Shown here piece by piece: positions 1 to 64,000 of a stretch of 64,000 nt of DNA (positions within the stretch are counted from its first letter, which is position 1; the number at the start of each line of letters is the position of its first letter). The translations under genes and the position numbers were made by a program. The notes under the pieces are model-generated. The model did not search any database. It was not told where the DNA came from and saw nothing but the letters and a program-made list of their open reading frames with translations. The stretch is from Acetobacter ascendens (GTDB lineage: Bacteria; Pseudomonadota; Alphaproteobacteria; Acetobacterales; Acetobacteraceae). Where the stretch lies: the NCBI RefSeq assembly GCF_001766235.1, contig NZ_CP015164.1:1349501-1413500 (forward strand), given 5' to 3'.

Positions 1-1
1 T

Positions 2-121
2 ATCCAATTTGCTGCGGTTTTTACAGCACACCCCACATTTGCCCTGAGCAATCCTGTGTACGCGGCTTTGGCAGAATGTGCATCTCAAACCATCCCCCCC
101 GCAGGAAGCGCCGTTTTTTGA
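2..121 (+). pseudogene. 5' part of frameshifted phosphoenolpyruvate carboxylase-like gene (cut by window edge)
   Basis: Frame 2 is open from the window edge to a TGA at 119-121 and encodes VFTAHPTFALSNPVYAALAE, the N-terminal catalytic-histidine block of PEP carboxylases (TAHPTE in most members, here TAHPTF). The rest of the same protein continues in frame 3 from about position 100. Two homopolymers lie at the junction: C7 at 94-100 and T6 at 114-119. Removing one base from either run joins the frames (for example ...GSAVF joined to ETHRR...). The gene's start lies outside the window. Whether this is a true pseudogene, a phase-variable tract or a base-calling error cannot be decided here. Confidence 0.7.
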
Positions 122-2453
122 AACGCACAGACGCTCTGCCCCGCCCACGTTGGAAGAAGAATTTACGCTGGCTGCGCAAGCTATCACCCGTGCGCGGAAT
201 GCTATGGATCTGCTGGCCACGGCTCTGCTGGAAGAAGCCGCCACACGCTGGCCGCAGGAATGGACAAGCCTGAAGCCCTGTCCGGTTATAGCAACCAGTT
301 GGGTTGGCTATGATACCGATGGCCGCACAGATATTGGCTGGTGGGATACTCTACGCCTACGCCTACGTATGAAACTGTTCCAACTGATGCGGTTGGAAAG
401 CCAGATTATGCACGAGAGCTTACTAGCCCCGGAACTCACAGAAAAGCTGCAACGGACCATTGCCTGCGTAAAGGAACAGATTAGTGCCGTTCCTGCTGGC
501 CCAAGTGATGCCCAAGCTGTGGCGAACTTTGCAAAACTTTTAGTTTCTCAACGCAATACCGCGCTCACACACGCTGCAGAATTGGATGGCTTGCTTAAAA
601 CCGCCATCAATGCGGCGCCCTCTTCCGCACGCATTCCACTTGCTGTCGCCCGGGCGGGCTTTCTGGCACATGGGTTGGGTCTGGCCCATACACATGTGCG
701 GCTTAATGCCTCCCAGATACACAACTTCGTCCGCCAGAAGCTGAACCTGTTGGATGACCCCAACAATCCAGCGCATCGCCGGGCATTACTGAACCAAATT
801 AACGAAGCGCTGGAAGCTGCAACGCCTGTTCCGGTAGATTTTGGTGCACTGCTAAGTGATCCCTCTAGTGCCGGACGGCTGATGATGACCATTGCGCAGA
901 TGGTCAAATTTATCGATTCCGACACGCCTGTCCGCTTCCTGATTGCAGAAACAGAAACTGGTTACACGTTGCTCTCGGCCCTATGGGTGGCCGCCTGCTT
1001 TGGCGTAGCGGATAAAATTGAAATCTCGCCGCTGTTTGAAACAGAAGATGCGCTCATGAACGGTGAGCACATTGTGGAAGAAGCCCTGCGCTCTCCTGCA
1101 TGGCGTGCATATATCCGACGTATTGGCCGTATCTGCTTCCAGTTTGGATATTCCGATTCTGGCCGATATGTCGGCCAGTTGGCGGCAACATATCTGATAG
1201 AGCGCCTGCGCCTGCGGATTCATGATCTGCTGGTACGGTGGGATATGCAGGATATCACCGTGGTGTTTTTTGATACGCACGGTGAAAGCATCGGTCGCGG
1301 CGCACACCCCTTCCGTATGGCTGATCGGCTGGATTACCTTTCTCCACCACATGTGCGTGCGCGGTTTAAAGCCACCGGCATTGCCTGCCGTGAAGAAACG
1401 GCGTTTCAGGGTGGTGATGGTTATCTGCTTTTTGGCACGCCAGAACTGGCAGGTGCTACGATGGCCACCATTGCGGAAAATCTGTTTCTGCCCTTACGGC
1501 AGGAAGAAGACCCCATTTACGATCAGCCCGATTTTTCGGCTGATTTCTTCTCCAGCATTAGCGAGGGCATGAAAAAACTGGTGGAAGACCCCGGTTATGC
1601 CGCGTTGCTGGGGGCATTTGGCCCATCCCTTATTGATAGAACAGGCTCTCGGCCACCTGCCCGCCAAAGTGCAGAAAGTGCAACCCATAAGCGTATTACC
1701 CACCCCGGCCAGCTACGCGCCATCCCCAACAACGCGATTCTTCAGCAGCTCGGATGGTGCGCTAATACTTTGCAGGGCTTGGGAGCCGCCGTACGCCGCC
1801 ATCCAGAAACCTTTGAAACATTCCGCACATCCAGCCCGCGCTTTCATCGCGCTTTGGACTTTGCCCAGCATGGCTTGGCCTGCTCGGATAATAAGGTTCT
1901 GAAAAGCGTTGTCTGCTTGCTGGACCCCGGTTTCTGGCTTGATCGCGCTACAGAGGAAAAAATACCTGCCCGCCGCAAAGCTTTTCTTTCTCTAATGCAG
2001 GATTTGGAAAAGCTTGATCTATCTGCCGAACTTCTCACTATGTTTCGCCGCATTCAGGCTGACCATCTTGCGTTGAGAGAAGCATGGGAACATGCACCCC
2101 GCACGGAACCACAAATCCGGCTCCTGCATGCTATCCGCATTATGCTTATTGAGCAGATATGGCTTTTGGCATGCCGTGTGCCTTTCTTTATGCCGCGTGG
2201 CGGCTTTAACCATGATGTCATGATGCAGCACATACTGTGCCTGGATATTTCGGCAGTGCTGGAAGAGCTTGAGCATATCTTCCCCACCAGCACAGGCCCA
2301 ACCAATCTAGATTTTCATGAACCACGCGGCCCGCGCGAAGAAGGTATTTACGAGCGCGAGCACAGAGACATCTTTGTGCCAATGCAACAGATGTTTGAAC
2401 TTATTCGTGAAATCAGCATCGCGATCATACACAACATTGGCGCATTTGGCTGA
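78..2453 (+). CDS. Phosphoenolpyruvate carboxylase-like protein, main part (divergent)
   Basis: This 791-codon frame matches the body of PEP carboxylase, which fixes bicarbonate onto PEP to give oxaloacetate. Family blocks are recognisable: SWVGYDTDGRTD (usual SWMGGDRDGNP), GYSDSGRYVG (usual GYSDSxKDAG), FFDTHGESIGRGAHP (usual FHGRGGSIGRGG) and a C-terminal HNIG (usual Q/RNTG). Several residues that bind PEP or drive catalysis in the family are changed here, including the His and Arg of the FHGRGG loop, so activity is doubtful. The ATG at 78 is probably not a real start: the preceding block of the same protein lies upstream in frame 2 (2-121), so the natural gene begins before the window. Recognition of the family is secure; function is not. 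Confidence 0.75.
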   Translation: MHLKPSPPQEAPFFETHRRSAPPTLEEEFTLAAQAITRARNAMDLLATALLEEAATRWPQEWTSLKPCPVIATSWVGYDTDGRTDIGWWDTLRLRLRMKLFQLMRLESQIMHESLLAPELTEKLQRTIACVKEQISAVPAGPSDAQAVANFAKLLVSQRNTALTHAAELDGLLKTAINAAPSSARIPLAVARAGFLAHGLGLAHTHVRLNASQIHNFVRQKLNLLDDPNNPAHRRALLNQINEALEAATPVPVDFGALLSDPSSAGRLMMTIAQMVKFIDSDTPVRFLIAETETGYTLLSALWVAACFGVADKIEISPLFETEDALMNGEHIVEEALRSPAWRAYIRRIGRICFQFGYSDSGRYVGQLAATYLIERLRLRIHDLLVRWDMQDITVVFFDTHGESIGRGAHPFRMADRLDYLSPPHVRARFKATGIACREETAFQGGDGYLLFGTPELAGATMATIAENLFLPLRQEEDPIYDQPDFSADFFSSISEGMKKLVEDPGYAALLGAFGPSLIDRTGSRPPARQSAESATHKRITHPGQLRAIPNNAILQQLGWCANTLQGLGAAVRRHPETFETFRTSSPRFHRALDFAQHGLACSDNKVLKSVVCLLDPGFWLDRATEEKIPARRKAFLSLMQDLEKLDLSAELLTMFRRIQADHLALREAWEHAPRTEPQIRLLHAIRIMLIEQIWLLACRVPFFMPRGGFNHDVMMQHILCLDISAVLEELEHIFPTSTGPTNLDFHEPRGPREEGIYEREHRDIFVPMQQMFELIREISIAIIHNIGAFG

Positions 2454-2469
2454 GGCTTTTTTGTTAGAA

Positions 2470-2494
2470 AGGGGCTGCCTTAAAAGGCGCCCCT
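2470..2494. terminator. Stem-loop between convergent genes
   Basis: AGGGGC-TGCCTT / AAGGC-GCCCCT forms a GC-rich stem-loop between the convergent stops of the PEPC-like gene and the alpha/beta-hydrolase. There is no clean T-run on either side, so it may be a weak bidirectional terminator. Confidence 0.4.
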
Positions 2495-2501
2495 CATTAG
2501 T

Positions 2502-3536
2502 TTACCGTCCGCCTAAAAAGCTTTCTACCGCCAACGTAAACAGTTGCGGATTCTGCAAAAATGCAAAGTGGCTGGTATTGGGCAGAACCAAAAGCCCAGC
2601 CCCTTCTACCGTAGCAGCCATATGCTCGGCCTGAACACGCCCCACAATGCCATCATGGTCTGCGGCAGCCACCCATAGTGGCGCAGTTACCCGCATGATA
2701 TCTGCATCCGTCCAATTAGGTTGCCTGCCACGCATGGTCTGTACGGCAGATTCCATATCTCCAAACCGATGCGGCGTAGAAGAAAGCTGCCTGTATTCCT
2801 GCCGGCTTCTTTCCATGAAGGATTTGTAAGCAGGGATATCTCCTGCGCGAGAGAGCAGACCGTCTGGAGTGCTCCACGGTGCAAAAGCAAATATCCGGCT
2901 AACACTGCTGGGGTGCCGCATACCAACATCTAGCGCCTGCACTGCGCCATCTCCCCACCCCACCAAAGCTACGCGACGCAGATGTAAGAACGCCATAACT
3001 GTCAGCACATCATCGGCTAGCAAATCATACCCCAAGGGCAAGGCCCCCATTGTGCTACGCCCATGCCCACGCATATCCATCACAATCACACGGCATCTGG
3101 CACGTAAGAGCGCACGGGCAAGGTCTCCCATATAATTGGAATTGGCCAAACCATCATGCAGCAGCATGACTGGCACACCTTCTCCCGCCGATGCATAATA
3201 TAATTGGGCTTTGCCTTGTGCAGGCACCATGCCCGTATCAACAGGCAAGCCACCACTTTCAGCTTCCAGTGCTAACGGTGTGGGCGGCAAAGCACGCCAA
3301 TCATACACCCCGTTGATAGGTGGCATTTTATCTACAGAAGAAGAGGCAAACGCCAATGATGGAGCTTGAGCAAAAGCTTTATGCCCAACAAAGCCCGATA
3401 CCATGCCACCCAGCGCAAGCTGCATAAGCGCACGCCGGTTTACTCGTGCTTTCTGCGCGGTCTCATCGGTTGCACATTCAAACAGCTTCGGCATCTTGCT
3501 CGTCTTTCCGTTTCTTTTCTGTGCCATCACAAACAC
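2502..3536 (-). CDS. Tat-exported alpha/beta-hydrolase-fold protein lacking the nucleophile
   Basis: A 344-residue protein with an N-terminal twin-arginine signal (NRRALMQLALGG, then a hydrophobic stretch ending AFAQA), followed by an alpha/beta-hydrolase fold. The oxyanion region MLLHDGLANSNYMGD, the MDMRGHGRS strand-turn, the acid segment ADHDG and the catalytic histidine PNTSHF are all present. The nucleophile elbow, GWSDGA in the related valacyclovir-hydrolase-like and lactonase-like enzymes, reads GWGDGA, so the catalytic serine is glycine. The protein is therefore either non-hydrolytic or uses another residue. The start at 3536 is tentative; an in-frame ATG at 3524 also leaves the Tat signal intact. 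Substrate unknown. Confidence 0.8.
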   Translation of the reverse strand: MFVMAQKRNGKTSKMPKLFECATDETAQKARVNRRALMQLALGGMVSGFVGHKAFAQAPSLAFASSSVDKMPPINGVYDWRALPPTPLALEAESGGLPVDTGMVPAQGKAQLYYASAGEGVPVMLLHDGLANSNYMGDLARALLRARCRVIVMDMRGHGRSTMGALPLGYDLLADDVLTVMAFLHLRRVALVGWGDGAVQALDVGMRHPSSVSRIFAFAPWSTPDGLLSRAGDIPAYKSFMERSRQEYRQLSSTPHRFGDMESAVQTMRGRQPNWTDADIMRVTAPLWVAAADHDGIVGRVQAEHMAATVEGAGLLVLPNTSHFAFLQNPQLFTLAVESFLGGR

Positions 3537-3611
3537 TCAAAGCATAACAGGCTTATGCCATAACATGCCGTTTTGTATTTAGCGCACGCAACGTAATCTG
3601 GTTTTGCACAA

Positions 3612-3643
3612 TAAAAAAGCCGCCCCCTTTGCAGGGAGCGGCC
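3612..3643 (-). terminator. Intrinsic terminator of fusA
   Basis: Read on the minus strand, a GC-rich stem (GGCCGCTCCC / GGGGGCGGC) is followed by a run of T residues, about 30 bases beyond the fusA stop codon. Confidence 0.8.
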
Positions 3644-3674
3644 TTTATATTCCGAAACCGAAAAACGGCTGAAA

Positions 3675-5762
3675 TTACTTGGACTGAGCCATGATTTCTT
3701 CAGCAACGTTGCGCGGCACCGGATCGTAGTGATGGAACTGCATGGTGAAGGAAGCACGGCCCTTCGTCATGGAACGCAGGTGAGAAATGTAACCGAACAT
3801 TTCTTTCAGCGGCACATAAGCACGAACCATAACGGTAGAACCGGAGGTTTCCTGGCTCTGGATCATGCCACGACGACGGTTCAGGTCACCCACCACGTCA
3901 CCAACGTGATCATTCGGGGTGGTGATTTCCACGTCCATAATTGGTTCCAGAATAACCGGACCAGCTTTTTTCATGCCATCACGGAAGCAAGCCTTAGCCG
4001 CGATTTCGAACGCCAGAGCGGACGAGTCAACGTCATGGTACTTACCGTCAAGCAGCGTGAACTTGAAGTCCACTGTCGGGAAGCCTGCCAGAACACCTGT
4101 GGAAGACTGAACACGAATACCCTTTTCAACGGCCGGGATGTATTCTCTGGGAACAGAACCACCAACAACCTTGTTTTCGAACAGGATACCTTCGTTACGT
4201 TCAACCGGCTGGAACTCGATCTTCACTTCAGCGAACTGACCGGAACCACCAGACTGCTTTTTATGGGTGTAGGTTTCCGTATGCGGCTGCGTGATGGTTT
4301 CACGGTATGCCACCTGCGGTGCGCCCACGTTTGCATCCACACCATATTCACGACGCAGACGGTCGATAATGATGTCCAGATGCAGTTCGCCCATGCCGGA
4401 CAGAATGGTCTGGCCTGTTTCCTGATCGGTCTTGAGCTGCAGGGAGGGATCTTCACCAGCCAGCTTCTGCAGGGCTAGTGTCATCTTTTCCACTGCGTCC
4501 TTTGTTTTCGGTTCGACGGAGATGTCGATAACCGGAACAGGGAAGGACATACGTTCCAGAACAACCGGATCTGCCGGGTCTGCCAGCGTATCACCTGTCT
4601 GGGAGTCTTTCAGACCCACAAACGCAGCAATGTCACCAGCGTGCACTTCTGTCAGTTCTTCACGCTTATCAGCATGCATCTGATAGATACGACCGATACG
4701 TTCTTTGTGGCCCTTGGTGGTGTTCAGAACCGTATCACCGGTTTTGAGCACGCCACGATAAACGCGCACAAAGGTCAGTGTGCCGTACTTATCGTTGATG
4801 ATCTTAAAGGCCAGACCAGCGAACTTACCATTGGGGTCAACCGGAATGATGGGCTGGTTTTTTTCGTCTTCTTCTTCACCTTCCGGCGGAGCGCAACGAA
4901 TACCTTCAACATCGTCTGGAGCAGGCAGGTAGTCGATGATGGCATCGAGCAGAGGCTGCACGCCCTTGTTCTTAAACGCTGTGCCACACAGAACCGGACG
5001 GAATTCACCGGAAATGGCGCCCTTCTTGATGCAACGCTTCAGCGTTTCAACAGAAACGTCACCCTTTTCGAAGTATTCTTCCATGGCTGCGTCATCAACA
5101 GCCAGAGCTGTGTCTAGCAGGTTCTGGCGTGCTTCTGCAGCCTTTTCCTTCAGATCAGCCGGAATTTCTTCGTCGTGGAACTTCGCGCCAAGTTCACCGC
5201 CTTCCCAGACGATGGCCTTCATTTCCACCAGGTCAACAACACCAACAAACTTGTCTTCTGCGCCAATTGGCAGCTGCATCGGGATAGCAACGATATCCAG
5301 CTTTTCTTTCAGCGTATCAAATGCGCGATAGAAGTCTGCGCCGGTACGATCCAGCTTGTTGATAAAGATGATCCGAGGCACCTTGTAACGGTCTGCCAGA
5401 CGCCAGTTGGTTTCGGACTGCGGCTGCACACCAGCCACACCTTCAATGATGAACACGGCCCCATCGAGCACGCGCAGGGAGCGGTTCACTTCAATGTTGA
5501 AGTCGATATGTCCGGGTGTATCAATAATGTTGATACGGTGGCCTTCCCACTCACAGGTCACGGCGGCGGACGTAATGGTAATACCACGTTCACGTTCCTG
5601 AGCCATGTAGTCAGTCGTGGTGTTGCCTTCGTGCACTTCACCAATTTTATGGGACACGCCGGTGTAGTACAGCATACGTTCGGTCATGGTCGTCTTACCT
5701 GCGTCAATATGCGCGGTAATACCGATATTACGAATCTTGGACAGATCGGATGTGGCGGACAC
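3675..5762 (-). CDS. fusA: Elongation factor G
   Basis: EF-G (695 residues, normal length) is the GTPase that translocates tRNA and mRNA on the ribosome. The N-terminus carries the P-loop AHIDAGKTT, the switch region around [14 protein letters not shown] and NKLD. Domains II to V follow, with the usual C-terminal RGMIQSQE region. The start codon is GTG at 5762, with GGAGG at 5769-5773 as ribosome binding site. It stands alone, not in the rpsL-rpsG-fusA-tuf cluster usual in bacteria: upstream is rpmB and downstream a terminator. Either the operon has been split in this lineage or this is a second copy; the window cannot tell. Confidence 0.97.
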
Positions 5763-5783
5763 GAAAACCTCCAGAAAACAGGT

Positions 5784-5813
5784 CAGGCGCGAATGGGAAT
5801 CCCTTCGCGCCTG
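5784..5813 (-). promoter_or_regulatory. Hairpin in the fusA leader
   Basis: CAGGCGCGAA and TTCGCGCCTG form a perfect 10-bp inverted repeat with a 10-base loop. It ends about 11 bases before the GGAGG ribosome binding site of fusA on the same transcript. It could influence translation or mRNA stability; no known element is recognised. Confidence 0.4.
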
Positions 5814-5991
5814 TGGCCGCCGTGCACCGTATTGGCACCTGTGATGTTAAAATCTTCAGGAAACCCGGCTGCCGGAAACCGGCCGATAGACGACGATGCC
5901 TGACACCTTGCCAGACATCTACACCGCAGAAACCGGCCCTACCCCACCAAGTGAATAGAGCCGGCTCCACTGAATAAGGTAAACCCCTGAA

Positions 5992-6297
5992 TCAGGCGCC
6001 TGCGGCTGCCTGCTTTTTGGCCTGAGCGCGCAGAACGCGGCGCTTAATGACCTGTGCTTCTTCAGGAAGCTTGCGGTTAGGCATGCTCAGCAGGAATGCA
6101 TCCAGACCGCCATTGTGCTCAATGGTGCGCAGGCCACGGGCGCTTACGCGCATACGCACAGCAGAACCCAGAGTTTCGGAAACCAAGGAAGCATCCTGCA
6201 GGTTAGGCAGAAAGCGACGACGGGATTTGTTGTTAGCGTGGCTGACGTTATTTCCGGTCAGCACACCTTTGCCGGTAATCTGGCAACGACGGGACAT
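5992..6297 (-). CDS. rpmB: 50S ribosomal protein L28
   Basis: A 101-residue L28 of the alphaproteobacterial type, starting [20 protein letters not shown] and containing [10 protein letters not shown]. It is a structural protein of the large ribosomal subunit. It is read in the same direction as fusA with a 229-base gap that contains the fusA leader, so the two are probably transcribed separately. Confidence 0.97.
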
Positions 6298-6414
6298 TGT
6301 CTCATCCTTGTCTTATACAAAATAGGAACAGAGGGCCGAGACGAGCGCCCGGCGACCACATTCAGGATTGGCGCGGCTTATGGCTTAGCCACGGCCTTCA
6401 GTCAAGGGTTGTGC

Positions 6415-6708
6415 TCAGGCTTTCTCGTTTTCCTGCCCGGTCTGTGCCCGAACAGACGCATGTACTTCGCCTGATCTAACACTCTGAGCCGCTGAGTCGA
6501 GAATGCGTAACACAGTGTCCTTGTCCATGATCTGGGCAAGAATACCTACAGAATTACCCAGAAGAGCAGAGGCCACCGCCAGCGGAGGATATTTTTCATT
6601 CCGCAAATGCTCAATGGCGTGCTGAATGACCATATCGCACCGTGCCAGATCTTCGGGCACATCCATTTTCGGGCCTGCTTCGGGAGTCTGCCCTGCTGTT
6701 TCGGTCAT
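6415..6708 (-). CDS. Conserved hypothetical protein (97 aa)
   Basis: No family is recognised. The protein is short, acidic at the N-terminus and mostly helical in character, with a central segment (CDMVIQHAIEHLRNEKYPPL) followed by VASALLGNSVGILAQI. No signal peptide or membrane segment is clear. It lies between the ABC exporter gene upstream and rpmB downstream, in the same direction. Coding bias and clean spacing make it likely to be real. Confidence 0.65.
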   Translation of the reverse strand: MTETAGQTPEAGPKMDVPEDLARCDMVIQHAIEHLRNEKYPPLAVASALLGNSVGILAQIMDKDTVLRILDSAAQSVRSGEVHASVRAQTGQENEKA

Positions 6709-6804
6709 CTCTTTTGATCCTTCATTTTTCTGCCGCCCACATTATCTGCAAGCGCGCGATTCGTCAGACACAGCCAAGCCTTACCAGCAGGCCTACGCCT
6801 TTTA

Positions 6805-8628
6805 TCACGTCTCCTGCCCGCTTTCTCCCCCCTGAGCGGCCCACATGGATGCATACACCGCATTCTGGGCCAACAGGGCTGCATGGGTGCCACGCTCAAC
6901 AATATGCCCCTTAGCCATCACCAGAATTTCGTCTGCATCCACAATGGTGGACAAACGATGAGCGATAACAAGAGTTGTGCGGCGTGCTGAAACCGTTTTA
7001 AGCGCTGCCTGTATTTCTTTTTCAGTATGTGTGTCTAACGCGCTCGTGGCCTCGTCAAGCACAAGAACGCGTGGGTCTTTCAAAATCGTGCGGGCAATGG
7101 CCACGCGCTGCTTTTCTCCGCCAGAAAGTTTTAGCCCGCGTTCACCCACCTGCGTTTCATACCCTTCTGGCAAGGACATGATAAAATCATGTATCTGCGC
7201 CAGTTGGGCTGCCTGCTGCACTTCTGCCGGGGTGGCACCTAGCCGCCCATAGGCAATATTGTAGCCAATGCTCTCGTTAAACAGCACGGTATCCTGCGGC
7301 ACTACACCAATGGCGGCTCGCAAGTCTGCCTGCCGATAATCGCGCACATCGTGTCCATCCACTAGCACTGCGCCGGACCACACATCGTAAAACCGGAACA
7401 GCAACCGGCTAATGGTAGATTTGCCCGCCCCTGTAGTGCCCACAATGGCAACCTTGCGGCCCGGCGCCACCTCAAAGCTGATACCGTGCAGAATTTCACG
7501 CTCGGGCCGATATCCAAAATGCACATCTCTGAACGCTACCCGCGCTGGCGCAGAAACCTGCAAACGCGTGGCAATGGAAAGAGGATGCACAGGATCTGCT
7601 ACTTCCACCTCCTCTTCCGTCAACCCCAGCATGTGCTCTAGATCAACCAATGCGGTACGAATGGCGGAATAAACGGAACCCAGAAAATTTAACGGTCCAT
7701 ATAGTTGCAGCAGATACGTGTTAACCATAACGAACTCGCCAACCGTAATGCGTCCGGCCTCAATATCATGCCCCCCCAGCAACATAATAGCCGTAAGAGA
7801 GAGGGCGATAATAGCCGCCTGCCCGAAGTTGAGAAAACCCAAGGAATACTGCGTTTTTTTAGCAGCCTGTTCGTAACGCGCCTGTGCGCTATCATACCTT
7901 TGGGCTTCGTGCTTTTCGTTCCCAAAATATTTTACGGTTTCGTAGTTCAGCAGGCTATCTAGCGCTTTGCCTGTGGCCTCACTGTTGGTTTCATTCATCT
8001 CGCGCCGAATTCCGAGCCGCCAAGATGTAAACCGCACGGTAAACAGAATGTAGGCCGCAATCATCAGCGCCATCAGCGCCACATACTGCCAGTTAAAAAC
8101 ACGCCAGATAACCACCATCACCAACGCCGCCTGTAGGATGGTGGGGGAAATGGACATGATCATCCGCAGCAGTGTTTCCACGGCCTCTGTGCCGCGCTCA
8201 ATAGCGCGTGTGACGCCTCCGGTGCGGCGATCCAGATGAAAGCGCAAGGAAAGTGCGTGCATATGCTCAAAACTGCGGTAAGCCGCCTGCCTTGCAACCC
8301 GGAACCGGACTGGTGCAAACAGGGCATCACGCATATTGGTAAGCGCGGCAGAAGCCAAGCGCACCAATCCGTAACAGAGAATCAAAGCCGCAGGCGCCAT
8401 GGCCAGCGAATGGGGATGCGTAAACCGATCCACCACACGGCTGTAAACTAGCGGAATGCCCAGTGTGGCCAGTTCACCCCCAAGCATGACCACAAGAACC
8501 AGCACAACGCGCCAACGCAGGGCACGATTTTCCTGTGGCCACAAATATGGCAGCAAACGTGAAAGTGTTATGGAAACCGGCTTTTTGAGCGGCCCGGCAG
8601 CCGCGCGACGTGGTGGCATAACTCGCAT
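6805..8628 (-). CDS. Atm1/HMT1-type ABC exporter (fused permease-ATPase)
   Basis: A half-transporter with six membrane segments followed by an ATPase domain. It carries the family signature ETVKYFGNE of Atm1-like proteins, Walker A GTTGAGKST, signature LSGGEKQR and Walker B VLVLDEATS. Atm1 relatives export glutathione-based persulfide or metal conjugates and support Fe-S protein maturation in mitochondria and alphaproteobacteria. The frame stays open to a GTG at 8715, but the residues upstream of MRVMPPRR look non-conserved and run into the divergent Nudix promoter. I chose the ATG at 8628; 8646 and 8619 are alternatives. Confidence 0.92.
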   Translation of the reverse strand: MRVMPPRRAAAGPLKKPVSITLSRLLPYLWPQENRALRWRVVLVLVVMLGGELATLGIPLVYSRVVDRFTHPHSLAMAPAALILCYGLVRLASAALTNMRDALFAPVRFRVARQAAYRSFEHMHALSLRFHLDRRTGGVTRAIERGTEAVETLLRMIMSISPTILQAALVMVVIWRVFNWQYVALMALMIAAYILFTVRFTSWRLGIRREMNETNSEATGKALDSLLNYETVKYFGNEKHEAQRYDSAQARYEQAAKKTQYSLGFLNFGQAAIIALSLTAIMLLGGHDIEAGRITVGEFVMVNTYLLQLYGPLNFLGSVYSAIRTALVDLEHMLGLTEEEVEVADPVHPLSIATRLQVSAPARVAFRDVHFGYRPEREILHGISFEVAPGRKVAIVGTTGAGKSTISRLLFRFYDVWSGAVLVDGHDVRDYRQADLRAAIGVVPQDTVLFNESIGYNIAYGRLGATPAEVQQAAQLAQIHDFIMSLPEGYETQVGERGLKLSGGEKQRVAIARTILKDPRVLVLDEATSALDTHTEKEIQAALKTVSARRTTLVIAHRLSTIVDADEILVMAKGHIVERGTHAALLAQNAVYASMWAAQGGESGQET

Positions 8629-8737
8629 GTGCCATGCTGGGCGCATTTTGCAACCCCGCCACACCTTGCCACCGCCTTTGCCACACCCGATAACAACCCC
8701 AGACACGCTAGGCACAGTTCAACAGGATTTTGTTTCC

Positions 8738-9610
8738 ATGTCTTCCGACATCACGCCTTTTCTTCGGCATCTCAAGCAGTGCAACACTGCTCTCATTCCT
8801 GGCAAACGTGCCCCTTTTTCTCTGGCTGGCACGGCTGCCGGATGGATTACGCCAGAACTATTTGACAGGCTGGAAAAAGAAGGCCTCGGCAACCGTACAG
8901 CCGGCTTTAATCTGCCAGACCCCAGCAAATTGGAAGCTTTGGGCGAAGCTTTGGCGCAGGAAGGTTTTTATCGCTCTCATCACGAACTGTTTGATGTGCG
9001 CACAGATGTAGATAAGCCCGCTATTGCGCGTATTGACCGTGGCGCCTTACCTCTTTTTGGGCTGGTTGCCACAGGCGTGCACATGAACGGGCTGGTGCGC
9101 AAAGCAGATGGCCTTTACCTGTGGACCGGTCGCCGGGCTGCAAACAAGCGGCTAGACCCATCCAAGCTGGACCATCTGGTAGCAGGCGGCGTGCCTGCCG
9201 GTCATACAGCGCGTGAAGCCCTGATCAAGGAAGCGGCAGAAGAAGCCAGCATCCCCCATAATCTTGTGGCTCTGGCGCAGGAAACAGGGCATCTGGTTTA
9301 CGCCATGGAGCGGCCGGAAGGGCTTAGGCGAGATATTCTCGTCTGTTATGATCTTTACTTGCCTGAAAGCTTTGAACCAGAAGCCGCTGATGGCGAGGTA
9401 GAATCCTTTGCTCTACTGCCTTTAGCTAAAGTGTTTCAGATTGTGCGGGATACGGATGAATTTAAATTCAACGTCAATCTGGTGTTGATTGACCTGTTCC
9501 TACGCCACGGCCTGATAGACACCAACACGCCTGCAGGCCAACAGCTACGGGCGGGGCTTAACCACGGTCTTTCCGCAGCCAGCCCCGGACACCATCCGGT
9601 TTCAGCCTGA
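8738..9610 (+). CDS. Nudix hydrolase with N-terminal DUF4743 (Tnr3-like)
   Basis: An N-terminal region of about 125 residues typical of the DUF4743 group (thiamine-pyrophosphokinase-related Nudix proteins) precedes a Nudix domain. The Nudix box reads GGVPAGHTAREALIKEAAEE: the metal-binding KEAAEE core is intact, but the first glutamate of the classical box is histidine. Members hydrolyse nucleoside-diphosphate-linked compounds; the eukaryotic relatives act on damaged thiamine diphosphates. The frame is open further upstream, but the conserved sequence begins at the ATG at 8738 (MSSDITPF). It is divergent from the Atm1-type gene. Confidence 0.85.
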   Translation: MSSDITPFLRHLKQCNTALIPGKRAPFSLAGTAAGWITPELFDRLEKEGLGNRTAGFNLPDPSKLEALGEALAQEGFYRSHHELFDVRTDVDKPAIARIDRGALPLFGLVATGVHMNGLVRKADGLYLWTGRRAANKRLDPSKLDHLVAGGVPAGHTAREALIKEAAEEASIPHNLVALAQETGHLVYAMERPEGLRRDILVCYDLYLPESFEPEAADGEVESFALLPLAKVFQIVRDTDEFKFNVNLVLIDLFLRHGLIDTNTPAGQQLRAGLNHGLSAASPGHHPVSA

Positions 9611-9614
9611 TATT

Positions 9615-12605
9615 TCAGGCTGAATAGCGCGCATCTGCACAAGCGCTGGCCTCGGCTTCTGCTTCCTTTAGCCCGGCCAGCAAACGCTCACGAATTTCCT
9701 CCAAACGTTTTTTATCTGTGATTTTCAGACCAAACAGGTCCTTCACATAAAAAACGTCCACTGCCCGCACGCCATAGGTGGTGATGTGGGCAGAGGCAAT
9801 TTGCAGGTTCTCACGGCTCATGGCGGCCGTTACATCATGCAGCAAGCCGGGACGATCGCGCCCATTGATTTCGATAACGGTGTAGGTGTTGGAAATTCCG
9901 TTATCTATCACCACACGCGGCGGAACATGAATGGCCCGCATACGCATGGGCATATGCCCAAATCCGGCTCGGGCAATTTCTTCACTAATATCAATATGGC
10001 CGCTTAACCCCTGTTCGATCAGAGATGCCAGACGGGCAAGCTTGTGCGTTTCTTCATACGCTTGGCCAGAAGTATCCTGAATCCAGAACGTATCCAACGC
10101 CATACCGTGTGTCATCGTATGGATGCGTGCATCCACAATGGAGGCCCCGGCCAGAGCCAAGGCTCCTGCTATTTTGGAAAACAGACCCGGCACGTCCACC
10201 GTGTAAATGGTCACTTCCGTAACCCCGCGCGCAGGCAGAGGCAGCACTTCTACTGTAAGCGGTGCATCATTGGCATCTGCCGCACGGATAAGCCGTGCAT
10301 GGCGGCGATGTGTCTCATAATCGAAGGAAAGCCAGTAGCCGGCGTATCCCAGCCCCAAAAAGCGTTCAATATCCTTTTGGGGAACACCTTCTTCTGTCAG
10401 AATATCGGCTGTAATTTCCTTGGCATGGCGCACACGCACATCTCGTTCTGTAGTGGCTAGGCCACCGGCCAGAACTTCTGCCACACGCACATACAATTCA
10501 CGCAGCAGCGTGGCCTTCCATGCGTTCCACACGCGGGAACTTACGGCACGCATATCCACAATGGTCAGCAGCAGCAGTAGGCGCAACCGTTCTGGAGATT
10601 GCACAATGTCTACCACATCCAGAATGGTTTTGGGATCATCAATATCGCGCTGGAACGCCGTATGGCTGAGCAACAGATGATGCAGCACCAACCAAGAAAC
10701 AGTTTCTGTTTCTTCACCGGACATACCAAGGCGCGGGCAAAGTTCAGCCGCAATTTCCGCCCCAATTTCAGAGTGATCCCCACCCCGCCCTTTGGCAACA
10801 TCGTGCAGCAGAACAGACATATATAATGCCCGTTTGGAATGCAGCCCCTTTACCAGTTCATAGGCAATGGGAATTTCATCCGCCATGCGGCCAGAGGCGA
10901 CTTCATCCAAAATACGCACGGCTTCTATCGTGTGTTCATCCACAGTAAATACGTGGTACGTATCAAACTGCATCTGCCCAACAATGCGCGCCCAATCAGG
11001 AATCAGGCGACCGAAAATGCCGGTTTCGTTCAGAATGTGCAGCCAGTGCGCATGCCCTGCGGGCGGATATTCTCCATAGGCGGCAGAGTAAGACAGACCA
11101 CTTTCTTCCACTACAGAAGGCACAGAAGCCGTTGCCGGGCGACGACGTGGCTTTTGCTCCACCGTAGATTCATCACCACAAAGCAGATCAAGGAAAATAC
11201 GTGCAGCTTCTGAATTATCCCGCAGGCTAGTAGCTCTACGCTCCCACCGGATAAGCTGATGCCGTGCCAATGGATGCAGCGCCAGACGGCGCACACGCGC
11301 CCAATCCAGAATCTGCATCATTTTAATGGGTTCTTGATCGAAACTTACACCACGATCAGGCAGAATCTGCCCGTCCAGCAAGGTAAATCCGGCTTGCCGC
11401 ATGGCTTCATCTGGCTTGGCTGCGTTAGCAACCGGCCCCTGAGCCTGCCGCAGCACAGCGGGTTCCAGAACATGGGTTAACCGCATGACTTCCCGGGCTG
11501 TCAGGAAGTAATGGCGCATAAAGCGCTCCACCCCATTTTGCCGCCCATGCCGGGTATACCCCATGCGTGCGCCAATAACGGGCTGCATATCAAAGGTTAG
11601 CCGCTCTTCCGCCCGCCCTGCTACGTAGTGCAAGTGCAAGCGCACCGTCCACAAAAAGTCCCAAGATCGGCGGGCACGTGCGGCTTCCTGCTCTGTTAGT
11701 AGGCCCATCCAGATAAATTCCGGGGCAAGCAGATCTTTGACATGGCGGGTGCCAAACGTGTTGCGGCACATCCAGTACAGGGTTTGCAGATCACGCAGCC
11801 CCCCGCGCCCTTCCTTTATATTGGGTTCTACCAGATATGGGCTATCACCAAACCGCCGGTGGCGTTCCAGACGTTCACGACGCTTGTCATGAATAAAACC
11901 AGCGGCACCTGCATCCACACAGGCCAGAATGTAGCGGGCCTCAAACGTGGCAAAAAGGGCTGAATCCCCAGCCAGCAAACGTGCATCCAGCAGGGCGGTG
12001 CGCACTGTGGTGTCTTTTTTAGCTTCTTCAATACATTCATTAATGGTGCGGGTGGCATGCCCCACTTTCACACCCAGATCCCACAGAAAATACAGAACGT
12101 ATTCAATAAGCGGATGCGCACGCTCTGCACTTTCCTCCGCCACCAAAAACAGCAAATCAATATCACTGAAAGGCGCCAAGAGCCCGCGTCCGTAGCCGCC
12201 TGTAGCAGCTATGGCAAAGCTGGGCAGCATACCGCTTTCTACAGTGCCTGCCCCAATAGTGGCGCGCACGGCCAGATCCACAATGGCGCGCACCATAACA
12301 TCTGTAAAAACAGCTATCTTTTTGGCTGCCCCAGCGCCTTTAAGCTCATGCCGTTCAAACCGGTTGCGTATATCCGCCTGATACCGCCCCAGATGGCGGC
12401 GGAAAATGGCAACAGCATCATCCCGTTCAGGAATAACCGCATCTTCCGGTGTTGCGTCTCTTAATTCCCGCGTCAGACACGCAGAAAGCATTTCTGGCGT
12501 TAGGGTGGCCAGCATGGTCATGTCGGACTGCTGCACTGCGGCAGGCTCTACGGAAGGGGTGGGCATGAGAGGCGAGTTCTGCTCCTGAATGGGGTCTGGC
12601 GTCAT
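9615..12605 (-). CDS. glnD: [Protein-PII] uridylyltransferase/uridylyl-removing enzyme
   Basis: A 996-residue bifunctional nitrogen sensor that uridylylates PII when glutamine is low and removes UMP when it is high. The nucleotidyltransferase motif GGYGRGLLAPFSDIDLLFL lies near residue 150. An HD phosphohydrolase domain (LLHDVAKGRGGDHSEIGAE) lies in the middle, and two ACT glutamine-sensing domains are at the C-terminus (EVTIYTVDVPGLFSKIAGAL and NGRDRPGLLHDVTAAM). It follows mutS with only 5 bases between, so the two are probably co-transcribed. Confidence 0.96.
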   Translation of the reverse strand: MTPDPIQEQNSPLMPTPSVEPAAVQQSDMTMLATLTPEMLSACLTRELRDATPEDAVIPERDDAVAIFRRHLGRYQADIRNRFERHELKGAGAAKKIAVFTDVMVRAIVDLAVRATIGAGTVESGMLPSFAIAATGGYGRGLLAPFSDIDLLFLVAEESAERAHPLIEYVLYFLWDLGVKVGHATRTINECIEEAKKDTTVRTALLDARLLAGDSALFATFEARYILACVDAGAAGFIHDKRRERLERHRRFGDSPYLVEPNIKEGRGGLRDLQTLYWMCRNTFGTRHVKDLLAPEFIWMGLLTEQEAARARRSWDFLWTVRLHLHYVAGRAEERLTFDMQPVIGARMGYTRHGRQNGVERFMRHYFLTAREVMRLTHVLEPAVLRQAQGPVANAAKPDEAMRQAGFTLLDGQILPDRGVSFDQEPIKMMQILDWARVRRLALHPLARHQLIRWERRATSLRDNSEAARIFLDLLCGDESTVEQKPRRRPATASVPSVVEESGLSYSAAYGEYPPAGHAHWLHILNETGIFGRLIPDWARIVGQMQFDTYHVFTVDEHTIEAVRILDEVASGRMADEIPIAYELVKGLHSKRALYMSVLLHDVAKGRGGDHSEIGAEIAAELCPRLGMSGEETETVSWLVLHHLLLSHTAFQRDIDDPKTILDVVDIVQSPERLRLLLLLTIVDMRAVSSRVWNAWKATLLRELYVRVAEVLAGGLATTERDVRVRHAKEITADILTEEGVPQKDIERFLGLGYAGYWLSFDYETHRRHARLIRAADANDAPLTVEVLPLPARGVTEVTIYTVDVPGLFSKIAGALALAGASIVDARIHTMTHGMALDTFWIQDTSGQAYEETHKLARLASLIEQGLSGHIDISEEIARAGFGHMPMRMRAIHVPPRVVIDNGISNTYTVIEINGRDRPGLLHDVTAAMSRENLQIASAHITTYGVRAVDVFYVKDLFGLKITDKKRLEEIRERLLAGLKEAEAEASACADARYSA

Positions 12606-12610
12606 GGTGT

Positions 12611-15265
12611 TTAGTCTGCCACCTGTGCGTGTTCTTCCTGCGCGGCTTCCTTGCGCAATTCGTACAGAAGATCCAGCGCGGCACGGGGTGTCAGGCTATC
12701 CGGGTCAATATCTAACAAACGTTTACTTATCGTATTTTGGGGCTCAGGGGGTAATGTCTTCTGCGTGTCAAACAGCGGAAGAGGTTCGGGTATTGTATTT
12801 TCAGCACGTTCCAACTCCCGCAGTAGGCGCCCGGCCCGGTCCACCACAGCGTGCGGCACACCAGCCAACCGCGCAACGTGTACACCCCAGCTTTTTTTGG
12901 CTGATCCTGCAAGCACTTCATGCAAAAACACAATTTGCCCCCGCCATTCCCGCACTGCCATAGTATGCAAAGAAAGCCGCGGGAGTGTATCCACCAAGCG
13001 CGAAAGTTCATGGAAATGCGTTGCAAAGATTGCACGGCAGCGCACGCTTGAATGCAAAGCCTCCAACACAGACCATGCAATTGCCAAACCATCCAACGTG
13101 GCTGTGCCACGCCCGATCTCATCCACCACAACAAGAGAACGCGGGCCAGCCTGATTAAGAATGGCGGCTGTTTCCGTCATTTCCACCATAAAGGTGGAAC
13201 GTCCACGCGCCAGATCATCCGAAGCACCTACGCGGGAGAAAAGCTGATCCACCACCCCGATTCGCACCCGATCAGCCGGAACGGGAAACCCCCCTTGTGC
13301 CAGAATAACAGCCAGTGCTGTTTGGCGCAGATAGGTGGATTTACCGGCCATGTTCGGGCCCGTTAGCAGCATAACGCGCTGTTGCGGTGCCAGATCACAC
13401 GTATTTGGCGTAAAACGCGTGCCCGCTGGTAAGGCGGCTTCCACCACCGGGTGGCGGCATCCTTCCAGCGCAAAGGCAAAATCTTCTGTCACCTCTGGGC
13501 GGCACCACGTACCATTCCCTGCCAGATCTGCGCAGGATTGCAAAACATCCAGCACAGCCAATGCCTGCGCCAAAACCGGCATGCTGCGTTCGGCCAGAAC
13601 CTGTTCTACCAGTGCGCCGAACAATTCTTTTTCACACTGCGCTGCTTTTTCTGCGGCCTCGGTTATGCGGGCATCCAGTGTTGAGAGTTCTTCTGTAGCA
13701 AAACGCGCATTGCTGGCCGTGCCCTGCCGCAAGATAAGCTCTGGCTTGTCCTTAAGCTTGGCACTAGCTGCTACGGGCACATCCATCACATAGCCAAGCT
13801 GTGCGTGATGGCGAATTTTAAGACTGTTCAGCCCATAATGTGCGGCATATTTGGCCTGCAAGCCTGCTATCAGGCGGCGTGAATCATCCCGCAATCCACG
13901 GTATTCATCCAGCTTGGCATCATAGCCCTGCGCAATAACGCCGCCATCATCCAGCCGAGCCGGAAGGTTTTCTGCCAACGCACGCGCAAGTTCAGCCTCC
14001 AGCACCTGCCCTCCGCCCAACCGCGTAACCGCTTGATGTAACGCCGGAGGTAATGAGGCATTAGAGGCCGTAAGAATACGCGCGGCCTCCCGCGCCACCA
14101 TAAGGCCATCACGCATAGCGGCCAGATCTCGCGGTTGCCCGCGCCCAAGGGACAACCGGCCGAGTGCGCGTGCAATATCTGGTGCTTTTTTAAGTGTTCC
14201 GCGCAACGCCTCCCGCCGCACAGCATCTTCCTTTAGCCACCACCACCCCGCTTGTCGGGCGGCAATCTGGCCTGCATGTGTAAGCGGGGCTGCCAACCAT
14301 TCTGCCAGCATACGCGCACCAGCCGCACTGACCGTACGGTTTACGGCGGAAAATAGCGTGTGCTCATCCCCTCCGTCCCGCGCGCGCAAGATATCCAGAC
14401 TGGCGCGTGTGGCCGGATCTATGCCCAGAATGCCGCTTTCATTTTGTGGAACTGGATGCGCCAGACGCGGCAACTTACCAGCTTGGCTGCGCTGAACGTA
14501 TTCCACCGCCATGGCAGCAGCTACGCTTTCTTCATCCGTAAAGGTGCCAAAGGCTTCTATGCTGGCTACATCAAAAGCACTAGCCAAACGCTGGCGCGCC
14601 GTATCTGCGCCTGACGCCACGGTTTCTGGCGCACGGCGGGCTTCGTAATCCGCTAGATTAAGCATAGCCGGTGCAAGAATTTCCGCGGGATCCAAACGGC
14701 CTAAAAGCGCGGGAAGCCCTTTGCCTGTTAGGCTTTCGGTTTCAAACAACCCGGTTGAAACATCAATCCACGCAGCACCTATAACTATATCAGCAAAGGA
14801 TGCCTCGGCTTTTTTGCCTTTTCCCTTTGTTTGTGGCGCCGTAAGCGCCAATGCGAGCAAAAGGTTAGAGCGCCCGGGCTCCAGAAGTTCATCTTCTGTT
14901 AGCGTGCCGGGGGTAATAACCCTTACAACGCCACGCGCCAAAGGCCCCTTGTTTGCTGGTCTGCCTTTGCGGGGTGTTTCTGTCTGCTCTGCCACCGCCA
15001 CCCGGAAACCGCGCCGGATCAAACGCGCAAGATAAGCTGGTGCTGCCGCCACAGGCACCCCACACATGGGAATCGGTTCTCCCGCATGTGTGCCGCGTGC
15101 TGTTAGGGCAATATCCAGCGCAGCCGCTGCAGCCGTAGCATCATCAAAAAACAGTTCGTAAAAATCGCCCATGCGAAAAAACAGCAGGGCTTCAGGATTT
15201 TCGGCCTTGAGGGTGAACCACTGCGCCATTGCTGGCGTAGCACCTTTGGAGGAAATGCGTGTCAT
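12611..15265 (-). CDS. mutS: DNA mismatch repair protein MutS
   Basis: 884 residues. It recognises mismatches and recruits MutL. The mismatch-reading motif FFRMGDFYELF lies near residue 35. The ATPase carries Walker A GPNMAGKST, the GASDDLARGRSTFMVEM loop, Walker B VVVDEIGRGT and the ATHFHEL motif. The C-terminal helix-turn-helix and dimerisation region is intact. It heads a mutS-glnD pair, an arrangement I regard as typical of this family of organisms. Confidence 0.97.
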   Translation of the reverse strand: MTRISSKGATPAMAQWFTLKAENPEALLFFRMGDFYELFFDDATAAAAALDIALTARGTHAGEPIPMCGVPVAAAPAYLARLIRRGFRVAVAEQTETPRKGRPANKGPLARGVVRVITPGTLTEDELLEPGRSNLLLALALTAPQTKGKGKKAEASFADIVIGAAWIDVSTGLFETESLTGKGLPALLGRLDPAEILAPAMLNLADYEARRAPETVASGADTARQRLASAFDVASIEAFGTFTDEESVAAAMAVEYVQRSQAGKLPRLAHPVPQNESGILGIDPATRASLDILRARDGGDEHTLFSAVNRTVSAAGARMLAEWLAAPLTHAGQIAARQAGWWWLKEDAVRREALRGTLKKAPDIARALGRLSLGRGQPRDLAAMRDGLMVAREAARILTASNASLPPALHQAVTRLGGGQVLEAELARALAENLPARLDDGGVIAQGYDAKLDEYRGLRDDSRRLIAGLQAKYAAHYGLNSLKIRHHAQLGYVMDVPVAASAKLKDKPELILRQGTASNARFATEELSTLDARITEAAEKAAQCEKELFGALVEQVLAERSMPVLAQALAVLDVLQSCADLAGNGTWCRPEVTEDFAFALEGCRHPVVEAALPAGTRFTPNTCDLAPQQRVMLLTGPNMAGKSTYLRQTALAVILAQGGFPVPADRVRIGVVDQLFSRVGASDDLARGRSTFMVEMTETAAILNQAGPRSLVVVDEIGRGTATLDGLAIAWSVLEALHSSVRCRAIFATHFHELSRLVDTLPRLSLHTMAVREWRGQIVFLHEVLAGSAKKSWGVHVARLAGVPHAVVDRAGRLLRELERAENTIPEPLPLFDTQKTLPPEPQNTISKRLLDIDPDSLTPRAALDLLYELRKEAAQEEHAQVAD

Positions 15266-15305
15266 GCCGCTATCATAAAGTGCTCACACACAGCGGCAAC
15301 AACCT

Positions 15306-17183
15306 TTAAGGCACCATATCCGTGCGTTTTTCAGCCATCTTCTGCAAAATCTGCAGAACGGTTACGATACAGGGCTGCCACGGGGCATCACCCTCACCTG
15401 CCTGTGGCTGACGAATAACCCTAACGGAAGGATACCACAGGCTATGCACCTCTCCATCGGGCTGCGTAATGGTAGACCCTTCAGCCCAGCGCCAATCCCC
15501 ACCAAAGCGATCAAGCAGCAACACCGGCAGGCCTAGCAGACCGCCCAAATGCGCTATCATGGTGTCTACAGTTATCACCACATCCAGCCCTGCCATAACA
15601 CGGGATGTTTTCAACACATCACCTTGCGGTAATTCCGCCATTGGGAACAGGAACTGTTGCGCTTCCTCATTATTTTTTTGAAGCGACTGAAACTCAACAG
15701 TATTCAGCCGCCCCAATGGTGCGAGCATCTGCGGATTAATCGAACGCCTGCGATCAAACTGATACGTTGAGCTACCTGCCCAACACAGCCCAACATTCAA
15801 AGCGGCTTTCTTGTTAGATGCAGATTTTTGAATACCTGCAATATCAGGCTGCCATGCAAACGGCGCTTCCATACCCAATACATCTGGCAAACTCATAAGG
15901 CCACAAGCTGCTACGGCTTTTGGCACATGCTGGCTTGTGCATATTGTGACATGTGGCAGGCGTGCCAGATCCATCTGTTGCACAAAACTGCGTATGCTTT
16001 GCGGCACATACAGCAAAACCGGAACACGCTGAGCCGCTGGAACAACATAACGTAGAAACTGCAACACATCGCCCAATCCCTGCTCTGCGTAGAGCAGCAC
16101 GGGTTTTTCCTGTGGAGCACCATCCCACTGAGGCAACCCAGCGGCACAAGCCGGAGGGGCAACAAGGAGCTGGCGTGCTTCAAACAGTTCCCAACCCTTA
16201 GCAAAGCGGCCTTCGGCCAAATACAACACGCCACGGTTCATACGTGCTCGGGCGGCATCCGTGCTGTTACCGGCCTGTTTTTCTACCTTGCAAAACAATG
16301 CTTCCGCCTGCCTTCTTTCGCCCAGATCAGCAAAAACCGTGGCGTAATTGAGCATCAAACGGGCATCATTCTGCTGTAGTACACATGCTGCTTGCAATTC
16401 CTGTGCAGCTTCTTGCAAGCGGCCCAGCGCCATCTGCACTAACCCCAGATTACTACGTGTTTCTGCTGCTTTGGGCTCTAGCTGCGCAGACTTTGCCAGA
16501 ACGTCTCGGGCCTCCTCATAACTACGCGTGGCAAACAACGCCGCTCCATGATTAGCCAGAGCAGGTGCAGATGTTGGCAGTTTGGCTGCCACAACCCGAA
16601 AATAAGGTTCGGCTTCTGCCGCCTTGCCTGCTCCGTGCAGGATCATGCCGTGCAGATTTTGTGCAAACAGGTTTTGTGTATCCAACTGCAAGGCCTTGCC
16701 GGAAACCTCTATCGCTTTTTCCAACAGCCCATGACGCGACAAAAAAGCAGCCAACGCCAAATGCCGTTCCTGCTCCAATGGCCTTAACCTTATAGCCGTG
16801 CGCAAAGCACGTTCAGCCTCGGCAATGCGCTGCTGTGCTTCCAAAACAGAGGCCATGGCATCATGCGCGCGTGGGTCTCTTGGTGATTCTAGAATGGCTA
16901 CATGAATGGCCGCTCGCGCTGCCTCCACCTGCCCCTCCGCCAACAAAGCCAAACCTAACGTAATATGAAAATGCGGTTCTGCCTGTAACTGCACAGCCTT
17001 GGCAGCCAAGGCCACTGCGGCACGGTTATCTCCTCCCGCGCGCGCTACACAGGCTAGGCCATGCAGTGCGCCAGCATGGTACGGATTCTGCTGCAAACAG
17101 TTTTGCAGAACACGTAACGCCTGCTCCGCATTGCCCTGCGCCAACAATACCAGTGCAGATTCCACCTGCGTATCCATCTGCAT
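15306..17183 (-). CDS. TPR-repeat protein with GT9-like C-terminal domain
   Basis: The N-terminal two thirds are tandem tetratricopeptide repeats with alternating small and aromatic residues, for example NPYHAGALHGLACVARAGGD. The C-terminal third has the nucleotide-sugar-binding pattern of family 9-like glycosyltransferase domains: LLYAEQGLGDVLQFLRYV, NVGLCWAGSSTYQFDRRRS and VDTMIAHLGGLLGLP. Such proteins are usually linked to cell-surface glycans or glycoprotein modification; the acceptor is unknown. The frame is open to 17270, overlapping the divergent neighbour's start. The ATG at 17183 has AAGGAG at a workable distance and was chosen. Confidence 0.82.
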   Translation of the reverse strand: MQMDTQVESALVLLAQGNAEQALRVLQNCLQQNPYHAGALHGLACVARAGGDNRAAVALAAKAVQLQAEPHFHITLGLALLAEGQVEAARAAIHVAILESPRDPRAHDAMASVLEAQQRIAEAERALRTAIRLRPLEQERHLALAAFLSRHGLLEKAIEVSGKALQLDTQNLFAQNLHGMILHGAGKAAEAEPYFRVVAAKLPTSAPALANHGAALFATRSYEEARDVLAKSAQLEPKAAETRSNLGLVQMALGRLQEAAQELQAACVLQQNDARLMLNYATVFADLGERRQAEALFCKVEKQAGNSTDAARARMNRGVLYLAEGRFAKGWELFEARQLLVAPPACAAGLPQWDGAPQEKPVLLYAEQGLGDVLQFLRYVVPAAQRVPVLLYVPQSIRSFVQQMDLARLPHVTICTSQHVPKAVAACGLMSLPDVLGMEAPFAWQPDIAGIQKSASNKKAALNVGLCWAGSSTYQFDRRRSINPQMLAPLGRLNTVEFQSLQKNNEEAQQFLFPMAELPQGDVLKTSRVMAGLDVVITVDTMIAHLGGLLGLPVLLLDRFGGDWRWAEGSTITQPDGEVHSLWYPSVRVIRQPQAGEGDAPWQPCIVTVLQILQKMAEKRTDMVP

Positions 17184-17268
17184 GGGTATAACTGGCTCCT
17201 TATTTGTAATCTGATATGCCTCACAAAGTGCATTCCGTGCGCGGCGTGTATGCTTTACCATATGCACC

Positions 17269-18774
17269 ATGAATAAAGCCTATCTTTCCCTTGAACGCCA
17301 CTTTGCCCGCCTTTCCTCCCTAAATGATGCCATTGGCATACTCTGCTGGGATAAGGAGGTGATCATGCCCTCCGGTGCGGCAGAACGCCGGGCAGAAAAT
17401 CTGGCCATGCTGGAAGGCCTGAGCCACGAAATTCTAACAGCCCCAGTTGTTGCAGAACTTCTGGAACAGGCAGAACCGGGTGATGATATCTGGCGCCGTG
17501 CCAATCTGGAAGAAATGCGCCGCCTGCATGCCCATGCTACGGCCCTCCCCGGAGAACTAGTAGAAGCCAGCACGCAGGCCACGGCCCGATGCGAAATGGT
17601 ATGGCGCACCGCGCGCGAGAATGGTGATTTTGCAGCCATTCTGCCCACACTCTCCGAAGTGCTGCGCCTCACGCGTGAAGTTGCGGTTGCTACAGGGGCA
17701 AAGCTAGGCCTTTCCCCCTACGATGCGCTGTTGGACACGTTTGACCCCGGCACCCGGCAAACAGACATAGACCCGGTTTTTACACAGCTTGCTGCAGGCC
17801 TACCTGAACTGATTGGCACAGTTCTGGAAAAACAGAACAGCCTGCCCGCCGCGACACCACTGCCCGGACCATTTTCCGTGCCGCAGCAGGAAGCGCTAGG
17901 CCGCCAGCTTATGCAGCAGCTTGGGTTTGATGTGACACGCGGACGGCTGGATGTCAGCACGCACCCGTTCTGCGGTGGAGCAACGCATGATGTGCGGCTA
18001 ACCACACGTTATGATGAAAGTGATTTCATTCCCGCCATGATGGGCGTGCTGCATGAAACAGGCCACGCCCTGTATGATATGGGCCTGCCAGAAACATGGC
18101 TCTCCCAACCTGTCGGGCAGGCTGGCGGCATGACGCTGCATGAAAGCCAATCCCTGCTGATGGAAATGCAGGTGTGCCGCTCCAATGCTTTTGCTGGCTG
18201 GCTAGTCCCCAAACTTCAGGCAGCTTTTGATGTGCCCGCAGGCACTGCTGGCTGGGATGCTCAGAACATTCATCGCCTTCTCACCCACGTACAACCCGGC
18301 TTTATTCGGGTTGATGCTGATGAAGTCACTTATCCGGCCCATATTTTAGTGCGTTATGAACTGGAAAAAGCACTGATTTCCGGTGATTTGCCTCTGGCTG
18401 ATCTGCCTGCTGCATTTAATGAGCGCATCCACGCGCTTCTGGGCCTGCATGTGCCGGATGATGGACGCGGCTGCTTGCAGGATATTCACTGGCCGGAGGG
18501 GCTGTTCGGTTACTTCCCGTGCTACACTCTTGGCGCCTTAACAGCAGCGCAACTGCGAGAAGCCGCTTGCAAACAGTTACCACAGATTATGCCTGCCATT
18601 GCAAAAGGTGATTTTACGCCACTATTGGGTTGGTTGCGTGAAAACGTACATGGCCGTGCACGCAGCGCCTCCATGCCGCAAATTGTGCAAGACGCCACAG
18701 GACGCAAGCTGGATGCCTCCACCTATCTGGCCCATATCCACCGGCGTTATGTGGAACGCGCGGAAGACGCATAA
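17269..18774 (+). CDS. Metallocarboxypeptidase, M32 (carboxypeptidase Taq) family
   Basis: 501 residues, the normal size. The zinc motif HETGH (GVLHETGHALYDMGLP) lies near residue 265, followed by the conserved downstream glutamate in the LHESQSLLMEMQ helix. Other family blocks are GTRQTDIDP, THPFCGG and DDGRGCLQDIHW. The enzyme removes C-terminal residues from peptides in the cytoplasm. It is divergent from the TPR gene, with start codons almost back to back once the longer TPR frame is considered. A stem-loop at 18783-18819 follows its stop codon. Confidence 0.95.
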   Translation: MNKAYLSLERHFARLSSLNDAIGILCWDKEVIMPSGAAERRAENLAMLEGLSHEILTAPVVAELLEQAEPGDDIWRRANLEEMRRLHAHATALPGELVEASTQATARCEMVWRTARENGDFAAILPTLSEVLRLTREVAVATGAKLGLSPYDALLDTFDPGTRQTDIDPVFTQLAAGLPELIGTVLEKQNSLPAATPLPGPFSVPQQEALGRQLMQQLGFDVTRGRLDVSTHPFCGGATHDVRLTTRYDESDFIPAMMGVLHETGHALYDMGLPETWLSQPVGQAGGMTLHESQSLLMEMQVCRSNAFAGWLVPKLQAAFDVPAGTAGWDAQNIHRLLTHVQPGFIRVDADEVTYPAHILVRYELEKALISGDLPLADLPAAFNERIHALLGLHVPDDGRGCLQDIHWPEGLFGYFPCYTLGALTAAQLREAACKQLPQIMPAIAKGDFTPLLGWLRENVHGRARSASMPQIVQDATGRKLDASTYLAHIHRRYVERAEDA

Positions 18775-18782
18775 TCGCAAAC

Positions 18783-18819
18783 GCCCCTCTTGCTTCACAA
18801 CTGAATGTGGCAGAGGGGC
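18783..18819 (+). terminator. Stem-loop after M32 carboxypeptidase
   Basis: GCCCCTCT(T)GC and GC-AGAGGGGC pair across a 16-base loop just after the stop codon. No T-run follows, so this may be a weak or factor-assisted terminator. Confidence 0.45.
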
Positions 18820-18920
18820 AGCCGCCCCGCACAGAACGCGTTTGCACAAACGCCGTGCAGACCCGAAACTGCCGCATTCATTTTTCACCCGTTTGCAAGA
18901 TTTCTGACCGGACGCCCCTG

Positions 18921-20072
18921 ATGAAGCATTCTTTCCTGCGTTCTGTTCTGCCGCGCCGCACGGTTTGCCGTGTTATGCTGGCGGCTGCCCTGTTCTCTCC
19001 TTTTATGGGGCACCCTGCATGGGCTGTGCATATGCCTAAAGTGCCGGAACTTCCTGCTTCCGCACTGGTGCCCTTCATGCAGTCCAATCAGCAGATATGG
19101 GATGCCATTTTACCCTTGCCGGATGGCCGAATGTTGCTGGAAGCCCCTGCATGGGTTGGCAATACTGGCCCGCAGTTATGGGTGCGGCAGACAGATGGCA
19201 ACCTTGCCCCATACCCTGATGCTGACTGGAACAACCGTGAGGCAGCAAACGATACCCATTTTGTAGCTCTTGCAGGCATGACACGCACCGCAGATGGCAG
19301 CATCTGGGTGCTGGATAGCGGCGTGCCAAACCGAGAAAAACCACCTGTTGCGGCCCCGCGCCTGATCCAGATTGATCCAACCACCAACACAGTTACCCAT
19401 ATTGTGCCAGTAGAAGCCAATCTGCTGCACCAAGGCAGTATTCTTTCCGGCATTGCCGTGCATGGTTCTACAGCTTATGTGCCAGATTCTGGTGTAGCGG
19501 GACTGTTACTTATTGATATTCCATCGGCATCCGGGCGGCGTTTTCTGGACCATCACCCGGCCCTTACTGCCACCAAACCCATCCAGACCCCTACAGGCCC
19601 GCTTTTGAATGCGAATGGTCAGGCCATTGCCGTAGATACCAGCATGATTGCCGTAAGCCCGGATGGCACATGGATTGTTATGCAACCGCCTGCAGGTTTT
19701 CTGTATCGTGTGTCCACCTCCTTATTCACGGACCCGGACGTTACTCCGGCAGCATTTGAGGAAGGCGTGACACAGTGGTATAAAACCCCCGCATTGGGCG
19801 GCCTGACCATTGATAATGAGGGCACGCTTTATTGGTCTGATATCACCACAGGCAGCATCCTCAGCTACACAGTTGGGCGCATTCCGCGCCGATTGGTTAC
19901 GGATGAACGCCTGAAATGGCCCACCACCCCCGGTCTGGATGGGCATGGGCATTTGTATGTAGCGGCTAGTCAGCTTGATCACAGCGTGGGTTTTGGGGCA
20001 GCCTCGCCTTCTATTTCATGGCCTATTACGGTGTATCAGCTTACGCTACCTACAACGCCTCCACCGCAATAA
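18921..20072 (+). CDS. Secreted Yellow/MRJP-type beta-propeller protein
   Basis: An exported protein with a cleavable signal (MKHSFLRSVLPRR, a hydrophobic stretch and a PAWA-type cleavage site) followed by six-bladed propeller repeats. Motifs typical of the major royal jelly/Yellow family are MTRTADGSIWVLDSG, RLIQIDPTTN, GIAVHGSTAYVPDSG, LGGLTIDNEGTLYWSDI and GLDGHGHLYVAASQ. Bacterial members have been compared with dopachrome-converting enzymes and SMP-30 lactonases, but substrates are mostly unknown. The frame is open from 18807; the ATG at 18921 places the signal peptide at the N-terminus. Confidence 0.82.
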   Translation: MKHSFLRSVLPRRTVCRVMLAAALFSPFMGHPAWAVHMPKVPELPASALVPFMQSNQQIWDAILPLPDGRMLLEAPAWVGNTGPQLWVRQTDGNLAPYPDADWNNREAANDTHFVALAGMTRTADGSIWVLDSGVPNREKPPVAAPRLIQIDPTTNTVTHIVPVEANLLHQGSILSGIAVHGSTAYVPDSGVAGLLLIDIPSASGRRFLDHHPALTATKPIQTPTGPLLNANGQAIAVDTSMIAVSPDGTWIVMQPPAGFLYRVSTSLFTDPDVTPAAFEEGVTQWYKTPALGGLTIDNEGTLYWSDITTGSILSYTVGRIPRRLVTDERLKWPTTPGLDGHGHLYVAASQLDHSVGFGAASPSISWPITVYQLTLPTTPPPQ

Positions 20073-20138
20073 GGCTACAGGCTTTCTCCCTAAAAAGGAC
20101 ACTTCGCGGCGTTCGCCATTCAGGATATAAGTTTCTCC

Positions 20139-21539
20139 ATGCGCTATATTTCCACTCGCGGGAATGCTCCCGTCCTTTCCTTTGCCGATGTTCTGCTTAC
20201 CGGTCTTGCCGAGGATGGCGGCCTGTATCTGCCCGAAACATGGCCCGAATTCTCGCTGTCTGATTGGGAAAGCCTGCGTGGCCTGCCCTATCCAGAACTG
20301 GCTACCCGTGTTCTGGCCCCGTTTGCGGCACCGGATATTGATCTGGAAACACTGCGCGGCCTGTGTGCCAAGGCCTATGCCAACTTTGACCACCCAGCCA
20401 TTGTGCCACTCACTCAAGTAGAAGATGGCCTGTTTGTGCAGGAACTGTTCCACGGCCCCACGCTGGCGTTCAAAGACATGGCCATGCAGGTGCTTGGCCA
20501 GCTTTTTGAACACGTGCTGACCCAGTGGAATGACCACGTAACCATTGTAGGCGCCACATCTGGTGATACAGGCTCTGCCGCTATTGAAGCCTGCCGTGGG
20601 CGGGACCGTCTATCTGTTGTCATCCTCCATCCTAAAGGCCGCACATCTGAAGTGCAGCGCCGCCAGATGACAACCGTGCTGGATTCCAACATCACCAATC
20701 TGGCCGTTGAAGGCACGTTTGATGACTGTCAGGACTTGGTAAAGGCTTTGTTTGCTGATCTGCCTTTCCGCCGGGAAATGCACCTTTCCGCCGTAAATTC
20801 CATCAACTGGGCACGTATTGCCGCTCAGATTCCCTACTATGTTTATGCGGCACTGAACTTTGGTGCTCCAGAGCGTGAAGTTTCCTTTGCTGTGCCTACA
20901 GGCAACTTTGGCAACATTCTTGCTGCTTGGGCTGCACGCAAAATGGGGCTGCCTATCAAACATCTGTGCGTTGGCTCCAACCGGAACGATATTCTCACCC
21001 GGTTCCTGAATGCCAATGACATGACAATCAAAGGTGTGGTGCCTAGCCTTTCACCTTCCATGGACATTCAGGTTTCTTCCAACTTTGAACGTCTGCTATT
21101 TGAACTTCTGGGCCGTGATTCTGCTGCCTGCGCACGTATCATGACCGGCTTCCGTGCCACGGGGCATATGGATGTGCCTGAAGAAGTGTGGGAAAATGCC
21201 CGCACCGTCTTCTCCGGCCTTGCGCTGGATGATGAACAGACGGAAGCAGAAATTCGCAACCTGCACCAGAAATCCAATTATCTGGCAGACCCTCACAGCG
21301 CCATTGGTATTGCCGCGGGCCGCAAGTTCCGGCAGCCCGGCGTGCCTATGATTGCAGAAGCCACAGCGCATCCGGCCAAGTTCCCCGATGCCATGGTGGC
21401 AGCTACGGGTATTCATCCGGCATTGCCTGTGCATCTGGAAGATCTGTTTGAGCGGGAAGAACGTTATCGTACTGTTCCGGCAACCGAAGGCGCACTTAAA
21501 GATGCTGTGCGCGCTGCGGTACTGGCAAACGCTCCCTAA
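20139..21539 (+). CDS. thrC: Threonine synthase
   Basis: 466 residues of the long (yeast/E. coli-like) threonine synthase type, which converts O-phosphohomoserine to threonine with pyridoxal phosphate. The start MRYISTRG is diagnostic. The PLP lysine lies in HGPTLAFKDMAMQ, and phosphate-binding GATSGDTGSAA and PTGNFGNILAA follow. A strong intrinsic terminator lies 26 bases after the stop codon. Confidence 0.97.
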   Translation: MRYISTRGNAPVLSFADVLLTGLAEDGGLYLPETWPEFSLSDWESLRGLPYPELATRVLAPFAAPDIDLETLRGLCAKAYANFDHPAIVPLTQVEDGLFVQELFHGPTLAFKDMAMQVLGQLFEHVLTQWNDHVTIVGATSGDTGSAAIEACRGRDRLSVVILHPKGRTSEVQRRQMTTVLDSNITNLAVEGTFDDCQDLVKALFADLPFRREMHLSAVNSINWARIAAQIPYYVYAALNFGAPEREVSFAVPTGNFGNILAAWAARKMGLPIKHLCVGSNRNDILTRFLNANDMTIKGVVPSLSPSMDIQVSSNFERLLFELLGRDSAACARIMTGFRATGHMDVPEEVWENARTVFSGLALDDEQTEAEIRNLHQKSNYLADPHSAIGIAAGRKFRQPGVPMIAEATAHPAKFPDAMVAATGIHPALPVHLEDLFEREERYRTVPATEGALKDAVRAAVLANAP

Positions 21540-21565
21540 CACCCCACATCTTACTTTCCCGTGTC

Positions 21566-21595
21566 AGGCCGCCTTGCCCGGCGGCCTTTCTTTTT
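21566..21595 (+). terminator. Intrinsic terminator after thrC
   Basis: AGGCCGCC-TTGCCC-GGCGGCCT followed by TTCTTTTT is a textbook terminator. It ends only about 10 bases before the start codon of the next gene in the same direction. Confidence 0.85.
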
Positions 21596-21605
21596 CAGGA
21601 CAAGA

Positions 21606-22871
21606 ATGACAGATCCCATCAACATTACCCGCCTGCCCTCCGGCCTGACTGTTGTGACAGAACGCATGGAACGGGTGGAAACAGTTTCTTTCGGGGCCTA
21701 TGTGGCCACAGGCACACGCCACGAAACGGCAGAAGAAAACGGTGTTTCCCACTTTTTGGAACACATGGCCTTTAAAGGCACAACCAGCCGCTCCGCCCTG
21801 CGCATTGCCGAGGAAATCGAAAATGTTGGCGGGCATATCAATGCCTACACCGCGCGGGAGCAGACCGTTTATTACGTCAAGCTCCTTAAGGAAAATCTGG
21901 GGCTGGGCGTTGATATCATTGGTGATATCCTCACCAACTCCACGTTTGATCCTGCTGAAATGGAGCGCGAACGCGGGGTTATTCTGCAAGAAATCGGGCA
22001 GGCAAATGATACGCCTGACGATGTGGTTTTTGATCATTTTCAGGAAACAGCTTTTCCTAACCAGCCTATGGGCCGCCCAACATTGGGCACGGAAAACCTG
22101 ATCAGGGAAATGAGCCGCGAAACCCTGATGCGCTACATGAAAGCGCATTACACCACAGACAACATGATTGTGGCCGCCGCAGGCAACTTGCACCATGAAG
22201 ATGTTGTGCAGCGCGTGCAGCAACATTTTGCCAATCTGTCTTCCTCTTCTGCACCAGCCACACTCTCTGCCCGTTATGGCGGTGGTGAATTCCGACAGGT
22301 GAAGGAACTGGATCAGGCACATGTTGTGCTGGGCTTCCCCTCCTTTGGGTATGGAGACCCGGATTACTTCCCCGCTCTTTTGCTTTCCACCGTGCTAGGT
22401 GGCGGCATGTCTTCCCGCCTGTTTCAGGAAATTCGGGAAAAGCGTGGGCTTGTTTACTCTGTCTATTCCTTCAACGCACCGTTCACCGATGGTGGCATCT
22501 TCGGCATTTACGCAGGCACAGGTGCCAAGGAATGTGCGGAACTGGTGCCCGTAACGCTGGAAGAACTGAATAAAATTCAGCGCTGTGTGACGGAAGAAGA
22601 ATTGGTGCGCGCACGGGCACAGCTTAAAGCGTCGCTTTTGATGTCCCTGGAAAGCACTGGTAGCCGATGCGAGCAGATTGCCCGACAGTTACAGATTTTT
22701 GGCCGGATTATTCCTACAGCAGAAACCGTTAGCAAAATTGAAGCTGTAAACGCTGGGGATATTTGCCGTGCGGCATCGCGCATCTTTACAGGCACGCCCA
22801 CGCTTGCAGCCCTTGGCCCGATTGAGCACATTCCTTCCTTGCAGATCATTACGGAGAAACTGGCAGCATGA
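21606..22871 (+). CDS. M16 family zinc peptidase (processing-peptidase-like)
   Basis: The inverted zinc motif HFLEH lies near residue 50 (GVSHFLEHMAFKGT), with the downstream ligand-bearing helix in GGHINAYTAREQTVYYVK. The C-terminal M16 half contains GLVYSVYSFNAPFTDGG. It resembles alphaproteobacterial homologues of the mitochondrial processing peptidase beta subunit and is about their length (421 residues). The start at ATG 21606 was chosen because MTDPINITRLPSGLTVV matches the family start and AGGA precedes it. Its stop overlaps the next gene's ATG (ATGA). Confidence 0.93.
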   Translation: MTDPINITRLPSGLTVVTERMERVETVSFGAYVATGTRHETAEENGVSHFLEHMAFKGTTSRSALRIAEEIENVGGHINAYTAREQTVYYVKLLKENLGLGVDIIGDILTNSTFDPAEMERERGVILQEIGQANDTPDDVVFDHFQETAFPNQPMGRPTLGTENLIREMSRETLMRYMKAHYTTDNMIVAAAGNLHHEDVVQRVQQHFANLSSSSAPATLSARYGGGEFRQVKELDQAHVVLGFPSFGYGDPDYFPALLLSTVLGGGMSSRLFQEIREKRGLVYSVYSFNAPFTDGGIFGIYAGTGAKECAELVPVTLEELNKIQRCVTEEELVRARAQLKASLLMSLESTGSRCEQIARQLQIFGRIIPTAETVSKIEAVNAGDICRAASRIFTGTPTLAALGPIEHIPSLQIITEKLAA

Positions 22872-24208
22872 CGGAACAAACCCTAGACCGTATTTCTGAT
22901 CTGGTTGCCCGCGCACGTAAGGCTGGAGCAGATGCAGCAGACGCCGTATTTGTCCGCAGCGTGGCGGCTGGTGCCGGTGTCCGCAATGGCGTGACAGAAG
23001 AACTGGAACGATCTGAAACCACGGATCTGGGGCTTCGTGTTTTTGCTGGCAAAAAAAGTGCCATTCTTTCTACCACCACGCCTGAGCCTTCACGCTTTGA
23101 TGCGCTGATAGAACAAGCCATGGCCATGGCCCGCGTGCTGCCAGAAGATCAATACGCTGGCCTCAACCCACTGGCCCAGCAAGGCCGCTTTACCCAGAAT
23201 GATCTGGAACTAGCGGATTCGGCAGAACCTACGACTGAAGAACTGCTGGCCCGCGCACGCGCTGGAGAAGAAGCGGCTCTGGCCATAAAAGGCGTTACCA
23301 ACAGCGCTGGCAGCAGCGCCTCTTGCGGGCGCACAGAAGTATATTTGGTGACATCTGCCGGATTTTCCGGGAGCTATACCCGCACACAGCACTCCAACTC
23401 TGTATGCGTGCTGGCGGGTTCCGGCGATGGCATGCAGCGTGATTACGATTACCACGGCACAGTCTGGCTGCGTGATCTGAAAGATGCGGCAGAACTTGGC
23501 AAAAGTGCTGGGGAAAAAGCCATTGCACGCCTTAACCCCATTAAACCCCGCACTGGCCGTTATCCCGTTGTGTTTCACCCACGGGTAGCAGGTAGCTTTC
23601 TGGGCCACTTTGCTGGGGCCATTACGGGCACGGCTATTGCACGCGGCACATCCTTTTTGAAGGATAAACTCGGGCAATCCATCTTTGCCAAAGATGTAAC
23701 CATTACGGATGATCCAACCCGTAAAAAGGGCCTGCGCTCCCGCCCGTTTGATGGCGAAGGCATGCAGGTTGCACCATTGCATCTGGTAGAACATGGCGCT
23801 TTGCAAAGCTGGATTCTGGATAGCCGAAGCGCCCGCCAACTTGGGCTGCAAAGTAATGCCCATGCTGCGCGCGGAACATCTGGCCCTCCCGGCCCTTCTG
23901 CTACCAATCTGTTTTTTGAGCCCGGCACACTCTCCCCCACCGAACTGATGGCAGATATTAAGGAAGGACTCTACATTACTGAAATGATGGGCTCTTCCAT
24001 CAATGGCCTTACCGGTGATTACAGCCGTGGCGCTTCCGGGTTTATGATTCGTGATGGCAAGATTGCAGAATCCGCTGCCGAGTTCACCTTGGCGGGCAAC
24101 CTTCTGGATATTTTTGCGTCCATTACGTTAGCTAATGATCTGGACTTCCGTTTTGGCACGGACGCCCCCACATTACGTACAGATGCCCTAAGCATTGCCG
24201 GGGCATAA
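22868..24208 (+). CDS. TldD/PmbA family metalloprotease (PmbA/TldE-like)
   Basis: 446 residues matching PmbA/TldE: the N-terminal helix RISDLVARARKAGADAADA, the central GRYPVVFHPRVAGSFLG and the C-terminal GSSINGLTGDYSRGASGFMI. PmbA partners TldD in a heterodimeric protease that in E. coli trims microcin B17 precursor and degrades CcdA. TldD is not in the window. Translation is likely coupled to the M16 peptidase gene through the ATGA overlap, which suggests joint peptide processing (inference). Confidence 0.92.
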   Translation: MTEQTLDRISDLVARARKAGADAADAVFVRSVAAGAGVRNGVTEELERSETTDLGLRVFAGKKSAILSTTTPEPSRFDALIEQAMAMARVLPEDQYAGLNPLAQQGRFTQNDLELADSAEPTTEELLARARAGEEAALAIKGVTNSAGSSASCGRTEVYLVTSAGFSGSYTRTQHSNSVCVLAGSGDGMQRDYDYHGTVWLRDLKDAAELGKSAGEKAIARLNPIKPRTGRYPVVFHPRVAGSFLGHFAGAITGTAIARGTSFLKDKLGQSIFAKDVTITDDPTRKKGLRSRPFDGEGMQVAPLHLVEHGALQSWILDSRSARQLGLQSNAHAARGTSGPPGPSATNLFFEPGTLSPTELMADIKEGLYITEMMGSSINGLTGDYSRGASGFMIRDGKIAESAAEFTLAGNLLDIFASITLANDLDFRFGTDAPTLRTDALSIAGA

Positions 24209-24234
24209 CCTCTTAGCCGGAGACTATTCTTTCT

Positions 24235-25206
24235 GTGAAACCCCGCATTCTTGCACCTGTTCTCACTGCCTTCCTGAGCATCGGCCTTATTGCGGGGCCT
24301 TTGGCCCTGCATGCTGATGCCCGCCCCGGCCAAGGTGGCTCTATGGGCAGCCGTGGCAGCAGAACATGGAGCGCCCCTCCGCCCACACGTACGGCACCTT
24401 ATAGTGCGGCCCCGATGGAACGCTCCATTACGCCGCGCACGGCGCCTTCCCCTAACTCTGGGCCGCAAACCACACCGTTTGCACGCCCAGCAGCCCCCTT
24501 TGCTCAATCTGGTGTTCGACACCCATTCCTAACCGGGTTTGCTGGTGGGTTTTTGGGGGCCGGTTTGTTTGGCCTGCTGAGTGGGCACGGCTTTTTTGGC
24601 GGCATGCACAGCTTTTTCAGCCTGATTGGGTTGATGATCCAGATAGCCTTTGTTGTCATGATCATCATGTGGCTGGTGCGTCGCTTTACTGGCAATAAAA
24701 GCTCTGGTGGCAGCAGTTTTTCCATGGGGGCTGGCGGTGTGGCCAATTCACCAGGTGTAACGCCGGGGGCTATGCCTTCTGCCGGTGGGAATGCTTCTTT
24801 GCAAATTAACACTGCAGATTATCAGGCCTTCCAGCAAACGCTGATGGATATTCAGACAGCGTGGAACCAGCAGAATATTCCGACCATGCAGCAAATGGCC
24901 ACACCGGAAATGGTGTCCTATTTCAACGAGCAGCTTTCTGCCCTTGCCAGCCAAGGGGCGCGTAACGTTGTTTCGGATGTGCATTTTATTCAGGGGGATT
25001 TGGCCGAGGCATGGCGCGAAAACGGTATGGATTTTGCCACTGTTGCCATGCGCTATAGCCTGATTGACCTTACAACCAATGCTACGGGGCAAGTTATTCA
25101 GGGTAGCTCTACCGAACCGGTGAACATTACCGAGTTGTGGACCTTTACCCGGCCTTCTCGCGGGGGGCGCTGGCTTCTTTCGGCCATACAGCAAACCCGC
25201 CAGTAA
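24235..25206 (+). CDS. Tim44-like domain membrane protein
   Basis: The start is a GTG at 24235. An N-terminal signal or anchor (residues about 5-22) is followed by a low-complexity Gly/Ser/Pro/Thr region and glycine-rich hydrophobic segments around GFAGGFLGAGLFGLLSG and IGLMIQIAFVVMIIMWLVRR. The C-terminal 140 residues (DYQAFQQTLMDIQTAWNQ to LWTFTRPSRGG) are a Tim44-like domain. In mitochondria Tim44 tethers the import motor; bacterial forms are membrane proteins of unclear function. A strong terminator follows. Confidence 0.85.
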   Translation: MKPRILAPVLTAFLSIGLIAGPLALHADARPGQGGSMGSRGSRTWSAPPPTRTAPYSAAPMERSITPRTAPSPNSGPQTTPFARPAAPFAQSGVRHPFLTGFAGGFLGAGLFGLLSGHGFFGGMHSFFSLIGLMIQIAFVVMIIMWLVRRFTGNKSSGGSSFSMGAGGVANSPGVTPGAMPSAGGNASLQINTADYQAFQQTLMDIQTAWNQQNIPTMQQMATPEMVSYFNEQLSALASQGARNVVSDVHFIQGDLAEAWRENGMDFATVAMRYSLIDLTTNATGQVIQGSSTEPVNITELWTFTRPSRGGRWLLSAIQQTRQ

Positions 25207-25223
25207 GCACTGGCATTTTATAG

Positions 25224-25258
25224 CCCCGCCCTTTAACCTCAAAGGGCGGGGTTTTTTA
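25224..25258 (+). terminator. Intrinsic terminator after Tim44-like gene
   Basis: CCCCGCCCTTT and AAAGGGCGGGG form an 11-bp perfect stem with a 6-base loop, followed by TTTTTT. Confidence 0.9.
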
Positions 25259-25293
25259 TTGCCTGCCTGACATTAACGGGAGGATAGGCTGTT

Positions 25294-25485
25294 ATGCTGC
25301 TGCTTGAAATTTTGACTGCATGCAGTGTTACGTTAGCAATCTGCTTTGGGGTGTTTTTTCTATTCTGGCAGAAACGTAAACTGGTAGAGCTGGAAGCTGA
25401 TCTCACCCGTTTGCGCACACAGGGCATAGATATCAGCAAAGATACGCTTCTAAACGCACAAAGCCCTGCACAGAAGCAAGGCTAA
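25294..25485 (+). CDS. Small membrane protein, hypothetical (63 aa)
   Basis: One N-terminal membrane segment (LLLEILTACSVTLAICFGVF, then FLFWQKRK) is followed by a short charged helix (ELEADLTRLRTQG). The topology suggests a single-pass protein with a cytoplasmic helical tail. GGGAGG precedes the ATG at a good distance, which supports translation. No family is recognised. It sits alone between a terminator and the convergent ctaB cluster. Confidence 0.6.
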   Translation: MLLLEILTACSVTLAICFGVFFLFWQKRKLVELEADLTRLRTQGIDISKDTLLNAQSPAQKQG

Positions 25486-25549
25486 GCGTTTATCTCAACG
25501 TAGCTATATGCGTGGTGAGCGGGTATTATTTGGCTTTAACAGTTAAAGC

Positions 25550-25699
25550 TTACGGGTGAACCAAAGTTAGCCCGAACATGATGGTCACTAATACCATCAT
25601 AAACCCCAGCATGGTGCGCACACGTTCTTTTTGCCGTTTGTGCTTTTCTGTCTGCTCAAGCAGACCATCCTGCTGTGCATTCATACCACTTACACCCAT
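25550..25699 (-). CDS. Small single-pass membrane protein after ctaB (CoxF-like candidate)
   Basis: About 50 residues: a polar, basic N-terminal stretch (LEQTEKHKRQKERVR) and one C-terminal membrane helix (MLGFMMVLVTIMFGLTLV). In many alphaproteobacteria a short protein with this layout, CoxF, follows ctaB in the cytochrome oxidase cluster. Position and topology fit, but sequence similarity cannot be proved by eye. The start is uncertain: ATG 25699 overlaps the ctaB stop region, and ATG 25684 is the alternative. Confidence 0.5.
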   Translation of the reverse strand: MGVSGMNAQQDGLLEQTEKHKRQKERVRTMLGFMMVLVTIMFGLTLVHP

Positions 25700-26658
25700 G
25701 CCTGAAGGAAGTGGTCTGCCAGCAGACCACAAAAAAGAAAGAACAGGTAAGCCAGAGAAAAGCGGAATGAAATACGGGCCGCTTTATCCCCTTTAAGGCT
25801 TACACCCTGCGCATCCTGCGGTTCCAGCAAGACGCGCACAGCACATGCAATAAACCCCAGGCCAAGCACTAAAGCCGTAGTTGTATACAACCAACCGCAC
25901 AGATGCATAAAGGATGGCACCAAAGAAACAGCCAGAAGCACCAGCGTGTAAATAAAGATCTGCCAACGTGTATGCCGTGCACCACGCACCACCGGCAGCA
26001 TAGGAATACCCGCACGCCCGTAATCCTTGCAGGCATACAGAGAGAGCGACCAGAAATGCGGAGGTGTCCAGAAAAAGACAATCCCAAACATTACAACAGG
26101 CAGAATGGCCATGTGGCCTGTTGCCGCTGCCCACCCGATCATGGGTGGGAAAGCCCCTGCAGCACCACCAATCACAATATTCTGCGGTGTGGAGCGCTTA
26201 AGCCACATTGTGTAGATAACGGCGTAAAAGAAAATGGAAAATGCCAGAATGCCTGCAGCCAACGTGTTGGTTGCCATCCACATCAAACATACAGAAAGGC
26301 AGGAAAGCCCTACCCCGTAAGCCAATGCTTCATTTTCTGGGATGCGCCCTCCCGGAATAGGGCGTGTAATGGTACGCTGCATCACGGCATCAATATCGCG
26401 GTCATACCACATATTGATGGCACCAGCCGCGCCAGAGGCCATACAGATGCAAAAGATGGTTACTAATGCCACAAAGAAATTCATGTGGCCGGGTGCGACA
26501 ATCATGCCGGCCGCACCGGTAAAAACAACCAGCGAAATCACGCGTGGCTTTAGCAGCTGAATCCAATCCCGCGCACGAGTACCAACCTGATCGGCCTTAA
26601 ACCGTGGACGACGTTCTGCTGCTGCTTCAAGGGAAGCTGTTGCCACGCTGTCACTCAT
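25690..26658 (-). CDS. ctaB: Protoheme IX farnesyltransferase (heme O synthase)
   Basis: A polytopic UbiA-superfamily enzyme that attaches a farnesyl group to heme b to make heme O. The prenyl-diphosphate motif NMWYDRDIDAVMQRTITRP is intact, as is the second acidic or aromatic block around SLSLYACKDYGRAGIPM. The start was set at ATG 26658 because MSDSVATASLEAA follows the previous gene's stop codon with ATGA overlap. Acetic acid bacteria need heme O or related hemes for their ubiquinol oxidase, so the gene can be functional although the oxidase-like neighbour is degenerate. Confidence 0.95.
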   Translation of the reverse strand: MSDSVATASLEAAAERRPRFKADQVGTRARDWIQLLKPRVISLVVFTGAAGMIVAPGHMNFFVALVTIFCICMASGAAGAINMWYDRDIDAVMQRTITRPIPGGRIPENEALAYGVGLSCLSVCLMWMATNTLAAGILAFSIFFYAVIYTMWLKRSTPQNIVIGGAAGAFPPMIGWAAATGHMAILPVVMFGIVFFWTPPHFWSLSLYACKDYGRAGIPMLPVVRGARHTRWQIFIYTLVLLAVSLVPSFMHLCGWLYTTTALVLGLGFIACAVRVLLEPQDAQGVSLKGDKAARISFRFSLAYLFFLFCGLLADHFLQAWV

Positions 26659-27911
26659 GCCCGGTATCCCTTGGAAGCCTGAACAGAAACTGCGGCCCAA
26701 TGTGATGTTGTCTGCTGGTTACGCCGAAAGCTCACCACAACTGCGCCAACAAAGCACAGGGCTGCCAAACAAAAAAACGCCCCACTTGCCATTTGAGCAC
26801 CCGGCACAAACACCAGCGCCGTAGCTATGGCTGTGCAGGCAAAATGCAGATACGCCATAAGTTGCGGATACCAATATCCGCATTCTTCACCACGCCACAG
26901 ATAGAAACCGCCGCATACAACATACAGCGCACCAAGCTGAAGCGCAGAATGCAGGCCACTTCCTTGCACAAGTTGCACAAGCCAACCACCGGAAACCACG
27001 CTCATAAAGCCCAAGCCCCAAAGCAACGGCACACGCAGCGAGGTACGGGCATTCCACGTACCTGCCAACCACAGCACTGCCAGACAGGTGGCGGCAAAGG
27101 AACACAGAGCCAGCATGGCGCTGCCAACCTGCATCGCGCCAGCACTTTCAGTGCCCTGCATGAAAACGCTTTTGGTCCACGCCACAACGCCAGAAGCCGC
27201 AGCGGCAGCCATAATGGATGCAACAGGTTTTTCAGAAAACTTGCCAACGCGGGCGCTAATTTCAAACACCACACCAAAGCCCGCGAGCAACACAACCAAC
27301 CCCACGGGGCCAGCAAAACTTTCTACATTTACCGCAGCGGTATCATGCCAGTGTTTAACAATCTGCCCGGCCATAACGGGCACCGTAAGTAGCATAACAG
27401 CGGCTGCCAGCATTTCTCCCCACACAAAAGGAGAGAATGGCTTGCGTTCTTCCATATCGGCGCGGCTATCAAACACCGTTGCCAACAAAGCCATGCATGT
27501 CATCAACGTGCCAACACACCACAACAAGGTGGCAGTTTTAAGCTCTGCTCCGGTAACCGTCAGGGCAGCTCCGGCAAATACACACAGAAAGCCCGCATCA
27601 TTCAACCGTGGCAGCAATACGCCCGAACGCTGCACTGCGCGCGGCAGCCACAAAGAGCCAAAGCCACCCAGCAAAGCCGGAACAACAACATATAAAAGCA
27701 TAAGAACAGGATGAGCCTGCACCACAGCATGCCATCCGGCCGTGGCTGGCATCATGCCCATTTCAGAAAGTGTAGAAGCACCTCCGCCAGCTAATGCTGC
27801 CAAAGCAGCCAGCACCACATAAGCGGCCCCTGTACCATTTCCTTTTCTGGCAACACGCATGCCATTTCCAGATGTCTCATTCTGTTGGCTCTGGTTATGG
27901 GCGACCATCAT
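26655..27911 (-). CDS. Degenerate heme-copper oxidase subunit I-like protein
   Basis: A 418-residue polytopic protein that aligns by eye to cytochrome c oxidase subunit I. LMLLYVVVPALLGGFGSLWLP parallels the helix II-III region. FVWGEMLAAAVMLLTVPVMAG parallels helix V. The segment FAGPVGLVVLLAGFGVVFEI parallels the CuB helix FGHPEVYILILPGFGIISEI, and FSEKPV parallels FSKKPV. The histidine in VVQAHPVLM matches the first heme a ligand. The HPEVY motif, the HH pair and the HFHYV ligands are all replaced, so CuB and heme a3 cannot be bound. Position upstream of ctaB and ATGA overlap match a normal ctaD-ctaB order. It was probably retained for assembly or is a decaying relic. Confidence 0.72.
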   Translation of the reverse strand: MMVAHNQSQQNETSGNGMRVARKGNGTGAAYVVLAALAALAGGGASTLSEMGMMPATAGWHAVVQAHPVLMLLYVVVPALLGGFGSLWLPRAVQRSGVLLPRLNDAGFLCVFAGAALTVTGAELKTATLLWCVGTLMTCMALLATVFDSRADMEERKPFSPFVWGEMLAAAVMLLTVPVMAGQIVKHWHDTAAVNVESFAGPVGLVVLLAGFGVVFEISARVGKFSEKPVASIMAAAAASGVVAWTKSVFMQGTESAGAMQVGSAMLALCSFAATCLAVLWLAGTWNARTSLRVPLLWGLGFMSVVSGGWLVQLVQGSGLHSALQLGALYVVCGGFYLWRGEECGYWYPQLMAYLHFACTAIATALVFVPGAQMASGAFFCLAALCFVGAVVVSFRRNQQTTSHWAAVSVQASKGYRA

Positions 27912-28067
27912 GCTCCAATTTCCAATTTCTTACTGGCATCATGCAGCCCTGCGCCCTTGGCGCGTGGCACGGCATAAAACTGTTCCATCGTATTTACGTT
28001 ACATACGCGCAAATGCCATTTTCTGCCACGCAGAAGAAACGCCCCTGCCTTGGCAGGAGCGCACAGG

Positions 28068-28763
28068 TTATGCAGGCAGATTTTCTAGCGTAACCAAAGT
28101 AAACAACCCTAATGGCGGAACAGGCTGAATGAAGGCACGCCGCATATCTTCGGCTGGCAAAAGCGATTCCATTGCGAAATCAGGATGCCACCCTAAGGAG
28201 TGAGAGGCCCGGCCCAGCGCATGTTCCACTGCGCCTCGCACACCACCCGGTGCCAGAAAATGGTTTACGAACAGGATATAGCCACCGGGGCGCACAACGC
28301 GTTTGAGTTCATGCAATAACTGGCGTGGATGCGGCACCACAGAAGCTACAAACATGGCCACGGCGATATCGAAGGAAGCATCTTCAAACTGCGTATCTTC
28401 GGCATCCATTTCCAGCAGACCGTTAACGTTGGTCAACTTATCACGCTGCACACGCTCACGCGCCTTGGCCAGCATATCGGCAGAAAGATCAATGCCGGTA
28501 ATCTGCTTTTCTGGCCGGTAATGAGGCAGCGCCAAGCCGGTGCCTACCCCCACTTCCAGCACATCTGTACCGGGCAGACCGTTTACGGCTTCTACAGCAC
28601 GCAAACGCCCAAACCGGGAGATGCCGCCAAAAACAACATCATACACATTTGCCCACCGGCGATAGGCGGCTTTGACAGCCTCCGCATCCAGTGCCGAGCG
28701 GGAAGGAGAAGGCGCGGGACTATCCCCCCCGCCGGAAGGATAATTTTGGAGAACGTCACTCAT
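28068..28763 (-). CDS. PmtA-type phosphatidylethanolamine N-methyltransferase-like protein
   Basis: A class I SAM-dependent methyltransferase with motif I VLEVGVGTGLALPHY, motif II LEMDAEDTQFEDASFDIAVAM and post-motif VVRPGGYILFVNHF. The preceding segment YRRWANVYDVVFGG is typical of the Rhodobacter-type PmtA, which methylates phosphatidylethanolamine on the way to phosphatidylcholine. UbiE-like methyltransferases are the main alternative. The frame is open to 28865, but ATG 28763 is preceded by AGAGAGGAC and was chosen. Confidence 0.78.
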   Translation of the reverse strand: MSDVLQNYPSGGGDSPAPSPSRSALDAEAVKAAYRRWANVYDVVFGGISRFGRLRAVEAVNGLPGTDVLEVGVGTGLALPHYRPEKQITGIDLSADMLAKARERVQRDKLTNVNGLLEMDAEDTQFEDASFDIAVAMFVASVVPHPRQLLHELKRVVRPGGYILFVNHFLAPGGVRGAVEHALGRASHSLGWHPDFAMESLLPAEDMRRAFIQPVPPLGLFTLVTLENLPA

Positions 28764-28914
28764 GTCCTCTCTCTGCCTGCTGGTGGACATTTCTTCAAGA
28801 GCCACAAACGGTCTTCCTCTTCTGCGCAAGGCACGCGTCACAAAAGCGCCCTTGTGTAAGGGCATATACTCCTTTTACGCTGCAACTGTGCAATAGATAG
28901 TGTTAAATAGAACT

Positions 28915-29097
28915 ATGTTTGAAATTCTTCTTGCCATCGTCGCCATTGCCATATGGGCCAGTATTTTCATCTACTACTTCCGAGACCCGATATATGAATG
29001 GCTGGACAACCGCTTTGGGAAAGACACGCCTTTGGCTGATCCGGAAGCACCCACCAAACAAAATGAGCCCCCTACGCAAAAACCAAGCAAAGGCTGA
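28915..29097 (+). CDS. Small membrane protein, hypothetical (60 aa)
   Basis: A single N-terminal membrane helix (MFEILLAIVAIAIWASIFIY) is followed by YFRDPIYEWLDNRFGKDTP and a Pro/Gln-rich tail. The frame could begin at a GTG at 28900; the ATG at 28915 starts directly at the hydrophobic helix. No family is recognised. It is convergent with gshB, only 3 bases apart. Confidence 0.6.
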   Translation: MFEILLAIVAIAIWASIFIYYFRDPIYEWLDNRFGKDTPLADPEAPTKQNEPPTQKPSKG

Positions 29098-29100
29098 AGG

Positions 29101-30096
29101 TTACGCTGCGTTTAGCTTACGCTCTATACAGTCCCAGATTGCGCCTGCACCATTGATACCATCAAAACGTTCCAGCTCCTGAAGGCCAGTGGGAGACGTT
29201 ACGTTAATTTCTGTCAAATACTGGCCAATCACGTCTATTCCCACAAAAATCAGACCGTGTTCTTTCAGAAACGGGCCAATAGCTGTGCAAATTTCACGGT
29301 CATGCTCACTCAGCCCAATCTGTTTGGCCACACCGCCAACATGCATGTTTGACCGGTGATCTTCCCCCGATGGCACACGGTTGATTGCGCCTATGGGTTC
29401 CCCATCCACCAGAATAATACGCTTATCGCCAGCCGTTACGGCAGGTTCGTAGCGCTGAATCATCAACGGCTCGCGCGAACGCGCAAAATGCATTTCAAGC
29501 AAGGCATTCAGATTCTGGTCATCTTCACGGATACGGAAAACCCCGCTCCCGCCATTCCCGAAAAGTGGCTTCACAATAATATCGTGCCATTTTGCCCGGA
29601 AAGCCCGAATCTGTTCGATATCCCACGTCACCAAGGTTGGCGGCATTAAATTTGGAAAGTGAGTCACCAAAAGTTTTTCAGGGCTGTCACGCACCCAGCG
29701 CGGATCATTCACCACCAAAGCTTTGCCCGGACCAATACCATGCACGTGGTCCAGCATGTGCGTGGCTGTAATATATGCCATGTCAAAAGGTGGGTCCTGA
29801 CGCATCAGCACCACATCCATATCCCCCAATGACTGGCGCGTTGGCGCACCAAATGTGGCATGGTTTCCTTCTTCCCGCCGGACTGTTACAGGGCGCATCA
29901 AAGCCGTTACGCGGGTTTTGGAAGACTGCTCTGGTTCCACCGCTCCTTCACCCAATGCCAGCGAATTCACCTCGTACACATACAGGGCGTGCCCGCGTTT
30001 CTGAGCTTCCAGCATAAGCGCAAAGGTTGAATCCCCATGGATATTAACGTGCTCCAGAGGGTCCATCTGAACCGCAACCTGTAAGGATGATGCCAT
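29101..30096 (-). CDS. gshB: Glutathione synthetase
   Basis: 331 residues of the ATP-grasp glutathione synthetase, which joins gamma-glutamylcysteine and glycine. Blocks seen include VAVQMDPLEHVNIHGDSTF at the N-terminus, VLMRQDPPFDMAYITATH, the ATP-grasp loop KPLFGNGGSGVFRI and the C-terminal GIDVIGQYLTEINVTSPTG. A conserved alphaproteobacterial stand-alone gene. Glutathione is also the likely partner of the Atm1-type exporter elsewhere in the window (inference). Confidence 0.96.
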   Translation of the reverse strand: MASSLQVAVQMDPLEHVNIHGDSTFALMLEAQKRGHALYVYEVNSLALGEGAVEPEQSSKTRVTALMRPVTVRREEGNHATFGAPTRQSLGDMDVVLMRQDPPFDMAYITATHMLDHVHGIGPGKALVVNDPRWVRDSPEKLLVTHFPNLMPPTLVTWDIEQIRAFRAKWHDIIVKPLFGNGGSGVFRIREDDQNLNALLEMHFARSREPLMIQRYEPAVTAGDKRIILVDGEPIGAINRVPSGEDHRSNMHVGGVAKQIGLSEHDREICTAIGPFLKEHGLIFVGIDVIGQYLTEINVTSPTGLQELERFDGINGAGAIWDCIERKLNAA

Positions 30097-30195
30097 TGAG
30101 GTATGTTTCCTGTTATTCTTGGCTATATAAACTGTAGCCAGAGTATCCTGCCTTGCCTGCCCGGTGCAAACAACACTGGGCCATAGCCATCTGAC

Positions 30196-31731
30196 TTAAC
30201 GTTTATTGGCAGGCAATATTGCAGTATCTTCCCGCATCTCCGCGTTCCCCAAGCAGCGCAATCTTATATGATAAACCGCGTAACTATCGGCCACGGCGCT
30301 ATGGCGACTGCGTGAAATATCTGGATATTGAGCAAGAATATCAAAAAGCGTAGAGTCAGGTTGATCATGCCGCCTGCGGCTACGCAACAAATAGCCCTCT
30401 GCTCCACACGTAGAGTGCGGAAACGCAAAAAACTGCCATCTCGGTTCAACCGCCAGCACTTTGCGATTCTGGACATAAAAAGAAAGCTCACCTGCAAGCC
30501 CGTATTCATCTGCAATCAGCAAAGTGTCTGGCGGAATCTGCTTTTCTACGCTCTCCACAAATTCGGGCCAGCCGCCCATTTGCCGCAACGTCATGTCAAA
30601 ATGGGGCGAAAGATGTACGGGGGCCCACAAAGCCTGCCCGACCACCACAATAAACATGGCTACACCAAGCGCGCAGGCTGCTTTCCACCACCGATACGGT
30701 ACACACACCACAGATAAGGCAAGTGCTGGATACAACACAACAGGCCAGTTTGCCTGCACGCGCGCACCTATAGCGTGCTGCACAAAAACAGCCACAGGCA
30801 GCAAAATCATACACAGCAATAGCTGGGCGAATTGATCCCGCAGCCTAAGCAAATATTTTACGGCTACCACGAACAGTACAAAGATAAGCGGAGATGCCAA
30901 ACCAATCTGGCCGCCCAGCAATTCCCCCATAAAGGTGAACATACGGGCGGGCTGCCAATCCCCTGCCCTGCCACCTTGTTTGAGAAAGCTGACCCAGTGA
31001 TGCGTTGCATTCCACTCCACCACAGGGACCATGCATATCACCGCCACCATAGCACCAAGCCAAGGCCACGGCGTGCGTAACCATTGCCTTCCTGCGCGCG
31101 TTGCCAGCAACCACATACCTAAACCAGCTACAGGTAAAAGCGCCGTATATTTGCTATCAAACCCCAGTCCGGCAGAAAGCCCCACCAGCAACCAAAATGC
31201 TGGATGCTTGCCAGAAAGCAGGTTGCTCACGCTCCACAACAGCAGAGCCATAAAAAACACCAGCGGGGTATCTGGTGTCATGATCAGTGTGCCCAGCCCC
31301 ACGGCTAATGTGCTGTTTAATACAATGCCGGGTTTAAGAGCCGTTACGAACCCGCTGCTGGCACTTTCTGCAAACAGTTTCTGAGATTGCAGCCATTGCT
31401 GTGCAGTTTGCACCAATAAAACCGTGCCGATAGCCGCAGAAACTGGCCCCATAAAACGCAGGCCTTCTGCGGTATCACCCGCAAAAAACATGCCGATGCG
31501 CATCCACAGCGTCACCATGGGTGGGTGATCAAGATACCCCGCTGCCGGAGCCAATGCCCAGAGACGGTAATAGGCTTCATCAGGCGAAAGCGGAATCCAT
31601 GCAGCCAGAATGAGCCGAAGTAATGTGAGTAGCCCCAGCGCTATCAGGCACATCCATACACCACGTATGTGGTTTGCTGTTTTTGCGATCACGAGCGCCA
31701 GACAACGGTTGAAGACATGGCGTAATTCCAC
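30196..31731 (-). CDS. GT39/GT83-type membrane glycosyltransferase (ArnT/PMT-like)
   Basis: A polytopic protein whose first periplasmic loop has the family motif PLSPDEAYYRLWA and GYLDHPPMV, with the acidic residues used by dolichyl/undecaprenyl-phosphate-sugar transferases. About ten membrane segments follow and the soluble tail ends the protein. It probably transfers a sugar from a lipid-phosphate donor to an envelope acceptor. The upstream GT2/GtrA protein would make and flip that donor. The long start (GTG 31731) overlaps the upstream gene by 43 bases; ATG 31653 is a plausible alternative. Confidence 0.85.
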   Translation of the reverse strand: MELRHVFNRCLALVIAKTANHIRGVWMCLIALGLLTLLRLILAAWIPLSPDEAYYRLWALAPAAGYLDHPPMVTLWMRIGMFFAGDTAEGLRFMGPVSAAIGTVLLVQTAQQWLQSQKLFAESASSGFVTALKPGIVLNSTLAVGLGTLIMTPDTPLVFFMALLLWSVSNLLSGKHPAFWLLVGLSAGLGFDSKYTALLPVAGLGMWLLATRAGRQWLRTPWPWLGAMVAVICMVPVVEWNATHHWVSFLKQGGRAGDWQPARMFTFMGELLGGQIGLASPLIFVLFVVAVKYLLRLRDQFAQLLLCMILLPVAVFVQHAIGARVQANWPVVLYPALALSVVCVPYRWWKAACALGVAMFIVVVGQALWAPVHLSPHFDMTLRQMGGWPEFVESVEKQIPPDTLLIADEYGLAGELSFYVQNRKVLAVEPRWQFFAFPHSTCGAEGYLLRSRRRHDQPDSTLFDILAQYPDISRSRHSAVADSYAVYHIRLRCLGNAEMREDTAILPANKR

Positions 31732-32810
31732 ACCACAGCAAGAATGGCACCTGCCAGACTTGCCTCATTAAGCATATGATTCTGGCCGTAAATCATGCGG
31801 GCAATGCCCACATCCGCCAAGGCGCCAACCGAACACACCAACATAAAGAGAACAAGCCCACGCATACATGCCCAACCGCGCAAGCGCCTGTCACGATACG
31901 TGAAATTGTTATCCAGAAAGAAATTCAGAATCATAGCGGCAACAGTGCCAATGGCCTGCGCCATAGCAAAGTGCGCCCCCACAAGCCGGGCGCACTGCAT
32001 AACGGCAAGATTTGTGCCAACACCTGCCAGCCCGACCATACAAAAGGCAACAAACCGCAAAGGCACCCAGCCTTTGGCAAACTTGTCCAAAAGGAGTGCG
32101 GCAAACTGGAGCATAACCAACGCATCCAGCTTGCTTTCCCCCGCCACACGCGGGCGAAACCCGCAGGGCACCTCCTGCACGCGCAAAGGCTTGGCTGCAG
32201 AAAGCAACAAATCCAGTAAGATTTTAAAACCTGTACCAGATAAACGCGGCGCAATGGCAGCGAATGTTTCTTGCCTTAACGCAAAAAAACCACTCATCGG
32301 ATCTGTCAGTTTTACTGGCAAGACGCGTTGTGCAAGCCAGATACCACCATCAGATAACGCATGCCGCCATGCATTGGCCAAACCGGCATTATTGCCACCC
32401 TCTACATGCCGACTCCCGACTGCAACATCACATGTATTGTTCAGAACAGCATCTATCAGTGCGCCAAGGCGTGATTCGTCATGCTGGAGATCTCCATCCA
32501 TCACCGCCACAACCTGCGCGGATGAAGATAACGCACCTTCTATAACAGCGGATGAAAGGCCCCGGCGTCCTATACGGCAAATGCCACGCACACGAGCATT
32601 ATTCCGTGCCAGATCTCTCACTCGCTGGCTGGTATGATCGGGCGAATTATCATCTACAAAGATAACTTCCCACTGCCTGCCCGCCAGCGCCTGCTCCAGA
32701 GCTTTTACAAGAGGCGCCACATTGGCCGATTCGTTATAGCATGGTACAACCACGCTAATATCCGGCCCCCTCGTAACGGTTTCAGTCGAAACCGTTTGAT
32801 GGTCTGTCAC
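31689..32810 (-). CDS. GT2 polyprenyl-phosphate glycosyltransferase fused to GtrA domain
   Basis: The N-terminal 240 residues are a dolichol-phosphate-mannose synthase-like GT2 domain: VVVPCYNESANV, VIFVDDNSPD and the acidic motif VMDGDLQHD. The C-terminal part is a four-helix GtrA-like membrane domain (FVAFCMVGLAGVGTNLAVMQ, FFLDNNFTYRDRRLRGW) proposed to help flip the lipid-linked sugar. The start is a GTG at 32810 that overlaps the TGA of the upstream Lrp gene, indicating translational coupling. It forms a three-gene unit with the GT39-type transferase. Confidence 0.9.
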   Translation of the reverse strand: MTDHQTVSTETVTRGPDISVVVPCYNESANVAPLVKALEQALAGRQWEVIFVDDNSPDHTSQRVRDLARNNARVRGICRIGRRGLSSAVIEGALSSSAQVVAVMDGDLQHDESRLGALIDAVLNNTCDVAVGSRHVEGGNNAGLANAWRHALSDGGIWLAQRVLPVKLTDPMSGFFALRQETFAAIAPRLSGTGFKILLDLLLSAAKPLRVQEVPCGFRPRVAGESKLDALVMLQFAALLLDKFAKGWVPLRFVAFCMVGLAGVGTNLAVMQCARLVGAHFAMAQAIGTVAAMILNFFLDNNFTYRDRRLRGWACMRGLVLFMLVCSVGALADVGIARMIYGQNHMLNEASLAGAILAVVWNYAMSSTVVWRS

Positions 32811-33322
32811 GGGGCCTGCCCTTCCTCCTCAACCTGCACAGGCACGCCCCAACGCTCCAGACTTGTCCGGATGGTTTGCAGGGTTTGCACACGTATGACG
32901 TGCTGTGCCTCTGTTAGTTGGCGGGTCAGTTGATTTTCATGCGCGGCATCACGCGCAATCAAACGGACAAGAAAGTCTCCACCACCGCGAATCATGTGGC
33001 ATTCGCGTACTTCTGGCCATTGAGCCAATTGTTGCTCAAAACTGCACAGAATGGCCTCTTTCTGGCTTTCCAGACCAATCAACGCAAAAAAGGTAATGGG
33101 CCACCCCAAAGCGGCAGCGTTGGGTTCTGCATGATAGCCGCGGATGATGCGTTCTTCTTCCAAACGCCGAACACGACGCAAGCACGGAGGAGCGGAAATA
33201 CCGACACGGCGGGCCAGCTCCACATTGGTCATGCGGCCATCGTTCTGAAGCTCTGCCACAATGCGAAGATCAACTGCGTCCAGATCTGTCACGTTTCCTG
33301 ATCCATCCTGCACAAGAGGCAT
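32807..33322 (-). CDS. Lrp/AsnC family transcriptional regulator
   Basis: N-terminal helix-turn-helix (VDLRIVAELQNDGRMTNVEL, ARRVGISAPPCLRRVRRLEE) and C-terminal RAM/AsnC effector domain with the GGGDFLVRL strand. Such regulators sense amino acids and form octamers. The frame is open to 33379; ATG 33322 (MPLVQDGS) was chosen because Lrp proteins begin close to the DxxD helix. It heads the operon with the two glycosyltransferases, unusual company for this family, and is divergent from trxB. Confidence 0.88.
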   Translation of the reverse strand: MPLVQDGSGNVTDLDAVDLRIVAELQNDGRMTNVELARRVGISAPPCLRRVRRLEEERIIRGYHAEPNAAALGWPITFFALIGLESQKEAILCSFEQQLAQWPEVRECHMIRGGGDFLVRLIARDAAHENQLTRQLTEAQHVIRVQTLQTIRTSLERWGVPVQVEEEGQAP

Positions 33323-33503
33323 GCACCCCAATTCAACTCGCGCGAGTATATGCCATGCACCACATCCGGCGGCAAACACCTAAAAGATGCACGCCCTTGC
33401 CCAAAACCCATGTGGCAGCCATATGCTTCCAACAGTTACGTACAGGCTGCCTTCACAACAGCGGCCTATATGCTTGATTTCCATATGCGGGAGCGCTGCC
33501 AAT

Positions 33504-34451
33504 ATGGCTGAAACCATTACAACTGATCTGCTCGTTATTGGCGCAGGACCGGCCGGGTATACTGCTGCTATCTATGCGGCACGCGCCAACCTTTCTCCTG
33601 TTCTGGTTGCCGGGCTGCAACCAGGTGGCCAGCTCACCATTACCACAGAAGTTGAAAACTACCCCGGTTTTGCCACAGCCATACAAGGCCCTTGGCTGAT
33701 GGAACAAATGGCTGAACAGGCACAGAATGTGGGCACACGCATTGAATACGACATTATTACATCTGTTGATTTCAAAGCAGGATCACCATTCCGTCTGACA
33801 GGTGATTCGGGCACCATTTACAAAGCTCGTTCAGTTATTGTTGCTACAGGTGCACAGGCCCGCTGGCTGGGCCTGCCAAGTGAAAAACGCTTACAAGGTG
33901 CTGGTGTTTCTGCTTGCGCCACATGTGATGGCTTTTTCTACCGCGGGAAAAATGTAGTGGTTGTAGGTGGTGGCAATACTGCTGTTGAAGAAGCCCTGTA
34001 TCTCACCCACCATGCCGCGCATGTTACTTTGGTGCACCGACGCGATAGCTTGCGGTCTGAAAAGATTTTGCAAGACAGACTTTTTGCCAACCCCAAGGTT
34101 TCCGTTATCTGGAACAGTGTTGTGGAAGATATTCTGGCCGATGGCACACCAGAAACAGTGTGCGGTGTACGGCTGAAAAATACGCAGGATGAGAGCGAAC
34201 AGACCATTCCAACCGATGGTGTGTTTATTGCAATCGGCCACGCCCCCAATACAGGCATCTTTCGCGATCAGCTTACACTAGATGCTGAAGGGTATATTGA
34301 AACCACACCCGGCACCACGCGCACTTCTGTACCCGGAGTCTTTGCCGCGGGGGATGTGCAAGACAAAACATATCGCCAAGCCGTAACAGCCGCAGGAACT
34401 GGCTGCATGGCAGCGTTGGATGCAGAACGTTATCTTGCTGGTTTATCCTGA
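33504..34451 (+). CDS. trxB: Thioredoxin-disulfide reductase
   Basis: A flavoprotein that reduces thioredoxin with NADPH. Seen: FAD-binding GAGPAGYTAAIYAARA, the redox centre CATCDG, NADPH-binding GGGNTAVEEALYLT and the C-terminal FAAGDVQDKTYRQAVTAAG. The frame opens at 33387, but the family N-terminus MAETITTDLLVIGAGPAG begins at ATG 33504. The length of 315 residues is standard. Confidence 0.96.
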   Translation: MAETITTDLLVIGAGPAGYTAAIYAARANLSPVLVAGLQPGGQLTITTEVENYPGFATAIQGPWLMEQMAEQAQNVGTRIEYDIITSVDFKAGSPFRLTGDSGTIYKARSVIVATGAQARWLGLPSEKRLQGAGVSACATCDGFFYRGKNVVVVGGGNTAVEEALYLTHHAAHVTLVHRRDSLRSEKILQDRLFANPKVSVIWNSVVEDILADGTPETVCGVRLKNTQDESEQTIPTDGVFIAIGHAPNTGIFRDQLTLDAEGYIETTPGTTRTSVPGVFAAGDVQDKTYRQAVTAAGTGCMAALDAERYLAGLS

Positions 34452-34567
34452 TAACTTAACAGAAAACGGCTTCATCCCTTGACCAAGGGGGCCAATTCCT
34501 GCACGTAATACACCGCATAAAACACGGCTGTGTTTTTGTAACTTCATTCAATTTGCAGGAGGCATGC

Positions 34568-35449
34568 GTGGACTGGGACAAACTCCGGGTTTTCCATGCA
34601 GTGGCAGAAGCCGGTTCCTTTACCCACGCGGGGGATGTGCTCAACCTTAGCCAATCTGCCGTATCACGGCAGATTTCCGCGCTGGAAGACGTCCTTCAGG
34701 TTCCTCTCTTTCATCGGCACGCCCGCGGCCTGATCCTGACGGAACAGGGTGAAACACTTCATAAAACCGTGCGCGAAGTCTTTTCCAAACTGGAAATGAC
34801 ACAAACGCTGCTGACAGAAAGTAAGGAAAAGGCAGCCGGGCGGCTGCGCGTAACCACAACCACCGGCTTTGGTAACTGTTGGCTTATGCCGCGGCTTCAT
34901 CGCTTTATGGCAGATAATCCCGAAATAGATATTTGCCTGATTCTGGAAGATAATGATCTTGATTTAGGCATGCGGGAGGCTGACGTAGCGGTGCGTATGC
35001 ATGCACCCAGACAGCCAGACCTAATCCAACGCCATCTGGCGGATTTTAGCCTGCCAATTTTTGCTGCCCCTCTCTACATTGAGAAATACGGCATGCCGAA
35101 ATCTCTGGAGGAAATCAAAGAACACCAGTTGGTGCTATTTGGTGAACATCATCCCCCAGTTGCGCATGTTAACTGGCTAGCGCAAGCCTGCCGCACCGAT
35201 GACAGCACGCAGACTGCTCGGCTAGAAGTTAACAGCATGGCTGCTGTGGCCTCTGCTATTGCTGCAGGCTTGGGTATTGGGTCTATCCCAACTTACGCAG
35301 CAAAAGAATTTCCGGATCTGGTTCAGATCCTGCCGGAAATTACGACACCAACAGTAGATGCTTATTTTGTTTACCCGGAAGAGCTGCGCAGCTCTAAACG
35401 CGTTGCTGTTTTCCGTGATTTTCTTATGAGTGAATTAGGTATTCGGTAA
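34568..35449 (+). CDS. LysR family transcriptional regulator
   Basis: N-terminal winged helix (WDKLRVFHAVAEAGSFTHAG, LNLSQSAVSRQISALE) and a periplasmic-binding-protein-like effector domain to the C-terminus. The start is set at GTG 34568 because AGGAGG at 34557-34562 precedes it at a suitable distance. It lies downstream of trxB on the same strand with 116 bases between and ends in an intrinsic terminator. No target can be read from the context. Confidence 0.9.
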   Translation: MDWDKLRVFHAVAEAGSFTHAGDVLNLSQSAVSRQISALEDVLQVPLFHRHARGLILTEQGETLHKTVREVFSKLEMTQTLLTESKEKAAGRLRVTTTTGFGNCWLMPRLHRFMADNPEIDICLILEDNDLDLGMREADVAVRMHAPRQPDLIQRHLADFSLPIFAAPLYIEKYGMPKSLEEIKEHQLVLFGEHHPPVAHVNWLAQACRTDDSTQTARLEVNSMAAVASAIAAGLGIGSIPTYAAKEFPDLVQILPEITTPTVDAYFVYPEELRSSKRVAVFRDFLMSELGIR

Positions 35450-35479
35450 ACATCATCGCATTACCAAATATCACACAAT

Positions 35480-35520
35480 AAAAAAGCCTGCCCTTATTCT
35501 CTGGGGCGGGCTTTTTTGTT
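35480..35520 (+). terminator. Intrinsic terminator after LysR gene
   Basis: AGCCTGCCC and GGGCGGGCT form a stem with one G-T pair and are followed by TTTTTT. An A-run on the other side makes it usable in both directions. Confidence 0.85.
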
Positions 35521-35950
35521 TTTATGTGCTAAAATCTTTATCAATAGAAATATTCTAACGGCTTTAACGCTCAGTTTTTCCTGATAGATATATGTAATGT
35601 TTGTTATATTTATCTATTATCGCAACATTTTACTTTGATATTATGTAAAAACCAAACATTTCAGAAAATCATAGCACTGCATATTTCTTGCAACCTTAAG
35701 TGATGTTTCTGCGTTTACATAAAACGAGCGCACACCCTCAAGCAGAACAATAAACCCGAACGCACGATTACAGAGCCCCCAAATATTACCGTTTGTTTAT
35801 TATTTGAAATGAGCAAAACTTCCTGCATTGCTTCCAATAATGTTCTTTTGTGGACAATTATGCGCTGAAATTGTGACTTCACCATTCACAAACTACAGTT
35901 AAAGGAGTATGGAGTGCAGATATTCACACCAAATTCCTATTGGATTTATC
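35521..35950 (+). promoter_or_regulatory. AT-rich upstream region of mucR
   Basis: This 430-base stretch has no convincing gene. It is clearly richer in A+T than its surroundings, with many TA steps (for example GATAGATATATGTAATG and GTTATATTTATCTATTAT near 35583-35620). MucR/Ros proteins are known to bind AT-rich, TpA-containing sites and to repress their own genes, so autoregulation here is likely but inferred. AAAGGAG at 35901-35907 lies too close to the ATG at 35909 to serve it. Confidence 0.4.
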
Positions 35951-36415
35951 ATGAGTGAGAACCAGGACTACTCTCCCCTTCTTGATCTGGTATCAGAGAT
36001 CGTTTCCGCACACGTCTCTAACAACCAGACAGACCCTGCACTTATCCCGGGCATGATCCATGATATTTATCAGGCACTAAAAACTGCTGAACATCCGCAG
36101 AATGAGCCGGAAAAACTTCAGCCAGCAGTGCCGGTAAAGCGTTCTGTATTTCCAGATTACATCATCTGTCTGGAAGACGGGAAAAAGCTGAAAATGCTGA
36201 AGCGCCACCTGCAGAGCGCTTATGGCATGACGCCTGAACAGTACCGTGAACGTTGGGGCCTGCCCGCAGACTACCCGATGGTAGCGCCTAACTATGCAGA
36301 ACGTCGTTCCACTCTTGCGCGTGAAATTGGCCTTGGCCGTAAAATTCATGCCGCTGGGGATGAAGAAGAACAGGGTGGCCGTGGCCGCCGTAGCAAGAAA
36401 TCTCCTGCAGCATAA
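35951..36415 (+). CDS. mucR: MucR/Ros family zinc-finger transcriptional regulator
   Basis: 155 residues from ATG 35951, where the family N-terminus MSENQDYSPLLDLVSEIVSA begins (the frame also has an ATG at 35909). The DNA-binding region reads IICLEDGKKLKMLKRHLQSA then YGMTPEQYRERWGLP. The second cysteine of the usual C2H2 finger is aspartate, as in several alphaproteobacterial MucR proteins. MucR proteins act as global H-NS-like silencers of surface polysaccharide and motility genes. The C-terminal tail is basic (GRGRRSKKS). Confidence 0.93.
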   Translation: MSENQDYSPLLDLVSEIVSAHVSNNQTDPALIPGMIHDIYQALKTAEHPQNEPEKLQPAVPVKRSVFPDYIICLEDGKKLKMLKRHLQSAYGMTPEQYRERWGLPADYPMVAPNYAERRSTLAREIGLGRKIHAAGDEEEQGGRGRRSKKSPAA

Positions 36416-36437
36416 AATTTGTAGGAACTGATTGCTG

Positions 36438-36592
36438 AGAGCCCTTTTGGAAAAGGCCGATGACGCCGAAATAAGTATGGACGAGACCTCTACATTAACA
36501 CGAGAATGACGGAAATCCGTTATTTCCTGATGCTATATGTGCGCTCAGTGAGGCTGATTTGGCGTCAGATTACGATTTTCCAAAAGGGCTCT
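36438..36592. mobile_element. MITE-like inverted-repeat element
   Basis: A 155-base segment bounded by perfect 17-base inverted arms, AGAGCCCTTTTGGAAAA at 36438-36454 and its complement at 36576-36592. Inside are a second matched block (TGACGCC and GGCGTCA, then AAAT/ATTT) and a small hairpin (ACGGAAATCCGT). The flanks TGA and TAA could be a decayed TNA target duplication of an IS5-group element. It lies between the mucR stop codon and a terminator that looks like mucR's own. A structured non-coding RNA is the alternative. Confidence 0.5.
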
Positions 36593-36598
36593 AAAAAG

Positions 36599-36637
36599 GT
36601 CTGGCGGTATTTCTCTGGTTCATACCGTCAGACTTTT
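36599..36637 (+). terminator. Intrinsic terminator, probably of mucR
   Basis: GTCTGGCGGTAT and ATACCGTCAGAC pair (11 of 12) across a 10-base loop and are followed by TTTT. It is separated from mucR by the inverted-repeat element. Confidence 0.75.
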
Positions 36638-36664
36638 CTATCTTGACGTCTTCTTCATCATTAC

Positions 36665-36704
36665 GGAATGTTCTGAGTATAATTGGAATGTTCTGAGTAT
36701 AATT
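36665..36704 (+). repeat. Perfect 20-bp tandem duplication with -10 boxes before ihfB
   Basis: GGAATGTTCTGAGTATAATT occurs twice back to back. Each copy carries TATAAT, a consensus -10 box, at 36678-36683 and 36698-36703. The ihfB start codon is at 36740. No good -35 box is seen at 17 bases from either copy; TTGACG at 36643-36648 is too far away. A duplicated promoter core is the simplest reading. Confidence 0.75.
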
Positions 36705-36739
36705 ATTGTACACACAACAGCCGGGTGGGAGAGCTTAAG

Positions 36740-37054
36740 ATGACCAGATCCGAGCTGATTACAGCCCTGATGCAGAAAAATCCGCATCTTCAGCTGAAAG
36801 AAGCAACACGACTTGTAAATATTGTATTTGGCACCATTACTAGCAGCCTTGCGGAAGGCAGCCGCGTAGAATTACGTGGGTTTGGTGCATTTTCTGTAAA
36901 AGAGCGTGACCCACGCATTGGCCGCAACCCCAAAACAGGGGGGCAGGTTCAGGTTGGCAAAAAGCTCGTTCCCTTTTTTAAAACAGGCAAAGAACTCCAC
37001 CAGCGCCTGAACAAGCCTGTTACTGGCAACAAGCGCTCACGGTCATCAGTCTGA
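36740..37054 (+). CDS. ihfB: Integration host factor beta subunit
   Basis: A DNA-bending protein of the HU/IHF family. [20 protein letters not shown] starts it and the DNA-contacting arm is [20 protein letters not shown] with the PFFKTGKEL end. It pairs with IhfA, encoded at 43514-43834. The start at ATG 36740 has GGGAG upstream; the longer frame from 36683 lies in the promoter repeat and was rejected. It is convergent with the broken UdgX gene. Confidence 0.93.
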
Positions 37055-37498
37055 CTGTTGCGTTATAAAGCTCTGCGCCAAGCGTAAGTCTTCTACAAAG
37101 CGTGCGTATTCACGCGCTTTCGCCTCTTCATTCGGCAGACGCAGTAAGTAGGATGGGTGAACCGTTACCAACCCGGAGCACTGCTCATCTAACTGGAAAA
37201 TGCGAGAGCGCTCGCGCGAAATAGTAACAGGCCGCTTGAGAAGACTCTGTGCTGCTGTAACACCCAGCATAACAATCAGTTTGGGGTGTACCAGCCTACG
37301 CTCTGCATCCAGCCAGATTCGGCAGGCATCAACAGACTCCTGATCTGGCTTCTGGTGCAGACGTCTGTTGTTTCTCCAAGTGAAGCGGAAGTGCTTTACA
37401 GCGTTTGTCACGTAAACGTGGAGGGTTCTAAAAACCCCCTGGTTTTGAGGTCTTCTGTATGATTCTATTTCTTCTGCGTTGATTGAGGGAATGGCGAT

Positions 37499-38068
37499 AT
37501 GAAGCAGTCTGGTTTCTTTGATGTTGAAGAGCGTCTTGCCCGGCTGAGTGGGCTTGGCGATCAGCTCGAAGCGTTTTCCCGGACTGTGGATTTTGAAGCG
37601 TTCCGTCCTGATCTGGACAAGGCCCTGGCGTATTCCGATGGAAGCAAGGGCGGACGACCGCCATTTGATCCTGTGCTGATGTTCAAGATCCTGGTGATCC
37701 AGACGCTCAACAATTTGTCTGATGAGCGGACAGAGTATCTGATCAACGACCGCCTGTCGTTCATGCGCTTTCTGGGATTGGGGCTGTCGGACCGCGTGCC
37801 GGATGCCAAAACGGTCTGGCTGTGTCAAAAGCGTTTGACACAGGCGGGTGCCATTGAAAGGCTGTTTGACCGATTTGACGCGACCCTGCGTAACGCCGGG
37901 TATTTGCCGATGTCAGGCCAGATCCTGGATGCCACGCTGGTAGCGGCTCCGAAGCAGCGAACACCAATGCAGAGAAAGCGGATCTGCGAGCGGGCCGTAT
38001 TCCTGAAGACTGGCAGGACAAACCCGCAAAGCTGTCGCACAAGGATCGTCATGCGCGCTGGACACTGA
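37499..38068 (+). CDS. IS5-family transposase, N-terminal frame
   Basis: The start MKQSGFFDVEERLARLSGLG is typical of IS5-group transposases, followed by the DUF772 region (SKGGRPPFDPVLMFKILVIQ, SDRVPDAKTVWLCQKRL). The first catalytic Asp lies in GQILDATLVAAPKQR. After the Arg codon at 37958-37960 the family sequence continues in the -1 frame (NTNAEKADLRAGRIPEDWQ), so the last 36 residues here are out of frame. It could be programmed -1 frameshifting or a one-base deletion. Confidence 0.85.
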   Translation: MKQSGFFDVEERLARLSGLGDQLEAFSRTVDFEAFRPDLDKALAYSDGSKGGRPPFDPVLMFKILVIQTLNNLSDERTEYLINDRLSFMRFLGLGLSDRVPDAKTVWLCQKRLTQAGAIERLFDRFDATLRNAGYLPMSGQILDATLVAAPKQRTPMQRKRICERAVFLKTGRTNPQSCRTRIVMRAGH

Positions 38069-38103
38069 AGTTCACGAAGGCGAAGCGGCAGGATGATGGA
38101 ACC

Positions 38104-38577
38104 ATGCCATCCAGCGATCTCGCCATCCCGTTCTTTGGCTATAAATCGCATGTTTCCATCGATCGGAAATACCGGTTCATCCGAAAATGGAAGACGACGG
38201 ATGCCGCTGCCAGTGATGGCGCGCGATTGAGAGAGGGGCTGTTAGATAAAACCAATACGGCCTCAAGCGTTTGGGCTGATACAGCTTATCGCTCAAAAGC
38301 GAATGAGGACTTCATGGACAAAGAGGGTTTTGTCTCAAAGGTTCACAGAAAAAAGCCGCATCTCAAGCCTATGCCCCGATATATCCAGAAATCAAATGCT
38401 GGAAAGTCCGTGATCCGATCACGTGTCGAGCATGTCTTTGCCGATCAGAAGTCACAGACGGGGCTGTTTGTCCGGACTGTCGGTATCAGTCGAGCCACCA
38501 TGAGGATCGGGCTCGCCAATATCGTCTACAATATGCGCCGCCTCCTCTTCCTCGAAAGATTGAACGCGAGCGCATAG
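38104..38577 (+). CDS. IS5-family transposase, C-terminal DDE frame
   Basis: This frame carries the second Asp (SSVWADTAYRSKANEDFM) and the catalytic Glu (RSRVEHVFADQKSQTGLF) of the DDE domain, with the family motif AIPFFGYKSHVSIDRKYRFI before them. Sequence similarity reaches back to 37960 in the same frame, so the ATG at 38104 is only the first methionine. The two frames together would give a transposase of about 360 residues. Confidence 0.85.
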   Translation: MPSSDLAIPFFGYKSHVSIDRKYRFIRKWKTTDAAASDGARLREGLLDKTNTASSVWADTAYRSKANEDFMDKEGFVSKVHRKKPHLKPMPRYIQKSNAGKSVIRSRVEHVFADQKSQTGLFVRTVGISRATMRIGLANIVYNMRRLLFLERLNASA

Positions 38578-39629
38578 CCATCCAGCGAGAGACAACTCCC
38601 AATCTGCTCAAAACGCAGACTGGACGCCATCGCAAAAACCGTCAATCAAATCGCCAAAATCCAGAAATTACCGGCCAAGCACATCAATCAAGGGTTCTTC
38701 GATCCCTCCACGTGATTGCGTGAAATACCAGCCTCTTCCAGCGCTCTATCAAACACTTTCCCCGCTGGCCCCACAAATGGACGGCCCGCCAGATCTTCCT
38801 GATCTCCCGGCTGTTCTCCAACAAACATAAGGGGCGTATTTTCTACCCCTTCCCCAAAAACCGTGCGGTTGGCAGGTTGCCATAAGGAACACGCTCTACA
38901 GTCCATGGCCTCTGCTGCTAGAGATGCTAAGGAAGGCGCTTGAGCAACATCCTCTAACGTCGGCACCAACATTGTGTTGGGATACCCCAACCATATGCCC
39001 TGCCCATCTTTCTGCCACATCTCAGCAGATACATGCTCAGCTTCTGCCTCACCCGGCGCAAAATGCAGCTGGTTTCCATCCCACCACATCCGCCGATAAG
39101 GAGTGATAACCTCCCACGGTTGGGCATCTCGCTCTATGCAGAAGCGTCCATTGGCTTCCACAATATAATTCTGCGGCGTGTAATGCAGGCTTTTACTTTG
39201 GCGCTGAAAACTGAATGTCGAAAAAGCCAGACGAAACTGTTCGGTTTCTTGTTTAACGCTTTGCACAAGCTTCCGAAGCTGCTGGATATCTGGATCTTCC
39301 CGTAAATCTTCCATATCCAGCAAGTCGTGTGTAAAACGGTAAACAACACGATATAAAAGCTCAAAACGCTCTGGGGGGTGCGCTTGTAATGCCTCCAACA
39401 CGGCCGTGACCAACTTGCGCGGAAGGTTAAGCGGCGCATCATTATCTGCGGAATCTGGCGCTTCCAATACCCAAGGTGTTTGCCCTTTGTCCGCAACACG
39501 CCAAGTTATACTCTCGGGGAGCACCTGCTTTTGCGTATAATGGCGCGTAGCAGCCCGCCATGTTGCCAGATCTACCTGATGTGCCAGAACAATCTCAACC
39601 ATCTCCGGCTCCCCTTATTTTTTAATCCG

Positions 39630-41180
39630 TCAGGCGCGCTTACGGTTTAAACGTCTGCGCAGGCTGGCCAATACATCTGCCAAGTCCATAACACCCAGAA
39701 CATGCAGCATACCGGCATAAAATATGCCCCCAGCCCCTACCATAACTGTCAGCCATATCAGCCGCATAAGAAAATGCGTCGGCAGCGGCAGCAAGGTTTC
39801 CATTCCAACAAGCAGCACCGCCATAACAGCGACACCCAGCCCTACTCGGCCAATACCACCCAATGTTTCTGGCGCAAGAAGCAGTGCATTTTTTTGCCGA
39901 AGTAAAAAAGCCAGCACAGCCACATTGATACAAGCAGCCAAACTACTCGCCAAAGGTGGCCCCATATGAACCAGCGGCTTCATGAACAGCAAATTGAGCA
40001 CAAAATTAAGCAGCAGAACGCCAATACCAATATAAACCGGCGTACGCGTATCGCCCCGTGCAAAAAATGCCGGAGAAAGAACCTTCACCATCACAAAAGC
40101 GGGCAAACCAATAGCATAAGCCCGCAAGGATTGTGCTGAGAGCAATGCGTCATGCTCGGTGAACGATCCGTGCCCGAATAGCACAATCATGATCGGCCCA
40201 GCCAACACCAACAAACCAGCCACAGCCGGAAGTGTCAGCAACAGGACATATTCAATAGACCGGTTTTGTGCAGCATGAGCTGCATCTGTTTCTCCTGCAG
40301 CTAAATGGCGCGTAAGAACCGGCAAAAGCGTAGTACCCGCAGCAGCCCCTAAAACCCCTAAGGGCAACTGATTAATCCGGTCTGCAAAATACATAAGGGA
40401 AACACTGCCTGCGGGAAGCAGTGTGCCAATAATGGTATCAATGGTGAGGTTAATCTGCCCTACCCCGCTGCCGATAAGCCCCGGCACCATACGGCGCAGT
40501 AACAGGCGGATACGGGGTGTAAGGGCAGGCCACAAAGGCGTAAGGCCAAAATGCGCACGCTCACACGCCCAGAACAACAACCCCAGTTGCGCAACGCCTG
40601 ATGCCGTTACCCCCCACGCCGCAGCGTAAGCAACATTTGGCAAAAAAGGAGATACCAGCAGAATGGCTGCAATACCCACCACATTGAAAGCCAAGTATGC
40701 AGCCGAGGCCACACCAAACCTATGTAAGCCGTTAAGAACACCCGCCAGCAAAGCCGCTGCGCAAATCAACACCAGATAAGGAAAGGTGATACGGCTTAAG
40801 CTGACCGCCAGGGCGTATCTATCTCCACTCTGTAAAAAGCCGGGAGCAATAACCTTAAGAACCTGCGGCATAAAAATTTCGCCCAGCACACATAAAAACA
40901 GCAGCCAGACCAGCATGACGCCTAATGCTCTGCGCGCAAAAAGCTGGGCTTCTTCTTTGCCTTCCCGTGTCAGCACAGAAGAAAACAAAGGCACAAATGC
41001 TGCGTTAAATGCTCCCTCTCCAAACAGGCGCCGAAACATGTTGGGCAGACGAAATGCAACTTGATAGGCATCCTGCAATGCCCCCGCCCCCATAAAGGCA
41101 GCCAGAAGCTGATCGCGAACAAGACCAAGAACACGGCTGAGCATTGTCCAGCCGCCAACGGTGAGGAAATTTTTGAGCAT
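39630..41180 (-). CDS. murJ: Lipid II flippase MurJ
   Basis: A 516-residue, 14-helix MOP-superfamily protein that flips the peptidoglycan precursor lipid II. The N-terminus GGWTMLSRVLGLVRDQLLAA and FRLPNMFRRLFGEGAFNAAF are diagnostic, and the FFARGDTRTPVYIG motif is in the second half. The gene is complete with normal length. The broken UdgX gene follows it 27 bases downstream, so the IS lies distal to murJ and should not be polar on it. Confidence 0.96.
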   Translation of the reverse strand: MLKNFLTVGGWTMLSRVLGLVRDQLLAAFMGAGALQDAYQVAFRLPNMFRRLFGEGAFNAAFVPLFSSVLTREGKEEAQLFARRALGVMLVWLLFLCVLGEIFMPQVLKVIAPGFLQSGDRYALAVSLSRITFPYLVLICAAALLAGVLNGLHRFGVASAAYLAFNVVGIAAILLVSPFLPNVAYAAAWGVTASGVAQLGLLFWACERAHFGLTPLWPALTPRIRLLLRRMVPGLIGSGVGQINLTIDTIIGTLLPAGSVSLMYFADRINQLPLGVLGAAAGTTLLPVLTRHLAAGETDAAHAAQNRSIEYVLLLTLPAVAGLLVLAGPIMIVLFGHGSFTEHDALLSAQSLRAYAIGLPAFVMVKVLSPAFFARGDTRTPVYIGIGVLLLNFVLNLLFMKPLVHMGPPLASSLAACINVAVLAFLLRQKNALLLAPETLGGIGRVGLGVAVMAVLLVGMETLLPLPTHFLMRLIWLTVMVGAGGIFYAGMLHVLGVMDLADVLASLRRRLNRKRA

Positions 41181-41317
41181 GACAGGATCAGTTCTTACTA
41201 CGCCGCAGGAAACTGCGCGACACTAACGAAAGTGTCAGAAAAAGATACGGGAATATGATCCTTATGCGGCATATCTGGTTATGGCATAGGCACGACCGCC
41301 ATAGCGCGATATGGTCT

Positions 41318-41360
41318 TATAATTAAGCTTATACTGGCCCCCAGCATACAAGATATGCTG
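41318..41360 (+). promoter_or_regulatory. Candidate -10 box and operator before AI-2E family transporter
   Basis: TATAAT stands at 41318-41323. About 18 bases later there is a perfect inverted repeat CAGCATA-CAAGA-TATGCTG (41342-41360), well placed for a repressor site downstream of a transcription start. No clear -35 box is seen and no regulator is assigned. Confidence 0.35.
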
Positions 41361-41406
41361 AAGATAGAATGTTATTGCGGAACCCCCTGGGAGAACACAC
41401 CGGAAT

Positions 41407-42528
41407 ATGCCCGATTCATTACCATCACAATTTCTTCCGGATTCACCACGCTGCTCTCTTATCAAACCAAGCCAGCGTTCTCGTCGGGGGCAGGAAATGG
41501 CGCGTACAGTTCTGGCGCTGTTTATTGTGGGAGTAGCCGTTTACACTATCCAAGGCTTTCTGCCCGCATTGGCGTGGGGAAGCGTTTTTGCCATTGCCAC
41601 ATGGCCGCTTTATACGCGCGCCTACAATAAATGGCCTCATGCAGCCTCTGGCACGCTTTTGCCCCTACTGTTTACGGCAGCCATGGCATTGCTATTTGTT
41701 ATTCCACTTACGCTTGTAACGCTGGAAGCTGTAGGAGAAGCCCAGAGCGCGCTAGGATGGGTATCTCACGCCCGTGAGTATGGGGTGCCTGTACCCGATG
41801 CCATTCACCGCCTACCTTTTGGTAGCGCCGCCATAAGCAAATGGTGGGAAGCACATCTTTCAGACCCGCGTGATCTTTCTGGCATGTTGGGTAATTTGGA
41901 TAGCAAAGGTGTGGCAGTTACGCGCGCGGTAGGTTCGCAGGTTGCGCATCGTGCCACATTGTTCTGCTTTTCCATCCTCACCCTGTTTTTTCTTTATAAA
42001 GATGGGCTTTCCATTATTCGCCAGTGCCGCGTAGTTTCATGCCGCGCTTTTGGTAAACGTGGAGAAAGCGTTGGCCGCCAGATTGTTGCTTCTATTCACG
42101 GCTCTGTTCAGGGGCTGGTGCTGGTAGGTATTGGGGAAGGTCTGCTGCTAGGCATTGTCTATGTATTTGCCCATGCACCACACCCCGCTCTATTCGGTGT
42201 AATTACAGCCGTAGCAGCCATGATTCCTTTTTGCGCCATGATAGCTGTCGGCTTAGTTTCCCTGCTTATTCTGGCGCAGGGCAGCTCCGTTGCTGCCATT
42301 ACAACCTTTTGCATTGGCGCTGTGATTATTTTTACGGCTGACCATTTTATCCGCCCTGCCCTTATTGGCGGCAGCACCAAGCTGCCTTTCCTTTGGGTGC
42401 TTTTAGGTATTCTGGGCGGTGCAGAAACATGGGGCCTGATTGGCCTGTTTATTGGCCCGGCTGCTATGGCGGCGCTTAATCTGCTGTGGTGCCGGTGGGC
42501 ATACGGAAACAACCCAAAAGCCAGTTAG
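41407..42528 (+). CDS. AI-2E/PerM family transporter
   Basis: A 373-residue polytopic protein of the AI-2E transporter (PerM/YdiK/UPF0118) family. Paired N-terminal helices (VLALFIVGVAVYTIQGFLPA, LAWGSVFAIATWPLYTRAY), a central soluble stretch and the C-terminal helices with PALIGGSTKLPFLWVLLGIL and LFIGPAAMAALNLLW are typical. Members include Na+/H+ antiporters and a proposed autoinducer-2 exporter; the substrate here is unknown. The start is at ATG 41407; ATG 41497 would give a product closer to the average length. Confidence 0.82.
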   Translation: MPDSLPSQFLPDSPRCSLIKPSQRSRRGQEMARTVLALFIVGVAVYTIQGFLPALAWGSVFAIATWPLYTRAYNKWPHAASGTLLPLLFTAAMALLFVIPLTLVTLEAVGEAQSALGWVSHAREYGVPVPDAIHRLPFGSAAISKWWEAHLSDPRDLSGMLGNLDSKGVAVTRAVGSQVAHRATLFCFSILTLFFLYKDGLSIIRQCRVVSCRAFGKRGESVGRQIVASIHGSVQGLVLVGIGEGLLLGIVYVFAHAPHPALFGVITAVAAMIPFCAMIAVGLVSLLILAQGSSVAAITTFCIGAVIIFTADHFIRPALIGGSTKLPFLWVLLGILGGAETWGLIGLFIGPAAMAALNLLWCRWAYGNNPKAS

Positions 42529-42570
42529 GCTTTTGGGTTGTTCTGCAACACTGATTTTTCAGAGAAAATA

Positions 42571-42644
42571 TCGGGCAGGCGGGATTCGAACCCACGACCC
42601 CCAGTCCCCCAGACTGATGCGCTACCAGACTGCGCTACTGCCCG
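42571..42644 (-). tRNA. tRNA-Pro (anticodon GGG)
   Basis: On the minus strand CGGGCAG pairs with CTGCCCG (acceptor). The D-arm contains AGCGCAGTCTGGTAGCGCA. The anticodon arm TCAGT-CTGGGGG-ACTGG gives GGG, and the T-arm reads CGTGGGTTCGAATCCCG. The discriminator base is A and CCA is not encoded. It lies between the convergent transporter gene and the merR end of the fatty-acid operon. Confidence 0.95.
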
Positions 42645-42708
42645 TTAAGTGTGGAGTGGTGTTTAGCAGGAGGCTTTCTGCAACACAACCCACCCCTGAC
42701 ACAATTTT

Positions 42709-43513
<805 letters not shown>

Positions 43514-43521
<8 letters not shown>

Positions 43522-43834
43522 GATCATGCTCCGCTTCTGCATCTAGCGTTTCGTGGTTTACTTCAGCGCGCAGAAGCTGACTCGGACGAAAGACCAAGAC
43601 CGAACGCGGCAAAATCGGAACTTCCTCACCCGTTTTCGGATTACGGCCGCTCCGCTGGCCTTTTTTCCTAACCGAAAAAGTGCCAAATCCGCTGATTTTA
43701 ACACTTTCGCCGCGTTCAAGAGCATCCATCACCGTCTCCAGAACATCTTCCAGAAGAACGGAGGATTCTTTACGAGACAGGCCAACCTGCTGATAGATCT
43801 GCTCTATCAAGGATGCACGAGTGACAGTTTCCAT
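43514..43834 (-). CDS. ihfA: Integration host factor alpha subunit
   Basis: 106 residues: [20 protein letters not shown], then [20 protein letters not shown] and [18 protein letters not shown], the IhfA arm and DNA-contact region. It pairs with IhfB (36740-37054). The C-terminus is acidic and histidine-rich (DAEAEHDHD) and overlaps the start region of the MerR gene. It follows fabH in the same operon. Confidence 0.96.
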
Positions 43835-43906
43835 AAAAAATAAAGTAACACGCTTACACGCCGCGTCAATTCATTCACGCAGTTGTGCTTACAATATGTT
43901 CTAAAA

Positions 43907-44872
43907 TTATAGCCTTACCAAAGCAGATCCCCATGTCAGGCCGCCACCCAAGGCTTCCATCAAAACCAGATCACCTTTTTGAATACGCCCATCGCGCACA
44001 GCCTCATCCAATGCCAAAGGCACAGATGCAGCCGATGTATTGGCATGCCGATCAACCGTTATCACCACCCGCTCAGCAGGCAGGTTCAGTTTTTTGGCAA
44101 CGCCTTCGATAATACGGATATTGGCTTGATGCGGCACCAACCAATCTACATCTGCGTAAGAAAGACCTTCAGCTTCCAGCGCTTCATCTACAGAAGAAGA
44201 AAGCTTACCCACGGCATGGCGGAACACATCACGGCCGCTCATTTTCAGATGCCCGCTTTTGTCCGGCTGGCCTACAGCACCATCCACATACAACAGATCC
44301 CCTGCTGTACCATCGGAATGTAAATGCGTGGAAAGAATGCCGCGATCACCCGGCTCATCCGAAGCGGAGAGCACAACCGCACCAGCACCATCCCCAAACA
44401 GCACGCAGGTTGCACGGTCTTCCCAATCCATAATACGGGAATACACTTCAGAACCAATAACCAACGCGTTCCGAATCTGGCCGGAACGGATAAACGCATC
44501 TGCCGTAGAAAGAGCAAAAATAAAGCCAGAGCACGCAGCCGCAATATCAAAGCCAAAGCCCTGCTTCATACCCAATGCAGCCTGAATACGTACAGCCGTT
44601 GCTGGAAAAGCTTGATCTGGCGTAGCTGTTGCTACAAAAACCGCATCAATATCTTCAGCCGTCAGCCCCGCATAATCCAAGGCGCGCCGTGCGGCCTCTG
44701 CGCCCATGCTAGCTGCCGTATCATTCGGCCCAACAAGATGGCGGCGGGTGATACCTGTGCGGGTTTTGATCCATTCATCTGATGTTTCAAGACGTTCTGC
44801 CAGCTCTGCATTGCTGACAACCCGATCTGGCAGGAAACCGCCAAACCCTACCAGAAGCGAACGTTTCGCCAT
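43907..44872 (-). CDS. fabH: 3-oxoacyl-ACP synthase III (KASIII)
   Basis: The enzyme that starts fatty-acid synthesis by condensing acetyl-CoA with malonyl-ACP. The catalytic Cys lies in FDIAAACSGFIFAL, the His in WLVPHQANIRI and the Asn in RHANTSAASVPLAL. The start is set at ATG 44872 (MAKRSLLVGFGGFLP); an ATG at 44887 is 5 codons longer. It follows plsX with 79 bases between. Confidence 0.96.
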   Translation of the reverse strand: MAKRSLLVGFGGFLPDRVVSNAELAERLETSDEWIKTRTGITRRHLVGPNDTAASMGAEAARRALDYAGLTAEDIDAVFVATATPDQAFPATAVRIQAALGMKQGFGFDIAAACSGFIFALSTADAFIRSGQIRNALVIGSEVYSRIMDWEDRATCVLFGDGAGAVVLSASDEPGDRGILSTHLHSDGTAGDLLYVDGAVGQPDKSGHLKMSGRDVFRHAVGKLSSSVDEALEAEGLSYADVDWLVPHQANIRIIEGVAKKLNLPAERVVITVDRHANTSAASVPLALDEAVRDGRIQKGDLVLMEALGGGLTWGSALVRL

Positions 44873-44951
44873 AAACCGTTCTTTCATTATCAGCCAACAG
44901 CATGCGGTAGCGACCCAACATGCCGCTACTGATCAGACAGTCTTGCACCAA

Positions 44952-46058
44952 TCAGGAAACGGGAACCGCTGGCTCGCGCTCCTCCGCATTTTGCTGGGGA
45001 GAGAGAAGTGCACTCATATGGGAAAGACGATCACGAATACTGTCATTAAATCCGTGCGTCACCATATCCATTGCCACATCAACCGCTGCGGTAAAACCTT
45101 CTGCATCCGTGCCGCCGTGAGACTTAACAACCACACCATTCAGGCCTACAAAAACGGCCCCATTGTAACGGCGTGGATCAAGCCATTCTTTCATGCGTTC
45201 CAAGCCCGGACGCACAAGCAGATATCCAATTTTGGAAACAATACCACGCTTAAATACGCGCCGCAGGAGAGTGGTTGCCATTTTAAGCACCCCTTCCCCG
45301 GTTTTAAGCGCGACATTTCCGGTAAAACCATCAGTTACAACCACATCGGTTGTGCCTGCGGTAATATCATGCCCTTCCACAAACCCGTGGAACTGCGAAG
45401 CCAAAGGGCTTTCTCGCAGGGCTTCTGCTGCTACACGCAGCTTTTCATCACCCTTCAGCTCTTCCGAACCGATATTGAGCAACCCGATAGAGGGTGCAGG
45501 CAGCCCCAACACGGCCTTGGCAAAAGCTTCGCCCATTACGGCAAACTCTACAAGGTTGCGCCAGTCACACGCCACATTTGCACCCAAATCCAGCATAACC
45601 ACATCACCCTTGATAGTCGGGCTGATGGCCGCCATGGCCGGACGGGAAATACCCGGAAGGGTTTTGACAACAATTTTGGCCAAAGCCAGCATGGCGCCGC
45701 TGTTACCAGCAGAAACCACACCACGGGCGCGGCCACTTGCCACGGCATCCATGGCAAGGCGCATGGACGATTGCCGCATCCGCAAAGCAGATGTTGGCTT
45801 CATATCCATTGGGATAGACTGATCCGTATGCCAGATGGTGCATATGGATGCAGCCTTAGGGTACTTTGCCAGCAAAGGCCGCAACTGGGCTTCATCCCCC
45901 AGCAGCAGCACCTTGATGCCTCGGTGCCGTTCAGCGGCGGCGGCGAGCCCGGCCACAACAACTTCCGGAGCCCCATCACCTCCCATTCCATCCACGGCAA
46001 GGCTGAACACCTCGTCCTGTTCAGAAAGGGAATTATCTGGAATCTCGGTCTTGTTCAT
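44952..46058 (-). CDS. plsX: Phosphate acyltransferase PlsX
   Basis: Makes acyl-phosphate from acyl-ACP for phospholipid synthesis. The signature LAVDGMGGDGAPEVVVAGL is at the N-terminus, with ALRMRQSSMRLAMDAVASGR, VSAGNSGAMLAL and GFTGNVALKTGEG further on. The start is set at ATG 46058 (MNKTEIPD); the frame is open to 46097. It forms the yceD-rpmF-plsX-fabH cluster common in proteobacteria. Confidence 0.96.
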   Translation of the reverse strand: MNKTEIPDNSLSEQDEVFSLAVDGMGGDGAPEVVVAGLAAAAERHRGIKVLLLGDEAQLRPLLAKYPKAASICTIWHTDQSIPMDMKPTSALRMRQSSMRLAMDAVASGRARGVVSAGNSGAMLALAKIVVKTLPGISRPAMAAISPTIKGDVVMLDLGANVACDWRNLVEFAVMGEAFAKAVLGLPAPSIGLLNIGSEELKGDEKLRVAAEALRESPLASQFHGFVEGHDITAGTTDVVVTDGFTGNVALKTGEGVLKMATTLLRRVFKRGIVSKIGYLLVRPGLERMKEWLDPRRYNGAVFVGLNGVVVKSHGGTDAEGFTAAVDVAMDMVTHGFNDSIRDRLSHMSALLSPQQNAEEREPAVPVS

Positions 46059-46145
46059 GCCTGCTTCTCTGCCATACCGCAGATGCCTTGCTCCCACAGA
46101 ACGCGCATCACGCTGTAATGCGCGCTTTACCGCAAACCCACGCTA

Positions 46146-46349
46146 TTAAGCGCGGACAGCAACCTTAAGTGCCTTACCAGAAGCAACCACTTCACGACCA
46201 TCGTAATGGCCACAATGGCTGCACACATGGTGCGGGCGCTTCAGTTCGCCACAGTTAGAGCATTCAGCAAAAGCTTCCACGTTCAGAGCTTCATGGCTGC
46301 GACGCATGCCACGACGTGAAGGCGAGGTTTTCTTCTTGGGTACAGCCAT
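46146..46349 (-). CDS. rpmF: 50S ribosomal protein L32
   Basis: 67 residues beginning [20 protein letters not shown]. The zinc-ribbon cysteines are present: [17 protein letters not shown]. It lies between the DUF177 gene and plsX, its usual place. Confidence 0.97.
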
Positions 46350-46513
46350 GAGCCCGAGCCCCCTCTTGAAAAACGGTTTAAAAACGCCTGGCAGCGTGGT
46401 TTTTCACCCTACCAGACAACAACACAGGTTTATCACCAGACTGAGCCGGGGCCTCTAGCAGACAGCAAGCATTTTCGCAAGCAATCCAGAAAGAAAACCG
46501 TAGCGCGCCTAGA

Positions 46514-47068
46514 TCAGGCCTTCCCCGGTTTTAGCCAAGAGAGGGCTGCAAAGGGGTTCTGCTTTTCATCCTGCTCCCCTTCTTCCAGAAGCTTCTCTGC
46601 CTCTTCCTCACTCAGAACAAGACCCTCTGGTAGATCAATTTCTGGCGCATGTGGGTATGGGTCTAGATCAAGCGCAAACTGCTCTACAGCGGCTTCGCCC
46701 AGATCTATGTCCTGCCCTTCATACGGGATTTCATCAATAGCATCCAGATCTGGCTCATCCGGCTCTACAAACCATTCAGAAGGCACAAGCCGAACGTTGA
46801 ATGCTCCTGCCAGAACATCCTCAAAGTTTTCAAGGCTCACAACGCAGGTCTGCGTATAATGAACAGCCAGCGCCCCTTCTGCCTCTACTACACTGTGTCT
46901 GTCCGCCTTAAGCAGATATCGACACCGGAAAAGTGTAATTTTTGGCAAACCAAGGCGACGGGCAATCGCTGCACATTCCTGCTCTGTGGCTTCCACCGTC
47001 ACTGAAGTTTGCTGCCCTCCGATTCGGCGCAATGCCATTGGGCGGGAAAATTCTGGTTTTTCAGACAT
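46514..47068 (-). CDS. DUF177 (YceD-like) protein
   Basis: An acidic protein of the YceD/DUF177 family. The conserved segment YTQTCVVSLENFEDVLAGAF (the CxxC is reduced to one Cys) and the acidic EDPxxD-like run are followed by DLGEAAVEQFALDLDPYPHA. YceD relatives are linked to 23S rRNA or ribosome maturation and usually precede rpmF, as here. The start is ATG 47068, preceded by GGAGG; the open frame reaches 47215. Confidence 0.85.
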   Translation of the reverse strand: MSEKPEFSRPMALRRIGGQQTSVTVEATEQECAAIARRLGLPKITLFRCRYLLKADRHSVVEAEGALAVHYTQTCVVSLENFEDVLAGAFNVRLVPSEWFVEPDEPDLDAIDEIPYEGQDIDLGEAAVEQFALDLDPYPHAPEIDLPEGLVLSEEEAEKLLEEGEQDEKQNPFAALSWLKPGKA

Positions 47069-47314
47069 GGCAGCCTCCTGAGCTGGCAGAGGAAGATCGT
47101 TTACAGGTGCGCATACACTTACGGGTACAAACCCACCTGCAACGCTTTTTCTAATTGGGGCTTTTTGAAGGAAAGCTAAAGGGGGTAAAGTGCAAAAACG
47201 AACGGAAAAAACCATTCTGTAATTGACGCTTCGTATCAGTTTGAGGCATCCGACTGTTACATGGCCGCGATGTGCAGATGCCTTAAATGTTATACTTAGG
47301 GAAGCCCCAACCGA

Positions 47315-47878
47315 ATGAAGCAGCCACGCCAGAACAAAATATCACGCCTGCGGAATACCTGCGGCGCGTTGGCGGCAGTGATAGCACTTTCTGGCTGTGC
47401 CGTATTTGGGCCAACCCCCACGCTGCGTGGTTCCCTAATTGAAGCGGATGATTATAACCAGCTTATCCCCGGCGCCAGCACACGGGCCGATGCGCTGGAT
47501 TTGCTAGGCTCCCCCACCACCAAGGGAGCATTTGATGACAACACATGGATTTATATTTCCATGAGCACATATCTGATTCCCATGGATTTTCCCGGAATCG
47601 GTAAGCAGCAGGTTGTGGTGCTGAAGTTTGATGATGCAGGCAACCTTCAGAGCCTTCGCACACTGAACAAAAAAGATTCCCGCTCTGTGGCTATGATCAA
47701 CAGCATCACCCCTACGCCGGGCACAAAAATCAACATCCTGCAGCAGATTCTGGGGAACGTGGGCCGCTACAACCCCATGCAAAACATGATGGGCGCTGGT
47801 TCGGCTGGCGGTGGCGCTGGTGGTATGGGCATGAACAATCAGGGCCCAGGCCACTTTGGTTCCGGCAACTCTTTGTAA
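47315..47878 (+). CDS. bamE: BamE/SmpA-type outer membrane lipoprotein
   Basis: A signal peptide with lipobox IALSGC (Cys near residue 29), then the SmpA/OmlA fold: QLIPGASTRADALDLLGSPT, then WIYISMSTYLIPM and VVVLKFDDAGNLQSLRTLN. BamE is a lipoprotein subunit of the outer-membrane protein assembly machine. A glycine/methionine-rich tail of about 40 residues extends beyond the usual domain. It is divergent from the yceD operon, as in many alphaproteobacteria. Confidence 0.9.
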   Translation: MKQPRQNKISRLRNTCGALAAVIALSGCAVFGPTPTLRGSLIEADDYNQLIPGASTRADALDLLGSPTTKGAFDDNTWIYISMSTYLIPMDFPGIGKQQVVVLKFDDAGNLQSLRTLNKKDSRSVAMINSITPTPGTKINILQQILGNVGRYNPMQNMMGAGSAGGGAGGMGMNNQGPGHFGSGNSL

Positions 47879-47890
47879 CCACCAATGGGT

Positions 47891-49273
47891 CTAGCGCGGC
47901 AGGAACAGCCTGACGCGCAGACCACCCATTGGAGAATCCAGCAATTCCATCTCGCCGCCATGCGCACGCACGATATCGCGTGAGATTGTCAGCCCCAGTC
48001 CAGTTCCGCCCCCACGCCCGCTCTCAAAAGCTCGTAGAACGCTATCACGGCGCTCCGGGGGGATACTTGGCCCATCATCATCTACCATCACCACAACGCC
48101 ATCTGATCGGCCTTGAGCGCTTAAATTGATATGCTTCGCATAGCGTCGGGCATTATCCACCAAATTGGTTAATGCGCGCCGCATGGCATCTGGGCGCATA
48201 TGCACCCGCAACCCTGGCGCCACACGCACCGAGAAAACATGCGCGCCAGCTCGCCGGGCCGCAGCAGCCACGTCTTCCAAAAAGGGTTCTATTTCGGTTT
48301 CCGCAACATTTTCGGCCCCTTCCCCACGTGCAAAGGCCAAGTAACTGGCAATCATGTGCTCCATTTCAGCCACGTCACCAATCATATCCTCAACATCGGG
48401 TTGAATATCTTCTGCACGCACCATGCCGGTACGGGGCATCATGTCCAAAGAAAGACGCAGGCGTGTTAGTGGCGTGCGCAAATCATGCGATACCCCCGCC
48501 AGAACTCCCGTACGCTGTGATACAAAGCGATAAATCCGGTCTTGCATGCGGTTAAAGGCCACAGCCGCTTTGCGCACTTCCTGCGCCCCTGCTGGACGAA
48601 TAGGGCCAATATCACGCCCAAGTCCAAACTGCTCTGCCGCATGAGCCAGACGCCGAATAGCTCGCACCTGATTGCGCATAAACAGGCTGGCAATCACAAA
48701 CAGCAGCAAAGAACTGCCAACCGCCCATGCCACAAACAGCCAGATCTGCCCCATATCCAGCCGCTTACGAGGCGCTTCTACATCCAGCACACCATCTGGC
48801 AACTGAATGGAAATTTTGACTGTATGGGGGTCTTCTCGCCAGTTTACGAAAAAAGGGTAGCTAATAGAGGCACGCAGCGCACGGGCCAGATCTTCATCCA
48901 TAGGGCCCAACACGTGGGTAGAACCAAAACGCCTAAGCCGTGCATTGGAGTGCCACGATTCCACCAACTGCAAATGTTGCTGGGCCTGCTCTACAAACCA
49001 CTGCCTGTCTGCCGGTTTTTTCAAACGCTCCAAGGCATTTAATGAGAGGACAATTTCTGATGTAACCGAATCTGAAAGACGGCGCGAGGCAACCTGTAGA
49101 AAATTTCCGTAAAACACTTCTAGCGCGATACCTTGCGTGATTAGCAAAGGGATCAACACAATCAGCAAAGACCGCGCCAGAAGTGAGCGTGGAAGTACGC
49201 GCCGCATGGATTTTTCCACCCTGCGTGACTTCCAGAATGAGGATGGAAAAAGTTTTAGCCCGCTGCGCCGCAT
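47891..49273 (-). CDS. EnvZ-like sensor histidine kinase
   Basis: Two membrane helices (LLARSLLIVLIPLLITQGIA near residue 35 and IWLFVAWAVGSSLLLFVIA near 180) flank a periplasmic sensor domain. A HAMP domain, the phospho-acceptor GVSHDLRTPLTRL and an HATPase domain with NLVDNARRYA, DDGPSIP and GTGLGLTI follow. The layout and motifs resemble EnvZ. It lies 10 bases after the response-regulator gene on the same transcript. The signal is unknown. Confidence 0.92.
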   Translation of the reverse strand: MRRSGLKLFPSSFWKSRRVEKSMRRVLPRSLLARSLLIVLIPLLITQGIALEVFYGNFLQVASRRLSDSVTSEIVLSLNALERLKKPADRQWFVEQAQQHLQLVESWHSNARLRRFGSTHVLGPMDEDLARALRASISYPFFVNWREDPHTVKISIQLPDGVLDVEAPRKRLDMGQIWLFVAWAVGSSLLLFVIASLFMRNQVRAIRRLAHAAEQFGLGRDIGPIRPAGAQEVRKAAVAFNRMQDRIYRFVSQRTGVLAGVSHDLRTPLTRLRLSLDMMPRTGMVRAEDIQPDVEDMIGDVAEMEHMIASYLAFARGEGAENVAETEIEPFLEDVAAAARRAGAHVFSVRVAPGLRVHMRPDAMRRALTNLVDNARRYAKHINLSAQGRSDGVVVMVDDDGPSIPPERRDSVLRAFESGRGGGTGLGLTISRDIVRAHGGEMELLDSPMGGLRVRLFLPR

Positions 49274-49283
49274 GGTTTATGTC

Positions 49284-50006
49284 TTACAGCCCCGGTTTGA
49301 GCACATACCCACGCCCACGAATGGTATGCAGGTATCGTGGCTCTTTGGGGTCAGGCTCAATACGCCGCCTTAGGCGCGTCACCTGAACGTCAACGGCGCG
49401 CTCTCCAATTTCTGCCATGTCCAGCGCCTTGGCAATTTCCTCGCGCGAGAACACATCATTGGGCCTGCGTGCCAATACGGAAAGCAGAGCAGCCTCCCCT
49501 CCCGTAAGATGAATGGTGCCATTGGGGCCGCTTAGAATAAGCCGAACGGGATCAAATTCTTTGTCCCCCAACCGCACGATACGCAGATTATCCGTTGCCG
49601 GAGCAGGTTGATGCCGCCGCAAATGTGCTTTCAGGCGCAAAAGCAGTTCGCGTGGCTCAAAAGGTTTCCCGAGATAATCGTCAGCACCGGCTTCCAGCCC
49701 CGTAATGCGGTCTGCTGGCTCTCCGCGTGCTGTAAGAAGCAGGATCGGAAGTTCCTGCCCTTCATCACGGAGAGCGCGTGTCAATTCCAAGCCGTTTTCA
49801 CCCGGCATGGTTACATCCAACACCATGGCATCTGGCTGAATGCCTTCTAGTGTCTGCCGTGCTTCTGCTGCGCTAGCCGCCACGCTTACCCGAAAACCAT
49901 GCTCAAACAGATAGCGTTGCAGCAGCCGCCGCAACCGCGGATCATCATCCACCACAATAACATGCGGGGCGACATCTTCTTCCACACTCTCGCGCTCATG
50001 CTCCAT
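49284..50006 (-). CDS. OmpR-like response regulator
   Basis: Receiver domain with acidic pair VVDDDPRL, phospho-Asp in MVLDVTMPG, Thr in LLLTARG and Lys in LGKPFEP, then an OmpR-type winged helix (LTGGEAALLSVLARRPNDVF, VTRLRRRIEPDPKEPRYLHT). The start is set at ATG 50006, which overlaps the end of the MarR gene; an earlier ATG at 50039 is possible. It pairs with the EnvZ-like kinase. Confidence 0.93.
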   Translation of the reverse strand: MEHERESVEEDVAPHVIVVDDDPRLRRLLQRYLFEHGFRVSVAASAAEARQTLEGIQPDAMVLDVTMPGENGLELTRALRDEGQELPILLLTARGEPADRITGLEAGADDYLGKPFEPRELLLRLKAHLRRHQPAPATDNLRIVRLGDKEFDPVRLILSGPNGTIHLTGGEAALLSVLARRPNDVFSREEIAKALDMAEIGERAVDVQVTRLRRRIEPDPKEPRYLHTIRGRGYVLKPGL

Positions 50007-50517
50007 GCCGCCCTCCTTTTTTGCCTGCTGCATCTTCATTCAATACAGACCGACTCTGCTCGGATAACATTCCACGCATTACGCGCCGAAACCCCTCCAC
50101 GGCTGCGCCTCCTGCCTCCCGATACGCAGCCACAAGGCGCTGGCGCACAACAGCAAACAGTCTGGCCTCTGCTGCTTTGCCTGCCGGGCTTAAAAAAAGC
50201 AGACGTTGGCGCCTGTCCTGACGGCCTGGTTGGCTTTCCAGATACTGCCTTGCTTCTAGCTCATGCATGGTGCGGCCAAGACTTTGTTTTGTCACCCCCA
50301 ACACAGCCTGAAGGCGACTAACAGGAATACCGGGGCTAAACGCCAAAACCTGCAACACCCGATAATGCGCGTGGCCCAAGCCATCTTCTTCCAGAACTGG
50401 CTCAACGGCCTGCGCCATATCGCGCGATGCCAGAAACATAAGGGTTTGCGCCAGACGCAACTGTTCTTCCCGCAGAAAGAGCAGATCTGCCCCTGCCGTT
50501 TCATGAGGTAAGGACAT
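49996..50517 (-). CDS. MarR family transcriptional regulator
   Basis: 173 residues with the MarR winged helix: AHYRVLQVLAFSPGIPVSRL, GVTKQSLGRTMHELEARQYL and the wing QPGRQDRRQRLLFLSPAG. It precedes and overlaps the OmpR-like gene, so the three regulators (MarR, response regulator, kinase) are probably co-transcribed. MarR proteins commonly sense small aromatic or acidic molecules; no ligand can be deduced. Confidence 0.9.
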   Translation of the reverse strand: MSLPHETAGADLLFLREEQLRLAQTLMFLASRDMAQAVEPVLEEDGLGHAHYRVLQVLAFSPGIPVSRLQAVLGVTKQSLGRTMHELEARQYLESQPGRQDRRQRLLFLSPAGKAAEARLFAVVRQRLVAAYREAGGAAVEGFRRVMRGMLSEQSRSVLNEDAAGKKGGRHGA

Positions 50518-50545
50518 AGGTGTTTAGGCTCCCCGCAAAAGGCTT

Positions 50546-51205
50546 TTAGGCCCGCGCCATAAAGGGAAAACCACCCATACGGGCTTTGATGCGCCCAATG
50601 CGCAGAACATCTGCCAGACGCCTATCAACAAAGGCTGCCAAAGCGGCTTCATTATCGCCACGCGCCAGCCAGTACAACAGCACAGAGGTATACACACCGC
50701 CCAAGCTCAGGCGCTTGGTCACGTAAGTTAGCCCCGAGGAATCATCCTGTGCAGCCTGCCAGATGGTATTGATGGTGCGCATCATGCTCCGGCGCAGTGC
50801 TTTTCCCTCACATGGAGCCAGCAAAACAGAGAGACCTTTACGCGTGGCTGAACGGACAGACGCATCCACTGGAAGCCGATACAGCAGTGCTTGCCGCACA
50901 CGCTGGCTTAAGCGAGGCTCTTCTTCCGTATTCCACATGGCTTCCAGCATATCTCTGTCACATAGATCGAACCATGCTTCCACAAGCTCTGCACTGCCAC
51001 CCGGAAACAATAAATCAGCATCTGGGCCTGCCACTCGCAGCAGCACATCTATGCCCCATCCGCGCTCTCCAGCCACAGCAGCCATCTTGCGCAGGATCTC
51101 ATCCCGCGCTGGGTCACGCTCCAAAGGCGCAGGCATAATGCCAGCAGCCAAAGTTGCCACTGCCAATGAGATAGCCTGACTTATCTTACCTGCACCCATG
51201 CTCAT
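50546..51205 (-). CDS. COQ9 family protein
   Basis: Matches the COQ9 family, which binds lipids and assists a hydroxylation step of ubiquinone synthesis in mitochondria and alphaproteobacteria. Seen: ARDEILRKMAAVAGERGWGI, LLFPGGSAELVEAWFDLCDR and the C-terminal amphipathic region TSVLLYWLARGDNEAALAAF with VDRRL. The start is uncertain: ATG 51205 sits 3 bases after the def stop codon (coupling), while ATG 51136 begins nearer the conserved domain. Confidence 0.82.
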   Translation of the reverse strand: MSMGAGKISQAISLAVATLAAGIMPAPLERDPARDEILRKMAAVAGERGWGIDVLLRVAGPDADLLFPGGSAELVEAWFDLCDRDMLEAMWNTEEEPRLSQRVRQALLYRLPVDASVRSATRKGLSVLLAPCEGKALRRSMMRTINTIWQAAQDDSSGLTYVTKRLSLGGVYTSVLLYWLARGDNEAALAAFVDRRLADVLRIGRIKARMGGFPFMARA

Positions 51206-51208
51206 GCC

Positions 51209-51733
51209 CTACGCCCCATACCGTGTGATTTCTTTTGCAAACCCAAATTTGCTCATATCGGTCATCCGCATGGGATAGAGGATTCCATCCAGATGATCCA
51301 TTTCGTGCTGCATGACATGTGCCCGAAAACCTGTGGCCATGCCTTCAACCTTCTGCCCATGCTGATCAAACCCGGCATACCATATCCGCTTGTATCGCGG
51401 CACTTCCCCTCGCAGATCAGGCAGGGAAAGGCAGCCTTCCGCCCGTAGCAGCTTTTCATCATCAACCGGCGTTAAAACCGGGTTGATCAAAACCTGAACA
51501 GGCAAAGGCGGATCATCCTCCCCTTCACTCCGGGCAAGCGGCACGCTGTAAATAAAAAGCCTTTGGGAAACAAAAACCTGCGGAGCCGCCAACCCTACAC
51601 CACCGCTTTCTTCCAGAGTTTCGCGCATATCCGCTATCAGGCGCTGAATATCTGGGGCTGTGGGGTCTGGCACCTCCTGCGCGGGCTGCCTTAAAACCGG
51701 GTGCCCCATGCGGGCTATTGCAAGAACTGCCAT
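51209..51733 (-). CDS. def: Peptide deformylase
   Basis: Removes the formyl group from new proteins. All three motifs are present: GVGLAAPQV (motif 1), EGCLSLPD (motif 2, metal Cys) and MQHEMDHLDGIL (motif 3, metal His and catalytic Glu). Length of 174 residues is normal. It leads a transcript with the COQ9-like gene and is divergent from rpsU. Confidence 0.97.
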   Translation of the reverse strand: MAVLAIARMGHPVLRQPAQEVPDPTAPDIQRLIADMRETLEESGGVGLAAPQVFVSQRLFIYSVPLARSEGEDDPPLPVQVLINPVLTPVDDEKLLRAEGCLSLPDLRGEVPRYKRIWYAGFDQHGQKVEGMATGFRAHVMQHEMDHLDGILYPMRMTDMSKFGFAKEITRYGA

Positions 51734-51805
51734 TTTTCACCCCATTTCTATGAAGGTTGCACAATAAAAGCACTCAGAAGTGCATTTTAAACACGAAAGA
51801 ACAAA

Positions 51806-51946
51806 TTGTATCTTGTCTAAAGGCCGTGTTATAGAGGCCGCCAACAAAGGAATCGGCGCCCCGCAAGGCCGCGACGGTTCCGGTTCCGTATAATCTACAA
51901 AAAGCCGGGTTACCCGGATTTTTCTGAAACAGGGGTTAGAGACCAA
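51806..51946 (+). promoter_or_regulatory. Promoter and leader of rpsU with terminator-like hairpin
   Basis: TTGTAT (51806-51811) and TTATAG (51829-51834) are spaced 17 bases and could be the promoter; TATAAT at 51889-51894 is a second -10 candidate. In the leader, CCGGG-TTA-CCCGG (51905-51917) with A and T runs on either side forms a small terminator-like hairpin ending about 23 bases before the GTG start. Confidence 0.4.
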
Positions 51947-52150
51947 GTGCACGTTCTCGTCCGTGACAACAATGTCGATCAGGCTCTTAAAGCGCTCAAG
52001 AAGAAAATGCAGCGTGAAGGAATCTTCCGTGAAATGAAGCTGCGTCGGCACTACGAAAAGCCGTCTGAGCGCAAGGCCCGTGAAGCGGCAGAAGCCGTGC
52101 GCCGTGCTCGTAAGATGGAACGTAAGCGTCTGGAACGCGAAGGCTTCTAA
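51947..52150 (+). CDS. rpsU: 30S ribosomal protein S21
   Basis: 67 residues, [20 protein letters not shown] and RREGIF-type core, with the basic C-terminus [16 protein letters not shown]. The start codon is GTG at 51947, with AGGGGTTAGAG just upstream. S21 lies in the small-subunit platform and helps initiation. A strong terminator follows. Confidence 0.96.
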
Positions 52151-52170
52151 GCTTTTCCATCCTTCTATCC

Positions 52171-52209
52171 AAAAAAGGCCGGCATCCTACGGATGTTCCG
52201 GCCTTTTTT
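52171..52209 (+). terminator. Intrinsic terminator of rpsU
   Basis: AAAAAAGGCCGG and CCGGCCTTTTTT pair around an inner ATCC/GGAT stem, giving a long bidirectional terminator. Confidence 0.9.
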
Positions 52210-52241
52210 GTGTCTACTCTGCTTCATAACTTCCTGCCCAT

Positions 52242-52279
52242 AAAAAAAAGCCGCCCCACCTCAAGTGGAACGGTCTTTT
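52242..52279 (-). terminator. Probable terminator of leuB
   Basis: On the minus strand an imperfect stem (AGACCGTTCCACTT / GGTGGGGCGGCT) is followed by a long T-run about 25 bases beyond the leuB stop. Confidence 0.6.
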
Positions 52280-52301
52280 AACTTATAGCTTACGAAGAAC
52301 G

Positions 52302-53426
52302 TTACTTCTGGAGTTTATCCAGCTCCCGCACAATGGCTTCACCCATAACGGATGTGCCAACACGGGCCATGCCTTCGCTCATGATGTCTGCTGTGCGCAA
52401 ACCGCTTTCCAGAACGTTGGAAACCGCCTGCTCAATCATATTTGCTTCTTCCTGCTTGTTCAGGGAGTAACGAAGCAACATGGCAAAAGACAGAATTTGC
52501 GCAATTGGGTTTGCAATGCCCTGCCCGGCAATATCCGGCGCACTGCCATGAATAGGCTCATACAGCGCAGGGAATTTGCCATTTTCGCGTACAGCACCCA
52601 GCGTTGCAGAAGGCAGCATACCCAAGCTGCCTGTCAGCATGGATGCAAGATCAGACAGCAGATCACCAAACAGATTGCCGGTAACAATTACATCAAACTG
52701 ACGCGGGTTACGCACCATCTGCATGGCGCAGTTATCGGCCAGCATGTGAGAGAGTTCTACATCCGGGAATTCTTTGGCATGCACATCTGTCACCACTTCC
52801 TTCCACAGAAGACCGCTTTCCATGACATTGCATTTTTCAACAGAACACACACGGTTAGACCGTTTGCGTGCCAGATCAAACGCCACACGCGCTACACGTT
52901 CAATTTCGGAGGTGGTGTAAACTTCTGTATTCACACCGCGCTTACTGCCATCCGGCAGGGTTTCAATACCGCGCGGGTTGCCAAAATAGATACCCCCCAC
53001 TGTTTCACGCACGATCATAATATCCAGACCGCGCACCACATCCGGCTTAAGCGTGCTGGCATCTACCAGTGCATCAAACACTTTGGCGGGGCGTAGGTTG
53101 GCAAACAGCCCCAGTTCCTGCCGCAGCTTAAGAATGGCCACTTCCGGGCGCTTTTCAAACCCAACATGTGCCCACTTCGGATCACCTACTGAGCCAAACA
53201 GCACTGCATCCGCAGCCCATGCCTTCTCGATCACTTCATCACGGATAGGCTCACCGTATTCTGCCAGCGAAGCGCCACCGACCACATCTTCCGTAATATC
53301 GAAGGACAGACCACGACGGCTTTCCAGCCATGAAATAACGTGCCGGACTTCCCGCATGATTTCGGGGCCAATACCGTCACCCGGCAGAACAAGAAGTTTT
53401 ATGGCTGTGTTCTGTTCAGTCATCAT
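52302..53426 (-). CDS. leuB: 3-isopropylmalate dehydrogenase
   Basis: 374 residues; oxidises and decarboxylates 3-isopropylmalate in leucine synthesis with NAD+. Seen: [14 protein letters not shown], the substrate-binding Arg region [26 protein letters not shown] for metal binding and the NAD loop [18 protein letters not shown]. It lies last in leuC-leuD-leuB. Confidence 0.97.
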
Positions 53427-53441
53427 GCAGCTCCAGAATAA

Positions 53442-54065
53442 TCAATCAATATGAATGGAAGGCATCCAGGGTTTTTCCCGGTTTTCCCGGTTTTCATACC
53501 CTTCGATATTTGTTTCATGCTGAAGTGTCTGGCCAATATCATCCAAACCTTCCAGCAACATATGCTTGCGGAACGGATCGATTTCAAAAGACACTTCCTG
53601 CCCATCAGGCCGCACAATAACCTGCCGGGGCAGATCAACCGTAAGGCGGGCATTGCTGCCCATGCTGGCATCTGCCATCAGCTCATCGCAAATTCCGCGC
53701 GGCAGACGGATCGGCAAAATGCCGTTCTTGAAGCAGTTATTGAAGAAGATATCTGCAAAAGAAGGCGCAATCACGCACCGGATACCAAAATCCAGCAGCG
53801 CCCAAGGCGCATGCTCGCGCGAGGAACCGCAGCCCAGATTATCATAGGTAATCAGGATTTCAGCTTTGCGCCATGGTTCCTTGTTCAGCACAAAATCCGG
53901 ATTTTCTTTGCCATCGGGCAAATAGCGCATGGCATCAAAGGCATTTTTACCCAAACCTGTGCGCTGCGTGGTTTTAAGAAACCGTGCCGGAATAATTTTG
54001 TCTGTATCAATGTTGGCTTCTGGCAAAGCCGCCGCAATAGCCGACAGGGTTGTAAACTTTTCCAT
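53442..54065 (-). CDS. leuD: 3-isopropylmalate dehydratase, small subunit
   Basis: 207 residues forming the swivel domain of isopropylmalate isomerase. [14 protein letters not shown] and [20 protein letters not shown] are the family motifs. Its ATG overlaps the leuC stop (TAATG), giving translational coupling of the two subunits. Confidence 0.97.
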
Positions 54066-55468
54066 TATGCCAGCTCCCTTACATCAGTCAGGCACCCCGT
54101 CACAGCCGCAGCAGCAGCCATGGCAGGAGACACCAAATGCGTACGACCGCCCGGCCCCTGACGTCCTTCAAAATTACGGTTGGATGTAGAAGCGCAGCGC
54201 TGGCCCGGTGTCAGCCGATCCGGATTCATACCAAGGCACATGGAGCACCCAGCCTCACGCCATTCAAAGCCGGCATCCAGAAAAATCTGGTCCAGACCTT
54301 CTTCTTCCGCCTGCCGCTTTACGTTGCCCGAACCCGGCACAATCATGGCGCGCACGCCTTCAGCTACCTTACGACCAGCAGCTACCTGCGCTGCGGCACG
54401 CAAATCTTCAATACGGCTGTTGGTGCAAGACCCAATAAAAACAACATCAACCGGTGTGCCAGCAATTTTCTGCCCGGCTTCCAGCCCCATGTAGTCCAGC
54501 ATACGCTGCATTTGGGTGCGCTTGGCTTCGTCTGTTTCATCAGCAGGGTTAGGCACGGTGGCCGTAATGGGCAGCACTGTTTCTGGGCTGGTGCCCCATG
54601 TCAGGCTGGGGCTGATATCTTCTGCCCGCAGCGTCACTTCCTTATCGAAATGCGCACCTTCATCAGAAGCCAGTGTTTTCCAATAGGCTACGGCCTTGTC
54701 AAACTCTTCACCTTTAGGGGCAAAGGGGCGGCCACGCACATATTCAAACGTGGTTTCATCTGGCGCAACCATGCCTGCACGCGCACCGGCCTCAATCGCC
54801 ATGTTGCACAGCGTCATGCGGCCAGCCATGTCCAGCCCACGAATAGCGGAACCTGCAAATTCGATTACATGCCCTGTGCCACCTGCCGTGCCAATATGCC
54901 CGATAATAGCCAGCATGATATCTTTGGCAGAAACGCCAGCACCAAGCGCGCCATCTACCGTAACACGCATGTTTTTGGCCGGACGCTGCAGAATGGTCTG
55001 CGTGGCCATAACATGCTCAACTTCCGACGTGCCAATACCGAAAGCCAGCGAACCCAGTGCACCATGCGTAGAGGTATGGGAATCCCCGCACACAATAGTC
55101 ATGCCAGGCAGAGAGATCCCCTGCTCTGGCCCAACAACGTGCACAATACCCTGATTGGCAGAAAGCAGCGGGAAATACGGAACCCCGAATTCCTTAACAT
55201 TGCGTTCCAGCGTTTCAATCTGGTTGCGGCTATCGGCTTCTTCAATCGGCTGGGTACGGTCAGACGTAGGCACATTGTGGTCAACCACAGCCACGGTCTT
55301 TTCCGGGTGGCGCAGTTTACGCCCCGCCAGACGCAAGCCTTCAAACGCCTGCGGACTGGTGACTTCGTGCACAAGGTGCCGGTCAATATAAAGAATAGAG
55401 GTGCCGTCGGGCAGAGTTTCAACGACGTGATCATCCCAGATCTTGTCGAACAACGTACGCGGGCCCAT
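54065..55468 (-). CDS. leuC: 3-isopropylmalate dehydratase, large subunit
   Basis: 467 residues with the Fe-S aconitase fold. Cluster cysteines are seen in [14 protein letters not shown] and [11 protein letters not shown], plus [20 protein letters not shown] near residue 130. A ribosome binding site AAGGAGGAGG precedes the ATG. It heads the leucine operon, between the rplS terminator and leuD. Confidence 0.97.
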
Positions 55469-55546
55469 GCCCTCCTCCTTTATATTTCTTACGCTACGAG
55501 CATCAGCTCACCTATTGGGCCAATGCTGTTGCGGTATGGCTATATA

Positions 55547-55583
55547 TCAAAAAGACCCGACTGACATAGGCCAGCCGGGTTTA
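55547..55583 (-). terminator. Intrinsic terminator of the rplS operon
   Basis: On the minus strand ACCCGGCTG and CAGTCGGGT (8 of 9 paired) flank an 8-base loop and are followed by CTTTTTG. It separates the ribosomal operon from leuC. Confidence 0.8.
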
Positions 55584-55621
55584 AAAAACCATATCAGACC
55601 GCAGTAAACGGTTATATGGTT

Positions 55622-56005
55622 TTAGCTGGCTGCCGGAGCAACCACTTCACGCGGGCGTTCTGCAATACGAGCAGACTTACCGCTGCGGCCACGCAAGTAG
55701 TACAGTTTTGCACGACGCACTTTACCACGACGCACAACCTTGATTTCTGCCACCGTAGGTGCGTACAGCGGGAACACACGTTCCACACCTTCACCATTGG
55801 AAATCTTACGCACGGTGAAGTTGCTGTTTAGGCCCTTGTTGGAACGGGCAATCACAACGCCTTCAAAAGCCTGCAGACGGGTACGTTCACCTTCCTGCAC
55901 CTTAACGGAAACGCGCACCGTATCACCGGCTTCGAATTCCGGAACAGCGCGCTCTGCTGTCAGACGCTTAATTTCTGCAGCTTCATACTGCTGAATGATG
56001 TTCAT
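55622..56005 (-). CDS. rplS: 50S ribosomal protein L19
   Basis: [19 protein letters not shown] to [19 protein letters not shown] is standard L19, at the interface of the two subunits. The start ATG 56005 has AGGAAGGA upstream; a longer frame to 56023 would overlap trmD. It is the last gene of rpsP-rimM-trmD-rplS. Confidence 0.97.
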
Positions 56006-56019
56006 GTCGGTATCCTTCC

Positions 56020-56772
56020 TCAAACCCCAAAATGGTCTGTCTGTGCGGCCCCGCCCACAGCTTCAGCCATGTTTCTTTCCTTGCGAGCCAGCCAGGCAGA
56101 CCACAGATCCGGCCTTCTTTCCCGCGTTATTTCTTCTGCCTGCTTCTGCCTCCAGGCCGCGATGGCGGCATGATTGCCCGAAAGCAGGATTTCCGGCACA
56201 GCGCGCCCTTCCCACTCGGCAGGACGGGTATAGTGCGGATATTCAAGCAGCCCTTCGGAAAAACTTTCCTCTACACCACTTTCCTCACACCCCATCACGC
56301 CGGGTAGCAGGCGCACACACGCATCCAGCAACACCAGTGCGGCAGTTTCCCCACCCGAGAGAATATAATCTCCGATAGATACCTGCTCAACGCCATGCGC
56401 TTGCAGCACACGTTCGTCCACACCTTCAAACCGACCACACAGCAACAATACCCCAGAACCAGCCGCATAACGCCGCACATCCTGCTGCGTTAACGGGCGC
56501 CCGCGGGGTGTAAGATACACACGCGGCACATCTGATGGTGCCTGAGAGGCAGCAAAAGCGGCATCCACCACATCTGGGCGGATAACCATGCCAGCACCAC
56601 CACCAAACGGTGTATCATCTACTGCACGATGCCGGCCCAGACCATGCTGCCGCAGATCTTCTGTCCGACATGTCCACAAGCCTTTTTCCAGCGCTCGCCC
56701 TGCAAGGGAAAGCCCCAGTGGGCCCGGAAACATTTCAGGAAACAGCGTGAGCACAGTGGCCTGCCAGTTCAT
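56020..56772 (-). CDS. trmD: tRNA (guanine-N1)-methyltransferase
   Basis: Methylates G37 of tRNAs with SAM. The knotted SPOUT core motifs are [31 protein letters not shown], and [19 protein letters not shown]. Start overlaps the rimM stop codon (ATGA). 250 residues, normal length. Confidence 0.97.
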
Positions 56773-57311
56773 GGCTGTACCTCTGTTTTCTGCCGTTTAC
56801 CAACGCCGCGTCCTTCTTCGCCCGAAACCTCTTCGGGGCGCACCACAGTGATTATCCGTTGTTCCAGATGAACCTGCGGCACACAGGCCTGAGTAAATGG
56901 AACAAGGGAACCATCACTCAGTTCCAGACTGGCGCCAGCTCCATAATCATGCACCATCACAACACGACCAAGAGAAAGACCGTTTTCAAATGCTTCCATG
57001 CCAATCAGATCAGCATGGTAGAATTCTTCTTCCTCAGGTTCAGGCAAAGCCGTGCGCGGCACATACAGGCGAGTGTTCACCAATGCCTGCGCGGCATCAC
57101 GATCAGCCAGCGGCGTGCCATTGGCATCCCGCAATTCAGCCACGCTATCCGCCCCACGCCAACTGAGGAACCATTTACGGCCCTTATCGTCCTGCAATGC
57201 CCCAGACTGCTCCAGCGTTTGTGGGTTTTCCGCATAAGTGCGCACATGCACAAGGCCGCGCACACCATGCGGTTTACCAACAACGCCCATCAGAATGAGG
57301 TTTGAGCACAT
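56769..57311 (-). CDS. rimM: 16S rRNA processing protein RimM
   Basis: 180 residues: N-terminal barrel with [20 protein letters not shown] and a PRC-barrel with [18 protein letters not shown] and [20 protein letters not shown]. Assists maturation of the 30S head with S19. The gene sits 14 bases after rpsP. Confidence 0.95.
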
Positions 57312-57325
57312 GATAGTTTCAGGCT

Positions 57326-57679
57326 TTAGGCAGCAGCGGCTTCGACAGCTTTAGCGGCTTCAGCAGCGCGTGCCTGTGCCTTCTTCTTCGGAGCAGACTT
57401 TTTAGGCTGTTCACGATAAGCGGGCTTAGGTGTCAGACCTGCGTTACCAAGGAAGCGTGCCACGCGATCTGTTGGCTGAGCGCCTTCAGACAGCCAATGC
57501 TTGATGCGTTCTTCCGTCAGACGCACGCGTTCTGCGTGATCAGACGGCAGCATTGGATTGTAAGCGCCAACCTTTTCAATGAAACGGCCATCACGCGGGC
57601 TGCGGCTATCTGCCACAACGATGTGGTAGTACGGACGCTTCTTGGCACCTGCGCGGGCAAGACGAATTTTAAGACTCAT
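57326..57679 (-). CDS. rpsP: 30S ribosomal protein S16
   Basis: [20 protein letters not shown] and [20 protein letters not shown] are diagnostic. The C-terminus is an Ala/Lys-rich extension ([20 protein letters not shown]), common in alphaproteobacteria. First gene of the ribosomal operon after ffh. Confidence 0.97.
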
Positions 57680-57741
57680 TCGGAGTTACTCCAGACCCAA
57701 AAATAAAAAACCCGAAAAACTGCTTCTAGAAATAGACCGCC

Positions 57742-59145
57742 TTAGCGGAAAGGATTGCCACCAGGTCCACCCGGCGGCCCTCCCCCTCCCATTCCTTTCG
57801 GCATGAGCGCGGACATTCCCTGGCGCATGAGACCTTTCAAGCCCAGTTTGTTGAAGCGCTTCATCATGGAGGACATCATATCAAACTGCTTGAGCAGCTT
57901 GTTAACATCCTGAACTGTAGATCCAGACCCGGCAGCAATACGCTTTTTGCGCGATGCCTTGATAATGGCAGGCTTTTTGCGCTCTGCCTTGGTCATGGAA
58001 GAAATAATGGCAAGGTGCTTTTTTAGGATCGAGGTATCAAGATCCTTGTCCCCCAAAGCTTCCTTAACTTTACCCATACCCGGCAGCATACCCAGAATAC
58101 CGGAAATAGAACCCAGTTTGTTGATCTGGCGGATCTGGGATGCATAGTCATCCAGATCGAACTTGCCCGCCATCATCTTCTGGGCGAGGCGCTCACCTTC
58201 TTCCTGATCAAGCGTATCGGCGGCTTTCTCAACAAGCCCGGCAATATCACCCAAACCAAGAATACGGCCTGCCACACGTTCTGGATAAAACTCATCCAGC
58301 CCGTCCAGCTTTTCACCCGTACCAATCAGCTTGATGGGGGCACCGGTAATGGCACGCATGGAAAGCGCTGCACCACCGCGGGAATCACCATCCATCCGGG
58401 TCATCACAACGCCGGTTACACCCACGGCCTCATTAAAGGCTTTGGCGGTATTTACGGCATCCTGCCCGGTCATGGCATCTACAACCAGCAGGGTTTCTGC
58501 CGGATGTGTGACATCACGAATCTGCCGCACCTCGTCCATCAACGCTTCGTCTATGGAAAGACGACCGGCGGTATCGAGGATAACGACATCGTAACCTTCA
58601 AGCCGCCCTGTATCGAGGGCACGCTTGGCAATTTCTACAGGTGTCTGCCCAGCCACAATCGGCAGGGACGTAACGCCAACCTGCTCCGCTAACTGTGCAA
58701 GCTGCAACTGTGCTGCGGGGCGCTGCGTATCCAGAGAAGCAAGCAGAACCTTTTTACGTTCACGCGTTTTAAGGCGAAGGGCCAACTTACCAGAGGTAGT
58801 GGTTTTACCAGACCCCTGCAAACCAACCATCAAAACGGGAACAGGTGGGGTGGAATTTAGATTAAGGGGAACAGCCCCTGCACCGCCAAGAGCATCAATA
58901 AGTGCATCATTGACGATTTTAGCGACAGCCTGACCGGGAGAAATGCTTTCCAGCACTTCATGCCCAACGGCACGTTCCTTAACTTTGTTAACGAAGTCTT
59001 TAACAACAGGCAGCGCAACGTCGGCGTCCAGCATAGCCAAACGGACTTCCCGCATTGCCTCCAGAACATCGGCTTCAGACAGCGCTCCCTGTTTAGCGAG
59101 GCCATCAAAAACGCCGGAAAGCTTGCCTGAAAGAGCTTCGAACAA
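57742..59145 (-). CDS. ffh: Signal recognition particle protein Ffh
   Basis: The SRP GTPase: N domain (LSGKLSGVFDGLAKQGALSE), G domain with GLQGSGKTTTSGKLA, DTQRPAAQLQLAQLA, DTAGRLSID and TRMDGDSRGGAAL, and a methionine-rich M domain (FDMMSSMMKRFNKLGLKGLM). The open frame reaches 59187, but a strong hairpin covers that region. By homology (M-F-x-x-L-S) the start is TTG 59145 with GGGGTG upstream; GTG 59154 is possible. Confidence 0.95.
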   Translation of the reverse strand: MFEALSGKLSGVFDGLAKQGALSEADVLEAMREVRLAMLDADVALPVVKDFVNKVKERAVGHEVLESISPGQAVAKIVNDALIDALGGAGAVPLNLNSTPPVPVLMVGLQGSGKTTTSGKLALRLKTRERKKVLLASLDTQRPAAQLQLAQLAEQVGVTSLPIVAGQTPVEIAKRALDTGRLEGYDVVILDTAGRLSIDEALMDEVRQIRDVTHPAETLLVVDAMTGQDAVNTAKAFNEAVGVTGVVMTRMDGDSRGGAALSMRAITGAPIKLIGTGEKLDGLDEFYPERVAGRILGLGDIAGLVEKAADTLDQEEGERLAQKMMAGKFDLDDYASQIRQINKLGSISGILGMLPGMGKVKEALGDKDLDTSILKKHLAIISSMTKAERKKPAIIKASRKKRIAAGSGSTVQDVNKLLKQFDMMSSMMKRFNKLGLKGLMRQGMSALMPKGMGGGGPPGGPGGNPFR

Positions 59146-59170
59146 AAGTATCACACCCCATAACAAGACG

Positions 59171-59200
59171 CGCCACTGCGCGAACACTCGCGGAGTGGCG
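59171..59200 (-). other. Strong hairpin in the ffh leader
   Basis: CGCCACT-G-CGCGA / TCGCG-G-AGTGGCG forms 12 base pairs with one G-G mismatch and an ACAC tetraloop, ending about 25 bases before the inferred TTG start of ffh. A second stem-loop (GCAGGGGT/ACCCCTGC) at 59214-59237 lies beyond it. They may terminate the upstream gene or shape the ffh leader; no T-run follows either. Confidence 0.45.
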
Positions 59201-59261
59201 GGCCTGATTTGTTGCAGGGGTTACGGGATACCCCTGCGAGAGTCAAGAACCTTCTGGTGGT

Positions 59262-59777
59262 TTACTTGCCAGATTTGTCTGCATCAGCCGCCGGGGTCGG
59301 ATGCTCAACAGCATGAAGCTGATCCAGCAGATCATGAATCTTAACCTGACGCGCATGAATCTGGGCCAGCTGATCAGTTGTCAGCACATCATGGATACGG
59401 GAAGCTGTTTCCAGATGCTGAGATTCACGCTGGGCGCGCAGGGTAGCCATTTCCTGCTGCAGCGTTGCAACCTTGTCTTTATCCACCGGGCCGGGGGATG
59501 TCAGAGCATCTTCAATCTGGCGGTGGATTTTGTCGAAATCACCACGGAGATCCTGAGCCTGATCCTGACGGTGTGCTTCCTGCAGAATGGTCTGGATCTG
59601 CTTGCGCTGCTTTTTGGTGAGATCAATGCCATCCAGAGCATTCAGCCCTGCACCCGGAATGCCGGGGCCAAAGCCATTTCCATTAAATCCGTTACCCGGT
59701 TCTGCATGCGCGCTTACGCCTGCAACAGAAACACCTGCAGCCACAATTGCTGCCAGAAGGGTCTTTTTGATTTTCAT
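59262..59777 (-). CDS. Periplasmic Spy/LTXXQ-like protein
   Basis: A signal peptide (MKIKKTLLAAIVAAGVSVAG, cut after AHA) and a mature helical protein rich in Gln and charged residues. The LTKKQRKQIQTILQEAHRQD segment and the repeat-like LTTDQLAQIHARQVKIHDLL match the LTXXQ pattern of the Spy/CpxP family of periplasmic chaperones and stress sensors. The start ATG 59777 has AAGGAG upstream; the frame runs on to 59951. Confidence 0.82.
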   Translation of the reverse strand: MKIKKTLLAAIVAAGVSVAGVSAHAEPGNGFNGNGFGPGIPGAGLNALDGIDLTKKQRKQIQTILQEAHRQDQAQDLRGDFDKIHRQIEDALTSPGPVDKDKVATLQQEMATLRAQRESQHLETASRIHDVLTTDQLAQIHARQVKIHDLLDQLHAVEHPTPAADADKSGK

Positions 59778-59880
59778 AATATCTATGCTCCTTAAAGCTT
59801 GAACTGCTTCATACTTGGGGAAGATTCCAAACTTGCCAAGGGTTACGCCGCATATAAATCCTTGGGTATGCGGGTTGACA

Positions 59881-60648
59881 TCAGGCCGTAGGCTTGCCTG
59901 CCAATTCCAGAAAACGGGCTGCATCGGCCACTTCCCGCTGTATACCGGCAATACGGTCCGTTATTTCCGTATCCTCACCCCACACAGCCATCTGCATACG
60001 TTCATCCAGCGTTGCACTAGCTACCAGCTCATCTACCGAACCAGCACCATTTACCAGCGCCAAACCCAATACAAGGCTCCCCAATGCTGGCACGGAAACA
60101 GCAAGCACGGCCAATTCCGCTGGGTTCAGCTTTTCCATGGCATTGTAGAGCTTCTGTAAAGACTCTTCGGGCTGCACAATCGGCATCACACCAGATGATG
60201 TGTGCAGAGTGACTTCATATTGCTTATGCAGCCACTCCAGCCACGGATCCCATTCCTTACGTTGGGCCTGTGCCAGCTTGCCTTCCCCCGGCTCCCGATA
60301 GCACAGCAGATCACTGCCCGCATAAGCCAGAAGGCTACGCAAAACCCCTTCCCGCTCTGCAGGAATACGCTCGATCATGGAGCCCGCAATGCCTGTAAGT
60401 GGCAAATCAGCAGGTGAAAAACGACCATCTGCATTTTGCCCAGCAGCCTGCCATTCTGCCGCTAGCGCATCCGCCAATGCGCGAGATTTCACACATAACG
60501 GAGTCTTACGTGGCAAACGAATGCTGCGCCCATCAAGCTGCACGGCAAACCCCTGCTCTTCCGGCACAACGTTTGCCTGCTTCCAGAACCGTTTGCGGCC
60601 AACAGGCGCATTGCCTGAAACATTATGTTCGGTAGATGCCATTTTCAT
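59881..60648 (-). CDS. ATP12 family F1-ATPase assembly chaperone
   Basis: 255 residues matching ATP12, which binds the F1 alpha subunit during assembly of ATP synthase in mitochondria and alphaproteobacteria. Seen: RKRFWKQANVVPEEQGFAVQ, LDGRSIRLPRKTPL, LLAYAGSDLLCYREPGEGKL and WDPWLEWLHKQYEV. Its ATG overlaps the AsmA stop codon (ATGA). Confidence 0.92.
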   Translation of the reverse strand: MKMASTEHNVSGNAPVGRKRFWKQANVVPEEQGFAVQLDGRSIRLPRKTPLCVKSRALADALAAEWQAAGQNADGRFSPADLPLTGIAGSMIERIPAEREGVLRSLLAYAGSDLLCYREPGEGKLAQAQRKEWDPWLEWLHKQYEVTLHTSSGVMPIVQPEESLQKLYNAMEKLNPAELAVLAVSVPALGSLVLGLALVNGAGSVDELVASATLDERMQMAVWGEDTEITDRIAGIQREVADAARFLELAGKPTA

Positions 60649-62798
60649 TGGAACAGCCCCAAGCCACGCAACATGTTCATGACCTTTCCTTCCTTACCCG
60701 CTTTTTTCTGCGGTGCATCTGGCCCCGCCACGCCCTCACGCGCGGCAGAAAGCATGGAGGGGCAGTTATCTCCCTCTCCATCATTTCCGCCAATGCTTAT
60801 GCCGTATCGGCCTTCATAGGCCGGGTCCATACGCGGCTTAGGGTCTGACACTGTGCCTGTAACCGCAACATCGGAAGAAGCCGAAGCTCCACCCAACAAC
60901 ACGCGAGGAGACAGATGCATATCCAGCGTCTGAGAGCCCAGCCCCACAGTGCCGTGCCCATGCAGAACCAGAAACGGTGTTTCCAGCCCCAGCATATCAA
61001 TATTGGCGTTACCCTGCGCAAACTGCATATGGCTGCCAAAGCACCTTACGGGCATTTTGCCTTTAACAGGCACCTGCGGCCCCAAAAGCGTGCGAATAGC
61101 AGCACCACTTACGCTGCCATCCACAACCGAAACCCCAAGATGCCCGTCCAGGTTGTTGCGTCGTTCTTCTGGTGTTTCCCCTTGCGTGGAAACCGCGCCC
61201 ACAAGCTGCACTTTACCAGAAAGAGATGAAGAAAGGCCAAGCCAGCGCTCAACAACAGGCAATGGCAAAAAGACAGGATGCGCTGCCAATTCAATCTGAG
61301 GCAAGGCGCCTGCCACGTCATACACCAAGCGTCCGGCCTGCTGGAAACCATTGCCTTCTGCCTGCACGGGCTCAAGTGTCAGCCTGCTGTTTTGCAATGT
61401 GGCATGCGTGCTAACATGCGCCCATGTCACGCCCTGCCAGTTTACGCTCTGTGCCTGTATATCCATGGCACCTCGTGCGCTACGCAGCACATCTGGCGCA
61501 GCGTGATGCCTTACAATAGATGCCGTATCGGCAATATCTATGTGACCATCCACTTTGAGATCATTGGCCGCGGGCAGATCACCACCCGGCACTACGTGTG
61601 CAAGCTGACCGTGCACATCCAGTGCAGAAGCTCCAGCGCTTAAGGTGCCTGTGCCGTGTATGCTGGATTCACCCTGCGTGAGCGTTAAATCCACCGGCAC
61701 AATCTGCTGCGCAACGTGTTCGGGCGCAGCCAACTGCTGCATTGTTCCTACCGTGCCACGCAGGCTCAATACCTGCGCACCAACCTGACCATCAATCTGA
61801 GCCGTTACAGGGTCTGTGGGGCCAGCCGTATCTATTACCACCCGAGTTAATGCGGCCTGTGGCAGCCATGCACCTACATCCACATTTTCAGCACGCACGT
61901 GCAGGCTTTGCGGCGCAGGCTGCGCACCTTGCCCGCCAACAGCCATATCTACAGATACGTTCCGGCCATCAGGTAAATTTGCATGTGGGAAAAAGACATT
62001 CAGATCACGCAGTTGCGCAACAGAACCACCAATCTGCAACGCATAGACTTTTTGGCCCTGCGGATCTGTGATGGACCCATCTATATGCGCCATCCCGGCA
62101 GGATGACCATTAACGGTAAGGGAAATTCTCAGCTGCATTGGCAACTGGGCAGACATTGGCAACAAAGGCCCTGTTTGCCCTGTAAGCGCTAACTGCCCAA
62201 CTCCTTTACGCAGCTTTATGTCAAAGTCAGGTGCGTTACCTGAAAGCCCCTTAACCTTACCCTCGGCAACCTGAAACGCGCCAGAACGATGATGCACTGC
62301 ATCATGCCAAGCAACCTGTGCCTGCGTGAGTGATAGATCTGAAACCGTCAGATTCCAGTGCATTTTACCGGAGCTGGAAGACGAAGAGCCACTACTGCTC
62401 TGGCGCTCCTGCGGTGTGAAGTGCCAGTCTGCCCGCCCATCTGCCAGCCGTCGCAACTGCATCTGCGGGCTGATAAGGCTGACATCTTCAAACGCAATGC
62501 GATGAGAAAACAGTGGCAACAATGCCAGTCGGGCACGCACTTGCCCGATATCCAGCATGTTCACGCCATCTTCCGCCACGCTGGAAAGTTTTACATCCTT
62601 TGCTTCCACCCACGGAAAAGGCAGAATCCACACATGCAACTGGCCGATGGTCAGGTGGCGGCCTGTGCTGCTTTCCACTGCATCGGCCAACCGTGTTTTA
62701 AGCCAGTCTGCATCCTGCGTGGCAGATACAATCATGGCACCGCCCAGCGCCAGAACAGCGGCCCCCGCCAGCAGGCCGATTTTCCATTTCAGACGCAT
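60645..62798 (-). CDS. AsmA family envelope protein
   Basis: 717 residues: an N-terminal membrane anchor (MRLKWKIGLLAGAAVLALGG), the AsmA N-terminal domain (SATQDADWLKTRLADAVESS) and a beta-rich periplasmic body ending in the AsmA C-terminal domain (LLGPQVPVKGKMPVRCFGSH). AsmA relatives are thought to move phospholipids between membranes. A serine-rich linker (SSSGSSSSSSG) lies near residue 140. Confidence 0.88.
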   Translation of the reverse strand: MRLKWKIGLLAGAAVLALGGAMIVSATQDADWLKTRLADAVESSTGRHLTIGQLHVWILPFPWVEAKDVKLSSVAEDGVNMLDIGQVRARLALLPLFSHRIAFEDVSLISPQMQLRRLADGRADWHFTPQERQSSSGSSSSSSGKMHWNLTVSDLSLTQAQVAWHDAVHHRSGAFQVAEGKVKGLSGNAPDFDIKLRKGVGQLALTGQTGPLLPMSAQLPMQLRISLTVNGHPAGMAHIDGSITDPQGQKVYALQIGGSVAQLRDLNVFFPHANLPDGRNVSVDMAVGGQGAQPAPQSLHVRAENVDVGAWLPQAALTRVVIDTAGPTDPVTAQIDGQVGAQVLSLRGTVGTMQQLAAPEHVAQQIVPVDLTLTQGESSIHGTGTLSAGASALDVHGQLAHVVPGGDLPAANDLKVDGHIDIADTASIVRHHAAPDVLRSARGAMDIQAQSVNWQGVTWAHVSTHATLQNSRLTLEPVQAEGNGFQQAGRLVYDVAGALPQIELAAHPVFLPLPVVERWLGLSSSLSGKVQLVGAVSTQGETPEERRNNLDGHLGVSVVDGSVSGAAIRTLLGPQVPVKGKMPVRCFGSHMQFAQGNANIDMLGLETPFLVLHGHGTVGLGSQTLDMHLSPRVLLGGASASSDVAVTGTVSDPKPRMDPAYEGRYGISIGGNDGEGDNCPSMLSAAREGVAGPDAPQKKAGKEGKVMNMLRGLGLFQ

Positions 62799-62830
62799 GT
62801 GCGTTTCTCCTGTTTCAACTTAAACCGTCC

Positions 62831-63817
62831 TTATCCTTGGCCACCACGGCGTAAGGGTGGCGGGGTAGTGCCCGGCACAAACCCAAGAGTTCGGAAGGTT
62901 TCACGCATATGAGGCGGCAATTCGGCACTGACGGTTAAGCGACCACCTGCTGGGTGCGGCATATCCAGCGTACGGGCATGCAGATGCAGCCTATCTGTAA
63001 AGCCAGAAGGATGTGTTGCCGCCCCACCATATTTGGGATCACCCAAAATAGGTGTGCTTAAAGATTCGCAATGCACACGGAGCTGATGCGTACGCCCGGT
63101 AAGCGGTGAAAGCTCCAGCCAAGAGAACTTACGCGCAGCCGAATCCAGCACTTCGTAAACAGAACGTGCAGATTGCGCATCGGCATCCTTACGGTCAGCC
63201 GCCACGGTTATGGAACCGGGACCAGCCCCCAAACGGGCCAATGGCTGATCTATCTCGCCCGAAAGGGGATCAGGCCGCCCGACTACAACAGCCCAGTAAA
63301 TTTTTTTTACGTCTCGACCACGGAAAGAGGCCGCAAGCTTGGCCGCCACACCGGGGGTGCGCGCCAACAGCAGCAAGCCGGAGGTATCTTTATCAATCCG
63401 GTGCACCAGCCGCGGGCGCGGGTCGTCCTCCTCACGCAGGCCATCCAGCATCATATCAATATGCTTGGTAATGCCGGGGCCACCCTGCACAGCAAGCCCT
63501 GCGGGCTTGTTGAGAACAATAACGTGCTTGTCCTGATACACCACCATCTTGCGGATTTCGCGCGCCAGTTTTTCATCCAGCGGGCGGAGCACATCACGCG
63601 CAGGCTTGGCGGCCATGGGTATGGGGGGTACACGCACCGTTTGCCCCGACTCCAACCGGGTGGAGGCTTCTACCCTTTTGCCTTCAACACGAATCTGGCC
63701 CGTGCGGCACAGTTTTTGGAGAGCCCCCTGCGTAAGATGCGGGTAATGGCGGCGAAAATAGCGATCCAGACGAATACCAGCTTCGTCTTCGCTTACGGTA
63801 CGATTGACAACACTCAT
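62831..63817 (-). CDS. rluC: RluA/RluC family 23S rRNA pseudouridine synthase
   Basis: N-terminal S4 domain (ALQKLCRTGQIRVEGKRVEA) followed by the RluA catalytic domain with the signature HRIDKDTSGLLLLART bearing the catalytic Asp, and LSPLTGRTHQLRVHCES. RluC modifies U955, U2504 and U2580 in E. coli; RluD is the alternative. Confidence 0.9.
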   Translation of the reverse strand: MSVVNRTVSEDEAGIRLDRYFRRHYPHLTQGALQKLCRTGQIRVEGKRVEASTRLESGQTVRVPPIPMAAKPARDVLRPLDEKLAREIRKMVVYQDKHVIVLNKPAGLAVQGGPGITKHIDMMLDGLREEDDPRPRLVHRIDKDTSGLLLLARTPGVAAKLAASFRGRDVKKIYWAVVVGRPDPLSGEIDQPLARLGAGPGSITVAADRKDADAQSARSVYEVLDSAARKFSWLELSPLTGRTHQLRVHCESLSTPILGDPKYGGAATHPSGFTDRLHLHARTLDMPHPAGGRLTVSAELPPHMRETFRTLGFVPGTTPPPLRRGGQG

Positions 63818-63833
63818 GCGCCGATATTCACGA

Positions 63834-64000
63834 CTAACGCCGATCCCGCAAGCGGGACCATGTTTCTAGCCTGTGACGAACCTCCCGTTCATAGCCTCTG
63901 CCCGTTGGATTATAGAAGTTCTGCCGCTTCATGCCGTCGGGAAAATAATTCTGCCCAGAAAAGCCTTCTTCCGCATCATGATCATACTGGTAGCCCTTAC
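63834..64000 (-). CDS. rarA: Replication-associated recombination protein A, C-terminal fragment
   Basis: Translated by hand from the minus strand: GYQYDHDAEEGFSGQNYFPD, then GMKRQNFYNPTGRGYERE and a TAG stop at 63834-63836. This is the conserved C-terminus of RarA/MgsA, the AAA+ ATPase acting at stalled replication forks. The gene runs off the window edge; only its last 54 codons are present. Confidence 0.85.
   Translation of the reverse strand, partial: KGYQYDHDAEEGFSGQNYFPDGMKRQNFYNPTGRGYEREVRHRLETWSRLRDRR

Follow-up and report, generated by a model that had tools for sequence, protein, structure and literature searches.

The window, by which we mean the whole stretch of 64,000 nucleotides of Acetobacter ascendens DNA that was analysed, carries directly upstream of the heme O synthase gene ctaB a gene for a homologue of cytochrome c oxidase subunit I (CtaD) in which four of the six metal-binding histidines are gone and the remaining two are the axial pair of the low-spin heme. 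We refer to this protein as CtaD'. The loss of the oxygen site with the low-spin ligands untouched fits the expectation for a subunit I whose only remaining cofactor is one heme, and CtaD' probably does bind heme. CtaD' appears to be a functional protein that has taken on another task next to the heme O synthase, not a remnant in decay. The reading that we favour, tentatively and with slightly more doubt than belief, is that subunit I has been repurposed, retains one low-spin heme site and works together with CtaB in the supply of heme O.

CtaD' is a subunit I homologue at the old oxidase locus

CtaD' (418 amino acids) is encoded on the minus strand at positions 26655-27911 by an unbroken frame of 418 codons. 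Its stop codon and the start codon of ctaB (25690-26658, minus strand) overlap within the tetranucleotide ATGA (26655-26658, minus strand), as read in the sequence; a longer ctaB frame starts with a TTG at 26700. The ctaB product scored above the cut-offs of NF003349 and TIGR01473. A preliminary description of the window had reported the intact frame, the ctaD-ctaB order with its overlap and the descent from subunit I, and all three stood. CtaD' matched PF00115 (COX1) with an E-value of 4.7e-13 and 49.2 bits against a cut-off of 34.8, and a search of PDB sequences matched it to the R. sphaeroides aa3 subunit I with an E-value of 2.6e-18. Its score against TIGR02891 (56.8 bits) is far below the cut-off of 670.75. 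Judged by these matches and by the alignment of 77 relatives, CtaD' is a true homologue of CtaD. The superposition on aa3 oxidase proposed in the preliminary description holds as a match but not as independent evidence: an AlphaFold model of CtaD' (pLDDT 72, pTM 0.75) predicts 12 long helices, with H67 in helix 2 and H321 in helix 10, and its top fold matches in the PDB are structures of aa3 subunit I, with TM scores of 0.75-0.76 by query length, with 19 of the 21 sequences in the input alignment of the model being canonical CtaD.

The two neighbours of CtaD' are ctaB and a methyltransferase gene, neither of which encodes subunit II or III. Between CtaD' and the methyltransferase gene upstream of it is a terminator-like stem of 10 pairs with a T-rich tail (28039-28062, minus strand), which is weak evidence because 11 such sites were found in the region against 5.1 expected. 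Among the family members described below, ctaB follows CtaD' directly on the same strand in 76 of the 76 loci that hold ctaB, and the CtaD' stop codon falls inside ATGA in 60 of 77. Because canonical CtaD ends less than 300 bases from ctaB in 47 of 51 canonical alphaproteobacterial loci, the site of CtaD' is the old oxidase locus. PMC5158111 gives a ctaB-ctaD pair with adjacent locus tags in A. pasteurianus and annotates the CtaD' gene as ctaD (APT_01775).

The genome containing the window comprises 3.0 Mb in four contigs. A PF00115 search of this genome yielded three matches and no more: a strong one in a 705-codon frame, a cbb3-like gene in a 509-codon frame on contig C4, and CtaD'; a canonical aa3 oxidase was therefore rejected for this genome. 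The cbb3-type-like oxidase subunit (L002:1405-2835, on the 43-kb contig C4) reaches 153 bits against TIGR00780, which is under the cut-off, and its gene sits beside those of c-type cytochromes. The 4.25 kb around this gene matches two Komagataeibacter xylinus E25 plasmids at 100% identity, and by this identity the region seems to have been shared recently between the genera.

The low-spin histidine pair is retained in a diverse family

Canonical residues are given in R. sphaeroides numbering, in which we take H102 and H421 to be the axial ligands of the low-spin heme, H284, H333 and H334 the ligands of CuB, H419 the ligand of heme a3, Y288 the cross-linked tyrosine and K362 the K-channel lysine. 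All codons listed here are on the minus strand. H102 corresponds to H67 of the window protein in helix II (codon 27711-27713), and H421 corresponds to H321 in helix X (26949-26951), which sits in GSGLHSALQLGALY at the place of the second histidine of canonical HFHYV. At the CuB ligands, H284 is replaced by glycine (G201, 27309-27311) and H333 and H334 by lysine and serine (K247 and S248, 27168-27173). H419 has become glycine, and both Y288 and K362 have become leucine. The preliminary description was right about the loss of the CuB histidines and the cross-linked tyrosine, and its statement that the HFHYV ligands are all replaced is correct for H419; it fails for H421, and with it fails the claim that only the helix II histidine remains. 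Since the low-spin pair is retained, the meaning shifts from a ligand-free protein to a protein with one heme site left.

Of 150 Acetobacteraceae genomes searched for relatives, 130 matched at an E-value of 1e-5 or less, the majority by way of canonical CtaD. Thirty matches, 25 of them non-canonical, were taken as loci, and a further eight non-canonical loci were obtained through weaker matches or as the frame preceding ctaB, which gave 33 carrier genomes under 21 genus labels. A CtaD' match was present in 47 of 49 Acetobacter genomes, with an open frame in 46 of the 47. The sole interrupted frame (G175, locus L147) comes from a draft genome that is 86% complete, and may represent decay or assembly error. 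K. xylinus (L063) was added as one named carrier among the matches listed from a CtaB scan of genome contigs. Sixty-one of the 80 loci listed from that scan had a CtaD-like match on the plus strand; 51 of these served as canonical controls and nine were dropped as partial or unlike. The controls were picked for a length above 500 amino acids and for the motifs HPEVY and HFHY, and the constancy of those motifs among them is partly by choice. The final set consisted of 77 CtaD' proteins, with a median pairwise identity of 26%, aligned with 56 canonical CtaD proteins; the interrupted G175 frame was excluded from the 77, as were the frames at L167-L174, which were canonical, incomplete or unrelated.

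In this alignment, H102 is histidine in all 77 CtaD' proteins and H421 in all 76 that reach the position, L020 being cut by the end of its contig before H421. H284 is retained in none of the 77, H334 in two and H419 in one, and neither Y288 nor K362 is retained in any. The CuB ligand H333 (window codon 27171-27173) is still histidine in 19 of the 77, in several lineages, though its partner ligands are gone. As for other canonical residues, W331 (W245 of the window protein, codon 27177-27179) is kept in all 77, P285 in 75, E286 in 15 and R52 in five, and the W172 column is gapped in all 77, as are the R481 and R482 columns in 75 each. W172 and R481/R482 serve the heme propionates in aa3. The family has also gained a tryptophan in helix IV (W131, codon 27519-27521), which is present in 74 of 77 members versus alanine in 55 of the 56 canonical proteins; by the numbering that we assume, W131 is close to the D-channel serines. 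The preliminary description had held that canonical ligands in relatives would point to a sequence error, and the same kind of ligand losses in the 77 relatives led us to reject sequencing error or an oddity of one strain.

Median retention in the CtaD' family across the 206 columns that are at least 98% constant in canonical CtaD is 13%. Only four of the 206 are kept in all of 30 hand-chosen lineage representatives (median identity 25%, lowest 16%), and these four are the two low-spin histidines and two tryptophans; if the columns are exchangeable, the chance of finding both low-spin ligands among the four is 2.8e-4. One possibility is that the histidines were kept for helix packing alone and that CtaD' holds no cofactor. 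The two tryptophans and several prolines and glycines are near-invariant too, some of them about as well kept as the histidine pair, so some columns are structural. Packing alone is nevertheless an improbable account of the pair, as the other histidines that are invariant in canonical CtaD have mostly gone from the family (0 to 25% kept).

CtaD' is under purifying selection and has one origin on the tree

Median dN/dS over 44 pairs of Acetobacter loci with dS below 1, pairs that share branches and are not independent, was 0.12 for CtaD' versus 0.033 for ctaB (L054, in which ctaB is cut, was excluded). CtaD' is therefore under clear constraint yet evolves faster than ctaB. In a tree from a quick search, in which many long branches were flagged, 40 CtaD' proteins form one clade among the canonical CtaD of Acetobacteraceae (SH-aLRT 100) with a length of 44.8 substitutions per site. 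This tree gives CtaD' a single origin, and on the CtaB tree its carriers make up one side of a branch with a support of 80.

The preliminary description had called the gene a relic, a label that poorly fits a protein under such purifying selection, and had also suggested selection for another role, which the dN/dS value and the near-constant presence of the gene in Acetobacter bear out. A decaying remnant without function would account for the lost ligands and loops, for the one broken frame and for the absence of the gene from reduced genomes. The dN/dS value refutes this in the main, and plain decay was rejected on that basis; the open frames in all but one of the matching Acetobacter genomes and the sites that stay invariant across so long a clade likewise make a functionless remnant exceedingly improbable.

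CtaD' accompanies ctaB and a presumed ubiquinol oxidase, with exceptions

Genomic company was searched in 30 genomes, consisting of 29 carriers and one canonical control. The CuB assembly factor Cox11/CtaG was absent from all 29 carriers searched and present in the control, and each of the 29 had one ctaB match. Heme A synthase was present in 15 carriers and not found in the other 14. Because heme A synthase is missing from those 14, we infer that heme in their CtaD', if bound, could only be heme b or heme o, and a heme A protein throughout the family was rejected on the same count. Every one of the 33 carriers has a PF00115 match that reaches 440 bits or more and is presumably, by its frame length, the ubiquinol oxidase; further oxidases are present in some.

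Six reduced genomes (G029, G116, G066, G070, G186 and G187) have neither CtaD' nor ctaB nor a strong PF00115 match, a joint absence that amounts to about three losses on a peptidase tree in which some forks are weak. G034, which is 82% complete, is also without all three and was excluded from the count. Since CtaD' is coupled to CtaB and was lost with CtaB and the strong oxidase gene, it would most likely serve the supply of heme O to the ubiquinol oxidase. Genomes that have ctaB and/or an oxidase but no CtaD' limit the rule of joint presence and absence. Three (G002, G076 and G081) have oxidase genes of 394-445 bits with no ctaB match and no CtaD' match at threshold, and eight (G001, G007, G031, G050, G053, G064, G077 and G110) have ctaB and oxidase genes with no CtaD' match at threshold. 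The CtaB tree, which left out G002, G076, G081, G050, G064 and G110, places G007, G031, G053 and G077 outside the clade of carriers. The most important exception is G001 (L169), in which ctaB and a strong oxidase gene are present and no ctaD lies between the methyltransferase gene and ctaB; G001 is placed just outside the carriers on the CtaB tree and, weakly, inside them on the peptidase tree. The step of heme O supply is a guess, because the adjacency is inherited and G001 does without CtaD'. A MAG titled Asaia bogorensis (L066) has a canonical CtaD and a ctaB that is only 58% identical to that of the window; its name may be wrong.

Because the ctaD-ctaB order is ancestral, as the canonical loci indicate, both the adjacency of CtaD' to ctaB and their joint loss may reflect inheritance. 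CtaD' might then be an independent membrane protein with one heme that carries electrons or senses redox state, placed beside ctaB by inheritance only, which would suit the histidine pair, the ancestral gene order and the faster evolution relative to ctaB. We consider this quite unlikely, given that six genomes have lost the gene along with ctaB and the strong oxidase gene, and that the loci suggest no partner gene. An alternative comes from PMC10715153 (2023), which in its passage on the gene describes a 'deranged' COX1 that lacks all metal-binding residues and is kept probably to stabilise CtaB. CtaD' would in that case be a heme-free scaffold that stabilises or positions CtaB in the membrane, as that passage of PMC10715153 proposes, and the constant adjacency to ctaB and the joint loss with it agree with such a role. 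A scaffold leaves unexplained the invariance of the two low-spin ligands when no other metal histidine is invariant, and G001 holds ctaB without CtaD'; we regard it as unlikely, if somewhat less so than an independent carrier or sensor.

Discussion

The favoured reading, a repurposed subunit I that works with CtaB, would imply that cytochrome c oxidase subunit I was turned into a non-oxidase membrane protein. CtaD' would keep the 12-helix fold and a single low-spin heme site formed by H67 of helix II and H321 of helix X, after the loss of the oxygen site of heme a3 and CuB, of the lysine of the K channel and of the outer loops. With its gene overlapping ctaB in a shared operon, it may accept, hold or pass on the CtaB product heme O (or the substrate heme B) for a bo3/ba3-type ubiquinol oxidase, much as apo-subunit I would once have taken heme for its own oxidase. 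Such a role in handling heme is possible, and we hold it a shade more cautiously than the reading as a whole. Belief and doubt seem to us evenly balanced for the broader description of CtaD' as a one-heme, non-oxidase membrane cytochrome of acetic acid bacteria that would serve heme O supply (or electron transfer) with the low-spin site alone as its functional centre.

Several lines of evidence were counted for one heme and a role in heme O supply, namely the invariance of the low-spin histidines, their place among the four columns kept out of 206, the dN/dS value, the single clade, the adjacency to ctaB in 76 of 76 loci, the absence of Cox11 from 29 of 29 carriers, the co-loss in six genomes and the 14 of 29 carriers without heme A synthase. 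Counted against it were the heme-propionate columns, since W172 and R481/R482 are gone from all or nearly all members and R52 is kept in five of 77, as well as the ancestral gene order, G001, the faster evolution than ctaB, and the tryptophans, prolines and glycines that are kept about as well as the histidines.

Matsutani in 2014 reportedly ascribed the lost function of ctaD to accumulated mutations. The Acetobacter 'deranged COX1-like protein' that PMC10715153 cites from Matsutani 2014 is, going by the citing passage, encoded by the gene described here, at its position next to ctaB. The gene itself is already known, and the retained low-spin pair is what is added here. Set against the protein as that passage of PMC10715153 describes it, CtaD' has both low-spin ligands in every examined member that reaches them, and the aligned sequences contradict the statement that all metal-binding residues are lost. 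No earlier statement of the retained low-spin histidine pair was found in open-licence full texts. In well-studied industrial bacteria, a gene that the literature lists as a deranged oxidase subunit looks functional, and the histidine pair provides a sharp and cheap test. If heme is bound, the low-spin site of a respiratory oxidase would be separable from oxygen chemistry and would have been reused, and CtaD' would bear on how newly made heme O is transferred from its synthase to the oxidase.

CtaD' shares with cytochrome c oxidase subunit I (CtaD/CoxA, TIGR02891, heme-copper oxidase family A) homology over most of its length, 12 helices, the low-spin ligand pair and the position upstream of ctaB. 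It differs in being without the heme a3 and CuB ligands, the cross-link tyrosine and the K-channel lysine, in missing the loops that carry W172 and R481/R482, and in being about 100 residues shorter. To our knowledge, and in the open-licence texts searched, no described member of the heme-copper superfamily has the low-spin site alone as its functional centre. The nitric oxide reductases and the cytochrome bo3/ba3 ubiquinol oxidases of this superfamily combine a low-spin bis-His heme in a 12-helix subunit with a high-spin heme and a second metal, whereas CtaD' has the low-spin ligand pair only, the ligands of the high-spin heme and of the second metal both having been lost.
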